This document shows positions 1-64,000 of a stretch of DNA of 64,000 bases, piece by piece. The stretch lies in contig OX235270.1 in assembly GCA_944472135.2 (NCBI GenBank), forward strand, positions 145,963,632 to 146,027,631, given 5' to 3'. The position numbers and the translations under genes were made by a program. The DNA is from Trichobilharzia regenti. Lineage: Eukaryota > Platyhelminthes > Trematoda > Strigeidida > Schistosomatidae. Below the pieces are notes generated by a model. It saw only the letters and a program-made list of their open reading frames with translations, made no database searches and had not been told where the DNA came from. Position 1 is the stretch's first letter, and every line of letters starts with the position of its first letter.

Positions 1-2474
1 GCCTTCATTATACGGTTGGAAATCTCATCCGTCACCCCTCCGCCAGCACTCACACAACTACCCAGGTACACAAACTTATCAACAACTTCAAGCGGTTCAC
101 CCGCAAGAGTGAGTGCAGGTACAGGCTCCTGCCAATCTTGTAACAGTACTTTGCACTTAGACGGCGCAAAGCACATACCATACTTACAGACACTGATCGC
201 CAACTGATTAAGTGCGATTTGGGCAGCCTGCATGCTATCGCACAGTAAGACGATATCGTCTGCATACTCGAGGTCGAAAAGTCTATCTCCAGGTAGCAGA
301 TCTACACCACCTTCACGCACATCCTTCAGAGCTGACTCCAGAATGTCATCGATGGCAAAGTTAAAGAGAAATGGAGAGATTGGGCAACCCTGTCTAACCC
401 CACTGTTGGTTGGGAACAGTGGTGATAGTTGGTTGTATGCCCTCACTCTACCTGAGGTGTTTCTGTATAGGGCTTTCAAGATGTTAACAAATTTCTCAGG
501 TACACCTCTCTCTAACAGACAGTTCCAGAGCACAGTTCTGTCCAACGAATCGAAGGCAGCCCTAATATCAAGAAACACAACGATCGTTGGCCTGCAATAC
601 GTGTGGCGGTGTTCCAACAACTGACGAAGGGTGAACACATGATCAATGCATCCACGACCTGAACGAAACCCAGCCTGCTCTTCGCGAATCAATCCTTCAC
701 GTATTTTGCACAGTCTGCGAAGCAAGACAGCAGCCAATATTTTAGACGCGACTGGTAACAGACTGATACCCCTATGATTGTCACACGAATTACGTCGACC
801 CTTTTTAAAGATGGGGACGATAATGGCTTCGTTCCACATTGATGGTACACTCTCTGTCTCCCACACCTTCCTGAACAACCCAGTTAGAGCCATTGTGAGA
901 GTCTCGCCACCATCTTTAAAAAGAGCCGGGGGTAATTTGTCTGGGCCGGGCGCCTTATGGCGTTTCAGAACTTGGAGTTCCTTACGGACCTCCGCTTCGG
1001 TGGGTGGGTCGGTACTAACCGACCAAGGAGCACTCGGGCTAATGATAGTAGACACTGAAGCTGGTGGCCAGCTGAACTGCTTCCCGAAGTGCTCTGCCCA
1101 GCGTTCCAGGCGTCTTTTCAGGCTGGTAATTGGAGTGCCATCTGCCTCACAGACCGTCTCGCTGACACCTTGTTTCTTGCTGCCGGTGGCTCGTATGAGT
1201 TGGAACAGCTTCCGACTGTTGCCAGATGCAGCAGCTGACTCCATCTCACACGCACGTTCTGACCACCAGGCTTCGCGGTCCTTACGTAAACACTGTCTAA
1301 TCTTGCGCGTGAGCGCCTTTCGCTGATTGTTGTATTCGCTGCCAGCCGGAATGGACCGGCGTTCATCCATGAGTTGCAAGGAACTCGCAGAAACCCAGTG
1401 GTTGTTAGCGGAGCATTCTTTCAAGCCGCAAGCGGCTACACTCGCCTTTTGCATGGCACCTTGCACATGAAGCCAATGTTCATCTATACTACTTGGGGGG
1501 TTGCTGGCAAGCATTGTTTTTAACTCATTCTGATATTTCAAAGAAGTAGCAGGTGCTACTAGTTTGCTCACATCAACGCTTAGACGACGGCTTTTACGAA
1601 CCCCACCAAATCGCAAGACGAACTTGGCACACACTAACGCATGATCGGAGTCCAGGCATGTGCTCCAGAAGGAGCGACAGTCTTGTATGCATCCTCGCCA
1701 CCGGAAACTGACCGCGATATGATCAATCTGAGTCCAAGCTTGCTTCGCAGAGGGAGGACGCCAGGTAGCGCTACGGCGATGGCTGTGCCGGAAGTTGGTG
1801 CTAGCTAGAAATAGGTTGTGATCCGCGCAAAGCTGCAGAAGACGGTCCCCATTATCTGACCTGCGACCATGTAGTCCCCACTGACCACCTAGACGATTCT
1901 CCTCTGAGCTTAGACGCCCCACCTGTGCATTCAAGTCCCCAGCCAGCACTACGATATCCCTCCGACCCGCCTGTTTCAAGAGATCGCTCAGTTGGTAGTA
2001 AAACTCATCCTTCATTGCATCCGGGCTGCAATCCGTCGGTGCATAGGCAGAGACAACAAATAGACACCGCCTATCTGGCCTACTACTCTTTACTTTCGTA
2101 TAACCTTCCAGCCTCACAGCACATAAACGACTGTTAATGGGAATCCAGTCGAGCAGTGCAGCTTCGGCTCTAGCGCTCAGTGCGACACCGACACCAGCTA
2201 CGCCGGATGCCGACGCCACAGGGTCCCCGGATAAGCGCAGGTGGTACATACTACTAGAACTTCCAGATGGAGAGGATAGTCGAAGCACTTCACTGGGATC
2301 TTGAATGCGGGTCTCCGAAATGCAGCAGACATCGATAGCGAGGCTTTCCAAAGTTCTTGCCAACCCTGCCTGTTGTCCGATTTGCATCAGCGTCCGAACA
2401 TTGTAGGTAGCCAGCTTGAACGCAGCACGCGGTTTCAGGATATCCGTGTTAGATGTCACATTGGGAACAACCAT
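1..2474 (-). CDS. RTE-clade LINE endonuclease-reverse transcriptase (RTE-1), open frame running off left edge
   Basis: Single reading frame from an ATG at 2474-2472 to the left edge, at least 824 codons. I checked the frame at many points and it is the same at the endonuclease and RT motifs, with no stop seen. The N-terminal AP-endonuclease domain (about residues 20-290) shows Asn25 (YNVRT), Glu54 (SETR), AYAPTD, GDLNA (Asp180, Asn182), IDHI and a SDH triad at 276-278. The RT domain follows: APGPDK near 510, EEQAGFRSG near 600, FLDIRAAFD, GVRQGCP near 693 and catalytic YADD at 737-740. The thumb begins after this (YLGSCVSAGGGVTDEIS near the edge). In this family the protein nicks target DNA and reverse transcribes its own RNA. 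It resembles schistosome SR2-like elements; the family name is by resemblance. The rest of the thumb and C-terminus lie outside the window. It could be an active or recently active copy. Confidence 0.88.
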   Translation of the reverse strand, partial: MVVPNVTSNTDILKPRAAFKLATYNVRTLMQIGQQAGLARTLESLAIDVCCISETRIQDPSEVLRLSSPSGSSSSMYHLRLSGDPVASASGVAGVGVALSARAEAALLDWIPINSRLCAVRLEGYTKVKSSRPDRRCLFVVSAYAPTDCSPDAMKDEFYYQLSDLLKQAGRRDIVVLAGDLNAQVGRLSSEENRLGGQWGLHGRRSDNGDRLLQLCADHNLFLASTNFRHSHRRSATWRPPSAKQAWTQIDHIAVSFRWRGCIQDCRSFWSTCLDSDHALVCAKFVLRFGGVRKSRRLSVDVSKLVAPATSLKYQNELKTMLASNPPSSIDEHWLHVQGAMQKASVAACGLKECSANNHWVSASSLQLMDERRSIPAGSEYNNQRKALTRKIRQCLRKDREAWWSERACEMESAAASGNSRKLFQLIRATGSKKQGVSETVCEADGTPITSLKRRLERWAEHFGKQFSWPPASVSTIISPSAPWSVSTDPPTEAEVRKELQVLKRHKAPGPDKLPPALFKDGGETLTMALTGLFRKVWETESVPSMWNEAIIVPIFKKGRRNSCDNHRGISLLPVASKILAAVLLRRLCKIREGLIREEQAGFRSGRGCIDHVFTLRQLLEHRHTYCRPTIVVFLDIRAAFDSLDRTVLWNCLLERGVPEKFVNILKALYRNTSGRVRAYNQLSPLFPTNSGVRQGCPISPFLFNFAIDDILESALKDVREGGVDLLPGDRLFDLEYADDIVLLCDSMQAAQIALNQLAISVCKYGMCFAPSKCKVLLQDWQEPVPALTLAGEPLEVVDKFVYLGSCVSAGGGVTDEISNRIMK

Positions 2475-3062
2475 TTTGAGGACTACTCACTAACATCTCG
2501 AAACGACACGGATAGGCTGGGAATCTCGACAAAGGCGAAAGGCTGTCGAAGGTTAAGAAGCCAAGGTTAGAAAAGGTACAATACAGGAAACTATGTATAA
2601 AAATAAAAGTAGGGTAGGAAGGAAATAAGTTCCTTGAGGGATCAATATTGCTTGGAATCATTTTAGCCGCGCGTTGAGTTTCAATGGGAGTTCGTTGCTT
2701 TAATTCATTCATTGTGTGCGGGCTGAGATACTGCCCGGGCGCCCAGACCGAAGCAGGTGGTTTTATTAAGGGACCACCCCCGAGCCTTTGACTTGGAGTC
2801 TAATCCGCAAGGCAGCGGAGCAGCGTCAGGAGCTGCATTCCCATGGTTGCCGGTGACCCATATGGGTTCATACGCCATTTGATCCGATTGGAAACTGGAG
2901 CCCATGTACCCCATGGTAACTGCTTTTAGTTTAACCGCTATCCAGAAAACCTTCCTGACATGGTAGGACCTGTAGAGACAGAGTCCCAGTCAGTTCAGCT
3001 TGTTGGGTCATTGCGGTATTCAAGCCCGACCACCACCACAAGGTAGCAGTTTTCGGCCGGGA
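2475..3062 (-). mobile_element. Probable 5' UTR of RTE-1
   Basis: About 590 nt upstream of the RTE-1 ATG, markedly more GC-rich than the surrounding DNA and without a supported gene. It ends at an AATAATAAT tract near 3062-3075, which touches the tail of the neighbouring RTE-2 copy, so the two elements abut. Assignment as 5' UTR is inference from position and composition; the true 5' end is not proven. Short open frames here are not convincing. Confidence 0.55.
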
Positions 3063-3069
3063 ATAATAA

Positions 3070-4853
3070 TAATAATATTAATCATTATTACTATTGTTAC
3101 CTTGGGTTCCTAGTGGAACATAGGGCTTGAACTGCACCTCTCCACTTGCTTCTGTCTTCTGCTGTACTTTCACCTGCATCCATGTTAGTCCATACTCTTT
3201 CAACTCCTCACCTCTTCACACACACGATATCCTCGATGTCACCCTTCCACTGACGTCCCACTCGCCGCGTGCTTCCCTTTCGGCCTGGTTCCACTCGAGG
3301 AATGGTCTGACGCGTGCGCGATGTCACCCACCGGCCTCCTCACCGAGTGTCCATCTCCATCCATCTCTACTTTCTCCTGCATATTTGTTGGTTGGCGATT
3401 GGTTCTTGTTTTGTTTAGTGTGTTCCCATAGTTTCTTGTTGATGATTGTTTCTGGGCCGGCCGTCTGATCTTCAGTATAGAGCCAGCGAAGACAGTTGGT
3501 TGTTGATAAAGGTGTGCAACAGGCTGTTGGAAATATTCTTTGTGACCCGCCCGCTAAGGTTCTGATCTGTATAGAAGAACTGACTGACTTGACGTTTGTA
3601 TTGAAAATCCGAGTGAATTTTGTTGTTGATGCTGGCTGAGTGACGAAGATTTCCAGATTGGTTTGAGGTTGATGAATGAATGTGTTTCTCGCCCTTCTCC
3701 CCGATTCTCGCTCGATTTGACATCCTCGTCCGTTGTGACTGCCTGTAGTTGAGACAATGCTCCCTAGATAAGTGAGTGAATGAAGTGACCTCTTTGAATT
3801 CCCTCCCGTTGATGGTGATTGACGCTGGATGTTTCTGTTGTTGTTGTTGGTGGTGGTTCGTTGGCAATTTTCATAACCTCCATCTTGTTCACCTATGTTC
3901 ACCTGGAGTCGTGTCTTCTCCGGCTGCTTCTCCGGCTAGTTTGTCGGTTTTCGCTTGTAAGTCTTCGATTTTGTGTGTGTGACATCAAACATAAATCATC
4001 CACGCGCGGAATCAAGGTCTTCTATGTTCTTCACGTCGTCCAGGATATCCGTGTCATCTCGTTTTTCACTGTCTGACGCCTAATCCAGTCCACCACCACA
4101 ATTAGGAATATCATTGGTGATAGATAATAAGCACCCTTGTCTGACTCCTGTGTTTACTCCGAACGCCTGGCTGAGTTTTTTGTTGTGGATCAGTTGACAT
4201 GTGCCGTTGTTGTCGTACAGCTGTTGAATAAGGTTGATGAATATTTGAATATATATATGCCGTAGTACTCGAGTAGTTTCCAAATTACTCCGCGGTCAAC
4301 GCTGTCTGTCGAAGGCCTTCTTAAAGTGTATAAAGTTGAGGTAGAGGTTTTATTGTGAATCCATGCTTTGTTGTGTGATGATGATGCGTAGAGTTGGAAT
4401 TTGGTCAGAACTTGATGTGCCTTTCCTGAATGCAGCCAGCTTGTTCTGATCGGAGTTCTGTATCCAGTGCGTCCTTTAATCTCTCTAGGATGATGCGACT
4501 CAGGATTTTACTTGACGTTGACAGGAGCATGATTCCTCGCCAGTTCTTGCAGAGTTCTAAGTCGCCCTTCTTTGGTAGTTAGTTTCACGAGGTAACCTTT
4601 CCTCCAGTCAGTAGGCACCTTTCCCTCCTTCCAGACCTTTTGCAATAATGGAGAGTCAGCATGTCTGCTGTTTTCTCTGGGTCCGCTTTCAGAAGCTTGA
4701 TTGCATTCAAGACTTCAGCTTTCGTTGGAGGATTGGTGTCAACTTGCAGTTGTGTAGGTGCTGTTGTTGGTACTTCTGGATGGGTTGCAGGTGATGGTCG
4801 GTTCAAGAGTCCTTTGAAGTGATCTACCCATTATATAATGTCTTTCTTCTTTG
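3070..4853 (-). mobile_element. RTE-2 LINE, 5'-truncated minus-strand copy
   Basis: Reverse-complement homologue of the plus-strand element at 21.0-24.35 kb. It begins at the shared 3' tail (GAAGCCCTATGTTCCACTAG read on the minus strand, near 3105-3130) and runs back to sequence matching about 22575 in the fuller copy. Broken frames show the RT approach segment (NRPSPATHPEVPTT near 4806), GVNTGVRQGC near 4150 and C-terminal blocks with the EEAGG peptide. Several frameshifts and stops make it a dead copy. The 5' truncation falls exactly at a TA microsatellite (4855-4870). 5' truncation is usual for target-primed LINE insertions. Confidence 0.85.
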
Positions 4854-5868
4854 GTATATATATATATATATTAATGATAATATGATATTGTGTTTTTTGT
4901 ATGCATATAGCAGTTCAACTTCTGGAAGGTAAATCATATAATCACTGTAATATCCCTTTATCTTGTATCATGTTATAATTTCCTTATTCTTCTCCAAGAT
5001 ATCATGAAAAGAATGTTTTTTTAATATATGTATATGTGTACATGTCGTTCCAGTGTCTGTTGCTCTTGTGTGTGTATTATCTAATTCACATATCAACTAA
5101 TAGTGACATAGGCGGCTGATTGGATGGATGACGTAACCTCTCCCTTTCGTCACTCAGTTGAATGTTGTTGGTGTTTTAAAAAAATTTTTTTGATAGAGCA
5201 TATTTCATTAGCTTAGCTTGATAAATAGATATAATCAATGTCACAAGTGTTGTTTGTCATATGCTCGTTGATTGATTCTATCATAATTATAATTATTAAG
5301 TTATTCTGCATACACAGACATACTGTTGTCATTGTTGTTTATTTTGGTGAAGTGAATTATTGGTTGAAAGCAGAGGATAACACCCCCCCCCCGCCTGCTT
5401 TGCTTGGACAAAACTGTCATTTATAAATTAGTAGTAGTTGCATGTGGGTTTGGTTTGTCTTTTTTTGTGATATTTAGTTTTAGTTATGTATCTGTGACCG
5501 GCGACTCACCACCACAGTATTGTTTTATTGTGTTTCTTGTTATGTCTTTTTCGTTTTATAAACTAATCAGTGATTGGTTGCTAGTAGTAGTGGTAGTTGC
5601 TGTTGATGCATGTCGTCTAACCTTTTATTTCCATTTATAAATTGAATTGTCGTTCTCCGTGCATTGATTTAAATTTTTTTGTTATTGTTGTCTGATTGTG
5701 GTAATTAGACCGTCAAACCATCATCATCATAATTATAGAAAACGATTTTTCTCATGGAAACGGTAAAGTGTTGCTGTTGTTGTTGTTATGCGCAGTTATA
5801 AAGTTAATTATTGTTATTTCACTATTATTTTATGTATCGCTCTGTCTTCCTTTATGACTGGCTAAGAT
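4854..5868. other. AT-rich stretch without supported gene
   Basis: Opens with a short TA repeat (4855-4870), then low-complexity T- and A-rich DNA with ATTATTGT-like runs and a C-run near 5384-5393. Open frames here are hydrophobic, low-complexity translations and do not resemble proteins. Could be intergenic or an intron of the gene at 8.3 kb. Confidence 0.6.
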
Positions 5869-5869
5869 A

Positions 5870-6520
5870 CCTGGCCATTGATAGGGAAAGACATGAAAAA
5901 GCTTGATAGCTGTCTTTGATCACAGGTGTCTGCGCTCTATCTCCGGTGTGAAGTGGTATAATATGGTGAGCAATATTGAGGTTAGGCTTCGGTCAAGTGC
6001 TAGGTTAGGAGGGGAGGGGGAAATCAATCGATGAGGCTGTCAAGCTATATCGACTGAGAGAGATGTTTAAGATATGTGTTACGTATCCCTAGCCATCCAT
6101 CGCCTTCGTCGACTACGGTCAATCTTAGCTGACTGACATAGGGTCAGGCTGGAAAGGAGCTAGCGGCGGTCAAACCAAAACATGGTTTCATCAATCAATG
6201 AAATCCACAACAGTTACTTTAAACCAGCCATGTAGGAAGGTGTAGACTTCCTGAGTGGTTAGGTTCTTCAGGACGGTAAAAATCAATGGAGGCTGGAGAC
6301 ACAATTGGTGATATGGCTCAAAGTGATCGTTCTCAACGGCTGGCGCAGATACATCCAGTGAAACTATATGGCTCTTCAATATTACTATTCTTTCTGCCTC
6401 ATATCTCTATTTACTGTCTCTATTTTGCGTTTCTTTTTACTTTCGTCGCTGACTTTGTGTGTTAAGTGAAGTGGGGCAACTGGAACTGCTGCACATCGGT
6501 GCAGAGTTCTATGTTGAAAC
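5870..6520 (+). mobile_element. RTE-1-type LINE, 3' fragment
   Basis: Contains the C-terminal block of RTE-1-type elements: segments readable as RCLRSISGVKWYNMVSN, then GEINR, then RSNQNMV, then ATGTAAHRC at the end near 6500. Frames are broken by several stops. Two other loci (8985-9590 and 28560-29375) carry the same block, and 17885-18275 has it on the other strand. All are 5'-truncated pieces. Confidence 0.75.
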
Positions 6521-6537
6521 CAGTTAGTCAGTCAGTC

Positions 6538-6717
6538 GGCTGATGACACACTCCTTTACCTCGCTAAGCCAGTAATAAGACTGGTAAACAGGGAGGTTTG
6601 GGCACAAGGTTAGCAAGCCCACACTGCCCGTTAAAAATGAACACCACTGCCAGTGAAACTTCAAGCCTCTAGCTTGAAGCCTCCCTGTATTTTCCACTGG
6701 GAACGTAAAGGAATAGA
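6538..6717 (+). mobile_element. Composite SINE (T2) body, tRNA head missing
   Basis: Shares the T2 body with copies at 10975-11205, 11735-11965 (minus) and 14508-14690: CTCGCTAAGCCAGTAATAAG, then a GCTAGCAAGCCC-like block, then CTTCAAGCCTCTAGCTTGAA, ending in a CACTGGGAACGTAAAGGAAT tail. The tRNA-like head present in the other copies is absent, so this copy is 5'-truncated. Confidence 0.7.
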
Positions 6718-6990
6718 ATCTTATGAAAAATAATATTTGCACAGATCTTCCGTGCTGTTTGTTATATCTGCCCTTCGCATATTGTCTTTCTTTGTCTTCT
6801 TTTCGTGTCTCACATGTTTTACAGCAATACACTGGATCATTTGCTTTCTCTCTCTCTCTCTCTGTGACTGTCTCTCTAGCACGTGAAATCCACCCCTCCG
6901 TTGTTTGACATTTTTGTGTTCCGACAAACATATCTCGATATGTGCTACTGAGGAATCTTGTCAGTAGCACTTGCCACAGTAGTTATAAAC

Positions 6991-7014
6991 CTGTCTCGTC
7001 GCATTTATATATGC
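6991..7014 (+). repeat. Probable diverged target site duplication, left side of inverted PLE
   Basis: A 24-nt segment beginning CTGTCTCGTCG and ending ATATGC reappears at 8038-8060 with a few substitutions and a 1-nt length difference. The two lie just outside the outer ends of a head-to-head PLE pair, as expected for a duplication made when the whole unit inserted. Confidence 0.55.
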
Positions 7015-7585
7015 GTGAAACTTGGCCACTGTGGTGGTAGTAGGTAATACCATATTAGTTTGTTCACTAGATGTATCACACAGTGAAACAGTATTATTTA
7101 CTGGATGACAATGTTTCGAACAAAATTTATTGTGGTTCATAATCATATCAGGTAGAATCACATGGCATTGAAACTTGAGTTTTAGAGTTTTCTTTGTCTT
7201 CTCCTATTTGTCGTCGTTGGGGTAGTAGAATTTTCCAGATATCTGGGTGGACAGGTGTTGAATCATTCCTATTAAACGTGTTCCCTCACAGTTGATTCGG
7301 TAAACAAAGCTTTTGTTATCAATCCTGCTGCCTCAACCCTGTCACATTAGATTTTAAAACTGTCATTCTATCCCATCCATCGTTGCTGTATGGTTGTTTG
7401 TGATGGCATGCAGTGAGTGCTATCTACGGCTGAACTATTCTCTTGATTTCTTATCTTATTTAAGTCAACCAGTCTAGATTTTGGTAGGTTTTTACGTTCG
7501 GCTAGTCTGACTGCCCCCTGTTCTACTACTTCGATCTATATATTTGACCTGATAATCATTCTAGCAGGGTATTAGATAAACTAAA
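7015..7585 (-). mobile_element. Penelope-like element A, left arm of inverted pair (minus)
   Basis: Starts at the PLE-A 3' terminus (CAGTGGCCAAGTTTCAC on the minus strand) and runs through conserved blocks GTTTCACTGTGTGATAC and TCGAAACATTGTCATCCAG into the decayed GIY-YIG C-terminal coding region. It stops near the AGGGTATTAGATAAACTA block. Frames are interrupted. It meets a plus-strand copy of the same family at about 7586. Confidence 0.8.
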
Positions 7586-8037
7586 TTATAAGTAATATTA
7601 ATGACAACATGCATGTCAAACATTCACAAGACAACACCAACAAAAAGGAATCTAAATCATCAGTAGTAATTCCATACAAAGGAGAAACCTCGGAAATCTT
7701 ATCCAGAATTTTTAACAATCCTGGCAGGAATAAAAGTGGCTGGCGTTCAAACCAACCACAAACTCAATTAGAAACAAGCTTTGTCTACTAAAGGATCCTG
7801 CCAGTGGAGTCTTTAAAACAAAACAATTTAGTTTATATAACACTCTGCTGGAATTATTATCAGGTCAAATACATAGATCAATGTAGTAGAACAAGGGGCA
7901 GTCAGACTAGCCGAGCGTAAAAACCTACCAAAATCTGGACTGGTTCACACAAATAAGATAAGAAATCTAGAGAATAGTTCAGCTATACCACCACCAGAAT
8001 AAATTTTGTTCGAAATTCTGTCATCCAGTAAATAATA
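7586..8037 (+). mobile_element. Penelope-like element A, right arm of inverted pair (plus)
   Basis: Plus-strand PLE-A sequence beginning at the AAT-rich linker (AATATTAATGACAACATG) and continuing through the VIPYKGETSEI-like peptide, the KPT..SIRNKLC region and a decayed GIY-YIG motif (GIY-YIG is the PLE endonuclease). It ends at the TCATCCAGTAAATAATACTG terminal block. It has lost part of the C-terminal coding region (jump near 8000-8010). Confidence 0.8.
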
Positions 8038-8302
8038 CTGTCTCGTCGTATCTAATATGCATCACTGTTTGATTGAGTGTACACAGTCATCGTTTCTATT
8101 GTGGTTTTTTATTACTCCAATGTTTATTTAACTTTCTATTTTGTTTGTTTGTTCAATCGAGTTCAGTGAAATGCATGCATGCGTCATTTCATGTAGATTC
8201 ACAAATCAACTAACCTTTTCTTTTCTATTCTCAATAATCCATAATCTTGATGTATGCCTTAATTTTTCTTTCTTATTTATTTATTTATTTATTACATTTT
8301 AG

Positions 8303-8543
8303 AGGAGCAATAGTTGGTGCATTATTTGGAATTCTATTTTTGGGATTGGTAATCGGTATATTCTTCTATTGTTGTTGTCGGCGTAAACGTCAGTCCGTGG
8401 TCATGGAACCAGTTGATATTCCAACTGGACAGCCTATTCCACCTGTAGATCCATTTTACAAACCGGTAAGCACACCGAGGCGTTTATCCGAATCCAATGA
8501 CAACTATCCTTCCACTGTAGAACATGAACCATTATATAATCTG
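8303..8543 (+). CDS. Exon of single-pass membrane protein, Shisa/CYYR1-like (partial)
   Basis: A T-rich tract and TTTTAG acceptor at 8297-8302 precede an open exon in one frame (first base completes a codon). It encodes a hydrophobic segment of about 21 residues (IVGALFGILFLGLVIGIFF), then YCCCRRKR, a palmitoylation-like Cys cluster followed by positive charge, as in a type I membrane protein with a cytosolic tail. Two in-phase donors follow: GTAAGC at 8466 (after PFYKP) and GTAAGG at 8544 (after EPLYNL), so 26 residues may be alternative. Read-through would stop at 8552. The extracellular exons upstream were not found. Architecture fits Shisa, CYYR1 or WBP1/VOPP1-like families; the assignment to one of them is inference. 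Confidence 0.68.
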
Positions 8544-8984
8544 GTAAGGTGATATAGATTTGATGAAAATCACAGCACACACAGTGCGTCTGTGCGTGTG
8601 TGTGTGTGTATCATCTGCTCAGATGCATACACAGATTAGAGATGCTCTCTGGCTAACAAGTTGAATACTTTTTGAATCATGTTAACAATTTATGGATTCT
8701 GGTGTGTGTTGTTTTTTTCAGTCTTCTTTTCTTTTCAAACACGATGCAATGAAGTTGCTATTTTATGCCTGTTATTTGATTCTCTCTCATACAGTTACCA
8801 TATCAGTGGTGATAATTTCGTTCAGAGAAGACGTACACCCCCGCGTTCTAAGTAGGGATTATATACAGAAATATAATAATCCATCCACGATGTGAGCATC
8901 TGGGAAGTAACAATCACCCTCACAATCGGAAATGCACACGAAACCTCCCTAGTCCAGACAGACATCTTAAGTAAAGCTTCGATC

Positions 8985-9590
8985 GTAGGTGCCTGCGTTC
9001 TATCTCCCGTGTGAAGTGGTATGATAAGGTGAGCAATATTGAGGTTAGGCGTGAGTCCAGTGCTAGGTTAGGAGGGGAGGGGGAAATCAATCGATGAGGC
9101 TGTCAAGCTACATCGACTGAGATGGTCAGGACATGTGTTACGTATGCCCAGTCATTGTCTTCCTCAACCAATGGGCAATGTTAGCTGACATAGGTTCAGG
9201 CTGGAAGAGAGCTAGCAACGGTCAAACCAAAACATGGCTTCATCAGTCAATGAAATCCACAACAGTTAGTTTAAGCCAGCCAGCGACGTAGGAAGGTGTA
9301 AACTTCCTGGTTGGGATCCTCGGGACGGTAAAATCCAATGGATGAAAACAATTGGTGATATGGCTCGAAATCGTTCTCAGGAGCTGGTGCAGATGCATCC
9401 ACTTCTTGTGGCTTATGATTTCCAGTGAAACTATATTTTTCTTCGTTATTACTATTTCTTTGTCTCACACCTCTGTTTACCGTCTCTATTATGCATTTCT
9501 TCTACTTTCTTCTCTTGCTTTGTGTGCTACAAGGAGTGAAGTGTGGCGACTTGAACTGCTGCCCATCGGTGCAATACTGGCAATTTGAAA
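8985..9590 (+). mobile_element. RTE-1-type LINE, 3' fragment
   Basis: Close relative of 5870-6520: GCCTGCGTTCTATCTCCCGT, then GGTTAGGAGGGGAGGGGGAA, then the HGFISQ/NEIHNS region and the CTTGAACTGCTGCCCATCGG end. Frames are broken. Sits within the 3.7-kb intron, same strand as the gene. Confidence 0.75.
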
Positions 9591-9599
9591 CAGCACAAA

Positions 9600-9790
9600 A
9601 ATAAGAGAGGAATTTATAACTCATGGAAAATTCCCATTGTAACATATAGAAAATCAAAACAAGTGGTGATTCAGCGAAGAGACTCTTTTCACCAACGAAT
9701 TTATCCTCATCAAGCTATACGGTCGTATATAGACAGGTTATTTTAAGAAGTTATATCCGGTGAGGGAATTGAATCACAGGTGTGAATGCA
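9600..9790 (+). repeat. Dispersed repeat, also present inverted at 39.70-39.83 kb
   Basis: The stretch containing AAATTCCCATTG, GAAAATCAAAACAAG and GTGATTCAGCGAAGAG matches the reverse complement of about 39705-39830. A related GCCATTCAGCGAGGAGACCC string occurs at 35362. No protein is evident. Probably the non-coding end of a retroelement. Confidence 0.45.
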
Positions 9791-10146
9791 TAAAATAATA
9801 ATAATAATAATAGTATGAAATGCAATTAAAACTAAAATGTTTGTGATTATAATCATAGTTAAATGTCAACCAGGGGAAAAACAATTAGTGTCAAATATAG
9901 AATAACTCATAGGATGGATAGAACTTGAAAAAGGGTGTGCAATTATAGGATTAGTAGACAAATCGAATAAAATAAAAGCGTTATGTAATATTGTGTGGAA
10001 TTTAACAGTACAGAATTTATCGTTGTAAAAACAGAATTGATTTAGAATGACAAGTGGAACAAGTGAAATAATAATACCGGGGACAGCTCAAAGTGAGAAT
10101 AGTAATAATAACAATTGACTTAATAAGGAAGAGTATACAAATTGAA

Positions 10147-10470
10147 TACATGGAGGATTTCTTCGTGAGCTGACACCAGTTAGAGAACCACTGGAATATC
10201 TGGGAGTACTAGACAGCTGTTTCGTCCTAGTTTGTGACTCTTCCAGTGGTGCGTCGGTGGCACAGTGGTTAGGACTGTCGCCAACCACGAGGGGTTCGAG
10301 CCCGCGCTGACGCACACCTGATATCTATGGTCGGCCTGCAAAATTCGGGCTATCGATATCCATGCTGAAAATTCCATACTTGTTCCAAAAATACAGTGTG
10401 GAATCAAGCTGTAAATCAAGAAAAAAAAACTGATGTCAGCTCATGATGAAATCCTCCATGCAAATCAAAC
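10147..10470. mobile_element. H2 element remnant with inverted ends, split by a T1 SINE
   Basis: Left part (10147-10248) is the minus-strand 3' half of the H2 hammerhead SINE, including its GGACGAAACAGCTGTC core (10206-10230 on the reverse strand). Right part (10433-10470) is the plus-strand tail with TCAGCTCATGATGAAATCC. The outer ends are inverted repeats of each other. A T1 SINE occupies the middle. Confidence 0.6.
10249..10430 (+). mobile_element. tRNA-derived SINE, family T1
   Basis: The 67-nt tRNA-like head (10249-10315) keeps a perfect 7-bp acceptor-type stem, GTGCGTC with GACGCAC, a box A (TGGCACAGTGGTTAG) and a box B (GGTTCGAGCCC), the internal Pol III promoter. The body starts ACCTGATATC and ends GTGTGGAATCAAGCTGTAAA plus an A-rich tail. 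Other copies: 20057-20236 (minus), 32772-32950 (plus), 39092-39265 (minus), 57592-57766 (minus). Confidence 0.85.
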
Positions 10471-10974
10471 GAAAATCCCCTCAAAACCAGTACTTGAAAA
10501 AAATTGAATAGACAAAATTAAAAAAATTAGCACAGCCAAAATATGATTAGGGATTAGCATACTTTAGCATAGAGGGATTAAGACCATAAAAGTTGGAGGG
10601 GTTGAACGAACTGTTTTTCTGTACACAGTGATCTAGCTTTTCTGTTTCGATAGCCAACGATGCCTTCAGCAATACAACAGATGAGTCGGATATGTAGGCA
10701 TTTGGGTGAATTACTCTTGGCCTTGTAGATGAATGCACGGAAGTATTTATTACAAAGTATCTGAGCAAAGAAAAACAGGCTGCATTGAGTTGATGAGTGT
10801 CGAGTAGTGAGAATTTCGCGTCAGATGAATTAAGCAAAAAGTCAGTGATGATGAGTTATTGTTGTTGTTATGGTGTCTTCCATAATCAATTCACTCACGA
10901 AGATCTCAGTTATTGATTGCTGTATTTCATGAGGATAGTGTGTTTGTGCACTAGTTTAAAGAGTGTGCTTTGGT

Positions 10975-11210
10975 GGCACAGCAGTAGGAATGCTTGCCAG
11001 CCACATCTCACGTGGTTCCGGATTCGATCTCCGACCACCAACTCACTCGCTAAGCCAGTAATAAGACTGGTAAAGAGGCAAGGTTAGACATAAGGCGGCC
11101 TAGCAAGCCCAACCTTCGTAAAAATAAACACCACTGCTAGTGAAACTTCAAGCCTCTAGCTTGAAGCCTCCCTGTATTTTCCACTTGGAACGTAAAGGAA
11201 TCAAATAAAT
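10975..11210 (+). mobile_element. Composite SINE T2, tRNA head plus RTE-2-like body
   Basis: Head has box A-like GGTGGCACAGCAGTAGGAAT and box B-like GGATTCGATCTCC, closed by TTGGTGG pairing with CCACCAA. Body CGCTAAGCCAGTAATAAGAC and GCCTAGCAAGCCCAAC resembles the RTE-2 5' UTR (21110-21180). The tail CCACTTGGAACGTAAAGGAA resembles the RTE-2 3' end. Confidence 0.8.
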
Positions 11211-11344
11211 AAAGAGTTCTCAGCACATATGAAGCGTATTCTAATCTCCTTTATTGTATATCGCCCTTGTTAAACGTTACTTGAACTTCACATATCTCAG
11301 TGGATTTTCCGCTTACATATTTTCAAGACATAAATATGTCTGAT

Positions 11345-11620
11345 TGAATTTTAGATTTTCCCGTCGATTGATTGGACCGAAGTGCTCCTCGGTCTCAGGT
11401 TGACATGTCGACTTCTTGTGCAGATGCTTCGACTATGTCTGGACATTTAATTAGTATTTAATTGGTGGTCTAGTGGATAAGACTTTGGCGTTTGAAACTA
11501 TGGGCACTTGGTTCGAGCCTCGGTGGGAACAGGTACATCTAGTTAGCTGACGAGTCCCAAATAGGACGAAATGCGCATCCTGAATCCCACTGCTAGTCAC
11601 CATCCACCAATTAAATACAT
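11345..11620 (+). mobile_element. Smα-like SINE with hammerhead ribozyme
   Basis: Leader (GATTGATTGGACCGAAGTGC ... CAGATGCTTCGACTATGTC) followed by a tRNA-like Pol III promoter (box A TCTAGTGGATAAGAC at 11469, box B GGTTCGAGCCTC at 11510), then a hammerhead motif and the CACTGCTAGTCACCATCCA end. Smα is the schistosome SINE known to encode a hammerhead, so the family call is strong. A second copy at 16335-16585 shares the leader and promoter. Confidence 0.85.
11523..11590 (+). ncRNA. Hammerhead ribozyme (Smα type)
   Basis: Core CTGACGA (11547-11553), stem II GTCC/GGAC closing a CAAATA loop, GAAA (11568-11571), a short self-complementary stem III (ATGCGCAT) and cleavage site after C11579. Stem I has an inner pairing (TTAG with CTGA) and an outer pairing GTGGG (11523-11527) with CCCAC (11586-11590), separated by internal loops as in natural Smα ribozymes. 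All core bases are intact, so it may self-cleave. Confidence 0.85.
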
Positions 11621-11734
11621 AAATATGTCTATCTCTTTGTCACTCTTCTTCTAATTTCCTTACTATGGATTGCATTCAATCTCCTTAATCACCAGTGGAT
11701 TATCTTTCTGTTACATAATGACATTTATTTTATT

Positions 11735-11965
11735 ACTTTACGTTCCCAGGGGAACATAGGGCTTTCAAGCTAGAGGCCTGAAGTCTCTCTAGCAGTTATT
11801 ATTTTACAGGATGGGGTTGCTAGCCTCATGCCCAACCTCCTCTCTTTACCAGTCTTATTACTGGCTTAGCGAGGTAAAGGAGTGTGTTGGTGGCCGGGGA
11901 TCGAACCCCGGACCATGTGCATGGGTGGCGAGCGTCCTAACCGCTGCGCCACCGACGCACATAAT
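11735..11965 (-). mobile_element. Composite SINE T2, minus copy
   Basis: On the minus strand: GTGCGTCGGTGGCGCAGCGG (box A), GGGGTTCGATCCCCGG (box B), then CACTCCTTTACCTCGCTAAG, GGCTAGCAACCCCATCCTG and a tail matching GAAAGCCCTATGTTCCCC. It has the clearest RTE-2-like body and tail of the four T2 copies. Confidence 0.82.
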
Positions 11966-12240
11966 TTCATTGCTAAAATTAAATTTTAACTCGTCTGACG
12001 ATAACGACAGTGCACTTGTTAACTTGATTTTATACTTTGCTATTTCACCGCTTATTTTTCTTTCACTTTCACTTTAATAAATAATATTGCTATGTGTAGC
12101 ACAAAATTTTTTTATTCTCGTAGATTGATTTGTTCACTTTTCACTGGCGGCTCACTGTAGACGTAGCTCTGTTTTCAGCATACAAAAAACAAAAACATCT
12201 GCTAATCGTAATATTTCTTACTTGCTTGAATCTTAAATAG

Positions 12241-12561
12241 AATCAGTATCCTGGAATGTATCCAACTCAACCTGTACCTTCCTATCCTGGATATCCTTAT
12301 CCACCAGCTGGTCAAGGTGTTGTCTACATCCAAAATGGCAGTACTCCCTATCCACCTGCACAACCTGTAACTCCAACACCTGGACCAACGCAGATCGGGT
12401 CTGGTTGGGGTGGTACAGCAGATGTTAATTTATCCAATCAAGCTGCAAGACCAAATTATCCGCCTCCACCATATCCAGGCTATCCGTCATCATCACCACC
12501 ACCAATCACAGATGATCCGACGGTTAATCCAAGTGCTCCAAGGTATATGAATCGCTGTTAA
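12241..12561 (+). CDS. Exon: Pro/Tyr-rich cytosolic tail of the membrane protein
   Basis: Follows a pyrimidine-rich acceptor ending TAG at 12240 and is in phase 0 with both upstream donors, giving PFYKP-NQYPGMY or LYNL-NQYPGMY. It encodes repeated SYPGYPYPP, PYPPAQP and PPPPYPGYP motifs, including a PPPY WW-domain ligand. Such tails in Shisa, WBP1 and VOPP1-like proteins recruit WW-domain ubiquitin ligases and sorting factors (family knowledge). As read, the frame stops at TAA 12559-12561 after RYMNRC. A GTATAT donor at 12543 could splice to 14864, replacing the last residues. Codon use and composition clearly differ from the surrounding repeats. Confidence 0.75.
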   Translation, partial: NQYPGMYPTQPVPSYPGYPYPPAGQGVVYIQNGSTPYPPAQPVTPTPGPTQIGSGWGGTADVNLSNQAARPNYPPPPYPGYPSSSPPPITDDPTVNPSAPRYMNRC

Positions 12562-13640
12562 TATTATGTACCTTTGAATTTAGAAACTGTTGATTACTAT
12601 GATTATTATGATTATGTGTAAAAATATGTACTGGTGTAACAACAGAAGATAAGCGCCAGACAACAGATCTTTTATTAAGGAAATCAACACATATTTATAG
12701 ATTTTCATGTAGATTATTATAGATTATTGTTAGGAGAAAGACACAGTCTTCTGATTGGTTGTTTCTCACTGAAAGGTGACCTTGCATCTCTTTGTGACTG
12801 TTTCTTGAATGTCAGATCATTTATGTGCTAAGTGTATCCGCCTACGCAAAGTCTTTGTTCTCATTTTTCTCACAACCAATTTTGGGGACATTAACATTAA
12901 CGTAAACTACTGTCTCCCAATTTTGACTAGTAGCCAGCTCTCACCACAATACTACGTCACGGTTCGACGGATACTCCTGAGGCAGTATATCTTGATTGCT
13001 TCTGAATCTATATTGAGTCGTCATAATCTCCGACTGTTCTTCTCTCTCTTCTCCAATGTATCTATAGTGCTTTCAGTGATAACCTTACTGAGTGTCTGAT
13101 TTGAAAAATCTCTGAAACTGGTTACTCCAGTCTGTTAATTACTGTTACCTATTGATTGCCCTCTCATTGATTTTTGTCAGTCTTTGTCTAAATAGTCACT
13201 CCAAGTGTTGTGTTACTCTGACTGAATCTTTACGTATGTGTTTTCAAATTCGGGGGTTTCATAACATTTTATGGAAAAACCTGTGTTTTTTCTAATCGAT
13301 ATGGTTCCTGGACGACCACGAATGTTAGCCGTTCATTCTTGGAATGTAATTTACCGTGTATGACAGCACAGATTCCTCTCAAAAAATGTTTAGAGATAGA
13401 CTCGAGAAAGTAAGGATCCTGTATTGTTTAAGCTTCCATATATATCTGAAGTGAAAATAATCAGTTTCGTTGTAGAAGTGTGCAAAATTTTTCGAAATAA
13501 GGAGAAGTAGTCGATGATTAGAAGCAGTTGGAAAGTTGTTAGGGATTGGTAAGTTGTTGACGTTCCTCTACTTCACATTATCTGAAAATTCGCCTTTTGA
13601 AACTTTTTGAGAGGAAAAATATGTCAGTATTGGTTATTGT
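12562..13640 (+). other. 3' UTR or intron of the membrane protein gene
   Basis: No repeat or second gene recognised. If the 12561 stop is used this begins the 3' UTR, but I see no convincing AATAAA close by. If the 12543 donor is used it is intron. Confidence 0.4.
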
Positions 13641-13651
13641 GATATTATTAT

Positions 13652-14050
13652 TATTTCCTTTAATTCCTAGAGGAACATAAGGCTTCAGCTCCACGCCTCA
13701 ATTGCGTTTGGTTCTCTGCTAGAGTTTTCACCTGGCTACAAGTCTGCCCACATGCATTCATCTCCTTTTCACATGACCTCCCCCAGGTCACCATGCCCTT
13801 GCACTGACGACCAACTCGCTGCTTCCTTTTTGGGTCCCACCCGAGAAATGGCTTGTCTAGTGATGTCACTTGATGGTTTGCTTCCTCAGAGTATGACCAA
13901 TCCACCTCCATTTCTTTCTGCTTGTTTGTTGCACAATCGGATTCTGGTTGGTTTGCTCCCAGAGATTCCTGTTCCTGATCTTTTCTGGCTGGCCATCTGG
14001 TCTTGAGTATTGAGCGAAGGTAGCTGTTGATGATCAGTATTGGTAGTATT
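13652..14050 (-). mobile_element. RTE-2-type LINE, 3' terminal fragment
   Basis: On the minus strand it ends with GCCTTATGTTCCTCTAGGAA followed by an AATAATAAT-type tail. Upstream it shows the KEMEVDWSYSEEANHQV and RQCKGMVTWGR C-terminal peptides shared with the copies at 39.97, 50.14 and 55.88 kb. It stops near 14050 (5'-truncated) and is broken by stops. Confidence 0.75.
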
Positions 14051-14309
14051 GTCGAACTAGGAGTCTCACCCCATATGCCTTAAAAGACATTTATTTGTAT
14101 GTGACTTTTCACTTATTTCCGGAACTGCTTTATTTCGATTCTGTTATGCACAGTTAACTCCGAACTGTAAAAGCCTGTCCAGATATATTTCACACCAGGG
14201 TTCACCTTTTCTGATTGTAAGCAGGGAAGTACTGAACATCTTGATAAATGAACAGTGTAACTTCATTTTTATTCTCAACAATAGTTGTCGTTGATTACAA
14301 GGTGAGTCC

Positions 14310-14462
14310 GCAGACTATTCAACCACTAAGACTTGATTGAATGGCCCATGAATCCCAACTTCTACTAAATTCAAGGCCGACCGCCAGCTAGTTTCACTGC
14401 CGAGTAAAGTGTTTGTTTTCTCATCCAACTTGGTGAACCCCGCTGCTCATGACTCAAGTCTT
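14310..14462. repeat. Decayed H2-like SINE sequence
   Basis: Similar to the 5' part of the H2 element near 17455-17560 and 24895-24990 (GCCCATGAATCCCAACTTCT followed by a CCGCCAGC-like block). No hammerhead core is preserved. Confidence 0.4.
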
Positions 14463-14507
14463 GATTAATTAGCAAAATTAAATTGTTTTTCACTAATATT
14501 CTTTCAA

Positions 14508-14690
14508 AATGCGTTGGTGGCTTAGCAGTAGAGAATGCTCACCAGCCACTGATATGGTCCGGGCTTCGAACCCCGGCCACCAATACAGTCCTTTGCCTCG
14601 CTAAGCCAGTAATATGATTACTAAATAGGGAAGGTTGGGCGTGAGGCCTAGCAAGCCCCTATGATCCATCAGGATCGTAAAGGAATAAAA
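14508..14690 (+). mobile_element. Composite SINE T2
   Basis: Head TTGGTGGCTTAGCAG (box A) to GGGCTTCGAACCCCGG (box B), with TTGGTGG/CCACCAA closing the tRNA-like fold. The body has CGCTAAGCCAGTAATATG and GCGTGAGGCCTAGCAAGCCC, and the tail is ATCGTAAAGGAATAAAAAA. The CTTCAAGCCTCTAG block is missing in this copy. Confidence 0.8.
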
Positions 14691-14863
14691 AAACGAACTA
14701 ATTTTTTTTTTTTATATTTTTGAAGCTCAGAAGTAAACATATTGGTGAATTAATAAATCCCTTTTGTTCTACAGACTATATAGTCGAAGTTAGTTTAATT
14801 AAGGTATAGACCGTGTATGTATTTCTCATATACATATATTTTTGTTGTTCTTTTACATTTCAG

Positions 14864-14888
14864 TTCTGCATTCATGACAAAGAGTTGA
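14864..14888 (+). CDS. Possible short terminal exon of the membrane protein gene
   Basis: A strong acceptor (TTTTTGTTGTTCTTTTACATTTCAG, 14839-14863) precedes this segment. Joined to the 12543 donor it reads NPSAPSSAFMTKS then TGA, a plausible short C-terminus. Supported only by splice signals and frame; needs transcript evidence. The following 14889-16330 would then be 3' UTR and intergenic DNA. Confidence 0.4.
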
Positions 14889-15729
14889 ATTGAGATGAGC
14901 ACCTTTGTTCGCTCGCTCTCTCTGTCCGTCATAGTCATTCTCATCCTTATAACATGCTTATTTCTGAGTTGAAGGACGAAACAATCAGTATTTACTCAGC
15001 TGGTGTTGTTCGATTGTTTGATTTTTTGTTTGTTTTTTTCACACCTTGCATTGTTGTTTTTCTATCCTCTTTCTTGTTAAATATCAACCTTTTTAAATAT
15101 TCCCCCTGTGTTATTGTTGTTTTTAACAGAAAGAGAGTGAGTGAGTGAGAAAGATACTCGTCTGTTGCTGTTGTCTTTCTACTTCTTCGTTTTCTGTAGA
15201 TTATCTAAACTATTACTACTATTACTACATATAACGTCTTTTTCATATGCATATGCACTCTTGTATCCTTGCACATGCCATTACTTTGGCGCCATTGTGT
15301 ACACTTTGCTTGGTTTTCACTTCTTCCTTCTGGCTTCCACTTGCTTCCACCTGTTTCGTATCTTTTTTTCCTATCTAAATATTTATTTTAAAGGGATTTT
15401 ATTACTTGTTAAATTCATCCATTGGTGACAAAGTGACAAAGATACATTGTCTAGAGACCAGATTACTACTCTTTGTGTGCATGTGTGTGTGTGTGTAATT
15501 ATTTTATAGTTGTCTTTTTACATTATGAATACATATATTGCGTATTAGACAATCAAATACAGGCTGGTTTTCTAATGTGGCCAGCGTCGTTGTTTTTTCC
15601 TCTCTCCCTTAGCCTTCTCTTCCTTCTAGTATTGATATTTAAGGAAAGGAAAGAAAAAAGGGATCTTTCGCTTTATGTAGAGCCCCAGTCGTGGTGTCAT
15701 TACATTGACCTCGATAAGGATTGTCCAGC

Positions 15730-15765
<36 letters not shown>

Positions 15766-16330
15766 GGCCGTAATAATAATAATGTCTTCTGATTGTTACT
15801 CAGTTATACTTGTTAGTTGTTGCAGTGAAATTCTCTTCTCTGTTGGCATCTATTCTCCCCGATTTTTTTAATGCTTAATGTGTGTATAACTCGGCATTAT
15901 TTTGTTTGTCATTTTTTGATTAAATCACAGTGTGCGATAAGATTCCTTATAAAATGAATAATCATCTGAAATAATTCGATTTCTCATTTTATGTTATTTT
16001 ATTATTTTTTTTATTTCTGTTGCTGTTTTCACTTTCTTTTCCCCCTTTTGGCGCACAATGTTTTTTCTTTCTTTCCATTCTTGTAAGAATGTGTTGTACA
16101 CTTTTGTGCGTTTGTGTTTTTGGTTATCAAGGAGATGGATAAGAAGTGAAACAAATGAGACACACACTCTCTCTCTCTCTCAACAACTACAAATAATGTT
16201 CAATGATTTACCTATTTATTTATTTTATTTTTTGTTTTTGATTGTCATTCACAGCTTGAATATATTTTTTTGTTTCAATTAATCTACTACTAAATTTATA
16301 TACATAAACATATACCACCAAAACAGAGTT
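14889..16330. other. T-rich stretch, possible 3' UTR, microsatellites
   Basis: Contains TG (15485-15498), TA (15735-15764) and CT (16166-16179) tracts. The frames at 14954-15148, 15141-15428 and 15473-15871 are low-complexity and hydrophobic, and look like translated T-rich DNA. Confidence 0.5.
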
Positions 16331-16334
16331 CATT

Positions 16335-16585
16335 TTGAATTGGATTTTTGATTTTCCTATCAATTGATTGGACCGAAGTGCTCGGTCTGCGGTTGACATG
16401 TCGGTTTCTTGTGCAGATGCTTCGACTATGTCTGGGTATTTCATTAGTATTAAATTGGTGGTCTAGTGGATAACACTTTGGCGTTTGAAACTATGGGCAC
16501 TTGGTTCGAACCTCGGTGGGAACATCATCAAATAGGACGAAATGCGCATCCTGAATTCCACTGCTAGTCACCATCCAGCAATTTG
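16335..16585 (+). mobile_element. Smα-like SINE with deleted hammerhead core
   Basis: Same leader and promoter as 11345-11620 (GATTGGACCGAAGTGCTCGG; GTCTAGTGGATAACACTTTG; GGTTCGAACCTCGG). The bases between GTGGGAACA and CAAATAGGACGAAATGCGC are lost, removing the CTGANGA arm and one strand of stem II, so this copy cannot self-cleave. Confidence 0.82.
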
Positions 16586-16689
16586 AGTTCATTTTGTTGG
16601 GTTTTTTTCCCCAGTCCTCCCCCCCAGCCTTTGATTGGACACTAACTGGGTTGTCTGCTTATGTGTTCTTAGATGGTTGAATACAGTTT

Positions 16690-17270
16690 GATAGGAAACC
16701 TTGCACACCCCCATGTTGGTCTGTTTGCTGGCACATTTTCAGTCAAGTGTATCTTCAAGGAACTCGATTATGTCCCTTCGGAGATGTGCACGCGTGTCAC
16801 CCAGTGTTGCTAGTTAGTCACGTTACCACTGAGTCATTGAAGCTAGCGATTAATCTCCTGTAGGACTACTGTATTAGATACTTTGATTGGACACTAGTAA
16901 CTAGTGTGATGTGTCTAGCCAGTCCTTTCTTTGATGCAGACTGAATTCTGTCAGTCAGTCAGTCACGTTTGCAATGTGGCCAGCATTCTAGTTAGCTTCC
17001 CATCATGGTGCACACATTGATTTGATGGTGTTAGATGGTTGGAGGCAATCGGCTGCAAGAAGCCTTTGACCTAGATGTGGCCTAGGCACTCGTCAGTCAG
17101 TCAGTCAGCAAGGAGTATCTGCAATCATATGGGAAGGAACTCATGTCCCTTCTGAGATTCGAATCCACGTCGCCCAGTGCTACCAGTAGTCAGAGACCGG
17201 TACCACTGAGCTAACCGGACACGCGATTGACCTACTGTAGGACTGTTCAAGTGTTGGTCTGTAGGGATTT
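16690..17270 (-). mobile_element. Third tRNA-like SINE family (T3), two decayed minus copies
   Basis: At 17155-17223 the minus strand carries TTAGCTCAGTGGTACCGG (consensus box A) and GTGGATTCGAATCTC (box B). A diverged equivalent lies at 16770-16845. Surrounding blocks (CATCATGGTG, GACTGAATTCTGTCAGTCAG, GTAGGACT) recur at 17750-17880 and 18275-18470, so this is a dispersed repeat with a Pol III-type head. Confidence 0.55.
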
Positions 17271-17276
17271 GGTTGT

Positions 17277-17640
17277 TTGGTTACAGGATTTCATCATGAG
17301 CTGACATTGGTTAGAGAACCATCGGAAAACCTGAGAGTACTGGACAGCTGTTTCCGTTGTCCTAGTTTGCGACTCTTCAGCACTACGCACCCACCGCCTC
17401 GGCTCGAACCCAGGACCTTCTGGTTACAAGGCAAACTAGCTGGCAGGCCATTAAGCCACAGGGACTCGATCCAGTTGCCCATGAATTCCAACTTCTGCCA
17501 ATTTACAACATAGAGCGACCCCTAGCCAATGTTTTCGGCGAGTATTTGTCCTCACATTCGACCTGCTGCACACGACTGCTTACTAGAGCCCCCAGGTAAC
17601 TTACCAGAATGGGGCGAATCGCTAGTGTGGACCCAGAATG
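17277..17640 (-). mobile_element. H2 SINE with hammerhead ribozyme, minus copy
   Basis: Minus-strand order: unique 5' part, tRNA-like head (box B GGGTTCGAGCC near 17410), hammerhead, then a tail ending GTCAGCTCATGATGAAATCC at 17280-17300. The same order occurs at 24757-25090 (minus) and 34990-35240 (plus). The 5' part at 17500-17640 is shared with 24940-25085. Confidence 0.7.
17335..17390 (-). ncRNA. Hammerhead-like motif in H2 SINE (stem II disrupted)
   Basis: Reverse strand reads CTGAAGA, then GTCG...GGAC with a small insertion, then GAAACAGCTGTC and CAGTACTC. Core CTGAAGA and GAAA are present, and stem III ACAGCTGT is intact. The insertion before GAAA probably weakens stem II. Confidence 0.65.
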
Positions 17641-17757
17641 TCCTGGATTCGAACGCCGTACTGTGGGTGCGTACTGTTGAAGAGTCCCAAACTAGGACGA
17701 AACAGCTGTCCAGTACTCACAGGTTTTCCAGTGGTTCTCTAACTAATGTCAGCTCAC
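17640..17757 (+). mobile_element. H2 SINE, partial plus copy
   Basis: Begins within the tRNA-like head (box B-like GGATTCGAACGCC), runs through a hammerhead and ends in TTCTCTAACTAATGTCAGCT. Lies tail-out relative to the minus copy just before it, so the two form an inverted pair. Confidence 0.7.
17671..17716 (+). ncRNA. Hammerhead ribozyme, H2 type (one core change)
   Basis: Stem I GTACTG (17671-17676) pairs perfectly with CAGTAC (17711-17716). Stem II GTCC/GGAC is intact, GAAA is at 17699-17702, stem III is ACAGCTGT, and cleavage would fall after C17710. The core reads TTGAAGA instead of CTGAAGA, so this copy probably does not cleave although its fold is preserved. Confidence 0.78.
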
Positions 17758-17884
17758 TATTGATCTACTGTAGGGCTGTATTGGAGACTAAGTACTTAGT
17801 AACTAGTGTCAGGCATCTTGTCCTTAGTTTTGGTGCAGGCTGGATTCTGTCATTGAAGCCAAGTTTGACTAGTTGGTTTCAACA

Positions 17885-18275
17885 CTGAACTTTGCACAGA
17901 AGTGCATCAGTTCGAGCTGCCGCACTCCATGTAACACTTAAAGCGAGAGAAGAGAGTAAACAGTTACATTCAACAAAAGCGAGATGATAAACAAAAAAAA
18001 AGTAAGGCGAAAAGGATAATAGTAATATGGAAGAACAATAAAATTTTATTGGGTATGATAAATCAATGCATCTGAGCCAGCCAGGCAGCCACTGACAACA
18101 ATTGTCTCCAGCCGTCACTGGTTCTTACCATCCCGAAGACCCCTTCCTGTCAGAAAGTCGTTTACACCTTCCTATGTAGCTGGTTTAAACTAACTGTGGT
18201 GGATTCCATTGACTAATAAGGGCGTGTTTCGGTTTGACCACGACTAGCTAACTCTTTTCCAGCCTAATCATGTGT
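17885..18275 (-). mobile_element. RTE-1-type LINE, 3' fragment (minus)
   Basis: Minus strand matches the C-terminal and 3' blocks of RTE-1-type elements: GGTCAAACCGAAACACG, GGAATCCACCACAGTTAG, CATAGGAAGGTGTAAACG and the end GCAGCTCGAACTGATGCAC. Broken frames. Confidence 0.65.
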
Positions 18276-18469
18276 CAAGTTCGCAATGTGCGTTTGCACC
18301 ATCCCAGGTAGCTCGCCATCATGGTGGACTCTGGTTTAATGTTACTAGATAATTAGAGGTAATTGTTAGGAAACCTTACATCTAGGTTTTGTGTTTGCTA
18401 GCACTCGTCAGAAAGGTATATCTGCAATACTGTGAGAACCCATGTCCTGGGTTTGAATGTCAGAGGGTT

Positions 18470-19275
18470 GCAAATATGCGCAAGATAATGACAACAGCAA
18501 CAATAGGGAATCTAAATCATCAGCAGTCATTCCATACAAAGAAGGAACTTATGTAGCCTTACGCAAAATTCTTAGCAAGGCAGGAATAAAAGTGGGTGGA
18601 ATTCAAACCAACCACAAAATCAATTAGAAATAAGTTTTGTCGGTTAAAGGATCCATCCTGCCAGTGGAGCCTTTAAAACAAAACAATTTAGTTGGTCTAA
18701 TACCCTGCTGGAATGATTGCCAGGTCAAATACATAGGTAAGAGTAGTAGAACAGGGTCAGTCAGTCAGTTAGACTCGCCGAGCATAAAAATCTAGCGGGA
18801 AAATCTAGATTAGTTGACCCAAATAAGATAAGAAATCTAGAGAATAGTTTAGCTATACCACTTACCACATTCAATTACACACAACCATAAAATAGAATGG
18901 GTGGAATATGATGACAGTTTTAAAATCTAATGTCACAAGGTGTAGGGATGGAGAGATTGATAACGGAAGGTTTGTTTATCGAATCAACTGAGAGAGAACA
19001 CATTTAATAGGAATGATTCAACACCTATCCACCCAGATATCTGGAAAATTCTACTACCCAAATGACGACAAATAGGAGAAGACAAAGAAAACTCTAAAAC
19101 TCAATTTTCGAAGTCGTGTGATCAAAATTGGCGATATGTTCGAAACTATGTCATCCAGTTAATAATACTGTTTCACTCATTGTGTGATACACCTAATAAA
19201 CAAACTAATATGGAATTACTTACTACCGCCACAGTGCCCAAGTTTTACACTTATTTTAAGAGACATTTAATATCT
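18470..19275 (+). mobile_element. Penelope-like element A, 5'-truncated plus copy
   Basis: Starts in the AAT/AAC-rich linker (GACAACAGCAACAATAGGGA) and shows the VIPYKEGTYVALRKILSKAGIKV peptide in pieces, a decayed GIY-YIG region, the DIWKILLP block and the terminal ATCCAGTTAATAATACTG and CACAGTGCCCAAGTTTTACAC. Several frameshifts; no open frame of length. Confidence 0.8.
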
Positions 19276-19520
19276 AACATAATTTAGCAGTGTATTTATT
19301 CCCTTGTACTCTTTTTTCTAATCACTACACAATAATTAGTCAGTGTCAAAATGTCAATGGGTTAATAATAAACGAAGAAAATCAATACACACAATTAAAA
19401 GGTAGAAATGGTTAGAATAAATTAATTTTACAAGGACAACACGTAAATTAAAGATGAAGTGGTCAAAATAAATAAAAAATTAAATAATTTGGACAATTAT
19501 AATTTTTAATTGTTTAGGGA
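19276..19520. other. AT-rich spacer, nothing recognised
   Basis: No coding or repeat signature seen between two PLE copies. Confidence 0.5.
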
Positions 19521-19524
19521 TAGG

Positions 19525-20020
19525 TGGGCGAAGTAGTCCAGTTTATGCATTCATGTGACGATGGCCAAGGTAGAGAAAGTGGCTGTACAAATTTCTTCTG
19601 AACACACAAGTTTGGCTTCTTCAGGTGGATTCCTATTGCTTCTGTAGAAGACGAACTCTTAGAGCAAAATTAAGATTAGTAGGAATGCGATAAATAATTT
19701 TCAACACAGTATTAACATCAACTTTCTTCTCACTAGGTATCTACAAGGTGTGCTAAAACAGAGCTACGAATAGATTTTGTTTATCCATTGCTTAACCATG
19801 TTGGATGATGTTCGGAAATACGACGATGAACTTGCCTAATTGTACGCCCAATGTAGCTGACTCCGCAGCTGCAGTCAAACTGGTAGATACACATAGAAGA
19901 GGCAAATTCAGGTAGTTTATCCTTATTCCTCGAACGTAGAATAGGGGTGGTTGTGAAAAGACAATGTACCTCTGGTGGATTATAGGCTCTTTTAACTGCA
20001 TTCTTCAAGCGCTGTGTTAT
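19525..20020 (-). mobile_element. Penelope-like element C, GIY-YIG end (minus)
   Basis: Minus-strand frame (20008 to 19781) encodes IYQFDCSCGVSYIGRTIRQVHRRISEHHP, in pieces: the Tyr-Ile-Gly and downstream Arg and Glu-His of the GIY-YIG endonuclease, preceded by the paired cysteines typical of PLEs. A frameshifted continuation to about 19540 gives EAIGIHLKKPNLCV, matching the PLE-C copy at 25.7-26.0 kb. 5'-truncated; only the endonuclease end remains. Confidence 0.8.
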
Positions 20021-20056
20021 TATTTCGCTGATGTTTTATTTTATTTTTTTTTTTTG

Positions 20057-20236
20057 ATTTACAGCTTGATTCCACACTGTATTTTTGGTACAAGTATGGA
20101 ATTTTCAGCATGGATATCGGTAGCCCAAATTTTGCAGGCCGACCATAGATATCAGGTGTGCGCCGGCGTGGGCTCGAACCCCGGACCATGTGCATGGTCG
20201 GCGAGAGTCCTAACCACTGTGCCACCGACGCACACA
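20057..20236 (-). mobile_element. tRNA-derived SINE T1, minus copy
   Basis: On the minus strand GTGCGTCGGTGGCACAGTGG (box A) and GGGGTTCGAGCCC (box B), then the T1 body and an A-rich tail read as poly-T at 20039-20055. The 3' acceptor-type arm is changed (GCGCAC for GACGCAC). Confidence 0.85.
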
Positions 20237-20239
20237 AAA

Positions 20240-21040
20240 AAAAATAAATAAATAAACAGTCGGAAAGTATGAAGATTATATGAATTCATTGGAGTCTTCC
20301 TTAGCATTGTCCTCCGCTGTGTTGCACATGTAAAAACCCGTAGATGGAAATCACAGATTTAAGTAAAACACTGGGTAGAATAGCGTGTGTGTGAAGCAGT
20401 CATAAAAATCTATCTATGCTGAGCATGCTATTATTTCATATTGTGTTTTTTCTTGCCTTCTGATTTCTTATTCTAAAATGTCACATAGGTAGAGAAATAT
20501 TCATTCAGTTGTATAGAATGCCTTTACCTCCCATTTATTATTATCTGCATCCCAGTTAAACCTCCCATAGACGATTACTTTTTTTCTTAACCACATGACT
20601 TTTGTCATCATGACTGTTAGTAAGTACAACATACACACACACCATCATGTGAGCAGATATATGTTTATTACATGTATACTGTTACGAGTCTCATTGCTAA
20701 AATGACGAGTCAATAATGAAGCGAAAAATAATAGTTGGAAGGTAGTCTCATTTTAGGAAGAAGAAAAACTCTATTTTAGTAGTAAGTCAGTAGTTTATAT
20801 ACCTCATGACTTGATGCATGTGGTTTAAATGACCGCATAAATTAATTAAGAAACACTTTGCTAATATCTTTAAGCTAATGAATGACATAGTCCGTTTATG
20901 GTTAAGCGATATTTTCGATTGAAGAAAACTAAGACAATACTAGTTAGTGATTTGAATCGATTGTACATGCTTCTTCTTCTTCTTTTTCCCCTTCAATAAG
21001 TCAGGCTTAGTTCACAAGATTGTGTTGGTTCGGTGATATC
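20240..21040. other. Stretch without supported gene or repeat
   Basis: AT-rich. No recognisable open frame or repeat family; a short TTC run near 20972. Confidence 0.5.
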
Positions 21041-21216
21041 ATCAGACCTCTGTTAACCTTGCCTAGATTACTAGCTCGCTAGTTTTCTTGCCGGTCCTAA
21101 GCCCGGGTAAAGAGGGAGGGTTGGGGCGTGGTGCTAGCAACTCCAACCCCGTAAAACTCAACCAAATTGCTACAGAAACTTCAACGAATTAATATATTAA
21201 AAATTCTAAAAATGAA

Positions 21217-22488
21217 ATGATGCAGGCTGGTGAAAACCTTCGGAAAGCCAGTCGGCCTATGTGCCTTCTTTCGATGAAAGCAAAAGTAAGGATGGGTACC
21301 TGGAATGTTCGTACAATGTACGAAACTGGAAAGGCTGCCCAGATAGCCGCTGAAATGAGAAGGTACAGAATAGAAGTGTTGGGAATCTGCGAAAGCAGAT
21401 GGAACGGAACTGGAAGGTGCCAACTACCTACTGGAGAGACAGTAATCTTTTCCGGCCACCTAGAGGACAACCACGAGCACACCGAGGGAGTGGCCATCAT
21501 GATGTCACCAACAGCAGCCAAAGCTCTCATGCAGTGGGAACCAATCTCCTCCAGGATAATGACAGCCAGGTTCAACTCAAAAGGAAGGAAAGTTACAGTC
21601 ATTCAATGTCAATGCTATGCGCCTACAAACGTCTCAGAACAAGAGAAGAAGGAGGCGTTCTACAGACAACTACAAGCAATAATGGACAACGTCCCAAATG
21701 GCGATATCAAAATCCTGATGGGCGACATGAATGCGAAGCTGGGAGGAGACAACACAGGAAGAGAACTCACCATGGGTCGTGAGGCCCTCGGCGAAATGAA
21801 CGACAATGGTGAACTCTTCTCAGACTTCTGCGCCTTCAATGATTTGGTGATTGGTGGCAGTGTGTTCAAACACAAGGATATACACAAGACGACATGGATT
21901 TCACCAGATGGAAACACCAAAAACCAAATAGACTTCATCTCAATTTCAAGAAAGTGGAGACGGAGCCTACTGGACACAAGGTCGAGGAGAGGAGCAGATG
22001 TGGGTTCAGACCACTATCTAGTACAAGGGACTTTCAAGGTGAAACTAAAAGCCTCGAGGATAGCTGGGGATAGGCCACAATGCAAGTTCAACACTCAGAA
22101 ACTGAAGGACACAACCACAAAAGACACTTTCACTGCAACTGTCAGAGCAAAGCAGGAAACACTACGCGACATCACTGAAGAATCATGCGTGGAAGAACAT
22201 TGGAAGTCTCTGAAGGCGATTCTCAACGAAACGTGTTCAACGGTTCTAGGAAGAAAGAAGAGACAAGACAAGGAATGGCTCTCAACGGACACTTGGAAAT
22301 TAATAGAAGAGAGGAGAATGGTGAAAGAGAAAATGATTCAATGCAAGGACGGACAGGAGAAGGAGACGATGAGCTCAACTTACAAAGCATTGGACAAAGA
22401 AGTGAAGAAAAGTGCTAGGAAGGACAAAAGACGATTCTACGACAATCTAGCTACTGAAGCTGAAAGGCAGCAGGCAAAAGGGACCTGA
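21217..22488 (+). CDS. RTE-2 AP-like endonuclease domain, intact 423-aa frame
   Basis: ATG at 21217, stop TGA at 22486-22488. Endonuclease motifs in order: TWNVRT (Asn30), ICESRWNG (Glu59), CYAPTN (Tyr134), MGDMNA (Asp170, Asn172), NQIDF (Asp240) and GSDHYL (SDH 264-266). These are the APE-type catalytic residues that nick the target for LINE insertion. The C-terminal third is the charged linker to the RT. The frame ends early because of a frameshift near 22480: the next frame continues in the family's expected way with DLRTLYQITKSL. A functional full-length protein is therefore unlikely, but the endonuclease alone is complete. Confidence 0.85.
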   Translation: MMQAGENLRKASRPMCLLSMKAKVRMGTWNVRTMYETGKAAQIAAEMRRYRIEVLGICESRWNGTGRCQLPTGETVIFSGHLEDNHEHTEGVAIMMSPTAAKALMQWEPISSRIMTARFNSKGRKVTVIQCQCYAPTNVSEQEKKEAFYRQLQAIMDNVPNGDIKILMGDMNAKLGGDNTGRELTMGREALGEMNDNGELFSDFCAFNDLVIGGSVFKHKDIHKTTWISPDGNTKNQIDFISISRKWRRSLLDTRSRRGADVGSDHYLVQGTFKVKLKASRIAGDRPQCKFNTQKLKDTTTKDTFTATVRAKQETLRDITEESCVEEHWKSLKAILNETCSTVLGRKKRQDKEWLSTDTWKLIEERRMVKEKMIQCKDGQEKETMSSTYKALDKEVKKSARKDKRRFYDNLATEAERQQAKGT

Positions 22489-22489
22489 G

Positions 22490-24110
22490 GACACTATATC
22501 AGATAACCAAATCTCTATCCGGGAAGAGACCAACACAAGCGAAACCTATAAAAGACAGCCAAGGGAACCCAATTACCAAGGAAGAAAAACAGATTAAACA
22601 ATGGGCGGATCACTTCAAAGGACTCTTGAACCGACCATCACCTGCAACCCGTCCAGAAATACCAACAACAGCGCGCACACAACTGCAAGTTGACACCAAT
22701 CCTCCAACGAGAGCTGAAGTCTTGAATGCAATCAAGCTTCTGAAAGCTGGAAAAGCAGCCGGACCAGATGGAATACCCCCTGAAGCACTGAAAGGGACCC
22801 AGAGACTACAGCAGACATGCTGACTCCATTATTGCAAAAGGTCTGGAAGGAGGGAAAGGTGCCTACTGACTGGAGGAAAGGTTACCTCGTGAAACTACCA
22901 AAGAAGGGCGACTTAGGACTCTGCAAGAACTGGCGAGGAATCATGCTCCTGTCGACGCCAAGTAAAATCCTGAGTCGCATCATCCTGGAGAGAATAAAGG
23001 ACGCACTGGAGACAGAACTCCGACCAGAACAAGCTGGATTCAGGAAAGGCAAATCATGTTCTGACCAAATTGCAACTCTACGCATCATCATCACAGAACA
23101 AAGCATGGAATGGCGATCAAACCTCTACCTCAACTTTATAGACTTTGAGAAGGCCTTCGACAGACAGCGTTGATCGTGAAGTAATTTGGAAATTACTCGA
23201 GTACTACGGCGTACCCCAAATATTCATCAACCTTATTCAACAGCTGTACGACAACGGAACACGTCAAGTGATCCACAACGGAAAATGCAGCGAGGCGTTT
23301 GGAGTAAACACAGGAGTCAGACAAGGGTGCTTATTATCTATCACCAATGATATTCCTAATTGTGGTGGTGGACTGGATTATGCGTCAGACAGTGAAAAAC
23401 GAGAAGACACGGATATCCTGGACGACGTGAAGAACATAGAAGATGATGTATGTTTGATATCACACGCACAAAATCGAAGACTTACAAGCGAAAACCGACC
23501 AACAAACTAGTCGAAGAAGCAGCCGGAGAAGACACGACTCCAGGTGAACATAGACAAGACGGAGGTTATGAAAATTACCAACCAGCCAACAACAACAACA
23601 TCAAGCGACAATCACCATCAACGAGAGGGATTTGAAAGAGGTTACTTCATTCACTCACTTATCTAGGGAGCATTGTCTCAACTACAGGATGTCGGAACGG
23701 ACGAGGATGTCAAATCGAGCGAGAATCGGGGAGAAGGGCGAGAAACACATTCATTCATCAACCTCAAACCAATCTGGAAATCTTCGTCACTCAGCCAGCA
23801 TCAACAACAAAATTCACTCGGATTTTCAATACAAACGTCAAGTCAGTCAGTTCTTCTATACGGATCAGAAACTTGGCGGGCGGGTCACAAAGAATATTTT
23901 CAACAGCCTGTTGCACACCTTTATCAACAACCAACTGTCTTCGCTGGCTCTATACTGAAGATCAGATGGTCGGGCCGGAAAGAATCATCAACAAGAAACT
24001 CTGACTGGGAGCACACTAAACAAAACAAGAACCAATCGCCAACCAACAAATATGCAGGAGAAAGTAGAGATGGATGGAGATGGACACTCGGTGAGGAGGC
24101 CGGTGGGTGA
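22490..24110 (+). pseudogene. Broken RT and C-terminal region of RTE-2
   Basis: RT blocks lie in at least three frames. NRPSPATRPEIPTT through PDGIPPEALKG ends at 22823. LLQKVWKEGKVPTDW through NFIDFEKAFDRQR spans 22817-23173. VIWKLLEYYGVPQIF through NTGVRQGCLLS spans 23145-23510. Where the YADD box should lie, the sequence reads SITNDIPNCGGGLD and later EDDVCLIS, so the two catalytic aspartates are not in a normal context. The copy at 3.1-4.85 kb shares the same odd GVRQGC-LLSITNDIPNCGGGLD junction. Confidence 0.8.
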
Positions 24111-24744
24111 CATCGCGCGCGCGTCAGGCCATTTCTCGAATGGAACCAGGCCGAAAGGGAAGCACGCGGCGAGTGGGACGTCAGTGGAAGGGTGATATCG
24201 AGGAAATCGTGTGTGTGAAGAGGTGAGGAGTTGAAACAGTATGGACTAACATGGATGCAGGTGAAAAGTACAGCAGAAGACAGAAGCAAGTGGAGAGGTG
24301 TAGTTGAAGCCCTATGTTCCACTAGGAACCCAAAGGGGCAATAATAATAATCAATTCATAAGACCAATCAGATTCTGGTTAAATTTGTCCTCGAAAACGT
24401 ATTACATATATAATGTAAGGTGTCGTGTAGACGGGGTGACTAATTGTAAATTAGAGAAAGGAAGCAGAAGTTGGCATGATGTAATAAGTGTGAGAAAGCG
24501 ACTAATCAAGGTCATATTTCACCTACCATATATGAAACACTAAAACCTGTAGGAACAGTGATACTAATGTCGCACGGCTTACCAAAGATTCACAAAAACG
24601 GCTTGCCACTTAGACTGGTCCTCGCCTAGACACTCTTGGCGAAACTAGGAAATGGTCCACTTAAAGATGTAATATGTAATCTTGATTACTATTGCCAATA
24701 TGTTGATGATACATTTATGGTTCTCAGGTATTGGTTTTTTTGTT

Positions 24745-25185
24745 TGATTGCATGGAGGGATTCATCATGAGCTAACATCCGTTAGAGAACCACTGGAAAA
24801 TCAACAGGGAGTACTGGAAAGCTGTTTCGTCACCCTAGTTCGTGACCCTTCAGTAGTACGCACCCACCGGGGTACAAGGCAAGCTGGTTGACCATTTAGC
24901 CACTGGGACCCGATCCAATGGTCCTTGAATTCTAACTTCTGCCAATTCACGACATAGTGCGACCATTTCGGAATGTCTTCTTCGATGAGTTACTGCCTTA
25001 TCTTCAACCTGCTGTACTCTACTGGTGACGGCTTCTCACTAGAACCCCAGGTTAACTGTCTGAATAGGACCAGTCGTTAGTGAGCATCAAATGAATTTTC
25101 AGGTTATGGTTTTGTAGGGATTTTTTTGTTTGATTGCATCGAGGATGTCAGCTCATGATGAAATCATCCAAGCAATCAAGCATTT
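24745..25185. mobile_element. H2 element with inverted ends, inserted in PLE-C
   Basis: Left end TTGATTGCATGGAGGGATTC and ATCATGAGCTAACATC (24753-24784); right end GATGTCAGCTCATGATGAAA and CAAGCAATCAAG (25145-25183). These are inverted repeats of about 35 nt. Inside lies a minus-strand H2 SINE with tRNA-like head and hammerhead, then about 50 nt before the plus-strand tail. It splits the PLE RT from its C-terminus, so it is younger than that PLE. Confidence 0.65.
24810..24862 (-). ncRNA. Hammerhead-like motif in H2 element
   Basis: Reverse strand: GTACTA, CTGAAGG (A9 changed to G), stem II GTCAC/GTGAC, GAAAC, AGCTTT and CCAGTACTC. Stem II is well paired with compensating change relative to other copies, but stem III and one core base are altered. 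Confidence 0.65.
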
Positions 25186-26220
25186 ATACTTGCTGCGAAA
25201 TAAAGTGAGGCTAAGGACATATTGGATAAATGCAGCCGACCACATCCCAGCATAAGCTTCACTAAGAAAGAAGATTAAAATGGCTCTATCTCCTTTCCGG
25301 ATGTCCTAATGACGGAAAAATATGTAGACGTTTGTATAGAAAACCTACTTCCACTGGACAACATACTCACTTCCTGAGCTTCCTACCTCTACAATACAAA
25401 CGTAATCTGGTTAAATGAGGCACTGGACGAAGAACTCGGTGATATTTGCGACCTACTAGGTAGAAACGGATATCGAACTAAATTCGTGAACAAACACATG
25501 AACTCAGAAAGTAAACTGTCGAAGGTGCCGACTGTTCCCAAAAAGTCAGTCTTCCTAAGGCTACAATTCACGGATGATGTCAATAGTGAGACCTTATCAC
25601 AACGTCTGATAAGAGCCTTCAAACGGATTTGCAAACGTATACTCACTCACTGGCCGACCAGTACTTAGTTCAGGAAATGAAGACAGACTGCCCTGTTTCG
25701 TCTCTTCTATGTGTATTTGCCAATTTAACTACCCATTTGGAACTAGTTACATGGGGCGTACGATCAGAAAGGTTCATCGTCAATTTTCTGAATACCTCCC
25801 ATCTTGGTTTCGCAAAGGTCCGAATAAAGCTGTACGCAGGTCAATACTAGCTCATTTCGTCGATACTGGACGACGAGTCGATCGTAACAAAGCTTTTGAA
25901 GTTATTTATGAAATTTCACCCAGCCTCCTACATGGTCTACGGGTACGACTTTTACCTAAAGTAGAGGCGATCGGATTTCATCTGAAAAAGCCAAATCTGT
26001 GTGTCACTTCAAAAGAAATTTGTACAGCCGCTTTCTTTGCCATGGCCAACTGCATAACATGCATTTAGTTTTTTTAAAACGATTCCCCTCCCCTTGTAAC
26101 TATCTTTTGACTTTGTTAATTTTTACAATTCTAGTTAATTCTATTAACTTGTGTGTATTTTACGTAATTCTTCTGAGTCATTATTGCTCTTTTGCAAATT
26201 TCTGCATTGTGTAATAACTT

Positions 26221-26820
26221 GTTGCTAACGCCTACGGATTGACTTGTCTTGAATTCCATTATTAATTGATTTCCAACCGTCCTCCTTTAAAACTTAGATA
26301 TCTTGTTACTTACATCTATAAGTTATTTGTTTTGATGACCTTTAACCACTTCATTTCACCGACGCCGCCTATACCCAAAAGTGATTAACTAAAATAACCA
26401 GTTAGCAAATACACTCACTGCATAATCCAACCCTCACCACTGAAGCATCTATCGGACAACTAAGAGGTGACTAGTTCAATTTTAGACATGAAAGAGCTTT
26501 TATTTCAATAGTTTGTCAAATCAAATTCAGTTTATCGTACTAACAGACTGACTCACTTAACTGTTAATAATTTGTCTGTGACATCAATTTATTAATGAAA
26601 TTAGGGTAGCAATAAAGGTGATCAGTTAGTCTGATGAGTGAGTTTTACTCAAGATGCTCACAGAAACAAAGAAGACAATACGAAATAGCGTAAGAGTTCT
26701 AAATGAATGCAAGAATTATAAGCAACTAAAGAACAGGCAAAGAAACAAAATTAAGTCATCAAAATAAAAAAAACCTCAAATCAAAATAATTAAAAAAAGA
26801 TGCTACCATGACAGTAGAAG
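26221..26820. other. Stretch without gene, possible PLE 3' UTR
   Basis: AT-rich; follows the PLE-C coding end and may contain its 3' terminus. No family motif recognised. Confidence 0.4.
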
Positions 26821-26825
26821 TGGTT

Positions 26826-27775
26826 GAGTATGCACAGCTCCGGTTTTTCTATGTGAATCGCCAGAGTTTCAGCGATACAAAGAAGATGAAACCGTATGGC
26901 CTTCGATAGGTTATTCCTGACTCTGTAGATTACTTTGAAGCAGGAGGCGTTTGTTGAGATGGAATGATCAGTGTTAACCAGATGTTCACTTATCGCACTC
27001 CTTATTGCACCATTATTGCCTTTTCACAACCATGATGGATAGTGTTCTCGAATCCTCTTGGACAGGATGCGCGTCGAACGACCAATGTCCCTGGCTCCAC
27101 TGCAGCAGGTGAACTGATATATGCGCATAGAAATGGCCAGATGCGGGATCTTGTCCTCCAGGCTTCTGCAGATCAGTGGGTGACTAGAGAACACTATTCT
27201 TAGCGTTGCTGCAAAGAATGTTCTTCTCAGAGATGATGTGAACCTTCTCTTGACAATATCGCTTGCTAAATCCCCCTTGAAATTCAAATTCATGTAGAGT
27301 TTCTTTTTAGGCGCAATTAAAATTTCGTTTCCCCGAATTATTGGTTTGATATTTTTGTCGATGAATCTTATTGGGTGTCCATTTTGGATGAAGATTTCTC
27401 TTAGAATATTTAATTCTCTTTCCAGAACGTCGGGACTACAGATGCGTCGGATGGGGTAGTAAGTGACTCAATTAAATTCCGCTTTTGTTGAGTGGGTACC
27501 CAGCTATAGAAGCTTGTTAGTTGACCATTCCACGTAGGTTTTCTATGGATTGATTACCTTAGGCTCCCATCAGTTCTTCTTGTTAGTTCCACATCAAGAA
27601 AAGGAATTTTTGACTCGTTTTCCATTTCAAGAGTGAATATTATTGCTGGATGGCAACTGTTAAATGTCTTCAGCATTAGATTGGGGTCGTTGTTGTTGTT
27701 ACAAATAATGAAAATGTCGTCCACATATCTTTTATACAGTCGCAAATTGTCAATGCTCGGCTTTATTGGACCCCT
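26826..27775 (-). mobile_element. Penelope-like element D, left arm of inverted pair
   Basis: Minus strand: RT fragment LRLYKRYVDDIFIICNNNND (27745 back; catalytic YVDD), ESKIPFLDVELTRRTDGSL, then a C-terminal region and a decayed GIY-YIG (IYQFTCCSGARDIGRSTR, 27140-27060), then AIRFHLLCIAETLAIHIEKPELCI and the 3' end near 26826. The frame is broken between 27300 and 27550. Confidence 0.82.
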
Positions 27776-27777
27776 CT

Positions 27778-28085
27778 TGAGGCATATATCAGTTCACCTG
27801 CTGCAGTGGAGCCAGGGACATTGGTCGTTCGACGCGCATCCTGTCCAAGAGGATTCGAGAACACTATCCATCATGGTTGTGAAAAGGCAATAATGGTGCA
27901 ATAAGGAGTGCGATAAGTGAACATCTGGTTAACACTGATCATTCCATCTCAACAAACGCCTCCTGCTTCAAAGTAATCTACAGAGTCAGGAATAACCTAT
28001 CGAAGGCCATACGGTTTCATCTTCTTTGTATCGCTGAAACTCTGGCGATTCACATAGAAAAACTGGAGCTGTGCATACAAAGGAA
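27778..28085 (+). mobile_element. Penelope-like element D, right arm of inverted pair
   Basis: Plus strand; begins inside the GIY-YIG region (GCATATATCAGTTCACCTGC) and runs to the same 3' end as the left arm (TCACATAGAAAAACTGGAGC, TGTGCATAC). About 300 nt, very similar to 26826-27130 read backwards. Outer ends of both arms are the element's 3' end. Confidence 0.82.
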
Positions 28086-28555
28086 GATTACTCAATCAAT
28101 TTATTAAACTGGTCAATGGAAATAATTTACTCGCTGAAATTAAACAGTACATTTCACCACAATATAATTATTACTGACTTCATGAATATCGCTTGCTGAC
28201 CTGGGAATTTATGTATTTTACATAAAAACGAACATCCTATAATAGAAACGTATGACTTTCATAATATCTGTCCCTGTTGAATATATATAGGTAGTGCCCT
28301 TCCTGTGGTGTTTGCTAGTTATCTTCAAAAGTTAGATTATAAAAATGTACAAATTAGTTTATTCTCTGTTGAGATCAAAAAATGATCTAAGGTGTGTTCT
28401 TTCTTCTCATTAGTCAGCACTTCCGAGATAGGAAACGTGGTTAAAGTCATAACACCTTGAACTGCAATCTGCGAATGTTTGACATGCAATTCGCCAGCTT
28501 TGTTAAATGTAAGATAGTGTTACAGGACTGGGCTGGGCTGCATTGACTCCTAGAT
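28086..28555. other. Stretch without supported gene or repeat
   Basis: AT-rich; no coding or family signature seen. Confidence 0.45.
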
Positions 28556-28559
28556 TACA

Positions 28560-29372
28560 GATAGGGAGTGAAGTGGTTTGTGGAGCGTGTTGACCACTAC
28601 ACTTATTTGGAGAGTTGCATCAGCCAACGCCAACGGGTTGATGGCTGACGAAGTTTCAGAACGGATACAAAAGGCTCGTTTCGCATATGCCAAATTACGC
28701 CATCTCTGGTTTAGTGGACATGATATCCGGCTGGCTGTTGACCAAAGGACGTGTTTACTGATCAGCAGTCCGCTCCTGTATGTCTGTGAGACCTGGTCAT
28801 TGACAGTGGAAGACATGAAAAAGCTAGCTGCTCCCGTTTTGGGTGAGGTGGAATAATAAGGTGAGCAATATTGAGGTTAGGTCTCGATCGAGTGCTAGTT
28901 AAGGAGGGGAAATCAATTGACGAGGTTGTGAAGCTACATTGGCTGAGAGACATGTTTAGAACATGTGTTACGCATGCGTGCCTGGCATCCATCGTCTTCT
29001 TCGATGGGCCGACTGACATAGGAGCAGGCTGGAAAAGAGCTAGCCAGTGGTAGTCGAACCAAAACATGGCTTCACCAGCCAGTGGAATCCACAACAGATA
29101 GTTTAATCCATCTATTTAGGGAGGCGTTAACTGATATCTGGTCGGCGTCCTCGGACGGTAAAAATCAATGGCTGGAAATACTTGTTGATAAAGCTCAAAA
29201 TTGTTCTCAGTGATGCATCCACTCCTTGTGACTTATAATATCCAATAAAACTATATTGCTCTTTCATATTACTATATTTTCGCCACATATAACTTTTTGG
29301 TATCTTCTGTTGCTTTGTGTGCTACTTGTAGTTTGGCAACTCGAACTGCTGCACATCTGTGCAAAGTTAAAT
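28560..29372 (+). mobile_element. RTE-1-type LINE, 3' part
   Basis: Longest of the RTE-1 3' fragments. The frame 28578-28856 encodes VERVDHYTYLESCI-like, ADEVSERIQKARFAYAKLRH and LLYVCETWSLTVEDMKKL, the region that follows the YADD core in RTE-1. The C-terminal KSIDEVVKLHWLRDMFRT block and the GCAACTCGAACTGCTGCACA end follow. Frameshift near 28856. Confidence 0.8.
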
Positions 29373-29374
29373 GT

Positions 29375-29530
29375 AGATATGATGGAGAAGATTTGTAGCT
29401 CAGGTGGATGATTTTGATGTGGCCGCATACTTCAATTTAAAGTGAACTTTTAGATTTCTTCATGAGTTTATTAGTCATCTCTCCTGGTGACCTTGGACGT
29501 GATTGGTTGATCACTCAAACAATCCAAAAT
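29375..29530 (-). mobile_element. Penelope-like element B, short left arm (3' end only, minus)
   Basis: Its reverse complement (CAATCACGTCCAAGGTCACC, AGGAGAGATGACTAATAAAC, AAATTGAAGTATGCGG) matches the 3' end of the adjacent plus copy at 30685-30780. So a 3'-end fragment lies inverted at the 5' side of PLE-B. A further diverged copy is at 52310-52560 (minus). Confidence 0.7.
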
Positions 29531-29534
29531 GCAA

Positions 29535-30790
29535 CACACAAGTTGAATGGAATGCATAAACCTATACCTCACAACGTACTTCCAATTCAACGGCTAAATA
29601 TGTGAACAAGTTAAAGAAACACCCATGGGATCGCCAATATCAGGTTTGATTGCAGAAGCAGTGATGCAAAGGCTCAAAAGCATAATCCTACCAAAGATCA
29701 AACCCAAGATTTGGATACGCTACGTAAACGACACATTTGTAATAATCAAAAGAAACGAGTTGGATAAGACTCACAACTTAATAAACAACGTCTTCAACGA
29801 CATAGAATTCACAAGAGAGGAGGAATCCAAGAACCAAATCCCATTTTTGGACGTCTTAGTGAAGCGAACAACCACAGGGGATTAGAAACTAAAGTTTGTT
29901 GAAAGTCAACTCACACAGACCAAATAGTGAATTACAACAGCAACAATCCAATGACACACAAAAAGAATTGTATACAAACACTACTCAAGAGGACCAGGAG
30001 TCATCGCAGCACATCCACCTTAAGGAAAATTGAAGAAAGATATCTCAGACGTCTTCCAAAAGAATGGATATCCACGGAATTTCATCAATAGACATATACT
30101 CCCAAGCCAACCTACCAAATCAAAGGCCCCCAAGGGGAGCACAAAGAAAATCGCCCTACCACATATAAAGGACATCTCAGAAATCACCGAAAGACTCTTC
30201 AAACCTTTCAGGAATAGACGTCTCACACAAACCAACAAAATCACTTCACTCAGCCAGCTCTATGTCAACCAAAAGATTCAACAACGAAAGAAAATAAAAC
30301 CAACATCGTATACGAAATAAATTGTAACAATTGAGAAAAACACTACATTGGCCAAAGGCGACGTACTCTTCGTCTTAGAATCCATAAACATAGGTTAGCC
30401 GTCAAAAGACATGACATCTACTCCCTCATATCACTACAACCACTGACATCGAGTCGACTGGGACAACGTTCAAATACTAGACAGAGGAGACACCAATAAT
30501 GCTAGGAAATTTTTAGAAGCCTGGTATTCCAGTGAATCATCAATCAATAGACACATCGACATAGAGACAAAATTTACCAATCGATATGAAGGAAATCTCA
30601 TACACAAAGGGTCAAGGTTCAAGTCAAAGAAACAATCAGTTCCAATACAAGTAGCCTAGAGGATGTGAAAACACACAAAAGCCACTAATCACATCCAAGG
30701 ACACTAGGAGAGATGACTAATAAACTACTCGTGGAGAAATGTAAAAGCTGACTTCAAATTGAAGTATACGGTGAAGATGTTGTCTAGTAG
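29535..30790 (+). mobile_element. Penelope-like element B, plus arm with RT and GIY-YIG remnants
   Basis: RT: MGSPISGLIAEAVMQRL (the PLE MGSPLG block) and WIRYVNDTFVIIKRN, where the catalytic YVDD is YVND, at 29625-29885, plus NQIPFLDVLVKRTTTG. Then KKDISDVFQKNGYPRNFINRH at 30030, and a GIY-YIG remnant HYIGQRRRTLRLRIHKHRLA near 30337-30400. The 3' end is at about 30780. Stops at 29883 and later make it non-functional. Confidence 0.83.
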
Positions 30791-31325
30791 GGGTCAATGA
30801 AAGCTCCGCAAATTGAGTATCCAGCTCAGAGAACACAACCACATCAAAAAGTTCAATCTTGAAACCAGTCAGTCAGATTAAGGTTTTTGAGGCTGACGGT
30901 AGTGACGTTCATGGATAGCACGGAGTATACTAACTCAAGATCTAATACCCGCAACTGCTTTAGTATTCGTTCCACCTAGACCAAAAGCAAAGCAAAACAC
31001 AAGAATTGATGGTCCAAATTACGAGATATACTTCGGGACCAAATCGGCCTGCGAGATGATTGCTTAGCTGGCTAGGAATCGTGCACCAACGTGACACGAT
31101 GGAGTACCAAATGGCGTGTATGCTTGACCGGGAGCCTTAAGCTAAACAATTTGACATAAACAGTGAGGGTCGGCATCCAATATTCAGTGATGATTTCTGT
31201 AGTCAAGAATTTTGGGGAATTATTTACCGCTGCAAGGTCATCAATAGCCTTTTTGAATAACATTAGCAACTACATGCCAATCATAAAAATCAACAACTTC
31301 CGAAAAATAGAAATGAAGATTGATT
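30791..31325. other. Unassigned stretch between PLE-B and RTE-2 copy
   Basis: Moderately GC-rich around 30830-31150, which suggests retroelement origin, but I recognise no family. The short frames (31072-31269 minus, 31163-31402 plus) are not convincing. Confidence 0.35.
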
Positions 31326-31334
31326 ACTATTACT

Positions 31335-32590
31335 TATTTCCCTGGGTTCCTAGAAGAACAAGGGGCGTCAACAGCACATTTCCATTTCACCCTGTTCTCT
31401 GAAGTCCTTTTTAACTGGCTGCATGAATGGTCACAAACTTTCATCTCCTCATCAAACTTTCTCCTCCAAGTCCCCCATGGAAAACCGACTCAGCGTTCTC
31501 CATTCAAGTTCCGTTCGGGAGGCGGTGTGGAACACGATGTCACTCAACGATCTCCCCAACAATGTGTCTGATCCACCCCTATTTCCCTCTAAATATTTGT
31601 TGAGCAACACCTTCTTGGTTGATTCATTCCAAGAGTTTCCCCTTACTGATTCTTTGTCACAGGTCATTTCACCTTCAATATGGTGGAACCAGTGAAGACA
31701 ACTACTGATGAAAGCCTGCAGTTAGCTGGCTCTTCCAAATGCCTTCCGTGATGTGCAGTGCGAGTTTCTCACCCATATAGAACAACTCACTGATTTGACA
31801 TTGATGGATTTTGTTGTTTATACTGAGACGGAGTGTAGAGGATTTCCAACTGACCTCCGGAGTGATGAAGGACTGGCTCTCCTTTCCGATCATGGTTGGT
31901 TTTGACATCCTCATCTACCACGCCGTGGCCTGGTCTATAGCTGGAAGGATGTTGACCACATAATTGAAGGAATTGGCCTTCTTCCGTTGATAGTGATTGG
32001 TGCTGATTGTTGTTGTTTGTTATCTTCATCACCTCCGTCTTCTCCGTCATGTTCACATGAAGTCCTGTCCTTGCTGCCAGCCTCCTCTGCCAACTTGTTA
32101 ACTTTCGCCTGTGAATCTTCGAGTTTGAGCGACATTACACACAAATCGTCCGTGTAGTCTAGATCATCTGGAGTCTTCTTATCGGTCTGACGTTTTTCAC
32201 TCACTCTCACTCCCAATGCGCAGTCTGACGCACGATCCAGTCAGTCCACCAAAACTAAGAATATCATCCATCGTTGGTTATAATAGGCAGCTAGCCAGCT
32301 TGTCTTACTCCTGTATTCGCACTTCAAAGGCAGGCGTCACTGAGTTTTCCGTTGTTGATCACCTGACACTTGGCATTATCACACAGTCAGCTGTTGATTG
32401 GGGTTGAGATGAAAACTTTGGCGCTGCACGCCATAGTGTTGGTTGCTTCTCGGTCAACACTGTCTGATGAAGGCCATTTTGAAGTTGATGAAGTTGAGGT
32501 GGAGACACGTTTGACTGCCATTCTATGCACTTTTCGGTGATGATGTGTAGATTTGCTATTTGACTCAACATTGACATTTCATTTTTGTGA
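31335..32590 (-). mobile_element. RTE-2-type LINE, 3' portion (minus)
   Basis: Minus strand: NLHIITEKCIEWQSNVS near 32575, broken RT, LDYTDDLCVMSLKLED (catalytic YADD reads YTDD) at 32160-32130, then C-terminal peptides, ending in GTTCTTCTAGGAACCCAGGG near 31345 and an AATAGTAAT tail. Segment 31690-32325 appears identical to 46150-46790 on the other strand although the flanks have diverged. Confidence 0.82.
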
Positions 32591-32771
32591 AATTAACTGT
32601 AACACAGGTGGTTCCTCATGAAGTCCTAAGGTAATTTGTTTGGTTTTTTGCTTTATAAAACAGAGGTTGTTGGAACGAATGCCAATAGAACCCAAGAATT
32701 TATTCATTCTTTAAACGTGTTATTGAAATATTACGCTCTCTATCAACAAACACAGTGCCATTCTTTGTACG

Positions 32772-32950
32772 TCTGTGGCACCGTGGTTAGGACTCTCGCC
32801 TACCATGTACATGCCCCGGAGTTCGATCCCCTGCCGACGCACACCTGATATTAATGGTCAGCCTGAAAAACTGGGCTACCGATATCATAGGCTGAAAATT
32901 CCATACCTGCACCAAAAATACGGTGTGGAATCAGGCTATAATCAAAAGAA
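32772..32950 (+). mobile_element. tRNA-derived SINE T1
   Basis: Box A-like TGGCACCGTGGTTAGGAC and box B GAGTTCGATCCCC, then GCCGACGCACACCTGATATT, the T1 body and GTGTGGAATCAGGCTATAAT with an A-rich tail. The 5' acceptor arm is changed (GTCTGTGG). Confidence 0.82.
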
Positions 32951-33405
32951 AAAAATATGGAATATTTTATTCTCAGTCGATAAATTGCACATCAGGAAAC
33001 TGGATAAAACATGGAATGTATGGGCAATTTTGATTGGATAAAACGTGACCAAAATATGCACAAAATACAATGCTGAAAAGTTAATTTCTGCATGTTTCTC
33101 CACTTTCCCCATATTGTTAAAAGAAAAAATAACTACTCACCTAACTACCAAACTTTTACATATTTCATTCTCATGTTCCGCAGGTCAATTTAAAAAATAT
33201 CCAATATTTCCTCGCCTTACTCATGTTCACGGAAAAATTCACCGATTGGAGTTTGTTATATTCTGTGCTTAAGTGAACAAAATATTCTAATCGTTGTAGC
33301 TTCATGTTAGTGTCAGCGTTGCCCGTTTGGTTTTTTCAGAGTGTAATTTCGATGAATTAAAACATTTCATCGGTAGGATAGGTAGGAATGATTACCCAAG
33401 TGTAA
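32951..33405. other. Stretch without supported gene
   Basis: AT-rich; no family signature. Confidence 0.45.
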
Positions 33406-33409
33406 AAGC

Positions 33410-33900
33410 AATTCTATATTAGTTTGTTTAGTAGACGTATCGCACAGTGAGTGAAACAGTATTATTTACTGGATGGCAACGTTTTGAACAAAATTTATTG
33501 TGGTTCATAATCATATCAATTATAATCACACGACCTCTCTCCTATTTGTCGTTGTTGGGATAGTAGAATTTTCCAGATATCTGGGCTGACAGGTGTTGAA
33601 TCATTCCTATTACACGTGTTCTCTCAGTTGACTCGATAAACAAAGCTTCTGTTATCCATGTCTCCCTCCATTCACCCTGTGACATTAGATTTTAAAACTG
33701 TCATCTTATTCCACCCATTCTATTGTACGGTTGTGTGTAATTGAATGTGGTGAGTGGTATAGCTAAAATATTCTCTAGATTTCTTATCTTATTTGGGTCA
33801 ACTAATCTAGATTTGGGTAGGTTTTTATGTTCGGCTAATCTGACTGCCCCTGTTCTACTACTTTGACCTGACAATCATTCCAGCAGGGTATTAAATAAAC
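33410..33900 (-). mobile_element. Penelope-like element A, 3' portion (minus, solo)
   Basis: Minus strand has the terminal GTTTCACTCACTGTGCGATAC block, TTCAAAACGTTGCCATCCAG, the DIWKILLSQQRQ region and pieces of the GIY-YIG domain (TLLE.LS.SK, TGAVRLAEHKNLPKSRLVD near 33850). No partner arm seen. Frames broken. Confidence 0.75.
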
Positions 33901-34320
33901 TACAATTGCTCTAATTGCTTAGTTACATAAAACTCTCATTTCTCTGGGGTTTTTTTACCCCGAAGTTTTGGAAATTATTGCAATCCCTTTACTTTCGAAC
34001 ACTAAACCTGTGGATATAATATGGTTGACTACTAATACCTATAACAAACTGTTTGACATTTTGTGACCTTTTAACAATAACTCATATCTGTAACTGTATA
34101 TATTGTTGAATTTATATGTTCAAGTTGGTCATAGACTCAGTGAGTCTATGATTTTGGTATCATTTTAGTTAACTATGCTTAACTGTATTGTATATTCTTT
34201 TATTGTTGTTGTCACCTGTTGCCTTTCCTGTTATGAACTATTTTGCTTTTGCTGGTGTTGTTCTGATTGTTTTATTCCTTGGTCGCTTCTCTTTAAACTT
34301 TATCTTAATGCAACAATTCC
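33901..34320. other. Stretch without supported gene
   Basis: T-rich; ends in a pyrimidine tract and CTCAG directly before RTE-2 sequence. No gene seen. Confidence 0.45.
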
Positions 34321-34324
34321 TTTC

Positions 34325-34725
34325 TCAGGCGTGAGGCTAGCAACCCCACCCTGTAAACAAAATTGCTACAGAAACTTCAGCACGATGAACCTCTCTGCAC
34401 CAAAAGAAAAAGTTTGTGTGGGGAGATGGAACATCCGAATCATGTACGAGATTGTCAAAGCTGCCCAGATCGCAAACGAGATAAAAAGATACGGAATCCG
34501 AGTACTGGGAATGTGTGAAAGCAGATGGAACGTGAGTGGACTCACCAAATTGTCAACGGATGAGTCAGTGATCTACTCCGACCACCCAGAAGATAACCAC
34601 ACGCACACCGAGGGCATGACTATAATGATGTCACCAACGGCAACAAAGGCCCTGATGCAATGGGAGGCGACTTCGTCCAGGATAACGACCGCCAGATTTA
34701 ACTCCAAAGGAAGGAAAGTGTCCAC
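34325..34725 (+). mobile_element. RTE-2 endonuclease fragment, 3'-truncated
   Basis: Starts in RTE-2 5' UTR (GCGTGAGGCTAGCAACCCCA, AATTGCTACAGAAACTTCAG), then a frame from ATG 34384 encodes GRWNIRIMYEIVKAAQIANE, LGMCESRWNVSG, NHTHTEGMTIMMSPTATKAL and ARFNSKGRKV, then a stop at 34727. It therefore has the start of the endonuclease but none of the RT or the 3' tail. LINE copies normally lose their 5' end, so this is an atypical remnant. Confidence 0.78.
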
Positions 34726-34989
34726 TTAGGAGATCAGAGAATATTGTAAAAGATTCACTATATTTCTGATATTAATATTGTGTTAACACATTTGTTTTTG
34801 TAAGAATAAAGTTATACCTCCTATCTAGAATACTCTTTTGTATTGGATTAATACTATCCAAGTGTGAAATATGCATCTGAAATTTCCGCCCTGCTGTCTT
34901 TGAATAAACAACAGATATTAGTTATTGTCTACTTTCGAAGTATTCAGTAGTGTAACTGAATTGATTGATTAGTGTCTAATAATGAAACA

Positions 34990-35240
34990 GAGTGGAATTT
35001 CATCATGATCCAAGCATCACTGGCCAAATTCATGGGATGACCGTTGGATCGGGTTGGGTCCCAGTGGGTACTTGATGCTCTACGAGCTATCTCACCTTGT
35101 AACCAGGAGTTCCTGGGCACCAACCATGGAGGTGGGTGCGTACTACTGAAGAGCCCCAAACTAGTCTGACGAAACAGCTGTCCAGTGCTCACTGCTGGTT
35201 CTCTAACTAATGTCGGCTCATGATGAAATCCTCAAATCAA
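34990..35240 (+). mobile_element. H2 SINE with hammerhead, plus copy with inverted ends
   Basis: Left end GGAATTTCATCATGATCCAA (34992) is inverted relative to the right end GGCTCATGATGAAATCC (35215-35231). Between them: head GGGTCCCAGTGGGTACTTGA, hammerhead, and tail GGTTCTCTAACTAATGTCGG. Same architecture as 24.75 kb. Confidence 0.72.
35139..35190 (+). ncRNA. Hammerhead ribozyme motif, H2 type
   Basis: CTGAAGA at 35146-35152 and GACGAAAC at 35168-35175. Stem III ACAGCTGT and cleavage C35182 are intact. Stem I GTACTA pairs with CAGTGC at five of six positions, one a wobble. Stem II (GCCC...GTCTGAC) is poorly paired, so activity is doubtful. Confidence 0.65.
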
Positions 35241-35244
35241 TTAA

Positions 35245-35565
35245 TCCTTATAAAGTGGTAACAGTAATTTCTTCATTTGTATACCCATACAGATTTTGGG
35301 AGTGATGCACGCCATTTAATGTATTTAGGAAGATCTGAATATATATGAAAACCCAAAAGGAGCCATTCAGCGAGGAGACCCTTTTATTGAACTGTGTAAT
35401 CGTATATATATATACTCACAATAAGGTAATAACTGTGACAAGATAACGTTGCAAAAATTATACTGAGCTAATAGATCAAGGTGAGAGATGAAGTATTACT
35501 GGAAGTTGTTCATAGTGAAAGTGGGTAGATTTATTGGCTGCCATCTAGCAGTAAAATTCACATTC
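35245..35565. other. Spacer or PLE 5' flank
   Basis: Contains CCATTCAGCGAGGAGACCCT (35362), akin to the repeat at 9.66 kb, and a TA run at 35405-35415. No gene. Confidence 0.4.
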
Positions 35566-35569
35566 TAAA

Positions 35570-37720
35570 TGGAGAACGAGTCTGGCATTCGTTTCTTCGA
35601 TGTGAACTTATCAAGAAGTACCGGTGAAAAAACTACTTGAAAAAAGGATTAAATTTCAATGTAACAGTTAGTGAATTAAAACCAGAGGACGTCATTCCTA
35701 ACATAGAAGTAGCACTGAGTTCAACAGATAAGACGACAGCAGAAGAGGTTTGAGCACGATGTGCATTAACCCTGAAAAATCAAAAGAAAACTAAATCGAA
35801 CTTAACAAAATCGAAAAACGTTGTCATCGCAAAAGCTGACAAAGGAAACCCTACAGTAGTCTTGGATAAATCTGACTATATCAAGAAAGTCAGTCACTGA
35901 ACATACGTAGACGGGTCCGTATGAGGAAATTAAGAAGCCTGTAGATACATTAATAAATGAGGTTAGGAAATCTACAGCGGAATTAATACGCAGGATGAAG
36001 CTGTCACTGAGTGAGTCCAAATGGTTTAATTTAATGCCTAAAACTAATAATGCTGAAAGAATGTATGGTACTATTAAAATGCATAAACCAGGTTACCCTA
36101 TACGACCAATAGTAGATATCAGAAATACCCCTAATTATGAATTAGCAAAACACTTAGCTCTAATATTATGCTCCTTTAGAAATCGTTCAAACTCTGGACT
36201 AGCTAACTAATTCATATGCGATGAAAAATAATCTAAATGACATTCAACCAGAGAATGATGAAACAATGGTTAGTTTTGAGATATCTATTCCTTACACCCG
36301 CCTTAGAAGCAGTTAAGAGAGAACTAACTGCGGATCCTGAGCTCACTCACTCATAGGACGAAGCTGCCCATTGAGGAAATTATTTTAGGAATTCAGTTAT
36401 GCCTCACATCCACCATATTTAAATTCTTAGGTAATAAAATATATAGACGAACAGAAGGTGTAGCAATGGGATGGATCACCAATATCCCTTATCTTAGCAG
36501 ACATAATAATGAACAGCTGGGAAAATAGTGCTCTTAATACATTTACTCCTACTCCATAGATATGGTGAAGATATGTGGATGACACTTTCACACACAGTGT
36601 TAAAAACAGAACATATCTCTAGCTTCTTGACACACATAAACTCACTAATAGAGGGAATAAAATTCACATTTGAATCAGTAGATGAACGAGGAGAATTAGC
36701 TGTGATGTTAGATTGTAAAATAAGACGAATAGAAGAAGGTAAACTACACACTAGTGTGTACAGAAAACCAACTCATTCTAATAGATACTTAGACTTTAAT
36801 TCATCTCATCCGTTATCCGTCCGTGAAAACAGGCTTAGTTAAGTGTTTAACAAACTGAGCAGTAGCATTAAGTATTACAAGAAAATATCTAAATGACGAA
36901 ATGAAACAGATAGAAGAGGCGTTGGTGTTACATAACCAACTATCCTATAAAATTTATTCAGAAGATGAGAAAAAGTCAGAAGAATAATAAAAATATTGCT
37001 GAAACTTATAATGATATTATGAATAAGAGAGAATATAAGGCATCTACTTTTATACCATATAAGGAGGGAGGAGACATCTGAGACGCTACGTAGGATTCTT
37101 AATAATGGAGGGATTAAAGTGGCATTTAAACCTACAAACTCACTCAGGAAAGGACAAGCTCTGTGGGTTAAAGGACCCTGTCGGTTGACCCAATGAGACA
37201 AAATAATATAATTTACAAATTACCCTACAATGACTGTGAGTAAGGTCAACTACATAGGTCAGTCAAACACTAGTGGATCAGGAGTAGTTAGATTGCCTGA
37301 ACATAAGAATTCAGCTAAGGTAAGAATGGTTGACCGCGAGAAGATAAGTAATTTAGAAAAATGCACTCAGCGACTGCTCTGCATGCATTATCTCACAACA
37401 GTACAATGGGGTGGGTGGGAGAGAGTCAAAATCCTAGAAAATAATAAAGGTAGATGGAGAGAGAGACTGATTCAAATCAAATACCAGAGATATGGGACAC
37501 ATCATTACCAGTCAAATCACAGGATAATAGTAATAATAATAACTGATATAAGTATAAAACTTGGATACTGAAGTAGAGTGCTCGAAACGCGGTCATCAGT
37601 AAATATTAATGTATAACGACACTGTGTGATTTATCAAAATAAAGTCTTATCCACATTGGAGTTATACTCAACCCCAGTGTCCAAGTTTTATACTTAAATC
37701 AATAGGACCAATGGAACTCT
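35570..37720 (+). mobile_element. Penelope-like element A-prime, most complete PLE copy, decayed
   Basis: Blocks in order: LKKGLNFNVTVSELKPEDVI (35640), VVIAKADKGNPTVVLDKSDY (35820), GTIKMHKPGYPIRPIVDIRN (36065-36125), GVAMG (36460), RYVDDTF in a shifted frame (36557), LDCKIRRIEEGKLHTSVYRK then PTHSNRYLDF (36710), then KPTNSL and a decayed GIY-YIG (VNYIGQSNTSGSGVVRLPEH, 37245). It ends with CAGTGTCCAAGTTTTATACTT near 37675-37697. Many stops and frameshifts. From about 36230 it parallels 53155-54880. Confidence 0.85.
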
Positions 37721-37854
37721 GAAGAGATCGATTCATTGAAAGCTGTCATGGAATGGCCAACTGACTAATTTCCACATCTGGGTACCTATTGGTTGAAAAC
37801 GAAACCTGATCCGGTAGCTTGCCACTCGCACTTGGCACACATGTAGTCCTGATG

Positions 37855-38320
37855 TTATGAAGGAAAAGTTAAATCTTCTAAGGAAAATCCTAATAGAAAA
37901 TGGATTTCCACCATGTTTTATAGACAAGGACATTCAGTCAAAACCAAGCCTTAAAGGAATTATATCACAGTCCTTGAAAAGGACATTCCCTGCTGCATCT
38001 TTGAGAAGAGAATTTTCTAGTGGACCAATAGTGTTCAATTACCTGAAGGACAAGGTCCTGCAGTTGAACAATTTCATTCACAACTATCAACTCACCTTGT
38101 CTGATAGAGCTAGGTATATCAGTTGGCAGACTCGAGTTTCGTCCATGAAGCTGCAACAACACTATCTTGGATGTTTACGAAGAGGTGGAAGTGGAGCTAT
38201 ATGAAGCGCTATTATTACGTATCCAACTCATCTGCATTACTGAAGCTTTCACCATCGGAATAAAAAGGTCAGATCTCTGTATACAGGAAAAGTTTGTTCA
38301 ACCCTTCGAACTCTCCTGGT
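37855..38320 (+). mobile_element. Penelope-like element E, C-terminal fragment
   Basis: The frame 37857-38204 encodes KLNLLRKILIENGFPPCFID, SLKRTFPAASLRREFSSG and VFNYLKDKVLQLNNFIHNYQ, the connector that precedes GIY-YIG in PLEs. It then jumps to a C-terminal AFTIGIKRSDLCIQEKFVQP. The GIY-YIG core between appears deleted. Confidence 0.72.
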
Positions 38321-39091
38321 GTTAATCTGTCCATCCTAAAGTATAATAATTCACATTCATACTTTGACCCTATTCATTTTTCGTTTTGTTTATTCAGTTT
38401 GTATATCCTTCCTTTATTTTGAACAATTTCCAGTAGTATCTTTACTGTCGTATTTTCGTACAACTAACGCCTTACGCTCATCACTGGTGAAGGTTAAGGA
38501 TAAAACAGAACAAGAAAACCAGTAGAATTGCGTATACCAGATCAATTGTGGGGATTGTAACGCCACATATGTAGGAGAAACTTCCAGAGAGGTAAATATA
38601 AGAATGAAAGAGCATAAACAATGTCTAAAGGTGGTTCCAAAGACCTCTACCGACTTGAAGAAGCTAGAAAACAACTCATCGATAGAAACGGGACGCAAAA
38701 TCGACTTTAATAAGACTAAGGTTTTACAGAAAGGTTTTGGTTCGTATAAAGAAAGACTGACTGTAGAAGCCCTACATATGTGGGTGAATCCCAACAGTTT
38801 GCACAGACGTGAAGGTGTGATGTTAGCTGATGCATGGCAAATCCTGACTAATAAATAAAATTGGATATGCATTAACAACTAGTCACACTTGGTCAAATTC
38901 CCGATTGTCTACGCCTTCTTATGGAGACAATAACAAATGTTTTATGACTGTTCACCCACACAAACATACACACACCATTGTTTACTGCATATACACATAC
39001 ATTTTAACAAAAGTAGACTAATTTTGAAAGTCTCAGGTCAAATTTTGGTTACATTTCATACAATTTTTGTTTATGATACATTTTTTTATTA

Positions 39092-39265
39092 CAGCTTGAT
39101 TCCACACGGTATTTTCGGTACAGGTATGGAATTTTCAGCGTGTGATATCGGTAGCCTAAATTTTGCAGGCCGACTATAGATATCAGGTGTGCGTCAGCAG
39201 GGGCTCGAACCTCGGACCATGTGCCTGGTCGGCGAGAGTCCTAACCACTGTGCCACCGACGCCTA
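39092..39265 (-). mobile_element. tRNA-derived SINE T1, minus copy
   Basis: Minus strand GCGTCGGTGGCACAGTGGTT (box A), GAGGTTCGAGCCCC (box B), then TGACGCACACCTGATATC and the T1 body to TGTGGAATCAAGCTGTAATA. Confidence 0.84.
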
Positions 39266-39349
39266 TTCCATGACTCATGATTGGACAAAGTTTCAAAAAC
39301 AAGAGATGTTATATTTATATATAAACCTCTGTTATGTTAATTTCGACTA

Positions 39350-39402
39350 AATTCCCTGAAGAAGTTCCGACCAGGTTGCCGAACACAGGAAACGTTGGAA
39401 TT
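39350..39402 (+). ncRNA. Hammerhead-like motif downstream of a PLE
   Basis: Stem I AATTCC (39350-39355) pairs perfectly with GGAATT (39397-39402). Core CTGAAGA (39356-39362) and GAAA (39389-39392) are intact. Stem III is minimal (A-CG-T) with a GTT cleavage triplet ending at 39396. Stem II contains GTTC/GAAC but an extra ACAG separates it from GAAA, suggesting a small insertion in this copy. Hammerheads with minimal stem III in the ends of PLEs are established. Confidence 0.62.
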
Positions 39403-39420
39403 AATCATTAATTTTATAAA

Positions 39421-39965
39421 TGTCTACTTGTCACTCGGCGCTCAATTATTTTGCAGTTATCTGGTCAACTCTTGATCACAGTTCATATGAACCTCTACTG
39501 TCACTTCAATTTAATTAATTCAGTATAATTTTTTTAAATTTTGTCTTGGCTTGTTGTGTAATGTTTCAATTGCTTTATGTCTTATCATTTCTACAACCCA
39601 GTTAGAGATCTATACATTTCATGAAATATTTTACAAAGTAGACAACCAGTTATTCTTATCCCAATTCACATTATTATTAATAAAAGTCATATATATATGG
39701 GACTGTAGAGCCTGTTGATTATTTTATTGATAAGCAACTGTTTGCTGAATCACTTGTTTTGACTTTCTGTATGACGCAATGGGAATTTCCTATGAGCTAT
39801 CGGGGGAAAATCTATGCAGACTAACGCGTTATTCGCTTCAAGATTGTTTTAATGATGTCAAAATTTCTGTTAGTCTCCACTGTGTTATCTTACCCCATGA
39901 CGTCTGCTTTCAATACATATAAGGCGAGCTATCACCACTGTTTTCTACATAGATTTTTACGTTTG
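39421..39965. other. Spacer with dispersed repeat
   Basis: 39705-39830 is the inverted counterpart of the repeat at 9600-9790. Otherwise AT-rich, no gene. Confidence 0.45.
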
Positions 39966-39967
39966 GA

Positions 39968-42600
39968 TATTATTATTATTTCCTTTAATTTCTAGATGAA
40001 TATGAGGATTCAGCCCCTCGTCTCCATTACGTTCAGTTATCTGCCAAGGTTTTCACCTAGCTCCACGTCTACCCACATGCTTCCATCTCCTCCTCACATC
40101 AACTCCTCCATGTAAACCCACCCTCGTACTGACGACCAACTCACCGCCCGCTTCCCTTTCGGATGCCATTCGAGTGATGACCTAGCGTGTGATGTCAGTC
40201 ACTTGATGGTTTGTTTTCTCAGAGTATGGCCAATCCACCTCCATTTCTTTCTGCTTTCTTGTTGCACAGTCGGTTCCTGCTAGGTTGGTTCTCTCATTGC
40301 CAAAGATCCCACCCTGTTCCTGATCTTTTCTGGTCGGCCACCTGATATTGAGTGGTATTTAGCGAAGACAGCTGTTGATGAAGTTGTGTAGTTTGTTCGA
40401 AGTGGTCTTCGTGACGTGCTGGCCAAGTCTCTGATCCGTATGGTGAGTAGAACTGACTTCACATTGGAGTTGATAATCCGGATCTTATTTTCATTTGCAT
40501 TCTGAGCAGTGCTGTTGACCTCCACACAGACTTGAGAGAAATGAAAGCTTTGCTTGCCTTCCCGATCCTTGCTTTGATTATATCCTAGTCAGTTCCGTCC
40601 GCCTGTAGTTGAAACGATGCTTCCCAGATAGACAGGTAGGCAGGTAGGTAGGTAGGTAGGTAGGCAGGTAGGCAGGTAGGCAGGTAGGCAGGTAGGCAGG
40701 TAGGCAGGTAGGCAGGTAGGCAGGTAGGCAGGTAGGCAGGTAGGCAGGTAGGCAGGTAGGCAGGTAGGCAGGTAGGCAGGTAGGCAGGTAGGCAGGTAGG
40801 CAGGTAGGCAGGTAGGCAGGTAGGCAGGTAGGCAGGTAGGCAGGTAGGCAGGTAGGCAGGTAGGCAGGTAGGCAGGTAGGCAGGTAGGTAGGTAGGTAGG
40901 TAGGTAGGTAGGTAAGTAGGTAGGTAGGTAGGTAGGTAGGTAGGTAGGTAGGTAGGTAGGTAGGTAGGTAGGTAGGTAGGTAGGTAGGTAGGTAGGTAGG
41001 TAGGTAGGTAGGTAGGTAGGTAGGTAGGTAGGTAGGTAGGTAGGTAGGTAGGTAGGTAGGTAGGTAGGTAGGTAGGTAGGTAGGTAGGTAGGTAGGTAGG
41101 TAGGTAGGTAGGTAGGTAGGTAGGTAGGTAGGTAGGTAGGTAGGTAGGTAGGTAGGTAGGTAGGTAGGTAGGTAGGTAGGTAGGTAGGTAGGTAGGTAGG
41201 TAGGTAGGTAGGTAGGTAGGTAGGTAGGTAGGTAGGTAGGTAGGTAGGTAGGTAGGTAGGTAGGTAGGTAGGTAGGTAGGTAGGTAGGTAGGTAGGTAGG
41301 TAGGTAGGTAGGTAGGTAGGTAGGTAGGTAGGTAGGTAGGTAGGTAGGTAGGTAGGTAGGTAGGTAGGTAGGTAGGTAGGTAGGTAGGTAGGTAGGTAGG
41401 TAGGTAGGTAGGTAGGTAGGTAGGTAGGTAGGTAGGTAGGTAGGTAGGTAGGTAGGTAGGTAGGTAGGTAGGTAGGTAGGTAGGTAGGTAGGTAGGTAGG
41501 TAGGTAGGTAGGTAGGTAGGTAGGTAGGTAGGTAGGTAGGTAGGTAGGTAGGTAGGTAGGTAGGTAGGTAGGTAGGTAGGTAGGTAGGTAGGTAGGTAGG
41601 TAGGTAGGTAGGTAGGTAGGTAGGTAGGTAGGTAGGTAGGTAGGTAGGTAGGTAGGTAGGTAGGTAGGTAGGTAGGTAGGTAGGTAGGTAGGTAGGTAGG
41701 TAGGTAGGTAGGTAGGTAGGTAGGTAGGTAGGTAGGTAGGTAGGTAGGTAGGTAGGTAGGTAGGTAGGTAGGTAGGTAGGTAGGTAGGTAGGTAGGTAGG
41801 TAGGTAGGTAGGTAGGTAGGTAGGTAGGTAGGTAGGTAGGTAGGTAGGTAGGTAGGTAGGTAGGTAGGTAGGTAGGTAGGTAGGTAGGTAGGTAGGTAGG
41901 TAGGTAGGTAGGTAGGTAGGTAGGTAGGTAGGTAGGTAGGTAGGTAGGTAGGTAGGTAGGTAGGTAGGTAGGTAGGTAGGTAGGTAGGTAGGTAGGTAGG
42001 TAGGTAGGTAGGTAGGTAGGTAGGTAGGTAGGTAGGTAGGTAGGTAGGTAGGTAGGTAGGTAGGTAGGTAGGTAGGTAGGTAGGTAGGTAGGTAGGTAGG
42101 TAGGTAGGTAGGTAGGTAGGTAGGTAGGTAGGTAGGTAGGTAGGTAGGTAGGTAGGTAGGTAGGTAGGTAGGTAGGTAGGTAGGTAGGTAGGTAGGTAGG
42201 TAGGTAGGTAGGTAGGTAGGTAGGTAGGTAGGTAGGTAGGTAGGTAGGTAGGTAGGTAGGTAGGTAGGTAGGTAGGTAGGCAGGTAGGTAAGTGAAGGAG
42301 GTTGTTTCCTACAGATTTCTCACTTTTATGCTGGCTGATTTGTTGTCTGTTGTTGTTATTGCTGGTGTTGCTGTCAGTTTTGGCCAGGAATCTTGATCAC
42401 CGCAACTGTTTTTTCTATGTTCACCTGAAGTTCTATCTTCTCCGGAAGCTTCTTCTGCCTATTTGTTACTGCTTTTCACTTGCATATCTTCTAGTTTGTG
42501 GGGAATCAGATATATATCATCGGCGAAGTCTAGATCATCCGATTCTTCACAAAATACTGCTGTTCTTGCTTTGTTCAAGTCCATCTAAAGTGAATAAATG
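39968..42600 (-). mobile_element. RTE-2-type LINE 3' portion, split by a giant tetranucleotide array
   Basis: 3' part 39968-40630 and 5' part 42291-42600 form one minus-strand copy: tail at 39985-40010, C-terminal VKMEVDWPYSEKTNHQV-type peptides, VEVNSTAQNANENKIRIIN near 40520, then (beyond the array) LLDFADDIYLIPHKLEDMQ near 42530 with FADD. The array sits where the 50.14-kb sister has only about 45 bp of the same repeat. Broken frames. Confidence 0.83.
40632..42290. repeat. (GGTA)n tetranucleotide array, about 1.66 kb
   Basis: Pure tandem GGTA for most of its length, about 415 units. The left 260 bp alternates GGCA and GGTA units (an 8-bp higher-order period), with one AGTA variant near 40913 and one CAGG near 42281. 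It lies inside an RTE-2 copy. Confidence 0.98.
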
Positions 42601-42604
42601 CGCG

Positions 42605-42987
42605 AAATCCCTGTTGGTTTTCAATGGTTCTCTAGCTGAATAACATCAATTTGTGGTCTAACCTGTAAATCAAAATGTATGACATAAAACGTTGACTACT
42701 TACAAGTAGTATGAACATTGTCGTGAAATAATTTAACTGAGAATAAAGTGGATAGTTTTAGAATATCAATAATTAAGGGGATATTTGCAAGCAGAATGAA
42801 GCAATTCATTATAATTTCATCATTTCGTGATAGAAAAAATAAACTATGAAAAATAATGAAAGTCATCATGGTCAAATTGATAATTATGAAAATTCTTTTC
42901 GATAAATTCCTCTTCTGGCTCTACAATTATATACATGTGTTTTATAGATATGTGAATGAATATTTTTGCTAAATTATGAAAATAATT
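42605..42987. other. Flanking AT-rich DNA
   Basis: No gene. A stretch at 42895-42965 (CTGGCTCTACAATTATATAC) resembles 58895-58950. Confidence 0.45.
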
Positions 42988-43000
42988 TATAATGTCGTTA
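42988..43000 (+). repeat. Target site duplication, left
   Basis: TATAATGTCGTTA, repeated exactly at 45270-45282 on either side of the palindromic PLE. Confidence 0.85.
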
Positions 43001-44160
43001 ATATATGTGTAAAACTTGGGCACTGTGGTATTAAGTAATTCCATATTAGTTTGATTATTAAATGTATCACACAGTGAAACAGTATTGTATACTGGATGAC
43101 GTTTCGAACACAATTTATTGTTCATAATCATATCAATTTTTGTCACACGACTTCGAGATTTGATTTTTATAGTTTTCTCTGTCTTCTCCTATTTGTTGTA
43201 TGGGCAGTAGAATTTTCCATATATCTGGGACAGGTGTTGAATCATTCCTATTACATGTATTTGCAGTTGATTCGATAAACAAAGCTTCTGTTATCAATCT
43301 CTCCCTATACCCTGTGACATTAGATTTTAAAACTGTCATCCTATCCCATCCTATTGTATGGTTGTGTGTAACTGCATGTAGTGCTATAGCTGAACTACTC
43401 TCTAGATTTCTTATCTTATTCGGGTCAACCAATCTAGATTTAGCTAGGTTTTTATGTTCGGCTAGTCTGACTGCCCCTGTTCTACTAGTTTGACCTATGT
43501 ATTTGACCTCACAATCATTGCAGGGTATTAGATAAACTAAATTGTTTTGTTTTAATGGCTCTACAGGATCCTTTAACCGACAAAGCTTGTTTCTAATTGA
43601 GTTTGTGGGTTTGAATGCCACTTTTATTCCTGCCTTGTTAAGAATTCTGCGTAAGGCTTCCGAGGTTCCTTCTTTGTATGGAATTATTGTTGATGATTTA
43701 CATTCCTTATTGTTGGTGTCGTTATTAATATTATCATTATTATTATTATCACTATTGTTATTACCATTATTATTATTATTATTGTTATTATTATTATTGT
43801 TATCATTATTATTATTATCACTATCTCTGTTATCATTATTTATTTTATTTTTACATTTACTTACATATTTCTTGACTAATTTATCCGGGTAATTATTAAG
43901 TTTCAAGGCTTCTTTTATGTGTGTCACTTCCTGTCTTAGATTTTCCTTGGTACTACTTAGTTTTTGTGCTCTGTCACTTAAACATTTCACTAATCCTATT
44001 TTTACTGACATAGGATGGGATGATCGGAAATCCAAATATCTGTTTGAATGTGTGGGTTTTCTGTAAACACTAGTGTTTAACTTCCCATCTTCTTTCCTTT
44101 TAACGTTGCAATCTAACATTGGAAGTTCCCCTTCCTGACTTTCCAATTCATAAGTGAATT
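43001..44160 (-). mobile_element. Penelope-like element A, left arm of near-perfect palindrome
   Basis: Minus-strand PLE-A from its 3' terminus (CAGTGCCCAAGTTTTACACA at 43005-43024) to a 5' truncation inside the RT (QFTYELESQEGELPML). Bases 43041-44149 pair with 44161-45269. It has 40 nt more of 3' end than the right arm and 11 nt more at the centre. Confidence 0.92.
43133..44160 (-). CDS. PLE-A RT thumb, Asn-rich linker and GIY-YIG endonuclease, open frame (5'-truncated)
   Basis: Open in one frame down to a stop at 43133-43135. In a 352-residue reading that starts at 44191 inside the other arm, residues 25-55 (LDCNVKRKEDGKLNT, SVYRKPTHSNRYLDF) are the end of the PLE RT. Residues 118-161 are almost all Asn, encoded by an AAT/AAC repeat. 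Residues 219-310 form the GIY-YIG nuclease: VYLIP, paired Cys224/Cys227, KYIGQT (231-235), Arg237, Arg242, EH (245-246), EALFIE (302-307). DIWKILLP closes the protein. The RT catalytic core is missing and there is no native start, so this is a relic or a nuclease-only frame. The intact frame suggests recent origin. Confidence 0.85.
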
Positions 44161-45269
44161 GAATTGGAAAGTCAGGAAGGGGAACTTCCAATGTTAGATT
44201 GCAACGTTAAAAGGAAAGAAGATGGGAAGTTAAACACTAGTGTTTACAGAAAACCCACACATTCAAACAGATATTTGGATTTCCGATCATCCCATCCTAT
44301 GTCAGTAAAAATAGGATTAGTGAAATGTTTAAGTGACAGAGCACAAAAACTAAGTAGTACCAAGGAAAATCTAAGACAGGAAGTGACACACATAAAAGAA
44401 GCCTTGAAACTTAATAATTACCCGGATAAATTAGTCAAGAAATATGTAAGTAAATGTAAAAATAAAATAAATAATGATAACAGAGATAGTGATAATAATA
44501 ATAATGATAACAATAATAATAATAACAATAATAATAATAATAATGGTAATAACAATAGTGATAATAATAATAATGATAATATTAATAACGACACCAACAA
44601 TAAGGAATGTAAATCATCAACAATAATTCCATACAAAGAAGGAACCTCGGAAGCCTTACGCAGAATTCTTAACAAGGCAGGAATAAAAGTGGCATTCAAA
44701 CCCACAAACTCAATTAGAAACAAGCTTTGTCGGTTAAAGGATCCTGTAGAGCCATTAAAACAAAACAATTTAGTTTATCTAATACCCTGCAATGATTGTG
44801 AGGTCAAATACATAGGTCAAACTAGTAGAACAGGGGCAGTCAGACTAGCCGAACATAAAAACCTAGCTAAATCTAGATTGGTTGACCCGAATAAGATAAG
44901 AAATCTAGAGAGTAGTTCAGCTATAGCACTACATGCAGTTACACACAACCATACAATAGGATGGGATAGGATGACAGTTTTAAAATCTAATGTCACAGGG
45001 TATAGGGAGAGATTGATAACAGAAGCTTTGTTTATCGAATCAACTGCAAATACATGTAATAGGAATGATTCAACACCTGTCCCAGATATATGGAAAATTC
45101 TACTGCCCATACAACAAATAGGAGAAGACAGAGAAAACTATAAAAATCAAATCTCGAAGTCGTGTGACAAAAATTGATATGATTATGAACAATAAATTGT
45201 GTTCGAAACGTCATCCAGTATACAATACTGTTTCACTGTGTGATACATTTAATAATCAAACTAATATGG
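44161..45269 (+). mobile_element. Penelope-like element A, right arm of near-perfect palindrome
   Basis: Plus-strand copy, 1109 nt, the same length as its partner segment 43041-44149. Starts ELESQEGEL and ends at CTAATATGG, where the left TSD sequence reappears. I saw no mismatch with the left arm in the parts compared, and the two translations are identical over the whole shared frame. Confidence 0.92.
44164..45177 (+). CDS. PLE-A RT thumb and GIY-YIG endonuclease, second identical frame
   Basis: 337 codons ending at the stop at 45175-45177; the upstream limit is the palindrome centre, and the first codon is TTG, not a true start. Protein content is identical to the left arm: RT end, Asn-rich linker, Cys pair, KYIGQT, R..EH, EALFIE, DIWKILLP. 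Both arms preserve the nuclease residues expected for target nicking. Without an RT core it could only act in trans. Confidence 0.85.
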   Translation: MESQEGELPMLDCNVKRKEDGKLNTSVYRKPTHSNRYLDFRSSHPMSVKIGLVKCLSDRAQKLSSTKENLRQEVTHIKEALKLNNYPDKLVKKYVSKCKNKINNDNRDSDNNNNDNNNNNNNNNNNNGNNNSDNNNNDNINNDTNNKECKSSTIIPYKEGTSEALRRILNKAGIKVAFKPTNSIRNKLCRLKDPVEPLKQNNLVYLIPCNDCEVKYIGQTSRTGAVRLAEHKNLAKSRLVDPNKIRNLESSSAIALHAVTHNHTIGWDRMTVLKSNVTGYRERLITEALFIESTANTCNRNDSTPVPDIWKILLPIQQIGEDRENYKNQISKSCDKN

Positions 45270-45282
45270 TATAATGTCGTTA
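45270..45282 (+). repeat. Target site duplication, right
   Basis: TATAATGTCGTTA, exact match to 42988-43000. Confidence 0.85.
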
Positions 45283-45830
45283 GTTGCTTCGCTTATGATA
45301 ATCGCTATCAGCTGTCAGACATATATATATATAGCCTTATCAAATAACTCTAAACTTAATAAGGATGAAAACCTCTCCATACTGATTTTTTTTTGACTGA
45401 TTATATCACAAATTTCATTACTGTGTGTGTATATATATTTCCAATTTTCTCATCGTTGTATCTTGAAAAAATCATGCTTAGAGAGTAAGTCTGTCTTTTG
45501 CTCAAATTTTATCCCTGTTTATGTATATACAGACAGTTGCATGGATAACATGAGCGCGTACAACTGACTAACTAACTAACTAACTGGATGGCTGTATTGA
45601 TTATCGTGTAATTCCAAATTTCTGTGTTGTGTTTCTATCTTCAAACTTAATTTTCTTTTCTTTACCTTCTCTTTTAAAATTGTCTGAAGGAAAGGGAAAT
45701 GGGTTATGGATAGGAATGTTAAAAGAAAGACAATTAGAAGAAGAACAGGAAACAGAGAGTGAGTGGAGATAGTGGGCGGGGGGGGGGTATAGGAAGTGAA
45801 ACGCAAGAAGGATCATTCACAGTCTGTGAT
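45283..45830. other. AT-rich spacer
   Basis: Native sequence between the palindromic PLE and an RTE-2 copy. TA run near 45322, AACT repeats near 45568, G-run 45777-45787. No gene. Confidence 0.5.
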
Positions 45831-45834
45831 GAGA

Positions 45835-47175
45835 ATAAAAGATGAACTGGATACAGAAATCCAACCCTCACCGGAACAAGCTGGATTCAAGAAAGCCAAA
45901 TCATATGCTAATCAAATAGCAATTCTACTCATATTCAGCGAATAAAGCGTAGAACTACAGTCAAACCTCTCTCTCTACCTCACCTTCATCGATTCCAAAA
46001 AGGTCTTCACCAGACAGTTTTGACTGAAAAGTAACTTACACTACGGCGTGCAGCGCCAAAGTTTTCATCAACCTCAATCAACCAACAACTGGCTATGTGA
46101 CAATTTCAAGTGTCAGGTGATCAACGACGGAGAACTCAGTGACGCCTGCCTTTGAAGTGCGAATACAGGAGTAAGACAAGCTGGCTAGCTGCCTATTATA
46201 ACCAACGATGGATGATATTCTTAGTTTTGGTGGACTGACTGGATCGTGCGTCAGACTGCGCATTGGGAGTGAGAGTGAGTGAAAAACGTCAGACCGATAA
46301 GAAGACTCCAGATGATCTAGACTACACGGACGATTTGTGTGTAATGTCGCTCAAACTCGAAGATTCACAGGCGAAAGTTAACAAGTTGGCAGAGGAGGCT
46401 GGCAGCAAGGACAGGACTTCATGTGAACATGACGGAGAAGACGGAGGTGATGAAGATAACAAACAACAACAATCAGCACCAATCACTATCAACGGAAGAA
46501 GGCCAATTCCTTCAATTATGTGGTCAACATCCTTCCAGCTATAGACCAGGCCACGGCGTGGTAGATGAGGATGTCAAAACCAACCATGATCGGAAAGGAG
46601 AGCCAGTCCTTCATCACTCCGGAGGTCAGTTGGAAATCCTCTACACTCCGTCTCAGTATAAACAACAAAATCCATCAATGTCAAATCAGTGAGTTGTTCT
46701 ATATGGGTGAGAAACTCGCACTGCACATCACGGAAGGCATTTGGAAGAGCCAGCTAACTGCAGGCTTTCATCAGTAGTTGTCTTCACTGGTTCCACCATA
46801 TTGAAGGTGAAATGACCTGTGACAAAGAATCAGTAAGGGGAAACTCTTGGAATGAATCAACCAAGAAGGTGTTGCTCAACAAATATTAAGAGGGAAATGG
46901 AAATAGAATTGAGACATCCTGAGGAGAGACCAACATATGGCATCACACGCCAACCAATTATTTACTCAGTTGGAATCCTAGTGGGAAACACTTAAATGAG
47001 CCTGGGCGTTAAGATGGCATGTTGGATACCGTGCGCTGCGGCGTGGTGGGGATGAGAGACTAGGGGTAGTCATGAGGCTACCAAAAGATGCGCTTAAACA
47101 ATAGGACTAAATGGAAATGTGTTGTTGAAGCCCTTTGTTCTACTCGGGTCCCAAGGGAACAATAATAATAATAGT
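45835..47175 (+). mobile_element. RTE-2-type LINE, 3' portion (plus)
   Basis: EQAGFKKAKSYANQIAIL near 45880 (RT), a VNTGVRQ-equivalent near 46160, LDYTDDLCVMSLKLED near 46320 (YTDD for YADD), then C-terminal peptides and the tail CCTTTGTTCTACTCGGGTCC with AATAATAATAATAG at 47160. Broken frames. Shares a near-identical tract with 31690-32330. Confidence 0.83.
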
Positions 47176-47194
47176 GTGGACTTATGGTGTGACC

Positions 47195-47357
47195 CAGCGA
47201 ATAAGCTAAATTGTTTTGTTCTAAAGGCTCCACTGTCAGGATTGATCCTTTAACCGACAAATCTTGTTTTCAATTGAGTTTGTGGGTAACTGAATGCCAA
47301 CCACTTTTATTCCTGCCAGCATTGTTAAGAATTCTGAGTAAGGTGGTTTCCACATTC
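47195..47357 (-). mobile_element. Penelope-like element A, short left arm (minus)
   Basis: Minus strand: AAGGATCAATCCTGACAGTG region and the KPTNS..NKICRL block, up to a junction near 47357. Its outer end is cut at the RTE-2 tail, so the 3' terminus is missing. Confidence 0.68.
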
Positions 47358-48030
47358 AATTACTCACAAACTCAATTAGAAACAAGCTTTGTCGGTTAAA
47401 GGATCCTGCCAGTGGAGCCTTTAGAACAAAACAATTTAGTTTACCTAATACCCTATCTGCAGTGATTGTCGGGTGAAATACATATTTACATACATTTATG
47501 AAATACATAGGTCAGGCGGTAGAACAGGGTCAGTCAGTCACACTAGCCGAGCATAAAAACCTACCAAAATCTAGATTAGTTGACCCGAATAAGATAAGAA
47601 ATCTAGAGAATAGTTTAGCTGGCCATAGCACTACATGCAGTTACACACAACTACATAATATGATGGATAGGGTAAGATGACAGTTTCAAAATCTAATGTA
47701 ACACGGTGGAGGGAGAGATTGATAACGGAAGCTTTGTTTATCGAATCAACTGAGAGAGAACACGTGTAAAAGGAATGATTCAACAACTGCCCATCCGGAT
47801 ATCTGGAAAATTCCACAACCCGTACGACAAATAAAAGGGAACAAAGAAAACTATAAAACTCAACTTTCGAAGTCATGTGATTACAACTGATATGATTATG
47901 AAGAATAAACTGTGTTTGAAACCTGGTCATCCAGTAAATACAAATACTGTTTCACTCACTGTGTGATATATCTAACAAACAAACCAACATGGAATTACTT
48001 ACTACCATAGTGCTCAAGTTTTACACAGAT
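47358..48030 (+). mobile_element. Penelope-like element A, right arm (plus)
   Basis: Plus strand from ACAAACTCAATTAGAAACAA through a decayed GIY-YIG (VKYI near 47475 and KYIGQAVEQGQSVTLAEHKN at 47500), DIWKIP and the terminal CATCCAGTAAATACAAATAC, CACTCACTGTGTGATAT and CATAGTGCTCAAGTTTTACAC. Contains a short local duplication of CATACATTTATGAAATACAT near 47480-47505. Confidence 0.75.
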
Positions 48031-48204
48031 ATTCATATAACTTCAAGTTAATCCTCATTCACTGTCGACGCATCTGTAATATGAGCTGACATGTCAACAG
48101 GAAGCCCAACATTTTAGTCAAGACAACCAACAGAAGAATGTAAATAGACTGAGGAAATAATAACTGATGCCAGTTACACATAAGAGATGGTTCTCGTAGC
48201 CTAA

Positions 48205-48345
48205 CAAGGTCTAGTGGATAGACCTTTGGCGTCTGAATCAATTCCCAGTTTTTTTTTGTTAGGAATAGCATCACTAGCTGAGGTTTCAAATAAGAGGGAA
48301 CGACGCGAATCCTCGGTTCCACTCCTAATTATCATCCATCAAACT
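48205..48345 (+). mobile_element. Degenerate Smα-like SINE
   Basis: GGTCTAGTGGATAGACCTTT (box A region) and CATCACTAGCTGAGGTTTCA followed by ATAAGAGGGAACGACGCGAA resemble the Smα promoter and hammerhead, but box B is lost and the ribozyme core reads CTGAGG with GGGAAC, so it is inactive. Confidence 0.6.
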
Positions 48346-48349
48346 GCTG

Positions 48350-50025
48350 AACAAAGAATATTTCAGTACATGTGACAATTTGATAATTTCGATTTATTGT
48401 CGATCTCCAGAATCTGTCTACATTCGCCCTGTCCATTTTCAATCCTGTATCTCTCTCTCCCTCTCCTTTCTCTCTTTCCTTCATTCTCATTCATTCCGTC
48501 TTTTCTGGACACATAAGTATATGCTGTTTATCTCATGCATGTACTCATTCATATAAAATTAATAGTCTTTCATACTTAGACCTTTTTAGTCTATCACCCC
48601 TAGTATACATATATATATTAAAAGCTTTTATGCTTTCTTTTTATTATTTATTTGTTTTAATGAGTGTTTGTTTCATCGAGTTTAGATTAAATCACGCGCA
48701 AAAATCAAAGACTGAAAACAAGTAGAGAAGCTAAAAGTTAATGGAGAATGAGGGGTGATTAAAAACACTAACAAATTTTCATACATACATACATACATAT
48801 ATATCCATTTTTTATGTATACGTATACTAATAATACTTAGAGTAAGGTACATATTCAGACATTCATAATCACCTGTGAAACGTAATTAACGAATTAATTG
48901 TCTTTCATCCACCGTTTGCTTCGCTTCATGAATAGAGATAGAGAATAATAAAATAGGACGAAGGCATTTCGAAAACAGCAATCATCAATCCTTAAAAAAA
49001 ATTATTGTTGTCACCTTCATAGTACTGATTTTATTAGTAAGTAGTTCAACACCATTTATTTCAAAAACTGAAAAGATCTGATTGTTTCTTTATTGTAATG
49101 CTTATATCAATCCCTCACTCCCTCTGTCTCATCATAACTTGTCAAATATACATTAGTGAATGTGTCGGTTCAATTAAAAAGAAAAGAGCCAAACAAACAA
49201 GAGCAAATAATAACAAAATAGTTGCATATTTCACTGATATTAATGTATTCTTTTTTGTTGTTGTTTTTTTTTCTTTTTTAAAAGTCCAATTGTGAACAAA
49301 TATTCGTTACAGGTTTTATCCCTCCCCAAAATCCGCCTCTCCTCTTCACTACTGCCTTTAATGGCTGTCGTTGATGAAGTCGTCTTTTTGTTGTTGTTGT
49401 TGTCCCTTGTTCATCTGTGTTAGTGCCAGATTAATTTTCACTCATAGGAAGTTTGTCTTTCTTTTGCCATGTGGAAATGCTGATGACGATCACATTTTAA
49501 CTTATTGTTGTTATCATGATGGTGTGAATGATGATGACGATGATGATGGCGAGGGGGAGGAGGGCATCATTTTTATTATAACTACTCCTAATATTAAAAT
49601 CACTGTGAGTAGTAGTAGTAGTGGTAATAATAATAGCATCATTATTACAAGAGCTATTATTTATGTTTACAATGCAAGTAAACAAATATCAGAGTCTACC
49701 TGTCAAACTAGTCATTAATGGATTCTAGTAGCATTGAATAAGTTTCATTTAGTTTCGTTTTGTCTTTTTTTTCAATTGTGATATTAAAATAAAATTAAAT
49801 ATACATGCATGCATGCATACATTATTATTATTATTATAAAAGTATTTTTAATGTAGATTTAATCTGTCTGTTGCATTGAATAGAAACAGCAATTATAGAT
49901 TGTATATTTTTAGTTGAACAAAAATGTAAACTTTTACCTTCTCTCTTGATTTCGTATGCTTCAAAATGCCCGGTTGAATTGTCAAACAGGCTGCATCCCG
50001 ATGACTGACTGAATGGCCTAAGAGC
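48350..50025. other. AT-rich stretch without supported gene
   Basis: CATA repeats at 48780-48800, GAT repeats near 49530, GCAT repeats at 49805-49820. The frame 49371-49718 is low-complexity (Asp and Ser runs from simple repeats) and not a credible gene. Confidence 0.5.
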
Positions 50026-50029
50026 TTCT

Positions 50030-50135
50030 CTTGTCAGGATAGAAGGTCCTTAACTCGAGCCCTGTTTTTAGTGAGCACTGGCGCAGAACTTATCCAGTAC
50101 TCACCCGGTTATCTAAGTGATGTCAGCTCGTGATT
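50030..50135 (+). repeat. Degenerate H2-like SINE tail
   Basis: TCCTTAACTCGAGCCC (decayed box B), CAGAACTTATCCAGTACTCA and GTGATGTCAGCTCGTGATTA follow the H2 order. The ribozyme core is lost. Confidence 0.5.
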
Positions 50136-50137
50136 AT

Positions 50138-51115
50138 TATTATTATTTCCTTTAATTTCTAGATGAATATGAGGATTCAGCCCCTCGTCTCCATTACGTT
50201 CAGTTATCTGCCAAGGTTTTCACCTAGCTCCACGTCTACCCACATGCTTCCATCTCCTCCTCACATCAACTCCTCCATGTAAACCCGCCCTCGTACTGAC
50301 GACCAACTCACCGCCCGCTTCCCTTTCGGATGCCATTCGAGTGATGGCCTAGCGTGTGATGTCAGTCACTTGATGGTCTGTTTTCTCAGAGTATGGCCAA
50401 TCCACCTCCATTTCTTTCTGCTTTCTTGTTGCACAGTCGGTTCCTGCTAGGTTGGTTCTCTCATTGCCAGAGATTCCACCCTGTTCCTGATCTATTCTGG
50501 TCGGCCACCTGATATTGAGTGGTATTCAGCGAAGACAGCTGTTGATGAAGTTGTGTAGTTTGTTCGAAGTGGTCTTCGTGACGTGCTGGCCAAGTCTCTG
50601 ATCCGTATGGTGAGTAGAACTGACTTCACATTGGAGTTGATAATCCGGATCTTATTTTCATTTGCATTCTGAGCAGTGCTGTTGACCTCCACACAGACTT
50701 GAGAGAAATGAAAGCTTGACTTGCCTTCCCGATCATTGCTTTGATGATATCCTAGTCAGTTCCGTCCGCCTGTAGTTGAAACGATGCTTCCCAGATAGAC
50801 AGGTAGGTAGGTAGGCAGGTAGGCAGGTAGGTAGGTAGGTAGGTAAGTGAAGGAGGTTGTTTCCTACAGATTTCTCCCTTTTATGCTGGCTGATTTGTTG
50901 TCTGTTGTTGTTATTGCTGGTGTTGCTGTTGGTGTTGGCCAGGAATCTTCATCACCACAACTGTTTTTTCTATGTTCAGCTGAAGTCCTATCTTCTCCGG
51001 AAGCTTCTTCTGCCTATTTGTTGCTGCTTTTCACTTGAATATCTTCTAGTTTGTGGGGAATCAGACATATATCATCGGCGAAGTCCAGATCTTCCAAGTT
51101 TTTCTGTGTGTGGGT
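50138..51115 (-). mobile_element. RTE-2-type LINE 3' portion (minus), sister of 39.97-42.60 kb
   Basis: Nearly identical to 39968-40630 plus 42291-42540, but with only about 45 bp of the GGTA-type repeat (50800-50845) at the equivalent site. Tail, C-terminal peptides and FADD region in the same order. Broken frames. Confidence 0.84.
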
Positions 51116-51119
51116 CTAT

Positions 51120-53080
51120 TTCAGCTCGTGATGTTACCTGCAAAAAAGTGGGGAATTCAAGAGATTCGTCTTTAATCTTTGAACTATTCCATATAGAAAT
51201 GCAGAGAAGTTGATTAGACGATGGGTACTGATTATCAAAGCGTATCTTGGTCGCTAAAATGTATGACTCGTTTCTGCAAAATGCTGTAATTTTTTAATGC
51301 ATAGGAATAGAAGTTAGATAGAATAAAGCGTGTGTTCTGTAAGTTTGATTCAATCTATTTTGGTTGCATTTTTAACAGGTTTAAACCTTCAGTACAGGAA
51401 ATTTCTGTCGTGTGTGTGTGTGGGGGGGTGGGGGGTGGTTGGGTGATGTAGGATACATAGTACTAATTGGTGCTAACCAGCTCAAAACATAGGTCTTAGG
51501 TTACAACTTTTGTTTCCCTTTATATTAAATGAAAGTTAAATAATCACTGATTTGAATAACTTAACTAATCGTAAAGAAGACATTATGAAGCCCAGGTGGC
51601 TTGTTTGAGTAACGCTGGTGCCTACATATCAGCAATAAATTGTGCTCGAAAGATTATTAATAAATAAAACTGTATCATACTGTGTTTTTTGATCAGATTA
51701 TAGTACTTTGTCAGATGATTTTATGTTGGCTGTAGCAATCTGACGACTTACTCACAGGAATTCATTGTGATGTCAATAGAGATTCGACTATGAGCTTCAG
51801 TCAACCGCTAATAATTAATCTTTATAACTATCCTCAGAGATATCCTCCTTTTAAGAGCTCAGCTTGTCATACTAGGAGATTTTAATATTACACTGTCGAC
51901 ACTTTACCTGTAGAAACGAAATTTTAGCAGACATACAATCTCCTCCTATGCAGTACTCAACCTTGCCTAGGTCATGAAAAGAAAGAGGGCAAGTTGACCG
52001 TAAGGCTAACAAACCCTTTGAGCAACAGGAAACCCCTCCCAGCTGATTAGCTAGGAGAATGTGTTTACATTCTTGACCACAGTTTAATACAAGATGTGCA
52101 AAAATGAATGCTATCTCTCTCCCTTCTAAAATTTATTAATAATACAGTTTTAATCTAAGTTTGATTTCCTCAACATGTCCAAGTTCTGCAATTAGTAGCG
52201 TTGTCTGAGCTGGTTGGTTTAGTTACGGAGCTTTCGTCGTCCCCCTTCTGGACAACATTCCCTTTCGGTGCAAGTGTTAGCATAAAGTGAACTGATTTAA
52301 ATTGTTTTCATGAGTGATAGAATTTCGTCTCCTCCCGGTAACCATCTTTACATATGTATTGATCATTTTCTATTGACTTCGATTTTAAACATCCTGGTCA
52401 CATGGGATTTACTTTCTATTTCTTGGTATATTTGGTTTACATTGACATGTTTGTTCATTGTTCCGCAACCAAAACAACCCGCGTAGAGAACACTGGTAAT
52501 TGCAAATCATCCATCTGAGCTACAAATCTTCTCTATTATATCCAAGTTCATTAAGAGATACAGCAAGTGAAGTATCTTTAGGATCCTTATTTCATTGATT
52601 ATACGTAACAACCTCAGAGGCCGTCATTAATTTATATGTATATCATTGTTGAAATATTCAGCATGAATTTATGTACATCCACAACAAAACTTCGCGTCCT
52701 GTCATAGAACCATTCCCTTCTCTGAAGCAATAAATATTCTAATACTTTGGAATCCAACCCACACCTTACACTGTAAGCTGAACAGACGGTTTTAAGGTTT
52801 AATGTTGCGGTAGAAGTGTTGTTTATTATGAGGCCAGGTTGTTAGCCCGCCTCAGGATTGACTGACTGCTGTTTACTAAGTGAACTAGGTGCGGTTCAGG
52901 GATGCCTCGGACGTGAACCAAGCTACCATATCTCGTGTAGCGCTAGTGAACATATTACCACTGAAACACTGTCAAGCATACATAAGAATAATCACATTTT
53001 ATTATTAAAAAAATTAATTTGGAGTGTAAGTTATGTTTCATACACAATGGTTCATACTCTTGAGTTTGCATATCTAGTTC
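51120..53080. other. Mostly unassigned, with small PLE remnants
   Basis: 51640-51695 resembles the PLE-A terminal block (CAATAAATTGTGCTCGAAAG, ACTGTATCATACTGTG). 52310-52560 is a minus-strand relative of the PLE-B end (29375-29530). A G-rich run lies at 51421-51441. No gene. Confidence 0.45.
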
Positions 53081-53084
53081 ATTA

Positions 53085-53153
53085 AAGATAAGATTTTATT
53101 TTGATAAATCACACAGTGTTATACAGTCATACTGAATGATGACGTTTCGAACG
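53085..53153 (-). mobile_element. Penelope-like element A-prime, minimal left arm (minus)
   Basis: About 70 nt of the 3' end only: minus strand GCGTTCGAAACGTCATCATT, CACTGTGTGATTTATCAAAA. Equivalent to 37581-37655. Joined head to head with the plus copy that follows. Confidence 0.72.
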
Positions 53154-54880
53154 CAAACTAAATGACATTCAACTAGAGAATGATGAAACAATGGTTAGTT
53201 TTCATATAACTAGTCTTTATACTAATATACCAATCAATACACCCGCCTTAGAAGCAGTTAAGAGAGAACTAAATGCAGATCCTGAGCTCACTCACTCATA
53301 GGACGAAGCTGCCCATTGAGGAAATTATTTTAGGAATTCAGTTATGCCTCACATCCACCATATTTAAATTCTTAGGTAATAAAATATATAGACGAACAGA
53401 AGGTGTAGCAATGGGATGGATCACCAATATCCCTTATCGTAACAGACATATTAATGGACAGCTGGGAAAATAGTGCTCTTAATACATTTACTCCTACTCC
53501 ATAGATATGGTGAAGATATGTGGATGACACTTTCACACACAGTGTTAAAAACAGAACATATCTCTAGCTTCTTGACACACATAAACTCACTAATAGAGGG
53601 AATAAAATTCACATTTGAATCAGTAGATGAAGGAGGAGAATTAGCTGTGATGTTAGATTGTAAAATAAGACGAATAGAAGAAGGTAAACTACACACTAGT
53701 GTGTACAGAAAACCAACTCATTCTAATAGATACTTAGACTTTAATTCATCTCATCCGTTAACAGTTAAGGCAGCCTTAGTTAAGTGTTTAGCAAACCGAG
53801 CAGTAGCACAAGAAAGGACCTAAATGATGAAATAAAACAGATAGAAGAGGCGTTGGTGTTAAATAACCAACTATCCTTTAAAATTCATTAGGAAGATCAG
53901 AAAAGGCCAGAAGTCAAATAAAAATTATGGTGAAACTAGTAATGATAACATAAATAAGAGAGAATATAAGGCATCTACTTTTATACCATATAAAGAGGGA
54001 GGAGACATCTGAGACGCTACGTAGGATTCTTAATAAAGCAGGAATTAGGATGGCATTCAAACCTACAAACCCACTCAGAGACAAGCTCTGTAGGTGAAAG
54101 GACCCCACTTAGACAAAATAATATAATTTACAAAATACCCTGTAGTGACTGTCAGTTAAGTTAACTACATAGGTCGGTCAAACCAGTAGATCAGGAGTAG
54201 TCAGATTGTCGGAACATAAGAATCTAGCTAAGTTAAGAATGGTTGACCCCAAGAAGATGAGTAATTTAGAAGAACGCACTCAGCGATTACACTGCATGCC
54301 TAAGCACACAACCACACAATAGCATGGTGGTGAGATTCTAAAAAGTAATCTATGTAGGTGAAGAGAGAGATTGATTACTGAATCCTGGTTCATTGAGTCT
54401 ACACCCAACACAACCCATGCACAATGAAAATGAATCAACGCTAATACCAGAAATATGGGAGATATTATTACCACTAGTTAGTGAAATCAGAGGAGGATAA
54501 TAAATAATCTCAAATTTCTATTTCAATTCACGTACATCACAACATTCTAACAAGTTACTTATTATGACTATAAAGCACTCGTCTTATTTCCCATATGATT
54601 GTATTTGATGAATAACACTCACATCAATAATTCTGAATGTACATCATCCTATATTGAGTTTCATTCAAATATCTAATCATCACTTCCACTCATGTATATT
54701 AATGAAGGGAAAAAGTTGTGTGAGTAGTGTCTTGATGTGATTATGAGTGGCAATAGTTTGTGCTTGGAATGTGGTCATTAGTTAATATTACTGTGTAACA
54801 CCACTGTGAGACAGTTTATCAAAATAAAATCTTATCTATAATAGAGTTATCCTCTACCACAGTGCTCAAGTTTTAAACTT
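53154..54880 (+). mobile_element. Penelope-like element A-prime, plus copy
   Basis: Parallels 36230-37720. RT: HITSLYTNIPINTPALEAVK (53205, the SLYTNIP block, better kept here), GVAMG (53405), RYVDDTF in a shifted frame (53515), then LDCKIRRIEEGKLHTSVYRK and PTHSNRYLDF (53655). A decayed GIY-YIG (VNYIGRSNQ near 54160) follows. The 3' end has the CACAGTGCTCAAGTTTTAAACTT terminus at 54862-54884. Many stops. Confidence 0.85.
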
Positions 54881-54884
54881 ACAT

Positions 54885-55261
54885 GCCTAACTAGTTGTTT
54901 TTGTATTCGGATATCATGAGGCTAAAAACTCCAAATCCAGTCTTATTTTAAAAACTCCGCTCACAATTTAACCACTGTCTACCCTTACAGTTAACGTGAT
55001 TTTTCACATTTCACAAAAAAGAAAACAATACGCCGAATGGCAGAATTTTACAACCCTTAGTCTCAAATTCATTGAAGTCAGTGTAATTAGTAGACAGAAT
55101 CATAAAGTCTTCTTTCCTCATTTCCACTTAAACAGTGAGAAATTAAAAATTAGTAGTTATCAGAGCTACTTGCTGTGCGCAGCAAAACTTCAATAATTTA
55201 TTGATCACTGGTTTGAATAGTTCAGGTAAGTAAAATAAGTACCTCTTTCCCTATTTTTCAA

Positions 55262-55319
<58 letters not shown>

Positions 55320-55870
55320 TCCATGAGGATATTTCAAATCTGGTGTTTAAAATCATCAACCCTATACGCATGTATAATCGATGTGAATACTCACCTTTTA
55401 ATACATTATGCCTGTTTTTTGCCGTTTTACTTTTCACAACTATAAAAAACTGGGATACACATTTATATTGTATTATGATAACTTTAATTTTAACTTTTAG
55501 AATAAAGATAAGTGAACAGTATAAAATGCAGACATTCCATTTAACAGTTTAGAGATATGTATCTTAATACATTTACATATATATATATATACTGTAATAG
55601 AAATATACGTGATGAAATTTTTCCCAGTGAAAATATGTTTTTTCCCATGTTTGATTTACATTATAGGCTGTTCATTCATCCAAAGTTGTATCTTTAAGGA
55701 TTTTTGCTTCTCTTGATAAGTTATAGTAGAGATGATTGAACAATGAAAAGATCAAAATACTAGTTGATATGACATGATCCTTACCTTGAGAAATAGACAA
55801 CACGATTGAGTTGTAGTCAACAACAGATTTGCTTTTGTGAAAGTTGAAGTGATACACAAAGTATTTTGAA
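54885..55870. other. AT-rich stretch with long TA microsatellite
   Basis: TA repeat at 55262-55316 and a shorter one at 55575-55591. No supported gene. Confidence 0.5.
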
Positions 55871-55877
55871 TGATATT

Positions 55878-57215
55878 ATTATTAGTATTTCCTTTAATTC
55901 CTAGAGGAATATAGGGATTCAGCCCCTCGTCTCCAGTGCGTTCGGTTCTCTGCTAGAGTTTTCACCTGGCTGCAAGACTGCCACCCACATGCTTTCATCT
56001 CCTCTTGATATTAATTCCCCATCCACCTCACCCTACCCTCGCAGTGACGGCCAACTCACCGCCCGCTTCCCTTTCGGATGCTATTCGAGTGATGGCCTAG
56101 CGTGTGATGTCAGTCACTTGATGGTCTGTTTTCTCAGAGTATGGCCAATCCACCTCCATTTCTTTCTGCTTTCTTGTTGCACAGTCGGTTTCTGCTAGGT
56201 TGGTTCTCTCATTGCCAGAGATCCCACCCTGTTCCTGATCTTTTCTGGCCGACCACCTGATATTGAGTGGTATTTAGCGAAGACAGCTGTTGATGAAGTT
56301 GTGTAGTTTGTTCGAAGTGGTCTTCGTGACGTGCTGGCCAAGTCTCTGATCCGCATGTTAAGTAGCACTGACTTCGTACTGGACCCATCATCGCTTTGAT
56401 ATTCTCGTCATCTCTGTCCGCCTGTAGTTGAAACGATGCTTCCCAGGTAGGTAGGTAGGTAGGTGAGGAAGGTTGCTTCCTACGGATTTCTCCTTTTTAT
56501 CCTGATTGTCGTCTGTTGTCGTTACTAGTGTTACTTTTGGCCAGGAATCTTCATCACCACAACTGTTTTCTCTATGTTTACCGAAATTCCCTCTTATCTT
56601 TGGTGCTTCTTCTACTAACTTGTTGCTTTTCACTTGAATATCTTTCAGTTTGTGGGAAATCAGATATATATCGTCGGCGAAATCCAGATCCTCTAAGTTC
56701 TTTTTTTGTGGGTCGATTTTATGCCTGTTTACTCATTGCCTGCTGTCTGTCGCATTATCCAATCTACTGCAATCAGGAAAATTATTGGAGATAGTTGGCA
56801 GCCAGCCAGCTTGTTTTACTCCTGTCTTCACTTCGAAAGACTCCGTAAGTTTCCCGTTGTGGATTACTTGGCATGCAGCATTATCGTACAACTGTTGGAT
56901 GAGATGTATTTTTGTCGGCGGCGCATTTAGGTAGTGGCGAAGTAGTCTCCAAATCACCTCTCGATCGACGCGGCGCTGTCGAAGACCTTTGCAAAGTCGA
57001 TGAAGTTAAGATAGAGAGGTGACTGACATTTCAAGCTCTGTTCAGTGATGATCCGTAGTGTAGCGATTTGACCGATGCATGAATTGTTCCTTCTGAATCC
57101 AGCCTGTTCCGGTCGGAGGTTTGCATCCAGGTCGGCGTGTTTGATTCTCTCCAGGATAATGCGGCTTAGTATTTTGCTTGGGATGGACGGGAGCATAATG
57201 ATGAGTACATTAAAT
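55878..57215 (-). mobile_element. RTE-2-type LINE, 3' portion (minus)
   Basis: Minus strand frames: MLPSIPSKILSRIILERIKH with LRPEQAGFRRNNSCIGQIA (57230-57060, RT), NFIDFAKVFD, VIWRLLRHYLNAPP and NGKLTESFEVKTGVKQ (56940-56810), then FADDIYLISHKLKD near 56670, C-terminal peptides and a tail near 55890. Only a 16-bp GGTA run (56447-56463) at the site expanded in the 40-kb copy. Frameshifted. Confidence 0.83.
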
Positions 57216-57590
57216 GGCAAAGGAATTGAATAGATTTGATTGATTAGCATAGAAGTCTTTTGATGGTAATAGCCCCACCGGATCAAAGTAAGTATGGTTT
57301 TCTTTGTACATTGATTATTTTGAAAGCCTCACCAATTTCCACTACATGTCTCAGGGCAATTAGATAACTGAGAATTTCACTTGAGAACACCTTGCTGACT
57401 TTCTTTCATACAGGGACTTTTAGAGATATGCTCAGAAAATCAAGTAGACTCTCTCCTCTCATTTCTTCCTGTGTACTTACTGCGAATGAATTGGTGGATG
57501 CAGTTTTGAAGACTTGACATGAACGCGATACCTATCCGCTTTTGACTGAGTTAACGAGCACACCATATTATAAATTTTTTTATTTTTGAT
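57216..57590. other. Short unassigned stretch
   Basis: Some resemblance between 57335-57425 and the reverse complement region near 58605-58640 (CACTTGAGAACACCTTGCTG), but no family recognised. Confidence 0.35.
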
Positions 57591-57591
57591 T

Positions 57592-57766
57592 ACAGCTTGA
57601 TTCCACACTGTATTTTTGGTACAAGTATGGAATTTTCAGCATGAATGTCGGTAGCCCAAAGTTTTCAGGTCGACCATAGATATCAGGTGTGCGTCGGCAG
57701 CGGATCGAACCTCGGACCATGTGCATGGTCGGCGAGAGTCCTAACCACTGTGCCACCGACGCACAT
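57592..57766 (-). mobile_element. tRNA-derived SINE T1, minus copy
   Basis: Minus strand GTGCGTCGGTGGCACAGTGG and GAGGTTCGATCCGC, then CCGACGCACACCTGATATCT and the T1 body to TGTGGAATCAAGCTGTAATC with an A-rich end. Confidence 0.84.
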
Positions 57767-57829
57767 GGAATTAGTCTAGCGGGGGGGGGGGTGGAAGTTG
57801 TTTTCAATGCACCGTTGATCCGTATTTTC

Positions 57830-58690
57830 GGATATTTCTTCCCTTTATGTACGCTAGACAGATAAAAACTGGTTTCTTTCCAACTGTTTTTGGTTTCTGT
57901 CTAGGTTCTTTTTTCTCACTGCCCTATTTTGATACGAACTTCTGGGGTATCCATTCCCGATAAGGTTTCTTTTGATAACTGCGAGATTCTCCTCAATCTT
58001 CTCTTCCGAATATAAACCCCTGTGTTAAAAAGAGTTTCCACTAGGCTGAGTTTGTGGTCCGTTGGGTAAAAGCTGTGATAATTTAAGTATTGGTCTCATA
58101 GATTAATTTTTCGGTTATACCATCATTTTTTTCATTCTTTTTATTTTGAGATGTAGGAAGTGGAACTGATTGTCACTTCCATGAACCATTGTAAGTGAAA
58201 TATAGGTATTAGCCGCAGTGAGTTTTTCAAAAATCATGGATCCGTGGTTCAGTATCCTGCAAACCACAAACTTGTCGTCATCACAACTACAGTAATAGGT
58301 TATTCTTTTTATTTCCGGCTTCATTCGAGTCCGTTTAAGATGGGCCATGAATATACCCGCAACAACAGGACCTAAATGTGAACCTACAGTCACCCTGTCA
58401 CTTTGCCGGTACAGCTGGTTGTTGAGTCGGAAATGAACATAGAGGAGGAGTATTTTTAGTAGTTCCTTTTCATGAAGAGGAAACAGTTTAAATTGCTGGC
58501 ATTTGATTTTCACGGTTTCTTATGGTCTAATTCGCGTGAAAATTAGAAAGAATCTTTGGCACTATGGACTGCCAGCCAAATTTTTAGAATATCCCTAAAA
58601 TTCACTTTATGAAAGGCAGTAAAGTGTTCTCAAGTGCAATTGTCAAACACCTAATAATCAGTACAAAACGCAGTTCTCTTGGGATTAAAG
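57830..58690 (-). mobile_element. Penelope-like element, RT fragment (minus)
   Basis: The minus frame 58513-58115 encodes FRLNNQLYRQSDRVTVGSHL then GPVVAGIFMAHLKRT, the PLE RT block before the active site, then YYCSCDDDKFVV (CDDD where YVDD is expected) and FHFLHLKIKR. Downstream, broken frames give LAVIKRNLIGNGYPRSSYQ, the PLE connector. GIY-YIG is not seen. Confidence 0.75.
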
Positions 58691-58699
58691 GTACATCAG

Positions 58700-59810
58700 A
58701 CTTATAAGTGTTAACAAACATCTAAACTTCGTCAGTATAAGCTTCCTACTGGATGTTGCCTACCAGCCTACCGACATGACAGGACTGCACACAGAGGGCA
58801 TTTTCACTATCTAGTTACGATATAATGTTTAATCTTTCTATAAGTATTTTTCAAAAGAATGGTTACTGAACAAAGAGTACTTTTTTCGATAACTTCACCA
58901 TCAGGCTCTACAGTTATATATACATTATAGTGAATGAATGAATGGATTAGTGTTATGAACAGCATTATTTTCGTTGTTTAAACAACATCGAATCAATAAT
59001 ATCAATCGATTACAGTTCAATAGCATCAACATAATAATACATACTGAATTTCAGAAAAATTGGTGAAAGATAAAAATGCAAATTCATGAATTCATAGTCT
59101 CCACTGAAGGCCAGCGAGAGCAGTAGTAGTGTCTAGCTGGACTTGCTTCTTTTTCTGAGCACAAAGCACTGGTTGGTTCACGCGGATCGTGACAGCCTCT
59201 GATGTTGAGGGAGCATGCGATATCTCGATGATTTTGGCAATTTATTTGTTACCCAGTGGATGATGATAGAGAAGGATTCTTCAATGCTAGCTGGCTTTGT
59301 GGCCGGCTGGTTTGGACCAGGTGGTCTAATATCCAACTGTTGATGGTTCTGACTACATCTTTACTTAGCCATAGGTTCTTAGCTAAAGGTTCTTTTTTAA
59401 TCTGGCCTTCACACTTCGCTGTGTCAAAGTGTATTGACTGCTGTGTTCTGATAACCGATTCCTACTGTCTGGAAACACTTTATATATCCAGACAACAATA
59501 ATTACTGAGTCTTGGTTACTATCTTTGTGATTACAAATATATGTTATGGGAACTACAGTGTCATATGTTACGACTCAGGATACACAGTCTCTGTAACGAA
59601 ATTTTGAAGCAATTCGAGGAGATAAAAGACTTGGTAACGGATCTTCGTGAAGGGGAAAACATATATACATTCTGTAGATTAATCTGTCCTTTCAAACACC
59701 TGTTTAATCAATGCCAAGTACTTAGAAGCACAAGTCGAAATCAGAATAACAAATCACGACAATTATACTCTCCAAAATTTCCACCAGGTGACAGAATTTT
59801 ATCAGAAGCT
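58700..59810. other. Unassigned stretch
   Basis: 58895-58950 resembles 42895-42965. 59100-59470 is less AT-rich and may be an old repeat; frame 59256-59501 is not convincing. Confidence 0.4.
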
Positions 59811-59814
59811 GCCT

Positions 59815-59985
59815 TCGTTGCGTAATGAAGATCAGATGGCCAGGCAGAAAGAATTAACAACAACATGGAGCTCTAGGAATGATGCAACCAAGCACCTGCT
59901 GCTCAACAGATATGCTGAAGGAAACAGAGAAGATCTTCCAGTTATATCGCGTGCCATGGCACTGTTCAAGTAGGATCCGAATGGG
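59815..59985 (+). mobile_element. RTE-2-type LINE, small C-terminal fragment
   Basis: AAGATCAGATGGCCAGGCAG and AAGAATTAACAACAACATGG match the RTE-2 C-terminal block (KIRWPGRKN) at 23960-24000, followed by CTCAACAGATATGCTGAAGG. Confidence 0.6.
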
Positions 59986-59989
59986 TAAA

Positions 59990-61050
59990 GACGACTCTAT
60001 GTTAGTTTGTTTATTCGATATATCACAGTGAGTGAAACAGTATTATTTATTGGATGACAATGTTTCGAACAAAATTTATTCTTCATAATCATTTCATCAG
60101 TTAGAATCACATGACTTCGAAACTTGAGCTTTATAGTTTTCTTTGTTCTCCCTTATTTGTCGTCGTAGGCGTGGTAGTAGAATTTTTCAGATATATGGGA
60201 CAAGTGTTGAATCATTCCTATTACATGTGTTCTCTCTCAGTTGATTCAATAAACAAAGCTTCTATTATCAATCTCTCCCTCTACCATGTTACATTAGATT
60301 TTGAAACTGTCACCTTATTCTACCCATCCTACTGTATGGTTGTGTGTAACTGCATGTGGTGAGTGGTATAGCCGAACTATTCTCTCGATTTCTTATCTTA
60401 TTCGGGTCAACCAATTTAGATTTTCCTGCTAGGTTTTCATGCTCCGTTAGTCTGACTGCCCGTGTTCTACTAGTTTGACCTATGTATTTGACCTAAGAAT
60501 CATTCCAGCAGGGTATTAGATAAACTAAATTGTTTTGTTCTAAAGGCTCCATTGGCAGGATCCTTTAGCCAACAAAGCTTGTTTCCGATTGAGTTTGTGG
60601 TTGGTTTGAATTCCAGCCACTTTCATTCCTGCTAGGATTGTTAAGAATTTTGTGTAAGGTTTCTGAGGTTCCTTCTTTGTATGGAAGTACTACTGATGAT
60701 TTCGACTCCTTATTGTTGGTGCTGTCTTGCTCTCATTTGACTTGCATATCGTCATTAATATTATTACTATTATTATCACCATCACTAGTATCATTATTTA
60801 TTTTATTTTAACATTTCCCTACATACTTTCTGATTAATTTATCTGGGTAATTATTAAGTTTCAAGGCTTTTCTTATATGCCTCACTTCGTGTCTTAGATT
60901 TTCCTTGGTACTACTTAGTTTTTGTGCTCTATTACTTAAAAATTTCACCAGTCCTATTTTGACTGACTCAGTGTGGGATGATCGGAAGTCCAAATATCTG
61001 TTTAAATGTGGGAAAAGACGACCTAGGCGTTTGTCCGTGAATGACATGAA
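59990..61050 (-). mobile_element. Penelope-like element A, 3' half (minus)
   Basis: Minus strand: RT end HLNRYLDFRSSHTESVKIGL, KLSSTKENLRHEVRHIRKAL and KLNNYPDKLIRKYVGKC (61047-60808), a shortened AAT linker, the EGTSETLHKILNNPSRNESG region, GIY-YIG decayed (KYIGQTSRTRAVRLTEHENL, about 60490-60430), and the terminal TGTTTCACTCACTGTGATAT. Similar extent to each arm of the palindrome but diverged. Confidence 0.8.
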
Positions 61051-61129
61051 AGAGACTATATGAGGTTAGGAAAACGAAAGTATTTCTGTAACAGTAGAGT
61101 CAGCTGAAACAGACTATTGAGAGCTGAAT

Positions 61130-61192
61130 GAAGTGGATATGTGCTGTTGAAGTCATATTTTCCATTCGGAACCAAAATAATAGTAATAATAA
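61130..61192 (+). mobile_element. RTE-2 tail fragment
   Basis: TGCTGTTGAAGTCATATTTT and CCATTCGGAACC followed by AATAGTAATAATAATAG: a severely 5'-truncated insertion consisting of little more than the 3' tail. Confidence 0.6.
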
Positions 61193-61540
61193 TAGTCAAT
61201 GAGCACAGCACCAATATATTAACAAATATATTTTTTAATGTTAGATGCTTAAAGAAGTCCATAGGGATAAATGTCTTTGGAAATTCTCTAAATACCCCTC
61301 TCCAATTCAATAAAATCTGTCATCAAGATGGTAGAATATTGGCTTTCTTGTATCTTACACACTACTGCCAGAATTTATGAATACAGTTATATACTAAGGA
61401 GGAGTATGCAGGTAATAAGTAGAGTCCTCCTCCTAAAACGGAGTTGCATGTTTCTTCTACTTATTTTCCCTTCCAGATTAATGTACCACACTCCTGTCTG
61501 AATATTACTTACTCTGTAGGTTAAGACATACACGAGAAAG
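61193..61540. other. Spacer, nothing recognised
   Basis: AT-rich with no gene. Confidence 0.4.
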
Positions 61541-61544
61541 ACAC

Positions 61545-62450
61545 TGATGATACTCCTGATTGTGGTGGACTGGATTATGCGTCAGGTCGTTGGGGGGGGG
61601 TGGGGGAGGAGTCAGAAATACGCTGGCCGACCGATAAGAAGACTCTAGAAGAGCTGGATTTCATATATGGATGATATATTTCCAACGTCACACAAACTCG
61701 AAGACTTACAGGCGCAAAACAAACCAAACTGGCTGGCTGAAAAAGATAACCAACGAACCGCAAAAACAGCAACAACAACAACAACCAGCACCAATCATCG
61801 TTAGCGGGAGAGAGTTAACAGAGGTTACCTCCTTCACTTATCCTGCTAGGAAGTATCGTTTCATCTACAGGAATTTAGAACGGATGAAGATTTCGAAGCA
61901 GACAAGATACGCCTTCATCAACCTGAAACCAGTTTGGAAATCTTCCGTTATCACTCAGCATAAGCAACAAGATTCGCATTTTTCCAATACCAATGTGAGT
62001 TCGGTCAGTGCTTCTATACGGGTCAGAAACTTGGCCAGCGTGTCCCGAAAAGGATTTCCAACAGCCTGTTGCAGACTTTCATCAACAGCTGTCCCCTTCG
62101 CTGGCTCCATACTGAAGATCAAACGGCCAGAAAGAATAAGCAACAAGAAGCTATGGGAACAAACTAACAGGCAAATATGTAGGAGAAAGTGGGTGAAGAT
62201 GGATGGATTGGACATTCATAGAAGAGGCCGCCGAATGACATCGCACGTAATGCAGGCCATCGCTCGATTGGAATCCCGTTGGGAAGCGACGACTGGGCAG
62301 TTGGTGGGGGAAATCGTGTGAAGAGGAGATAAGAGAGTTTGGTCAACCATGGATCCAGCTGAAGAGGACTGCAGAAAACGGAACAAAGTGGAGATGTGTT
62401 GTTGAAGCCAGCCCAATGTTCCAGTTGGAATTAAAAGGAATAATCTAGGT
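61545..62450 (+). mobile_element. RTE-2-type LINE, 3' portion (plus)
   Basis: Starts in the GATACTCCTGATTGTGGTGG block shared with 3.1-4.85 and 21.0-24.35 kb. The frame 61671-62321 encodes C-terminal peptides (ELTEVTSFTYPARKYRFI, FINLKPVWKSSVITQHKQQ, LKIKRPERISNKKLWEQTN). Ends GTTGAAGCCAGCCCAATGTT, CCAGTTGGAATTAAAAGGAA near 62440. The YADD region is altered (LDFIYG). G-run at 61591-61608. Confidence 0.8.
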
Positions 62451-62454
62451 TAAG

Positions 62455-63774
62455 ATGGTTGCATACATTCTGCAATAATCAACCCTGATGTATTACTACC
62501 TCCTGACAGAGGAAACCGTTCGACATACATACATACATAGATACATATATCTCTTTTCCTATAATTGTCTAAAATAAATTGACCACTAATGAATAATAGA
62601 TTAACTAAGCCACAAGTGATTAATAATATACTCATATATCTACATATATGTGCTGTTTACATTAAAACTGATGTGAAATAAAGATACCGATGCTGAGCAT
62701 ATGTAGAACAGTATATCTGTCTGAGGAGAAACACACTCCATACTTTGCTCACCTATCCCATCCAACTTTGATTCAGGGATAAAGTGATAAATATATGTAT
62801 TATTATGATTATTACTACAAATATATTATAATTATAATTTATTTACTTCTCTGTTATTCTCTTTTAAATGACAAATAAATAATGTTGTGATTTAAGGCAT
62901 AATAAACAAAAAACAAATGACGTTTTGAAATTATGCCTGCCTTTTTTTGTATTTTCCTCTACTTGGGCTTTCTCTCTCTCTCTCTCTCTCTCGCCTACTA
63001 TAAAATAATACTCGCCTATCTACTCTATCCTAGTTTGTACATATACTCCACTAATAATAAAAATAATAATAATAATAATGAGTAGATGGAGTATTCTGCT
63101 CAAATCGATCATAAATTTAAGCTTTATTAAAAATGTATAAAGTCGTATATAAGTTTGTTTTGTTTTTTCACCTATGCACTCAGAACCAAAGTGAATATAA
63201 ACCTGTCTGACAAAATACTCATAATGAGGGTATAATACTCACAGAGTAGGACAGAAGGAGTGAGGGGGCGAGGGTAAAACAAACAAAAAAGGGGGGTGAG
63301 CGAGGGAAGACAACAAAAGGAACTAACTAACTAACTAACAAAAATTCAGATTTATTAAAAGAACTCAATGATCATAAGGTGAGCATTATACATATATATA
63401 TATCATTACTTATGTATGCATTATACATTGTCTATACAAAATACCTTATTTAAGTAGGTAAATGTACAACAGTTTTTTTGTTTTGTTTTTTTGTGAAGTT
63501 GGATTGTGATATAAAAAATAAATAAATAAATAAATAAAGCATCAAAAGCTTTACTTGATATTCGTAAATATGACACTGATAAGTGGAAAACAGAATTATT
63601 TTGTCGACTAATTAACCGCTTTGTATATATGTATATATGGAGGTGCATTTCGTCTTGCGGTCAAATATGACAACTGGCATCACCAGCATCACCATCACCA
63701 TGCATATATGCATTGATGACAAATCAAAATACCTTTACTATTTACTATACTATACTAGTGATAGAGATTCCAGG

Positions 63775-63812
<38 letters not shown>

Positions 63813-64000
63813 ATGTAGTGAGTACACTCACTTATTATTAATCTATCTATGCAGAACTTTCTCATCTCTATTATCTTCAAGTATCCCCTTGTATCTATCT
63901 ACGTATCTATCTGTCTATCCTCTCAGTCTATCATTCAGCTATACATTCATCTTTGATATTAAAAATACGAAATTAACTGGACAATGACAGTGATGACATT
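62455..64000. other. AT-rich region with microsatellites, no gene
   Basis: CATA near 62525, CT at 62968-62992, AAT at 63057-63080, AACT near 63325, AAAT at 63518-63535, TA at 63778-63807, CTAT near 63840-63930. No repeat family or gene recognised. Confidence 0.55.

What the first reader, a model, noticed from the sequence alone, without database searches (positions are those of the whole stretch)
42988..45282. Palindromic Penelope-like element inserted as a single unit with a 13-nt target duplication
Two PLE-A copies lie head to head: 43041-44149 and 44161-45269 are equal-length (1109 nt) inverted arms around an 11-nt spacer, with identical translations. The exact 13-mer TATAATGTCGTTA sits at 42988-43000 and again at 45270-45282, directly at the two outer ends. 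One duplication around the whole dimer implies it was integrated together, perhaps by template switching or twin priming in one event, and it argues against a simple assembly artefact. Complex inverted PLE copies are known in other animals; a perfect example with both arms coding for an intact nuclease is unusual.
Basis: partly seen in the sequence, partly recalled or inferred. Interest (0 to 1): 0.86.

Follow-up and report, generated by a model that had tools for sequence, protein, structure and literature searches.

The report
Two-sided head-to-head Penelope retrotransposon insertion
A mobile element in a bird-schistosome-like worm genome inserted as two mirror-image, cut-short copies in one event; most young copies sampled from the same genome are built the same way, with one long and one short outer end, which points to reverse transcription from both sides of a single staggered cut.

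Summary
The palindrome is real: arms 43041-44150 and 44160-45269 (1110 nt each, no mismatch), 9-nt centre, 13-nt duplication outside. One correction: on the left, 40 nt (43001-43040) lie between duplication and arm. They are the element's own 3' "tail", which the right arm lacks.

The host genome was searchable. Of 35 young loci from one search, 25 are head-to-head dimers with one tailed and one tailless end, 9 are one-armed, and 1 is tailed at both ends but has mirrored host flanks. With four further loci the count is 29 of 29, or 29 of 30 with the mirrored one. Target duplications of 12-16 nt, mostly 13, occur in 22 of 25 dimers. Arm lengths are uncorrelated, either arm may be longer, and junctions are enriched for microhomology.

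Best reading: two-sided target-primed reverse transcription. Each strand of one staggered break primes a cDNA, one from each of two adjacent start sites (reported in vitro for a lizard Penelope-like element), and the two are joined head to head. The window copy's symmetry is the extreme of a broad distribution (chance 0.28 among 25). A cDNA snap-back cannot be excluded for this copy. The architecture is known for Penelope-like elements; the strict pairing is the useful addition.

The parts
42988..43000 (+). left copy of the 13-nt target-site duplication TATAATGTCGTTA
   Evidence: exact match; its last TTA could also be element sequence
43001..43040 (-). 'tail': the last 40 nt of the element's 3' end, present only on the left copy (distal start site at its outer edge)
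   Evidence: same tail ends other copies in the window and genome; absent on the right
43041..44150 (-). left palindrome arm, 5'-truncated Penelope-like copy in antisense
   Evidence: the left copy covers unit coordinates 1563-2719 including tail and centre
43136..44158 (-). open C-terminal ORF fragment of the left copy (RT end, Asn-rich linker, nuclease region)
   Evidence: Pfam GIY-YIG E=0.0032 on the right arm's identical fragment, below the curated cut-off
44151..44159 (-). 9-nt centre; it is native element sequence continuing the left copy
   Evidence: native antisense matches the window through 44166
44160..44166 (.). 7-nt microhomology TGAATTG shared by the two copies at the head-to-head junction
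44160..45269 (+). right palindrome arm, 5'-truncated copy in sense, without tail (ends at the proximal start site)
44161..45174 (+). open C-terminal ORF fragment of the right copy
45270..45282 (+). right copy of the 13-nt target-site duplication
7004..8044 (.). older (about 80% identical) head-to-head pair of a related copy, left arm tailed, right arm tailless and unequal, with an imperfect 14-nt direct repeat at 6991-7004 / 8038-8051 (13 of 14 match)

Best explanation
The locus is one insertion of a young Penelope-like retrotransposon (PLE) made by two-sided target-primed reverse transcription. The element's nuclease cut both strands of the target about 13 nt apart. The free 3' end on each side primed its own cDNA on PLE RNA: one started at the distal start site (left arm, with tail), the other at the proximal start site about 40 nt further in (right arm, no tail). 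The two cDNAs ran toward each other, stopped early, and their 3' ends were joined head to head through the 7-nt microhomology TGAATTG. Fill-in of the staggered cut made the 13-nt duplication. The near-perfect symmetry arose because both cDNAs stopped within about 16 nt of each other, by chance or at a native hairpin-forming stretch. Shown: anatomy, tail pairing, duplications, microhomology excess, independence of arm lengths. Inferred: cutting of both strands, two RT events, protein dimer, order of steps, RT stop at the hairpin.
For: One tailed (unit end 2716-2719) and one tailless end (2676-2692) in 25 of the 26 head-to-head pairs among the 35 loci (ends listed); the 26th is L036, which alone has mirrored flanks in a check of all 26. 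The same in 4 of 4 further dimers read. For two of these four (C4:25.04M and C455) I fetched the far end at the place where a tailless end should lie one unit on, and found it there with a shared 13-nt and 12-nt repeat. If ends were independent, about 0.49 of dimers would do this. Shared repeats of 12 nt or more in 22 of 25 dimers against 0 of 600 mismatched pairings. The tailed arm is longer in 8 of 25 and the tailless arm in 17 of 25; lengths uncorrelated (Spearman 0.15, P=0.49). So neither arm is generally a copy of the other. Junction overlap of 2 nt or more in 15 of 25 against 17% in simulated blunt joins (P about 1e-6). In 7 of 25 dimers the arms differ at a site where both states occur in at least two other loci (9 sites), which suggests two templates there. 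One-armed loci end either way (5 tailed, 4 tailless). In vitro, a lizard PLE protein cleaves and extends both strands and starts RT at two adjacent internal sites whose interval is the tail (PMC11167929, main text read). Unit ends here lie about 94 and 131 nt into the next ORF (arithmetic); the lizard stem-loop site is 111-118.
Against: Nine of 35 loci are one-armed, so two-sidedness is not obligatory. L036 is tailed at both ends. L014 has no clear duplication, and L009's 9 nt is also reached by 20 of 600 mismatched pairings. In L032 the repeat lies 16 nt from the tailless end, with filler between. One search hit (C8:164.92M, not read) ends between the two start sites, at about unit position 2707. 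Of 84 arm differences 66 have a state private to that locus, so two RNAs are suggested only in a minority. Simple-repeat and gapped positions were left out of that count. For the window copy the arms are identical and share two private variants, which fits one template equally well. The RT-stop hot spot rests on 2 of 56 other ends in a 17-nt interval (P=0.048 on a uniform assumption). Loci were chosen for one long arm, so lengths are not an unbiased sample.
Confidence: 0.74

Rival explanations
1. Snap-back of one cDNA: the left, tailed cDNA folded back at its 3' end (7-bp stem TGAATTG/CAATTCA, 9-nt loop) and copied itself, making the right arm; the hairpin was then joined to the far side of the cut. 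Self-priming was proposed for PLE inverted junctions in rotifers (PMC3846280, Discussion read).
For: In the window copy the tailed arm is the longer one by about 16 nt, the arms are identical and share two private variants, and the geometry fits a fold-back primer. A 29-nt fold-back is visible at the junction of L019.
Against: The right arm ends at the proximal start site used by the other tailless arms (2676-2692), which a copy-back has no evident reason to respect. In 17 of 25 sister dimers the tailless arm is the longer one and cannot have been copied from the tailed arm. L049 is symmetric with a 1-nt centre, which seems too tight for a snap-back loop.
Confidence: 0.19
2. Assembly or sequencing fold-back artefact (for example a chimeric palindromic read).
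For: No reads were available; one locus of the sample (L036) does look like that.
Against: The palindrome stops at the element's ends: mirrored host flanks match at only 30 of 100 nt, a direct 13-nt repeat brackets it, and the ends are asymmetric by a 40-nt tail. L036 shows what a fold-back looks like: 188 of 188 nt. The left flank has one full-length match in the assembly.
Confidence: 0.03
3. Copy of an already palindromic source: RNA of a head-to-head locus was reverse-transcribed as one piece.
For: Arms identical, one duplication.
Against: None of the other 24 dimers in the 25-dimer set has the same pair of inner ends. A one-piece copy would have one RT start, not one at each outer end. A genome-wide search for the junction sequence did not complete, so this is open.
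Confidence: 0.02
4. Two independent insertions, or later inversion or recombination of a tandem pair.
For: Tandem units exist in this family (for example L012, L018, L022).
Against: A single duplication brackets the pair, the junction has microhomology and no host sequence between the arms, and the same arrangement recurs in 25 of 35 loci.
Confidence: 0.02

Closest known systems
Penelope Pen2a_Av and related Penelope copies of the rotifer Adineta vaga (PMC3846280; abstract, Background, most of Results, Discussion read)
   Same: Outward-facing inverted terminal copy, optional 31-bp tail on one of the inverted repeats, one short duplication around the whole insert (9 bp), palindromes at the inverted junction, Asn-rich inserts in the ORF
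   Different: In the described Pen2a insert the inverted part is a terminal repeat of about 0.2 kb; here both arms reach 1.1 kb. The authors favoured self-priming; the arm-length data here argue against that as the general route.
Poseidon PAc of Anolis carolinensis, in vitro (PMC11167929; main text read)
   Same: Two adjacent internal RT start sites separated by the tail; both target strands cleaved and extended; start region about 100 nt into the next tandem ORF
   Different: In vitro cleavage and extension products, not complete dimeric insertions; strict one-of-each pairing per insertion is not stated in the text I read
Schistosome Penelope-like elements Perere-10 (S. mansoni) and Sj-penelope2 (passages of PMC4465651 only)
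   Same: Same class in the same parasite family; that paper reports PLE fragments in Trichobilharzia szidati related to both
   Different: No sequence comparison with those two elements was made here
LINE-1 twin priming (recalled, not tested)
   Same: Two cDNAs from the two strands of one break, head-to-head join, one duplication
   Different: Twin priming uses different segments of one RNA, normally not both bearing the RNA's 3' end; here each arm starts at a 3'-end start site

Membership tests
Penelope-like elements (canonical, GIY-YIG-containing) | single ORF with a reverse transcriptase domain | tested here: met
   full unit in L018: 905 aa read, PF00078 E=5.5e-7; the window copies lack this part
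Penelope-like elements (canonical, GIY-YIG-containing) | C-terminal GIY-YIG endonuclease | tested here: inconclusive
   window fragment: PF01541 E=0.0032, 18.2 bits against a cut-off of 22.6; no GIY-YIG hit at E<=0.01 on the whole ORF. Two of 30 listed homologues are named 'predicted GIY-YIG superfamily endonuclease' by their source
Penelope-like elements (canonical, GIY-YIG-containing) | tandem or partial-tandem copies giving pseudo-LTRs | tested here: met
   L018 holds about 2.4 head-to-tail units of 2719 nt; L012, L022, L025, L028, L034, L035 and L037 have tandem arms
Penelope-like elements (canonical, GIY-YIG-containing) | optional 30-40 bp tail at the 3' end of one copy | tested here: met
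   40 nt at 43001-43040; 29 of 30 head-to-head pairs read have exactly one, the exception being L036 with mirrored flanks
Penelope-like elements (canonical, GIY-YIG-containing) | hammerhead ribozyme in the pseudo-LTR (reported for PLEs; I treat it as common, not defining) | tested here: not met
   no Rfam hammerhead match at E<=10 in 42900-45400; a degenerate one below Rfam's reach is possible
LINE-1-type twin priming | the two head-to-head pieces are different, adjacent segments of one RNA (recalled) | tested here: not met
   both arms cover the same segment to its 3' end
Foldback or assembly palindrome | mirror symmetry continues into host flanks | tested here: not met
   window flanks match at 30 of 100 nt when mirrored; 100 of 100 for L036

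The most novel reading that the evidence does not exclude
PLE integration is normally a two-sided reaction by an asymmetric protein-RNA dimer: one subunit starts reverse transcription at the distal site and its partner at the proximal site, one on each side of a staggered cut of about 13 nt. The tail would then be the footprint of that asymmetry, and inverted copies the regular product rather than an accident. Because some dimers look as if made from two templates, the asymmetry would lie in the complex, not in sharing one RNA.
Probability: 0.5. Interest if true: 0.75.

Novelty: new member of a known kind. Interest (0 to 1): 0.52.

Why it matters
How Penelope-like elements make inverted copies, and why only one of the two ends carries the tail, is still unsettled in the two papers read here; these elements are a third class of eukaryotic retrotransposons related to telomerase. 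This genome offers many young, high-identity insertions with clean target duplications. In it the tail behaves as a two-state marker (one tailed, one tailless end in 29 of 30 head-to-head pairs read) that separates two-sided priming from self-priming. The rule can be checked in any genome with young copies and in the existing in vitro system.

Tried and rejected
Snap-back copying as the general mechanism: rejected because the tailless arm is longer in 17 of 25 dimers. A single shared RNA for all dimers: not supported. Within-dimer divergence is below the between-locus median in 8 of 25, equal to it in 13 and above it in 4; but only 9 of 84 arm differences are shared polymorphisms, so this stays weak. 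A correlation of arm lengths: none seen. A shared RT-stop hairpin as cause of the symmetry: weak (2 of 56 other ends in the interval, P=0.048; predicted fold -10.3 kcal/mol for 46 nt, no shuffled control). A hammerhead ribozyme at the ends: not found; the miRNA-precursor matches at the palindrome centre in that call reflect the hairpin shape and all lie below their gathering scores. An empty allele: the left flank has a single full-length match in the assembly, so no second allele was seen; the right flank search did not complete. Organism: homologues point to Trichobilharzia (84% to a T. szidati protein); the species is not settled. Passages of a 2026 Drosophila virilis paper (PMC12910113) held nothing on inverted copies.

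Counting choices: L036 was set aside from the accepted dimers because its flanks are mirrored. L050 (C1:181.8M) and C8:108.75M were not counted because an arm runs on into further tandem units and an end was not seen. For C4:25.04M and C455 both outer ends were read, but the inside was seen only as search hits. Six further pairs seen only as hits fit one tailed and one tailless end, namely C8:111.26M, C1:17.47M, C1:181.08M, C1:126.12M, C3:11.37M and C1:151.27M; they are not in the 29, because a tailed hit can also be a tandem read-through. Other hits showed one arm only and were not pursued. L019's junction overlap was measured at its own fold-back; between its two arms it is 2 nt, so 10 rather than 11 of 25 would have 3 nt or more.

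Full report
Observation. The window holds an inverted repeat at 43041-44150 and 44160-45269, 1110 nt per arm without a mismatch, around 9 nt. The 13-mer TATAATGTCGTTA lies at 42988-43000 and 45270-45282 and nowhere else exactly in the window. The finding is right on these points, with slightly different arm and spacer lengths. It overlooked that the left 13-mer is separated from the palindrome by 40 nt, 43001-43040. BLAST of the element against the window shows that this stretch ends several older copies as well. Laid side by side, copies end either with it (43001 left, 7004, 19254, 48032, and the more distant copies near 37699 and 54884) or without most of it (45269, and the copies near 33406 and 59996). 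It is the 'tail' of Penelope-like elements.

Identity of the element. The arms encode the C-terminal part of a Penelope-like protein, with an Asn-rich linker. Pfam gives a sub-threshold GIY-YIG match (E=0.0032). The best database protein is from Trichobilharzia szidati (84% over 86%). The window's own genome (954 Mb, 548 contigs) is searchable; the best matches to one arm outside the window are 97-99% identical over nearly the whole 1109-nt query. One locus (L018) has about 2.4 tandem units of 2719 nt, with open frames of about 905 codons from the first ATG that follow one another almost without gap, and an RT domain. The longer, left window copy covers 1157 of 2719 unit positions (43%).

The family pattern. 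I fetched the 34 other loci and mapped them on the L018 unit. Of 35 loci including the window, 26 are head-to-head pairs. In 25 of these one end is tailed (unit end 2716-2719) and the other tailless (2676-2692, median 2682). The 26th, L036, is tailed at both ends, but its host flanks are mirrored over 188 of 188 nt; in a check of all 26, it is the only one with mirrored flanks (100 of 100 nt against 17-34 of 100 for the rest). Nine loci have one arm only, 5 tailed and 4 tailless; for these, a 400-nt look past the inner end showed no inverted partner beyond simple-repeat matches and short, weak hits. Four further dimers were read later: L049 and L059, and the pairs L054/L057 and L056/L058. For the last two, only the tailed end and a tandem read-through had been seen. 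I fetched the place where a tailless end should lie one unit further on, and found it, followed by a repeat of the left flank. In total 29 of 29 dimers with unmirrored flanks or a shared target repeat, or 29 of 30 with L036, have exactly one tail. If ends were independent, each dimer would do so with probability about 0.49, taking the tail frequency from the one-armed loci.

Target duplications. The longest string shared by the two outer ends is 9-16 nt in 24 of 25 dimers and exactly 13 in 15. In 600 mismatched pairings of ends from different dimers the median is 6, the largest 11, and 20 reach 9. So 22 of 25 dimers (12 nt or more) clearly exceed chance; L032 (11 nt, with 16 nt of filler at one end) probably does; L009 (9 nt) is uncertain and L014 (6 nt) has none. 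Some strings include bases that could be element sequence, so lengths are upper bounds. In the four later dimers the shared repeat is 12, 13, 13 and 16 nt. The window's 13 nt is the family's usual stagger.

Arm lengths. The inner ends lie all over the unit. The tailed arm is longer in 8 and the tailless arm in 17 of 25; Spearman 0.15, P=0.49. The window dimer has the smallest offset (15 in that script, 16 from BLAST coordinates). A minimum this small appears in 28% of shuffled pairings of the same arms. Its symmetry therefore needs no special cause. A second near-symmetric dimer is L049, with 128-nt half-length and a 1-nt centre; it was found in another search and is not in the 25.

Junctions. 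Overlap between the two copies at the junction is 2 nt or more in 15 of 25 and 3 or more in 11 of 25 (10 if L019 is measured between its arms rather than at its fold-back), against 17% and 6% in simulated blunt joins. This points to microhomology joining; the overlaps are taken from BLAST ends. Seven dimers have 1-146 nt of filler instead, the longest in L020. In the window the overlap is TGAATTG at 44160-44166: the left copy is native up to 44166 and the right copy from 44160. The native sequence here is predicted to fold into a hairpin (-10.3 kcal/mol for 46 nt, no shuffled control). Two of 56 other inner ends fall in the same 17-nt interval (P=0.048), so an RT stop at this place is possible but weakly supported.

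One or two templates. The window arms do not differ at 936 compared sites and share two variants seen in no other sampled locus, so they come from one template or from transcripts of one locus. Across the 25 dimers there are 84 arm differences; in 66 one state is private to the locus, and 9, in 7 loci, are sites where both states occur in at least two other loci (simple-repeat and gapped positions left out). Some insertions thus probably used two RNAs; most are uninformative. Within-dimer divergence is below the between-locus median in 8 dimers (the window among them), equal in 13 and above in 4.

Mechanism. A lizard PLE protein in vitro cleaves and extends both strands of the target and starts reverse transcription at two adjacent internal sites whose interval is the tail (PMC11167929). 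The natural reading of the pattern here is that each dimer contains one cDNA from each strand, one started at each site, joined at their far ends. Shown by sequence: anatomy, tail pairing, duplications, microhomology, independent lengths. Inferred: the two-strand cut, the protein dimer, the join by host repair. Self-priming, suggested for inverted junctions in rotifer Penelope (PMC3846280), fails as the general route here because the tailless arm is often the longer one. For the window copy alone it remains possible: the left cDNA end could fold back with a 7-bp stem, and the tailed arm is the slightly longer one. Against it, the right arm stops at the proximal start site.

Not an obvious artefact. 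Mirror symmetry stops at the element, the flanks are unrelated, the repeat is direct, and the ends are asymmetric. The left flank has one full-length match in the assembly. No reads were available.

Relation to what is known. The rotifer paper describes the typical Penelope insert as bounded by an inverted terminal copy, with a 31-bp tail optionally on one of the inverted repeats and a short duplication around all of it, and calls head-to-head the most frequently observed inverted arrangement. So the window finding is a new member of a known kind. The strict one-of-each rule, the length independence and the junction statistics did not appear in the text I read of these two papers; four text searches listed no other paper that I recognised from its title as treating it. 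Four look-ups of other Penelope papers found none held, so priority is not claimed.

Limits. The loci were picked by a match to a long arm, 40 candidates scored of 7571, so frequencies are not genome-wide. Tail calls rest on BLAST ends. One unread hit (C8:164.92M) ends between the two start sites. The species is inferred from protein similarity only.

Noticed in passing
window 11541-11585 and 17671-17716: Two type I hammerhead ribozymes above Rfam's threshold (62.2 and 49.9 bits), probably the ribozyme-bearing short repeats known from schistosomes (recalled).
   Followed up: no
window 40634-42290: A 1.66-kb, 99% uniform (AGGT)n array ends about 0.7 kb left of the palindrome.
   Followed up: no
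window 7004-8044: An older, about 80% identical head-to-head PLE pair with unequal arms and an imperfect 14-nt direct repeat; the architecture seems to predate the young subfamily.
   Followed up: partly
window 47201-48032: Another old head-to-head PLE pair: a tailed right arm and a short left arm that ends inside the element; a duplication was looked for by eye only and none stood out.
   Followed up: partly
L036 297-4313: PLE pair tailed at both ends with host flanks that are perfect inverted repeats (188 of 188 nt compared): a likely assembly fold-back or a real large palindrome.
   Followed up: partly
L019 3942-3992: A small fold-back of the tailless arm's own inner end (about 29 nt mirrored) inside the junction, which looks like a snap-back event.
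   Followed up: partly
L049 85-379: Mini palindromic PLE dimer: 128-nt half-length, 1-nt centre, 13-nt repeat at both ends, one tail.
   Followed up: yes
L018 1644-8075: Tandem PLE array whose ORFs follow each other almost without gap, so the pseudo-LTR is nearly all coding; the two kinds of outer end fall about 94 and 131 nt into the next ORF.
   Followed up: partly
G000:C8:164921764-164922924: A search hit whose 3' end falls between the tailless and tailed positions (about unit position 2707); a possible third kind of end.
   Followed up: no
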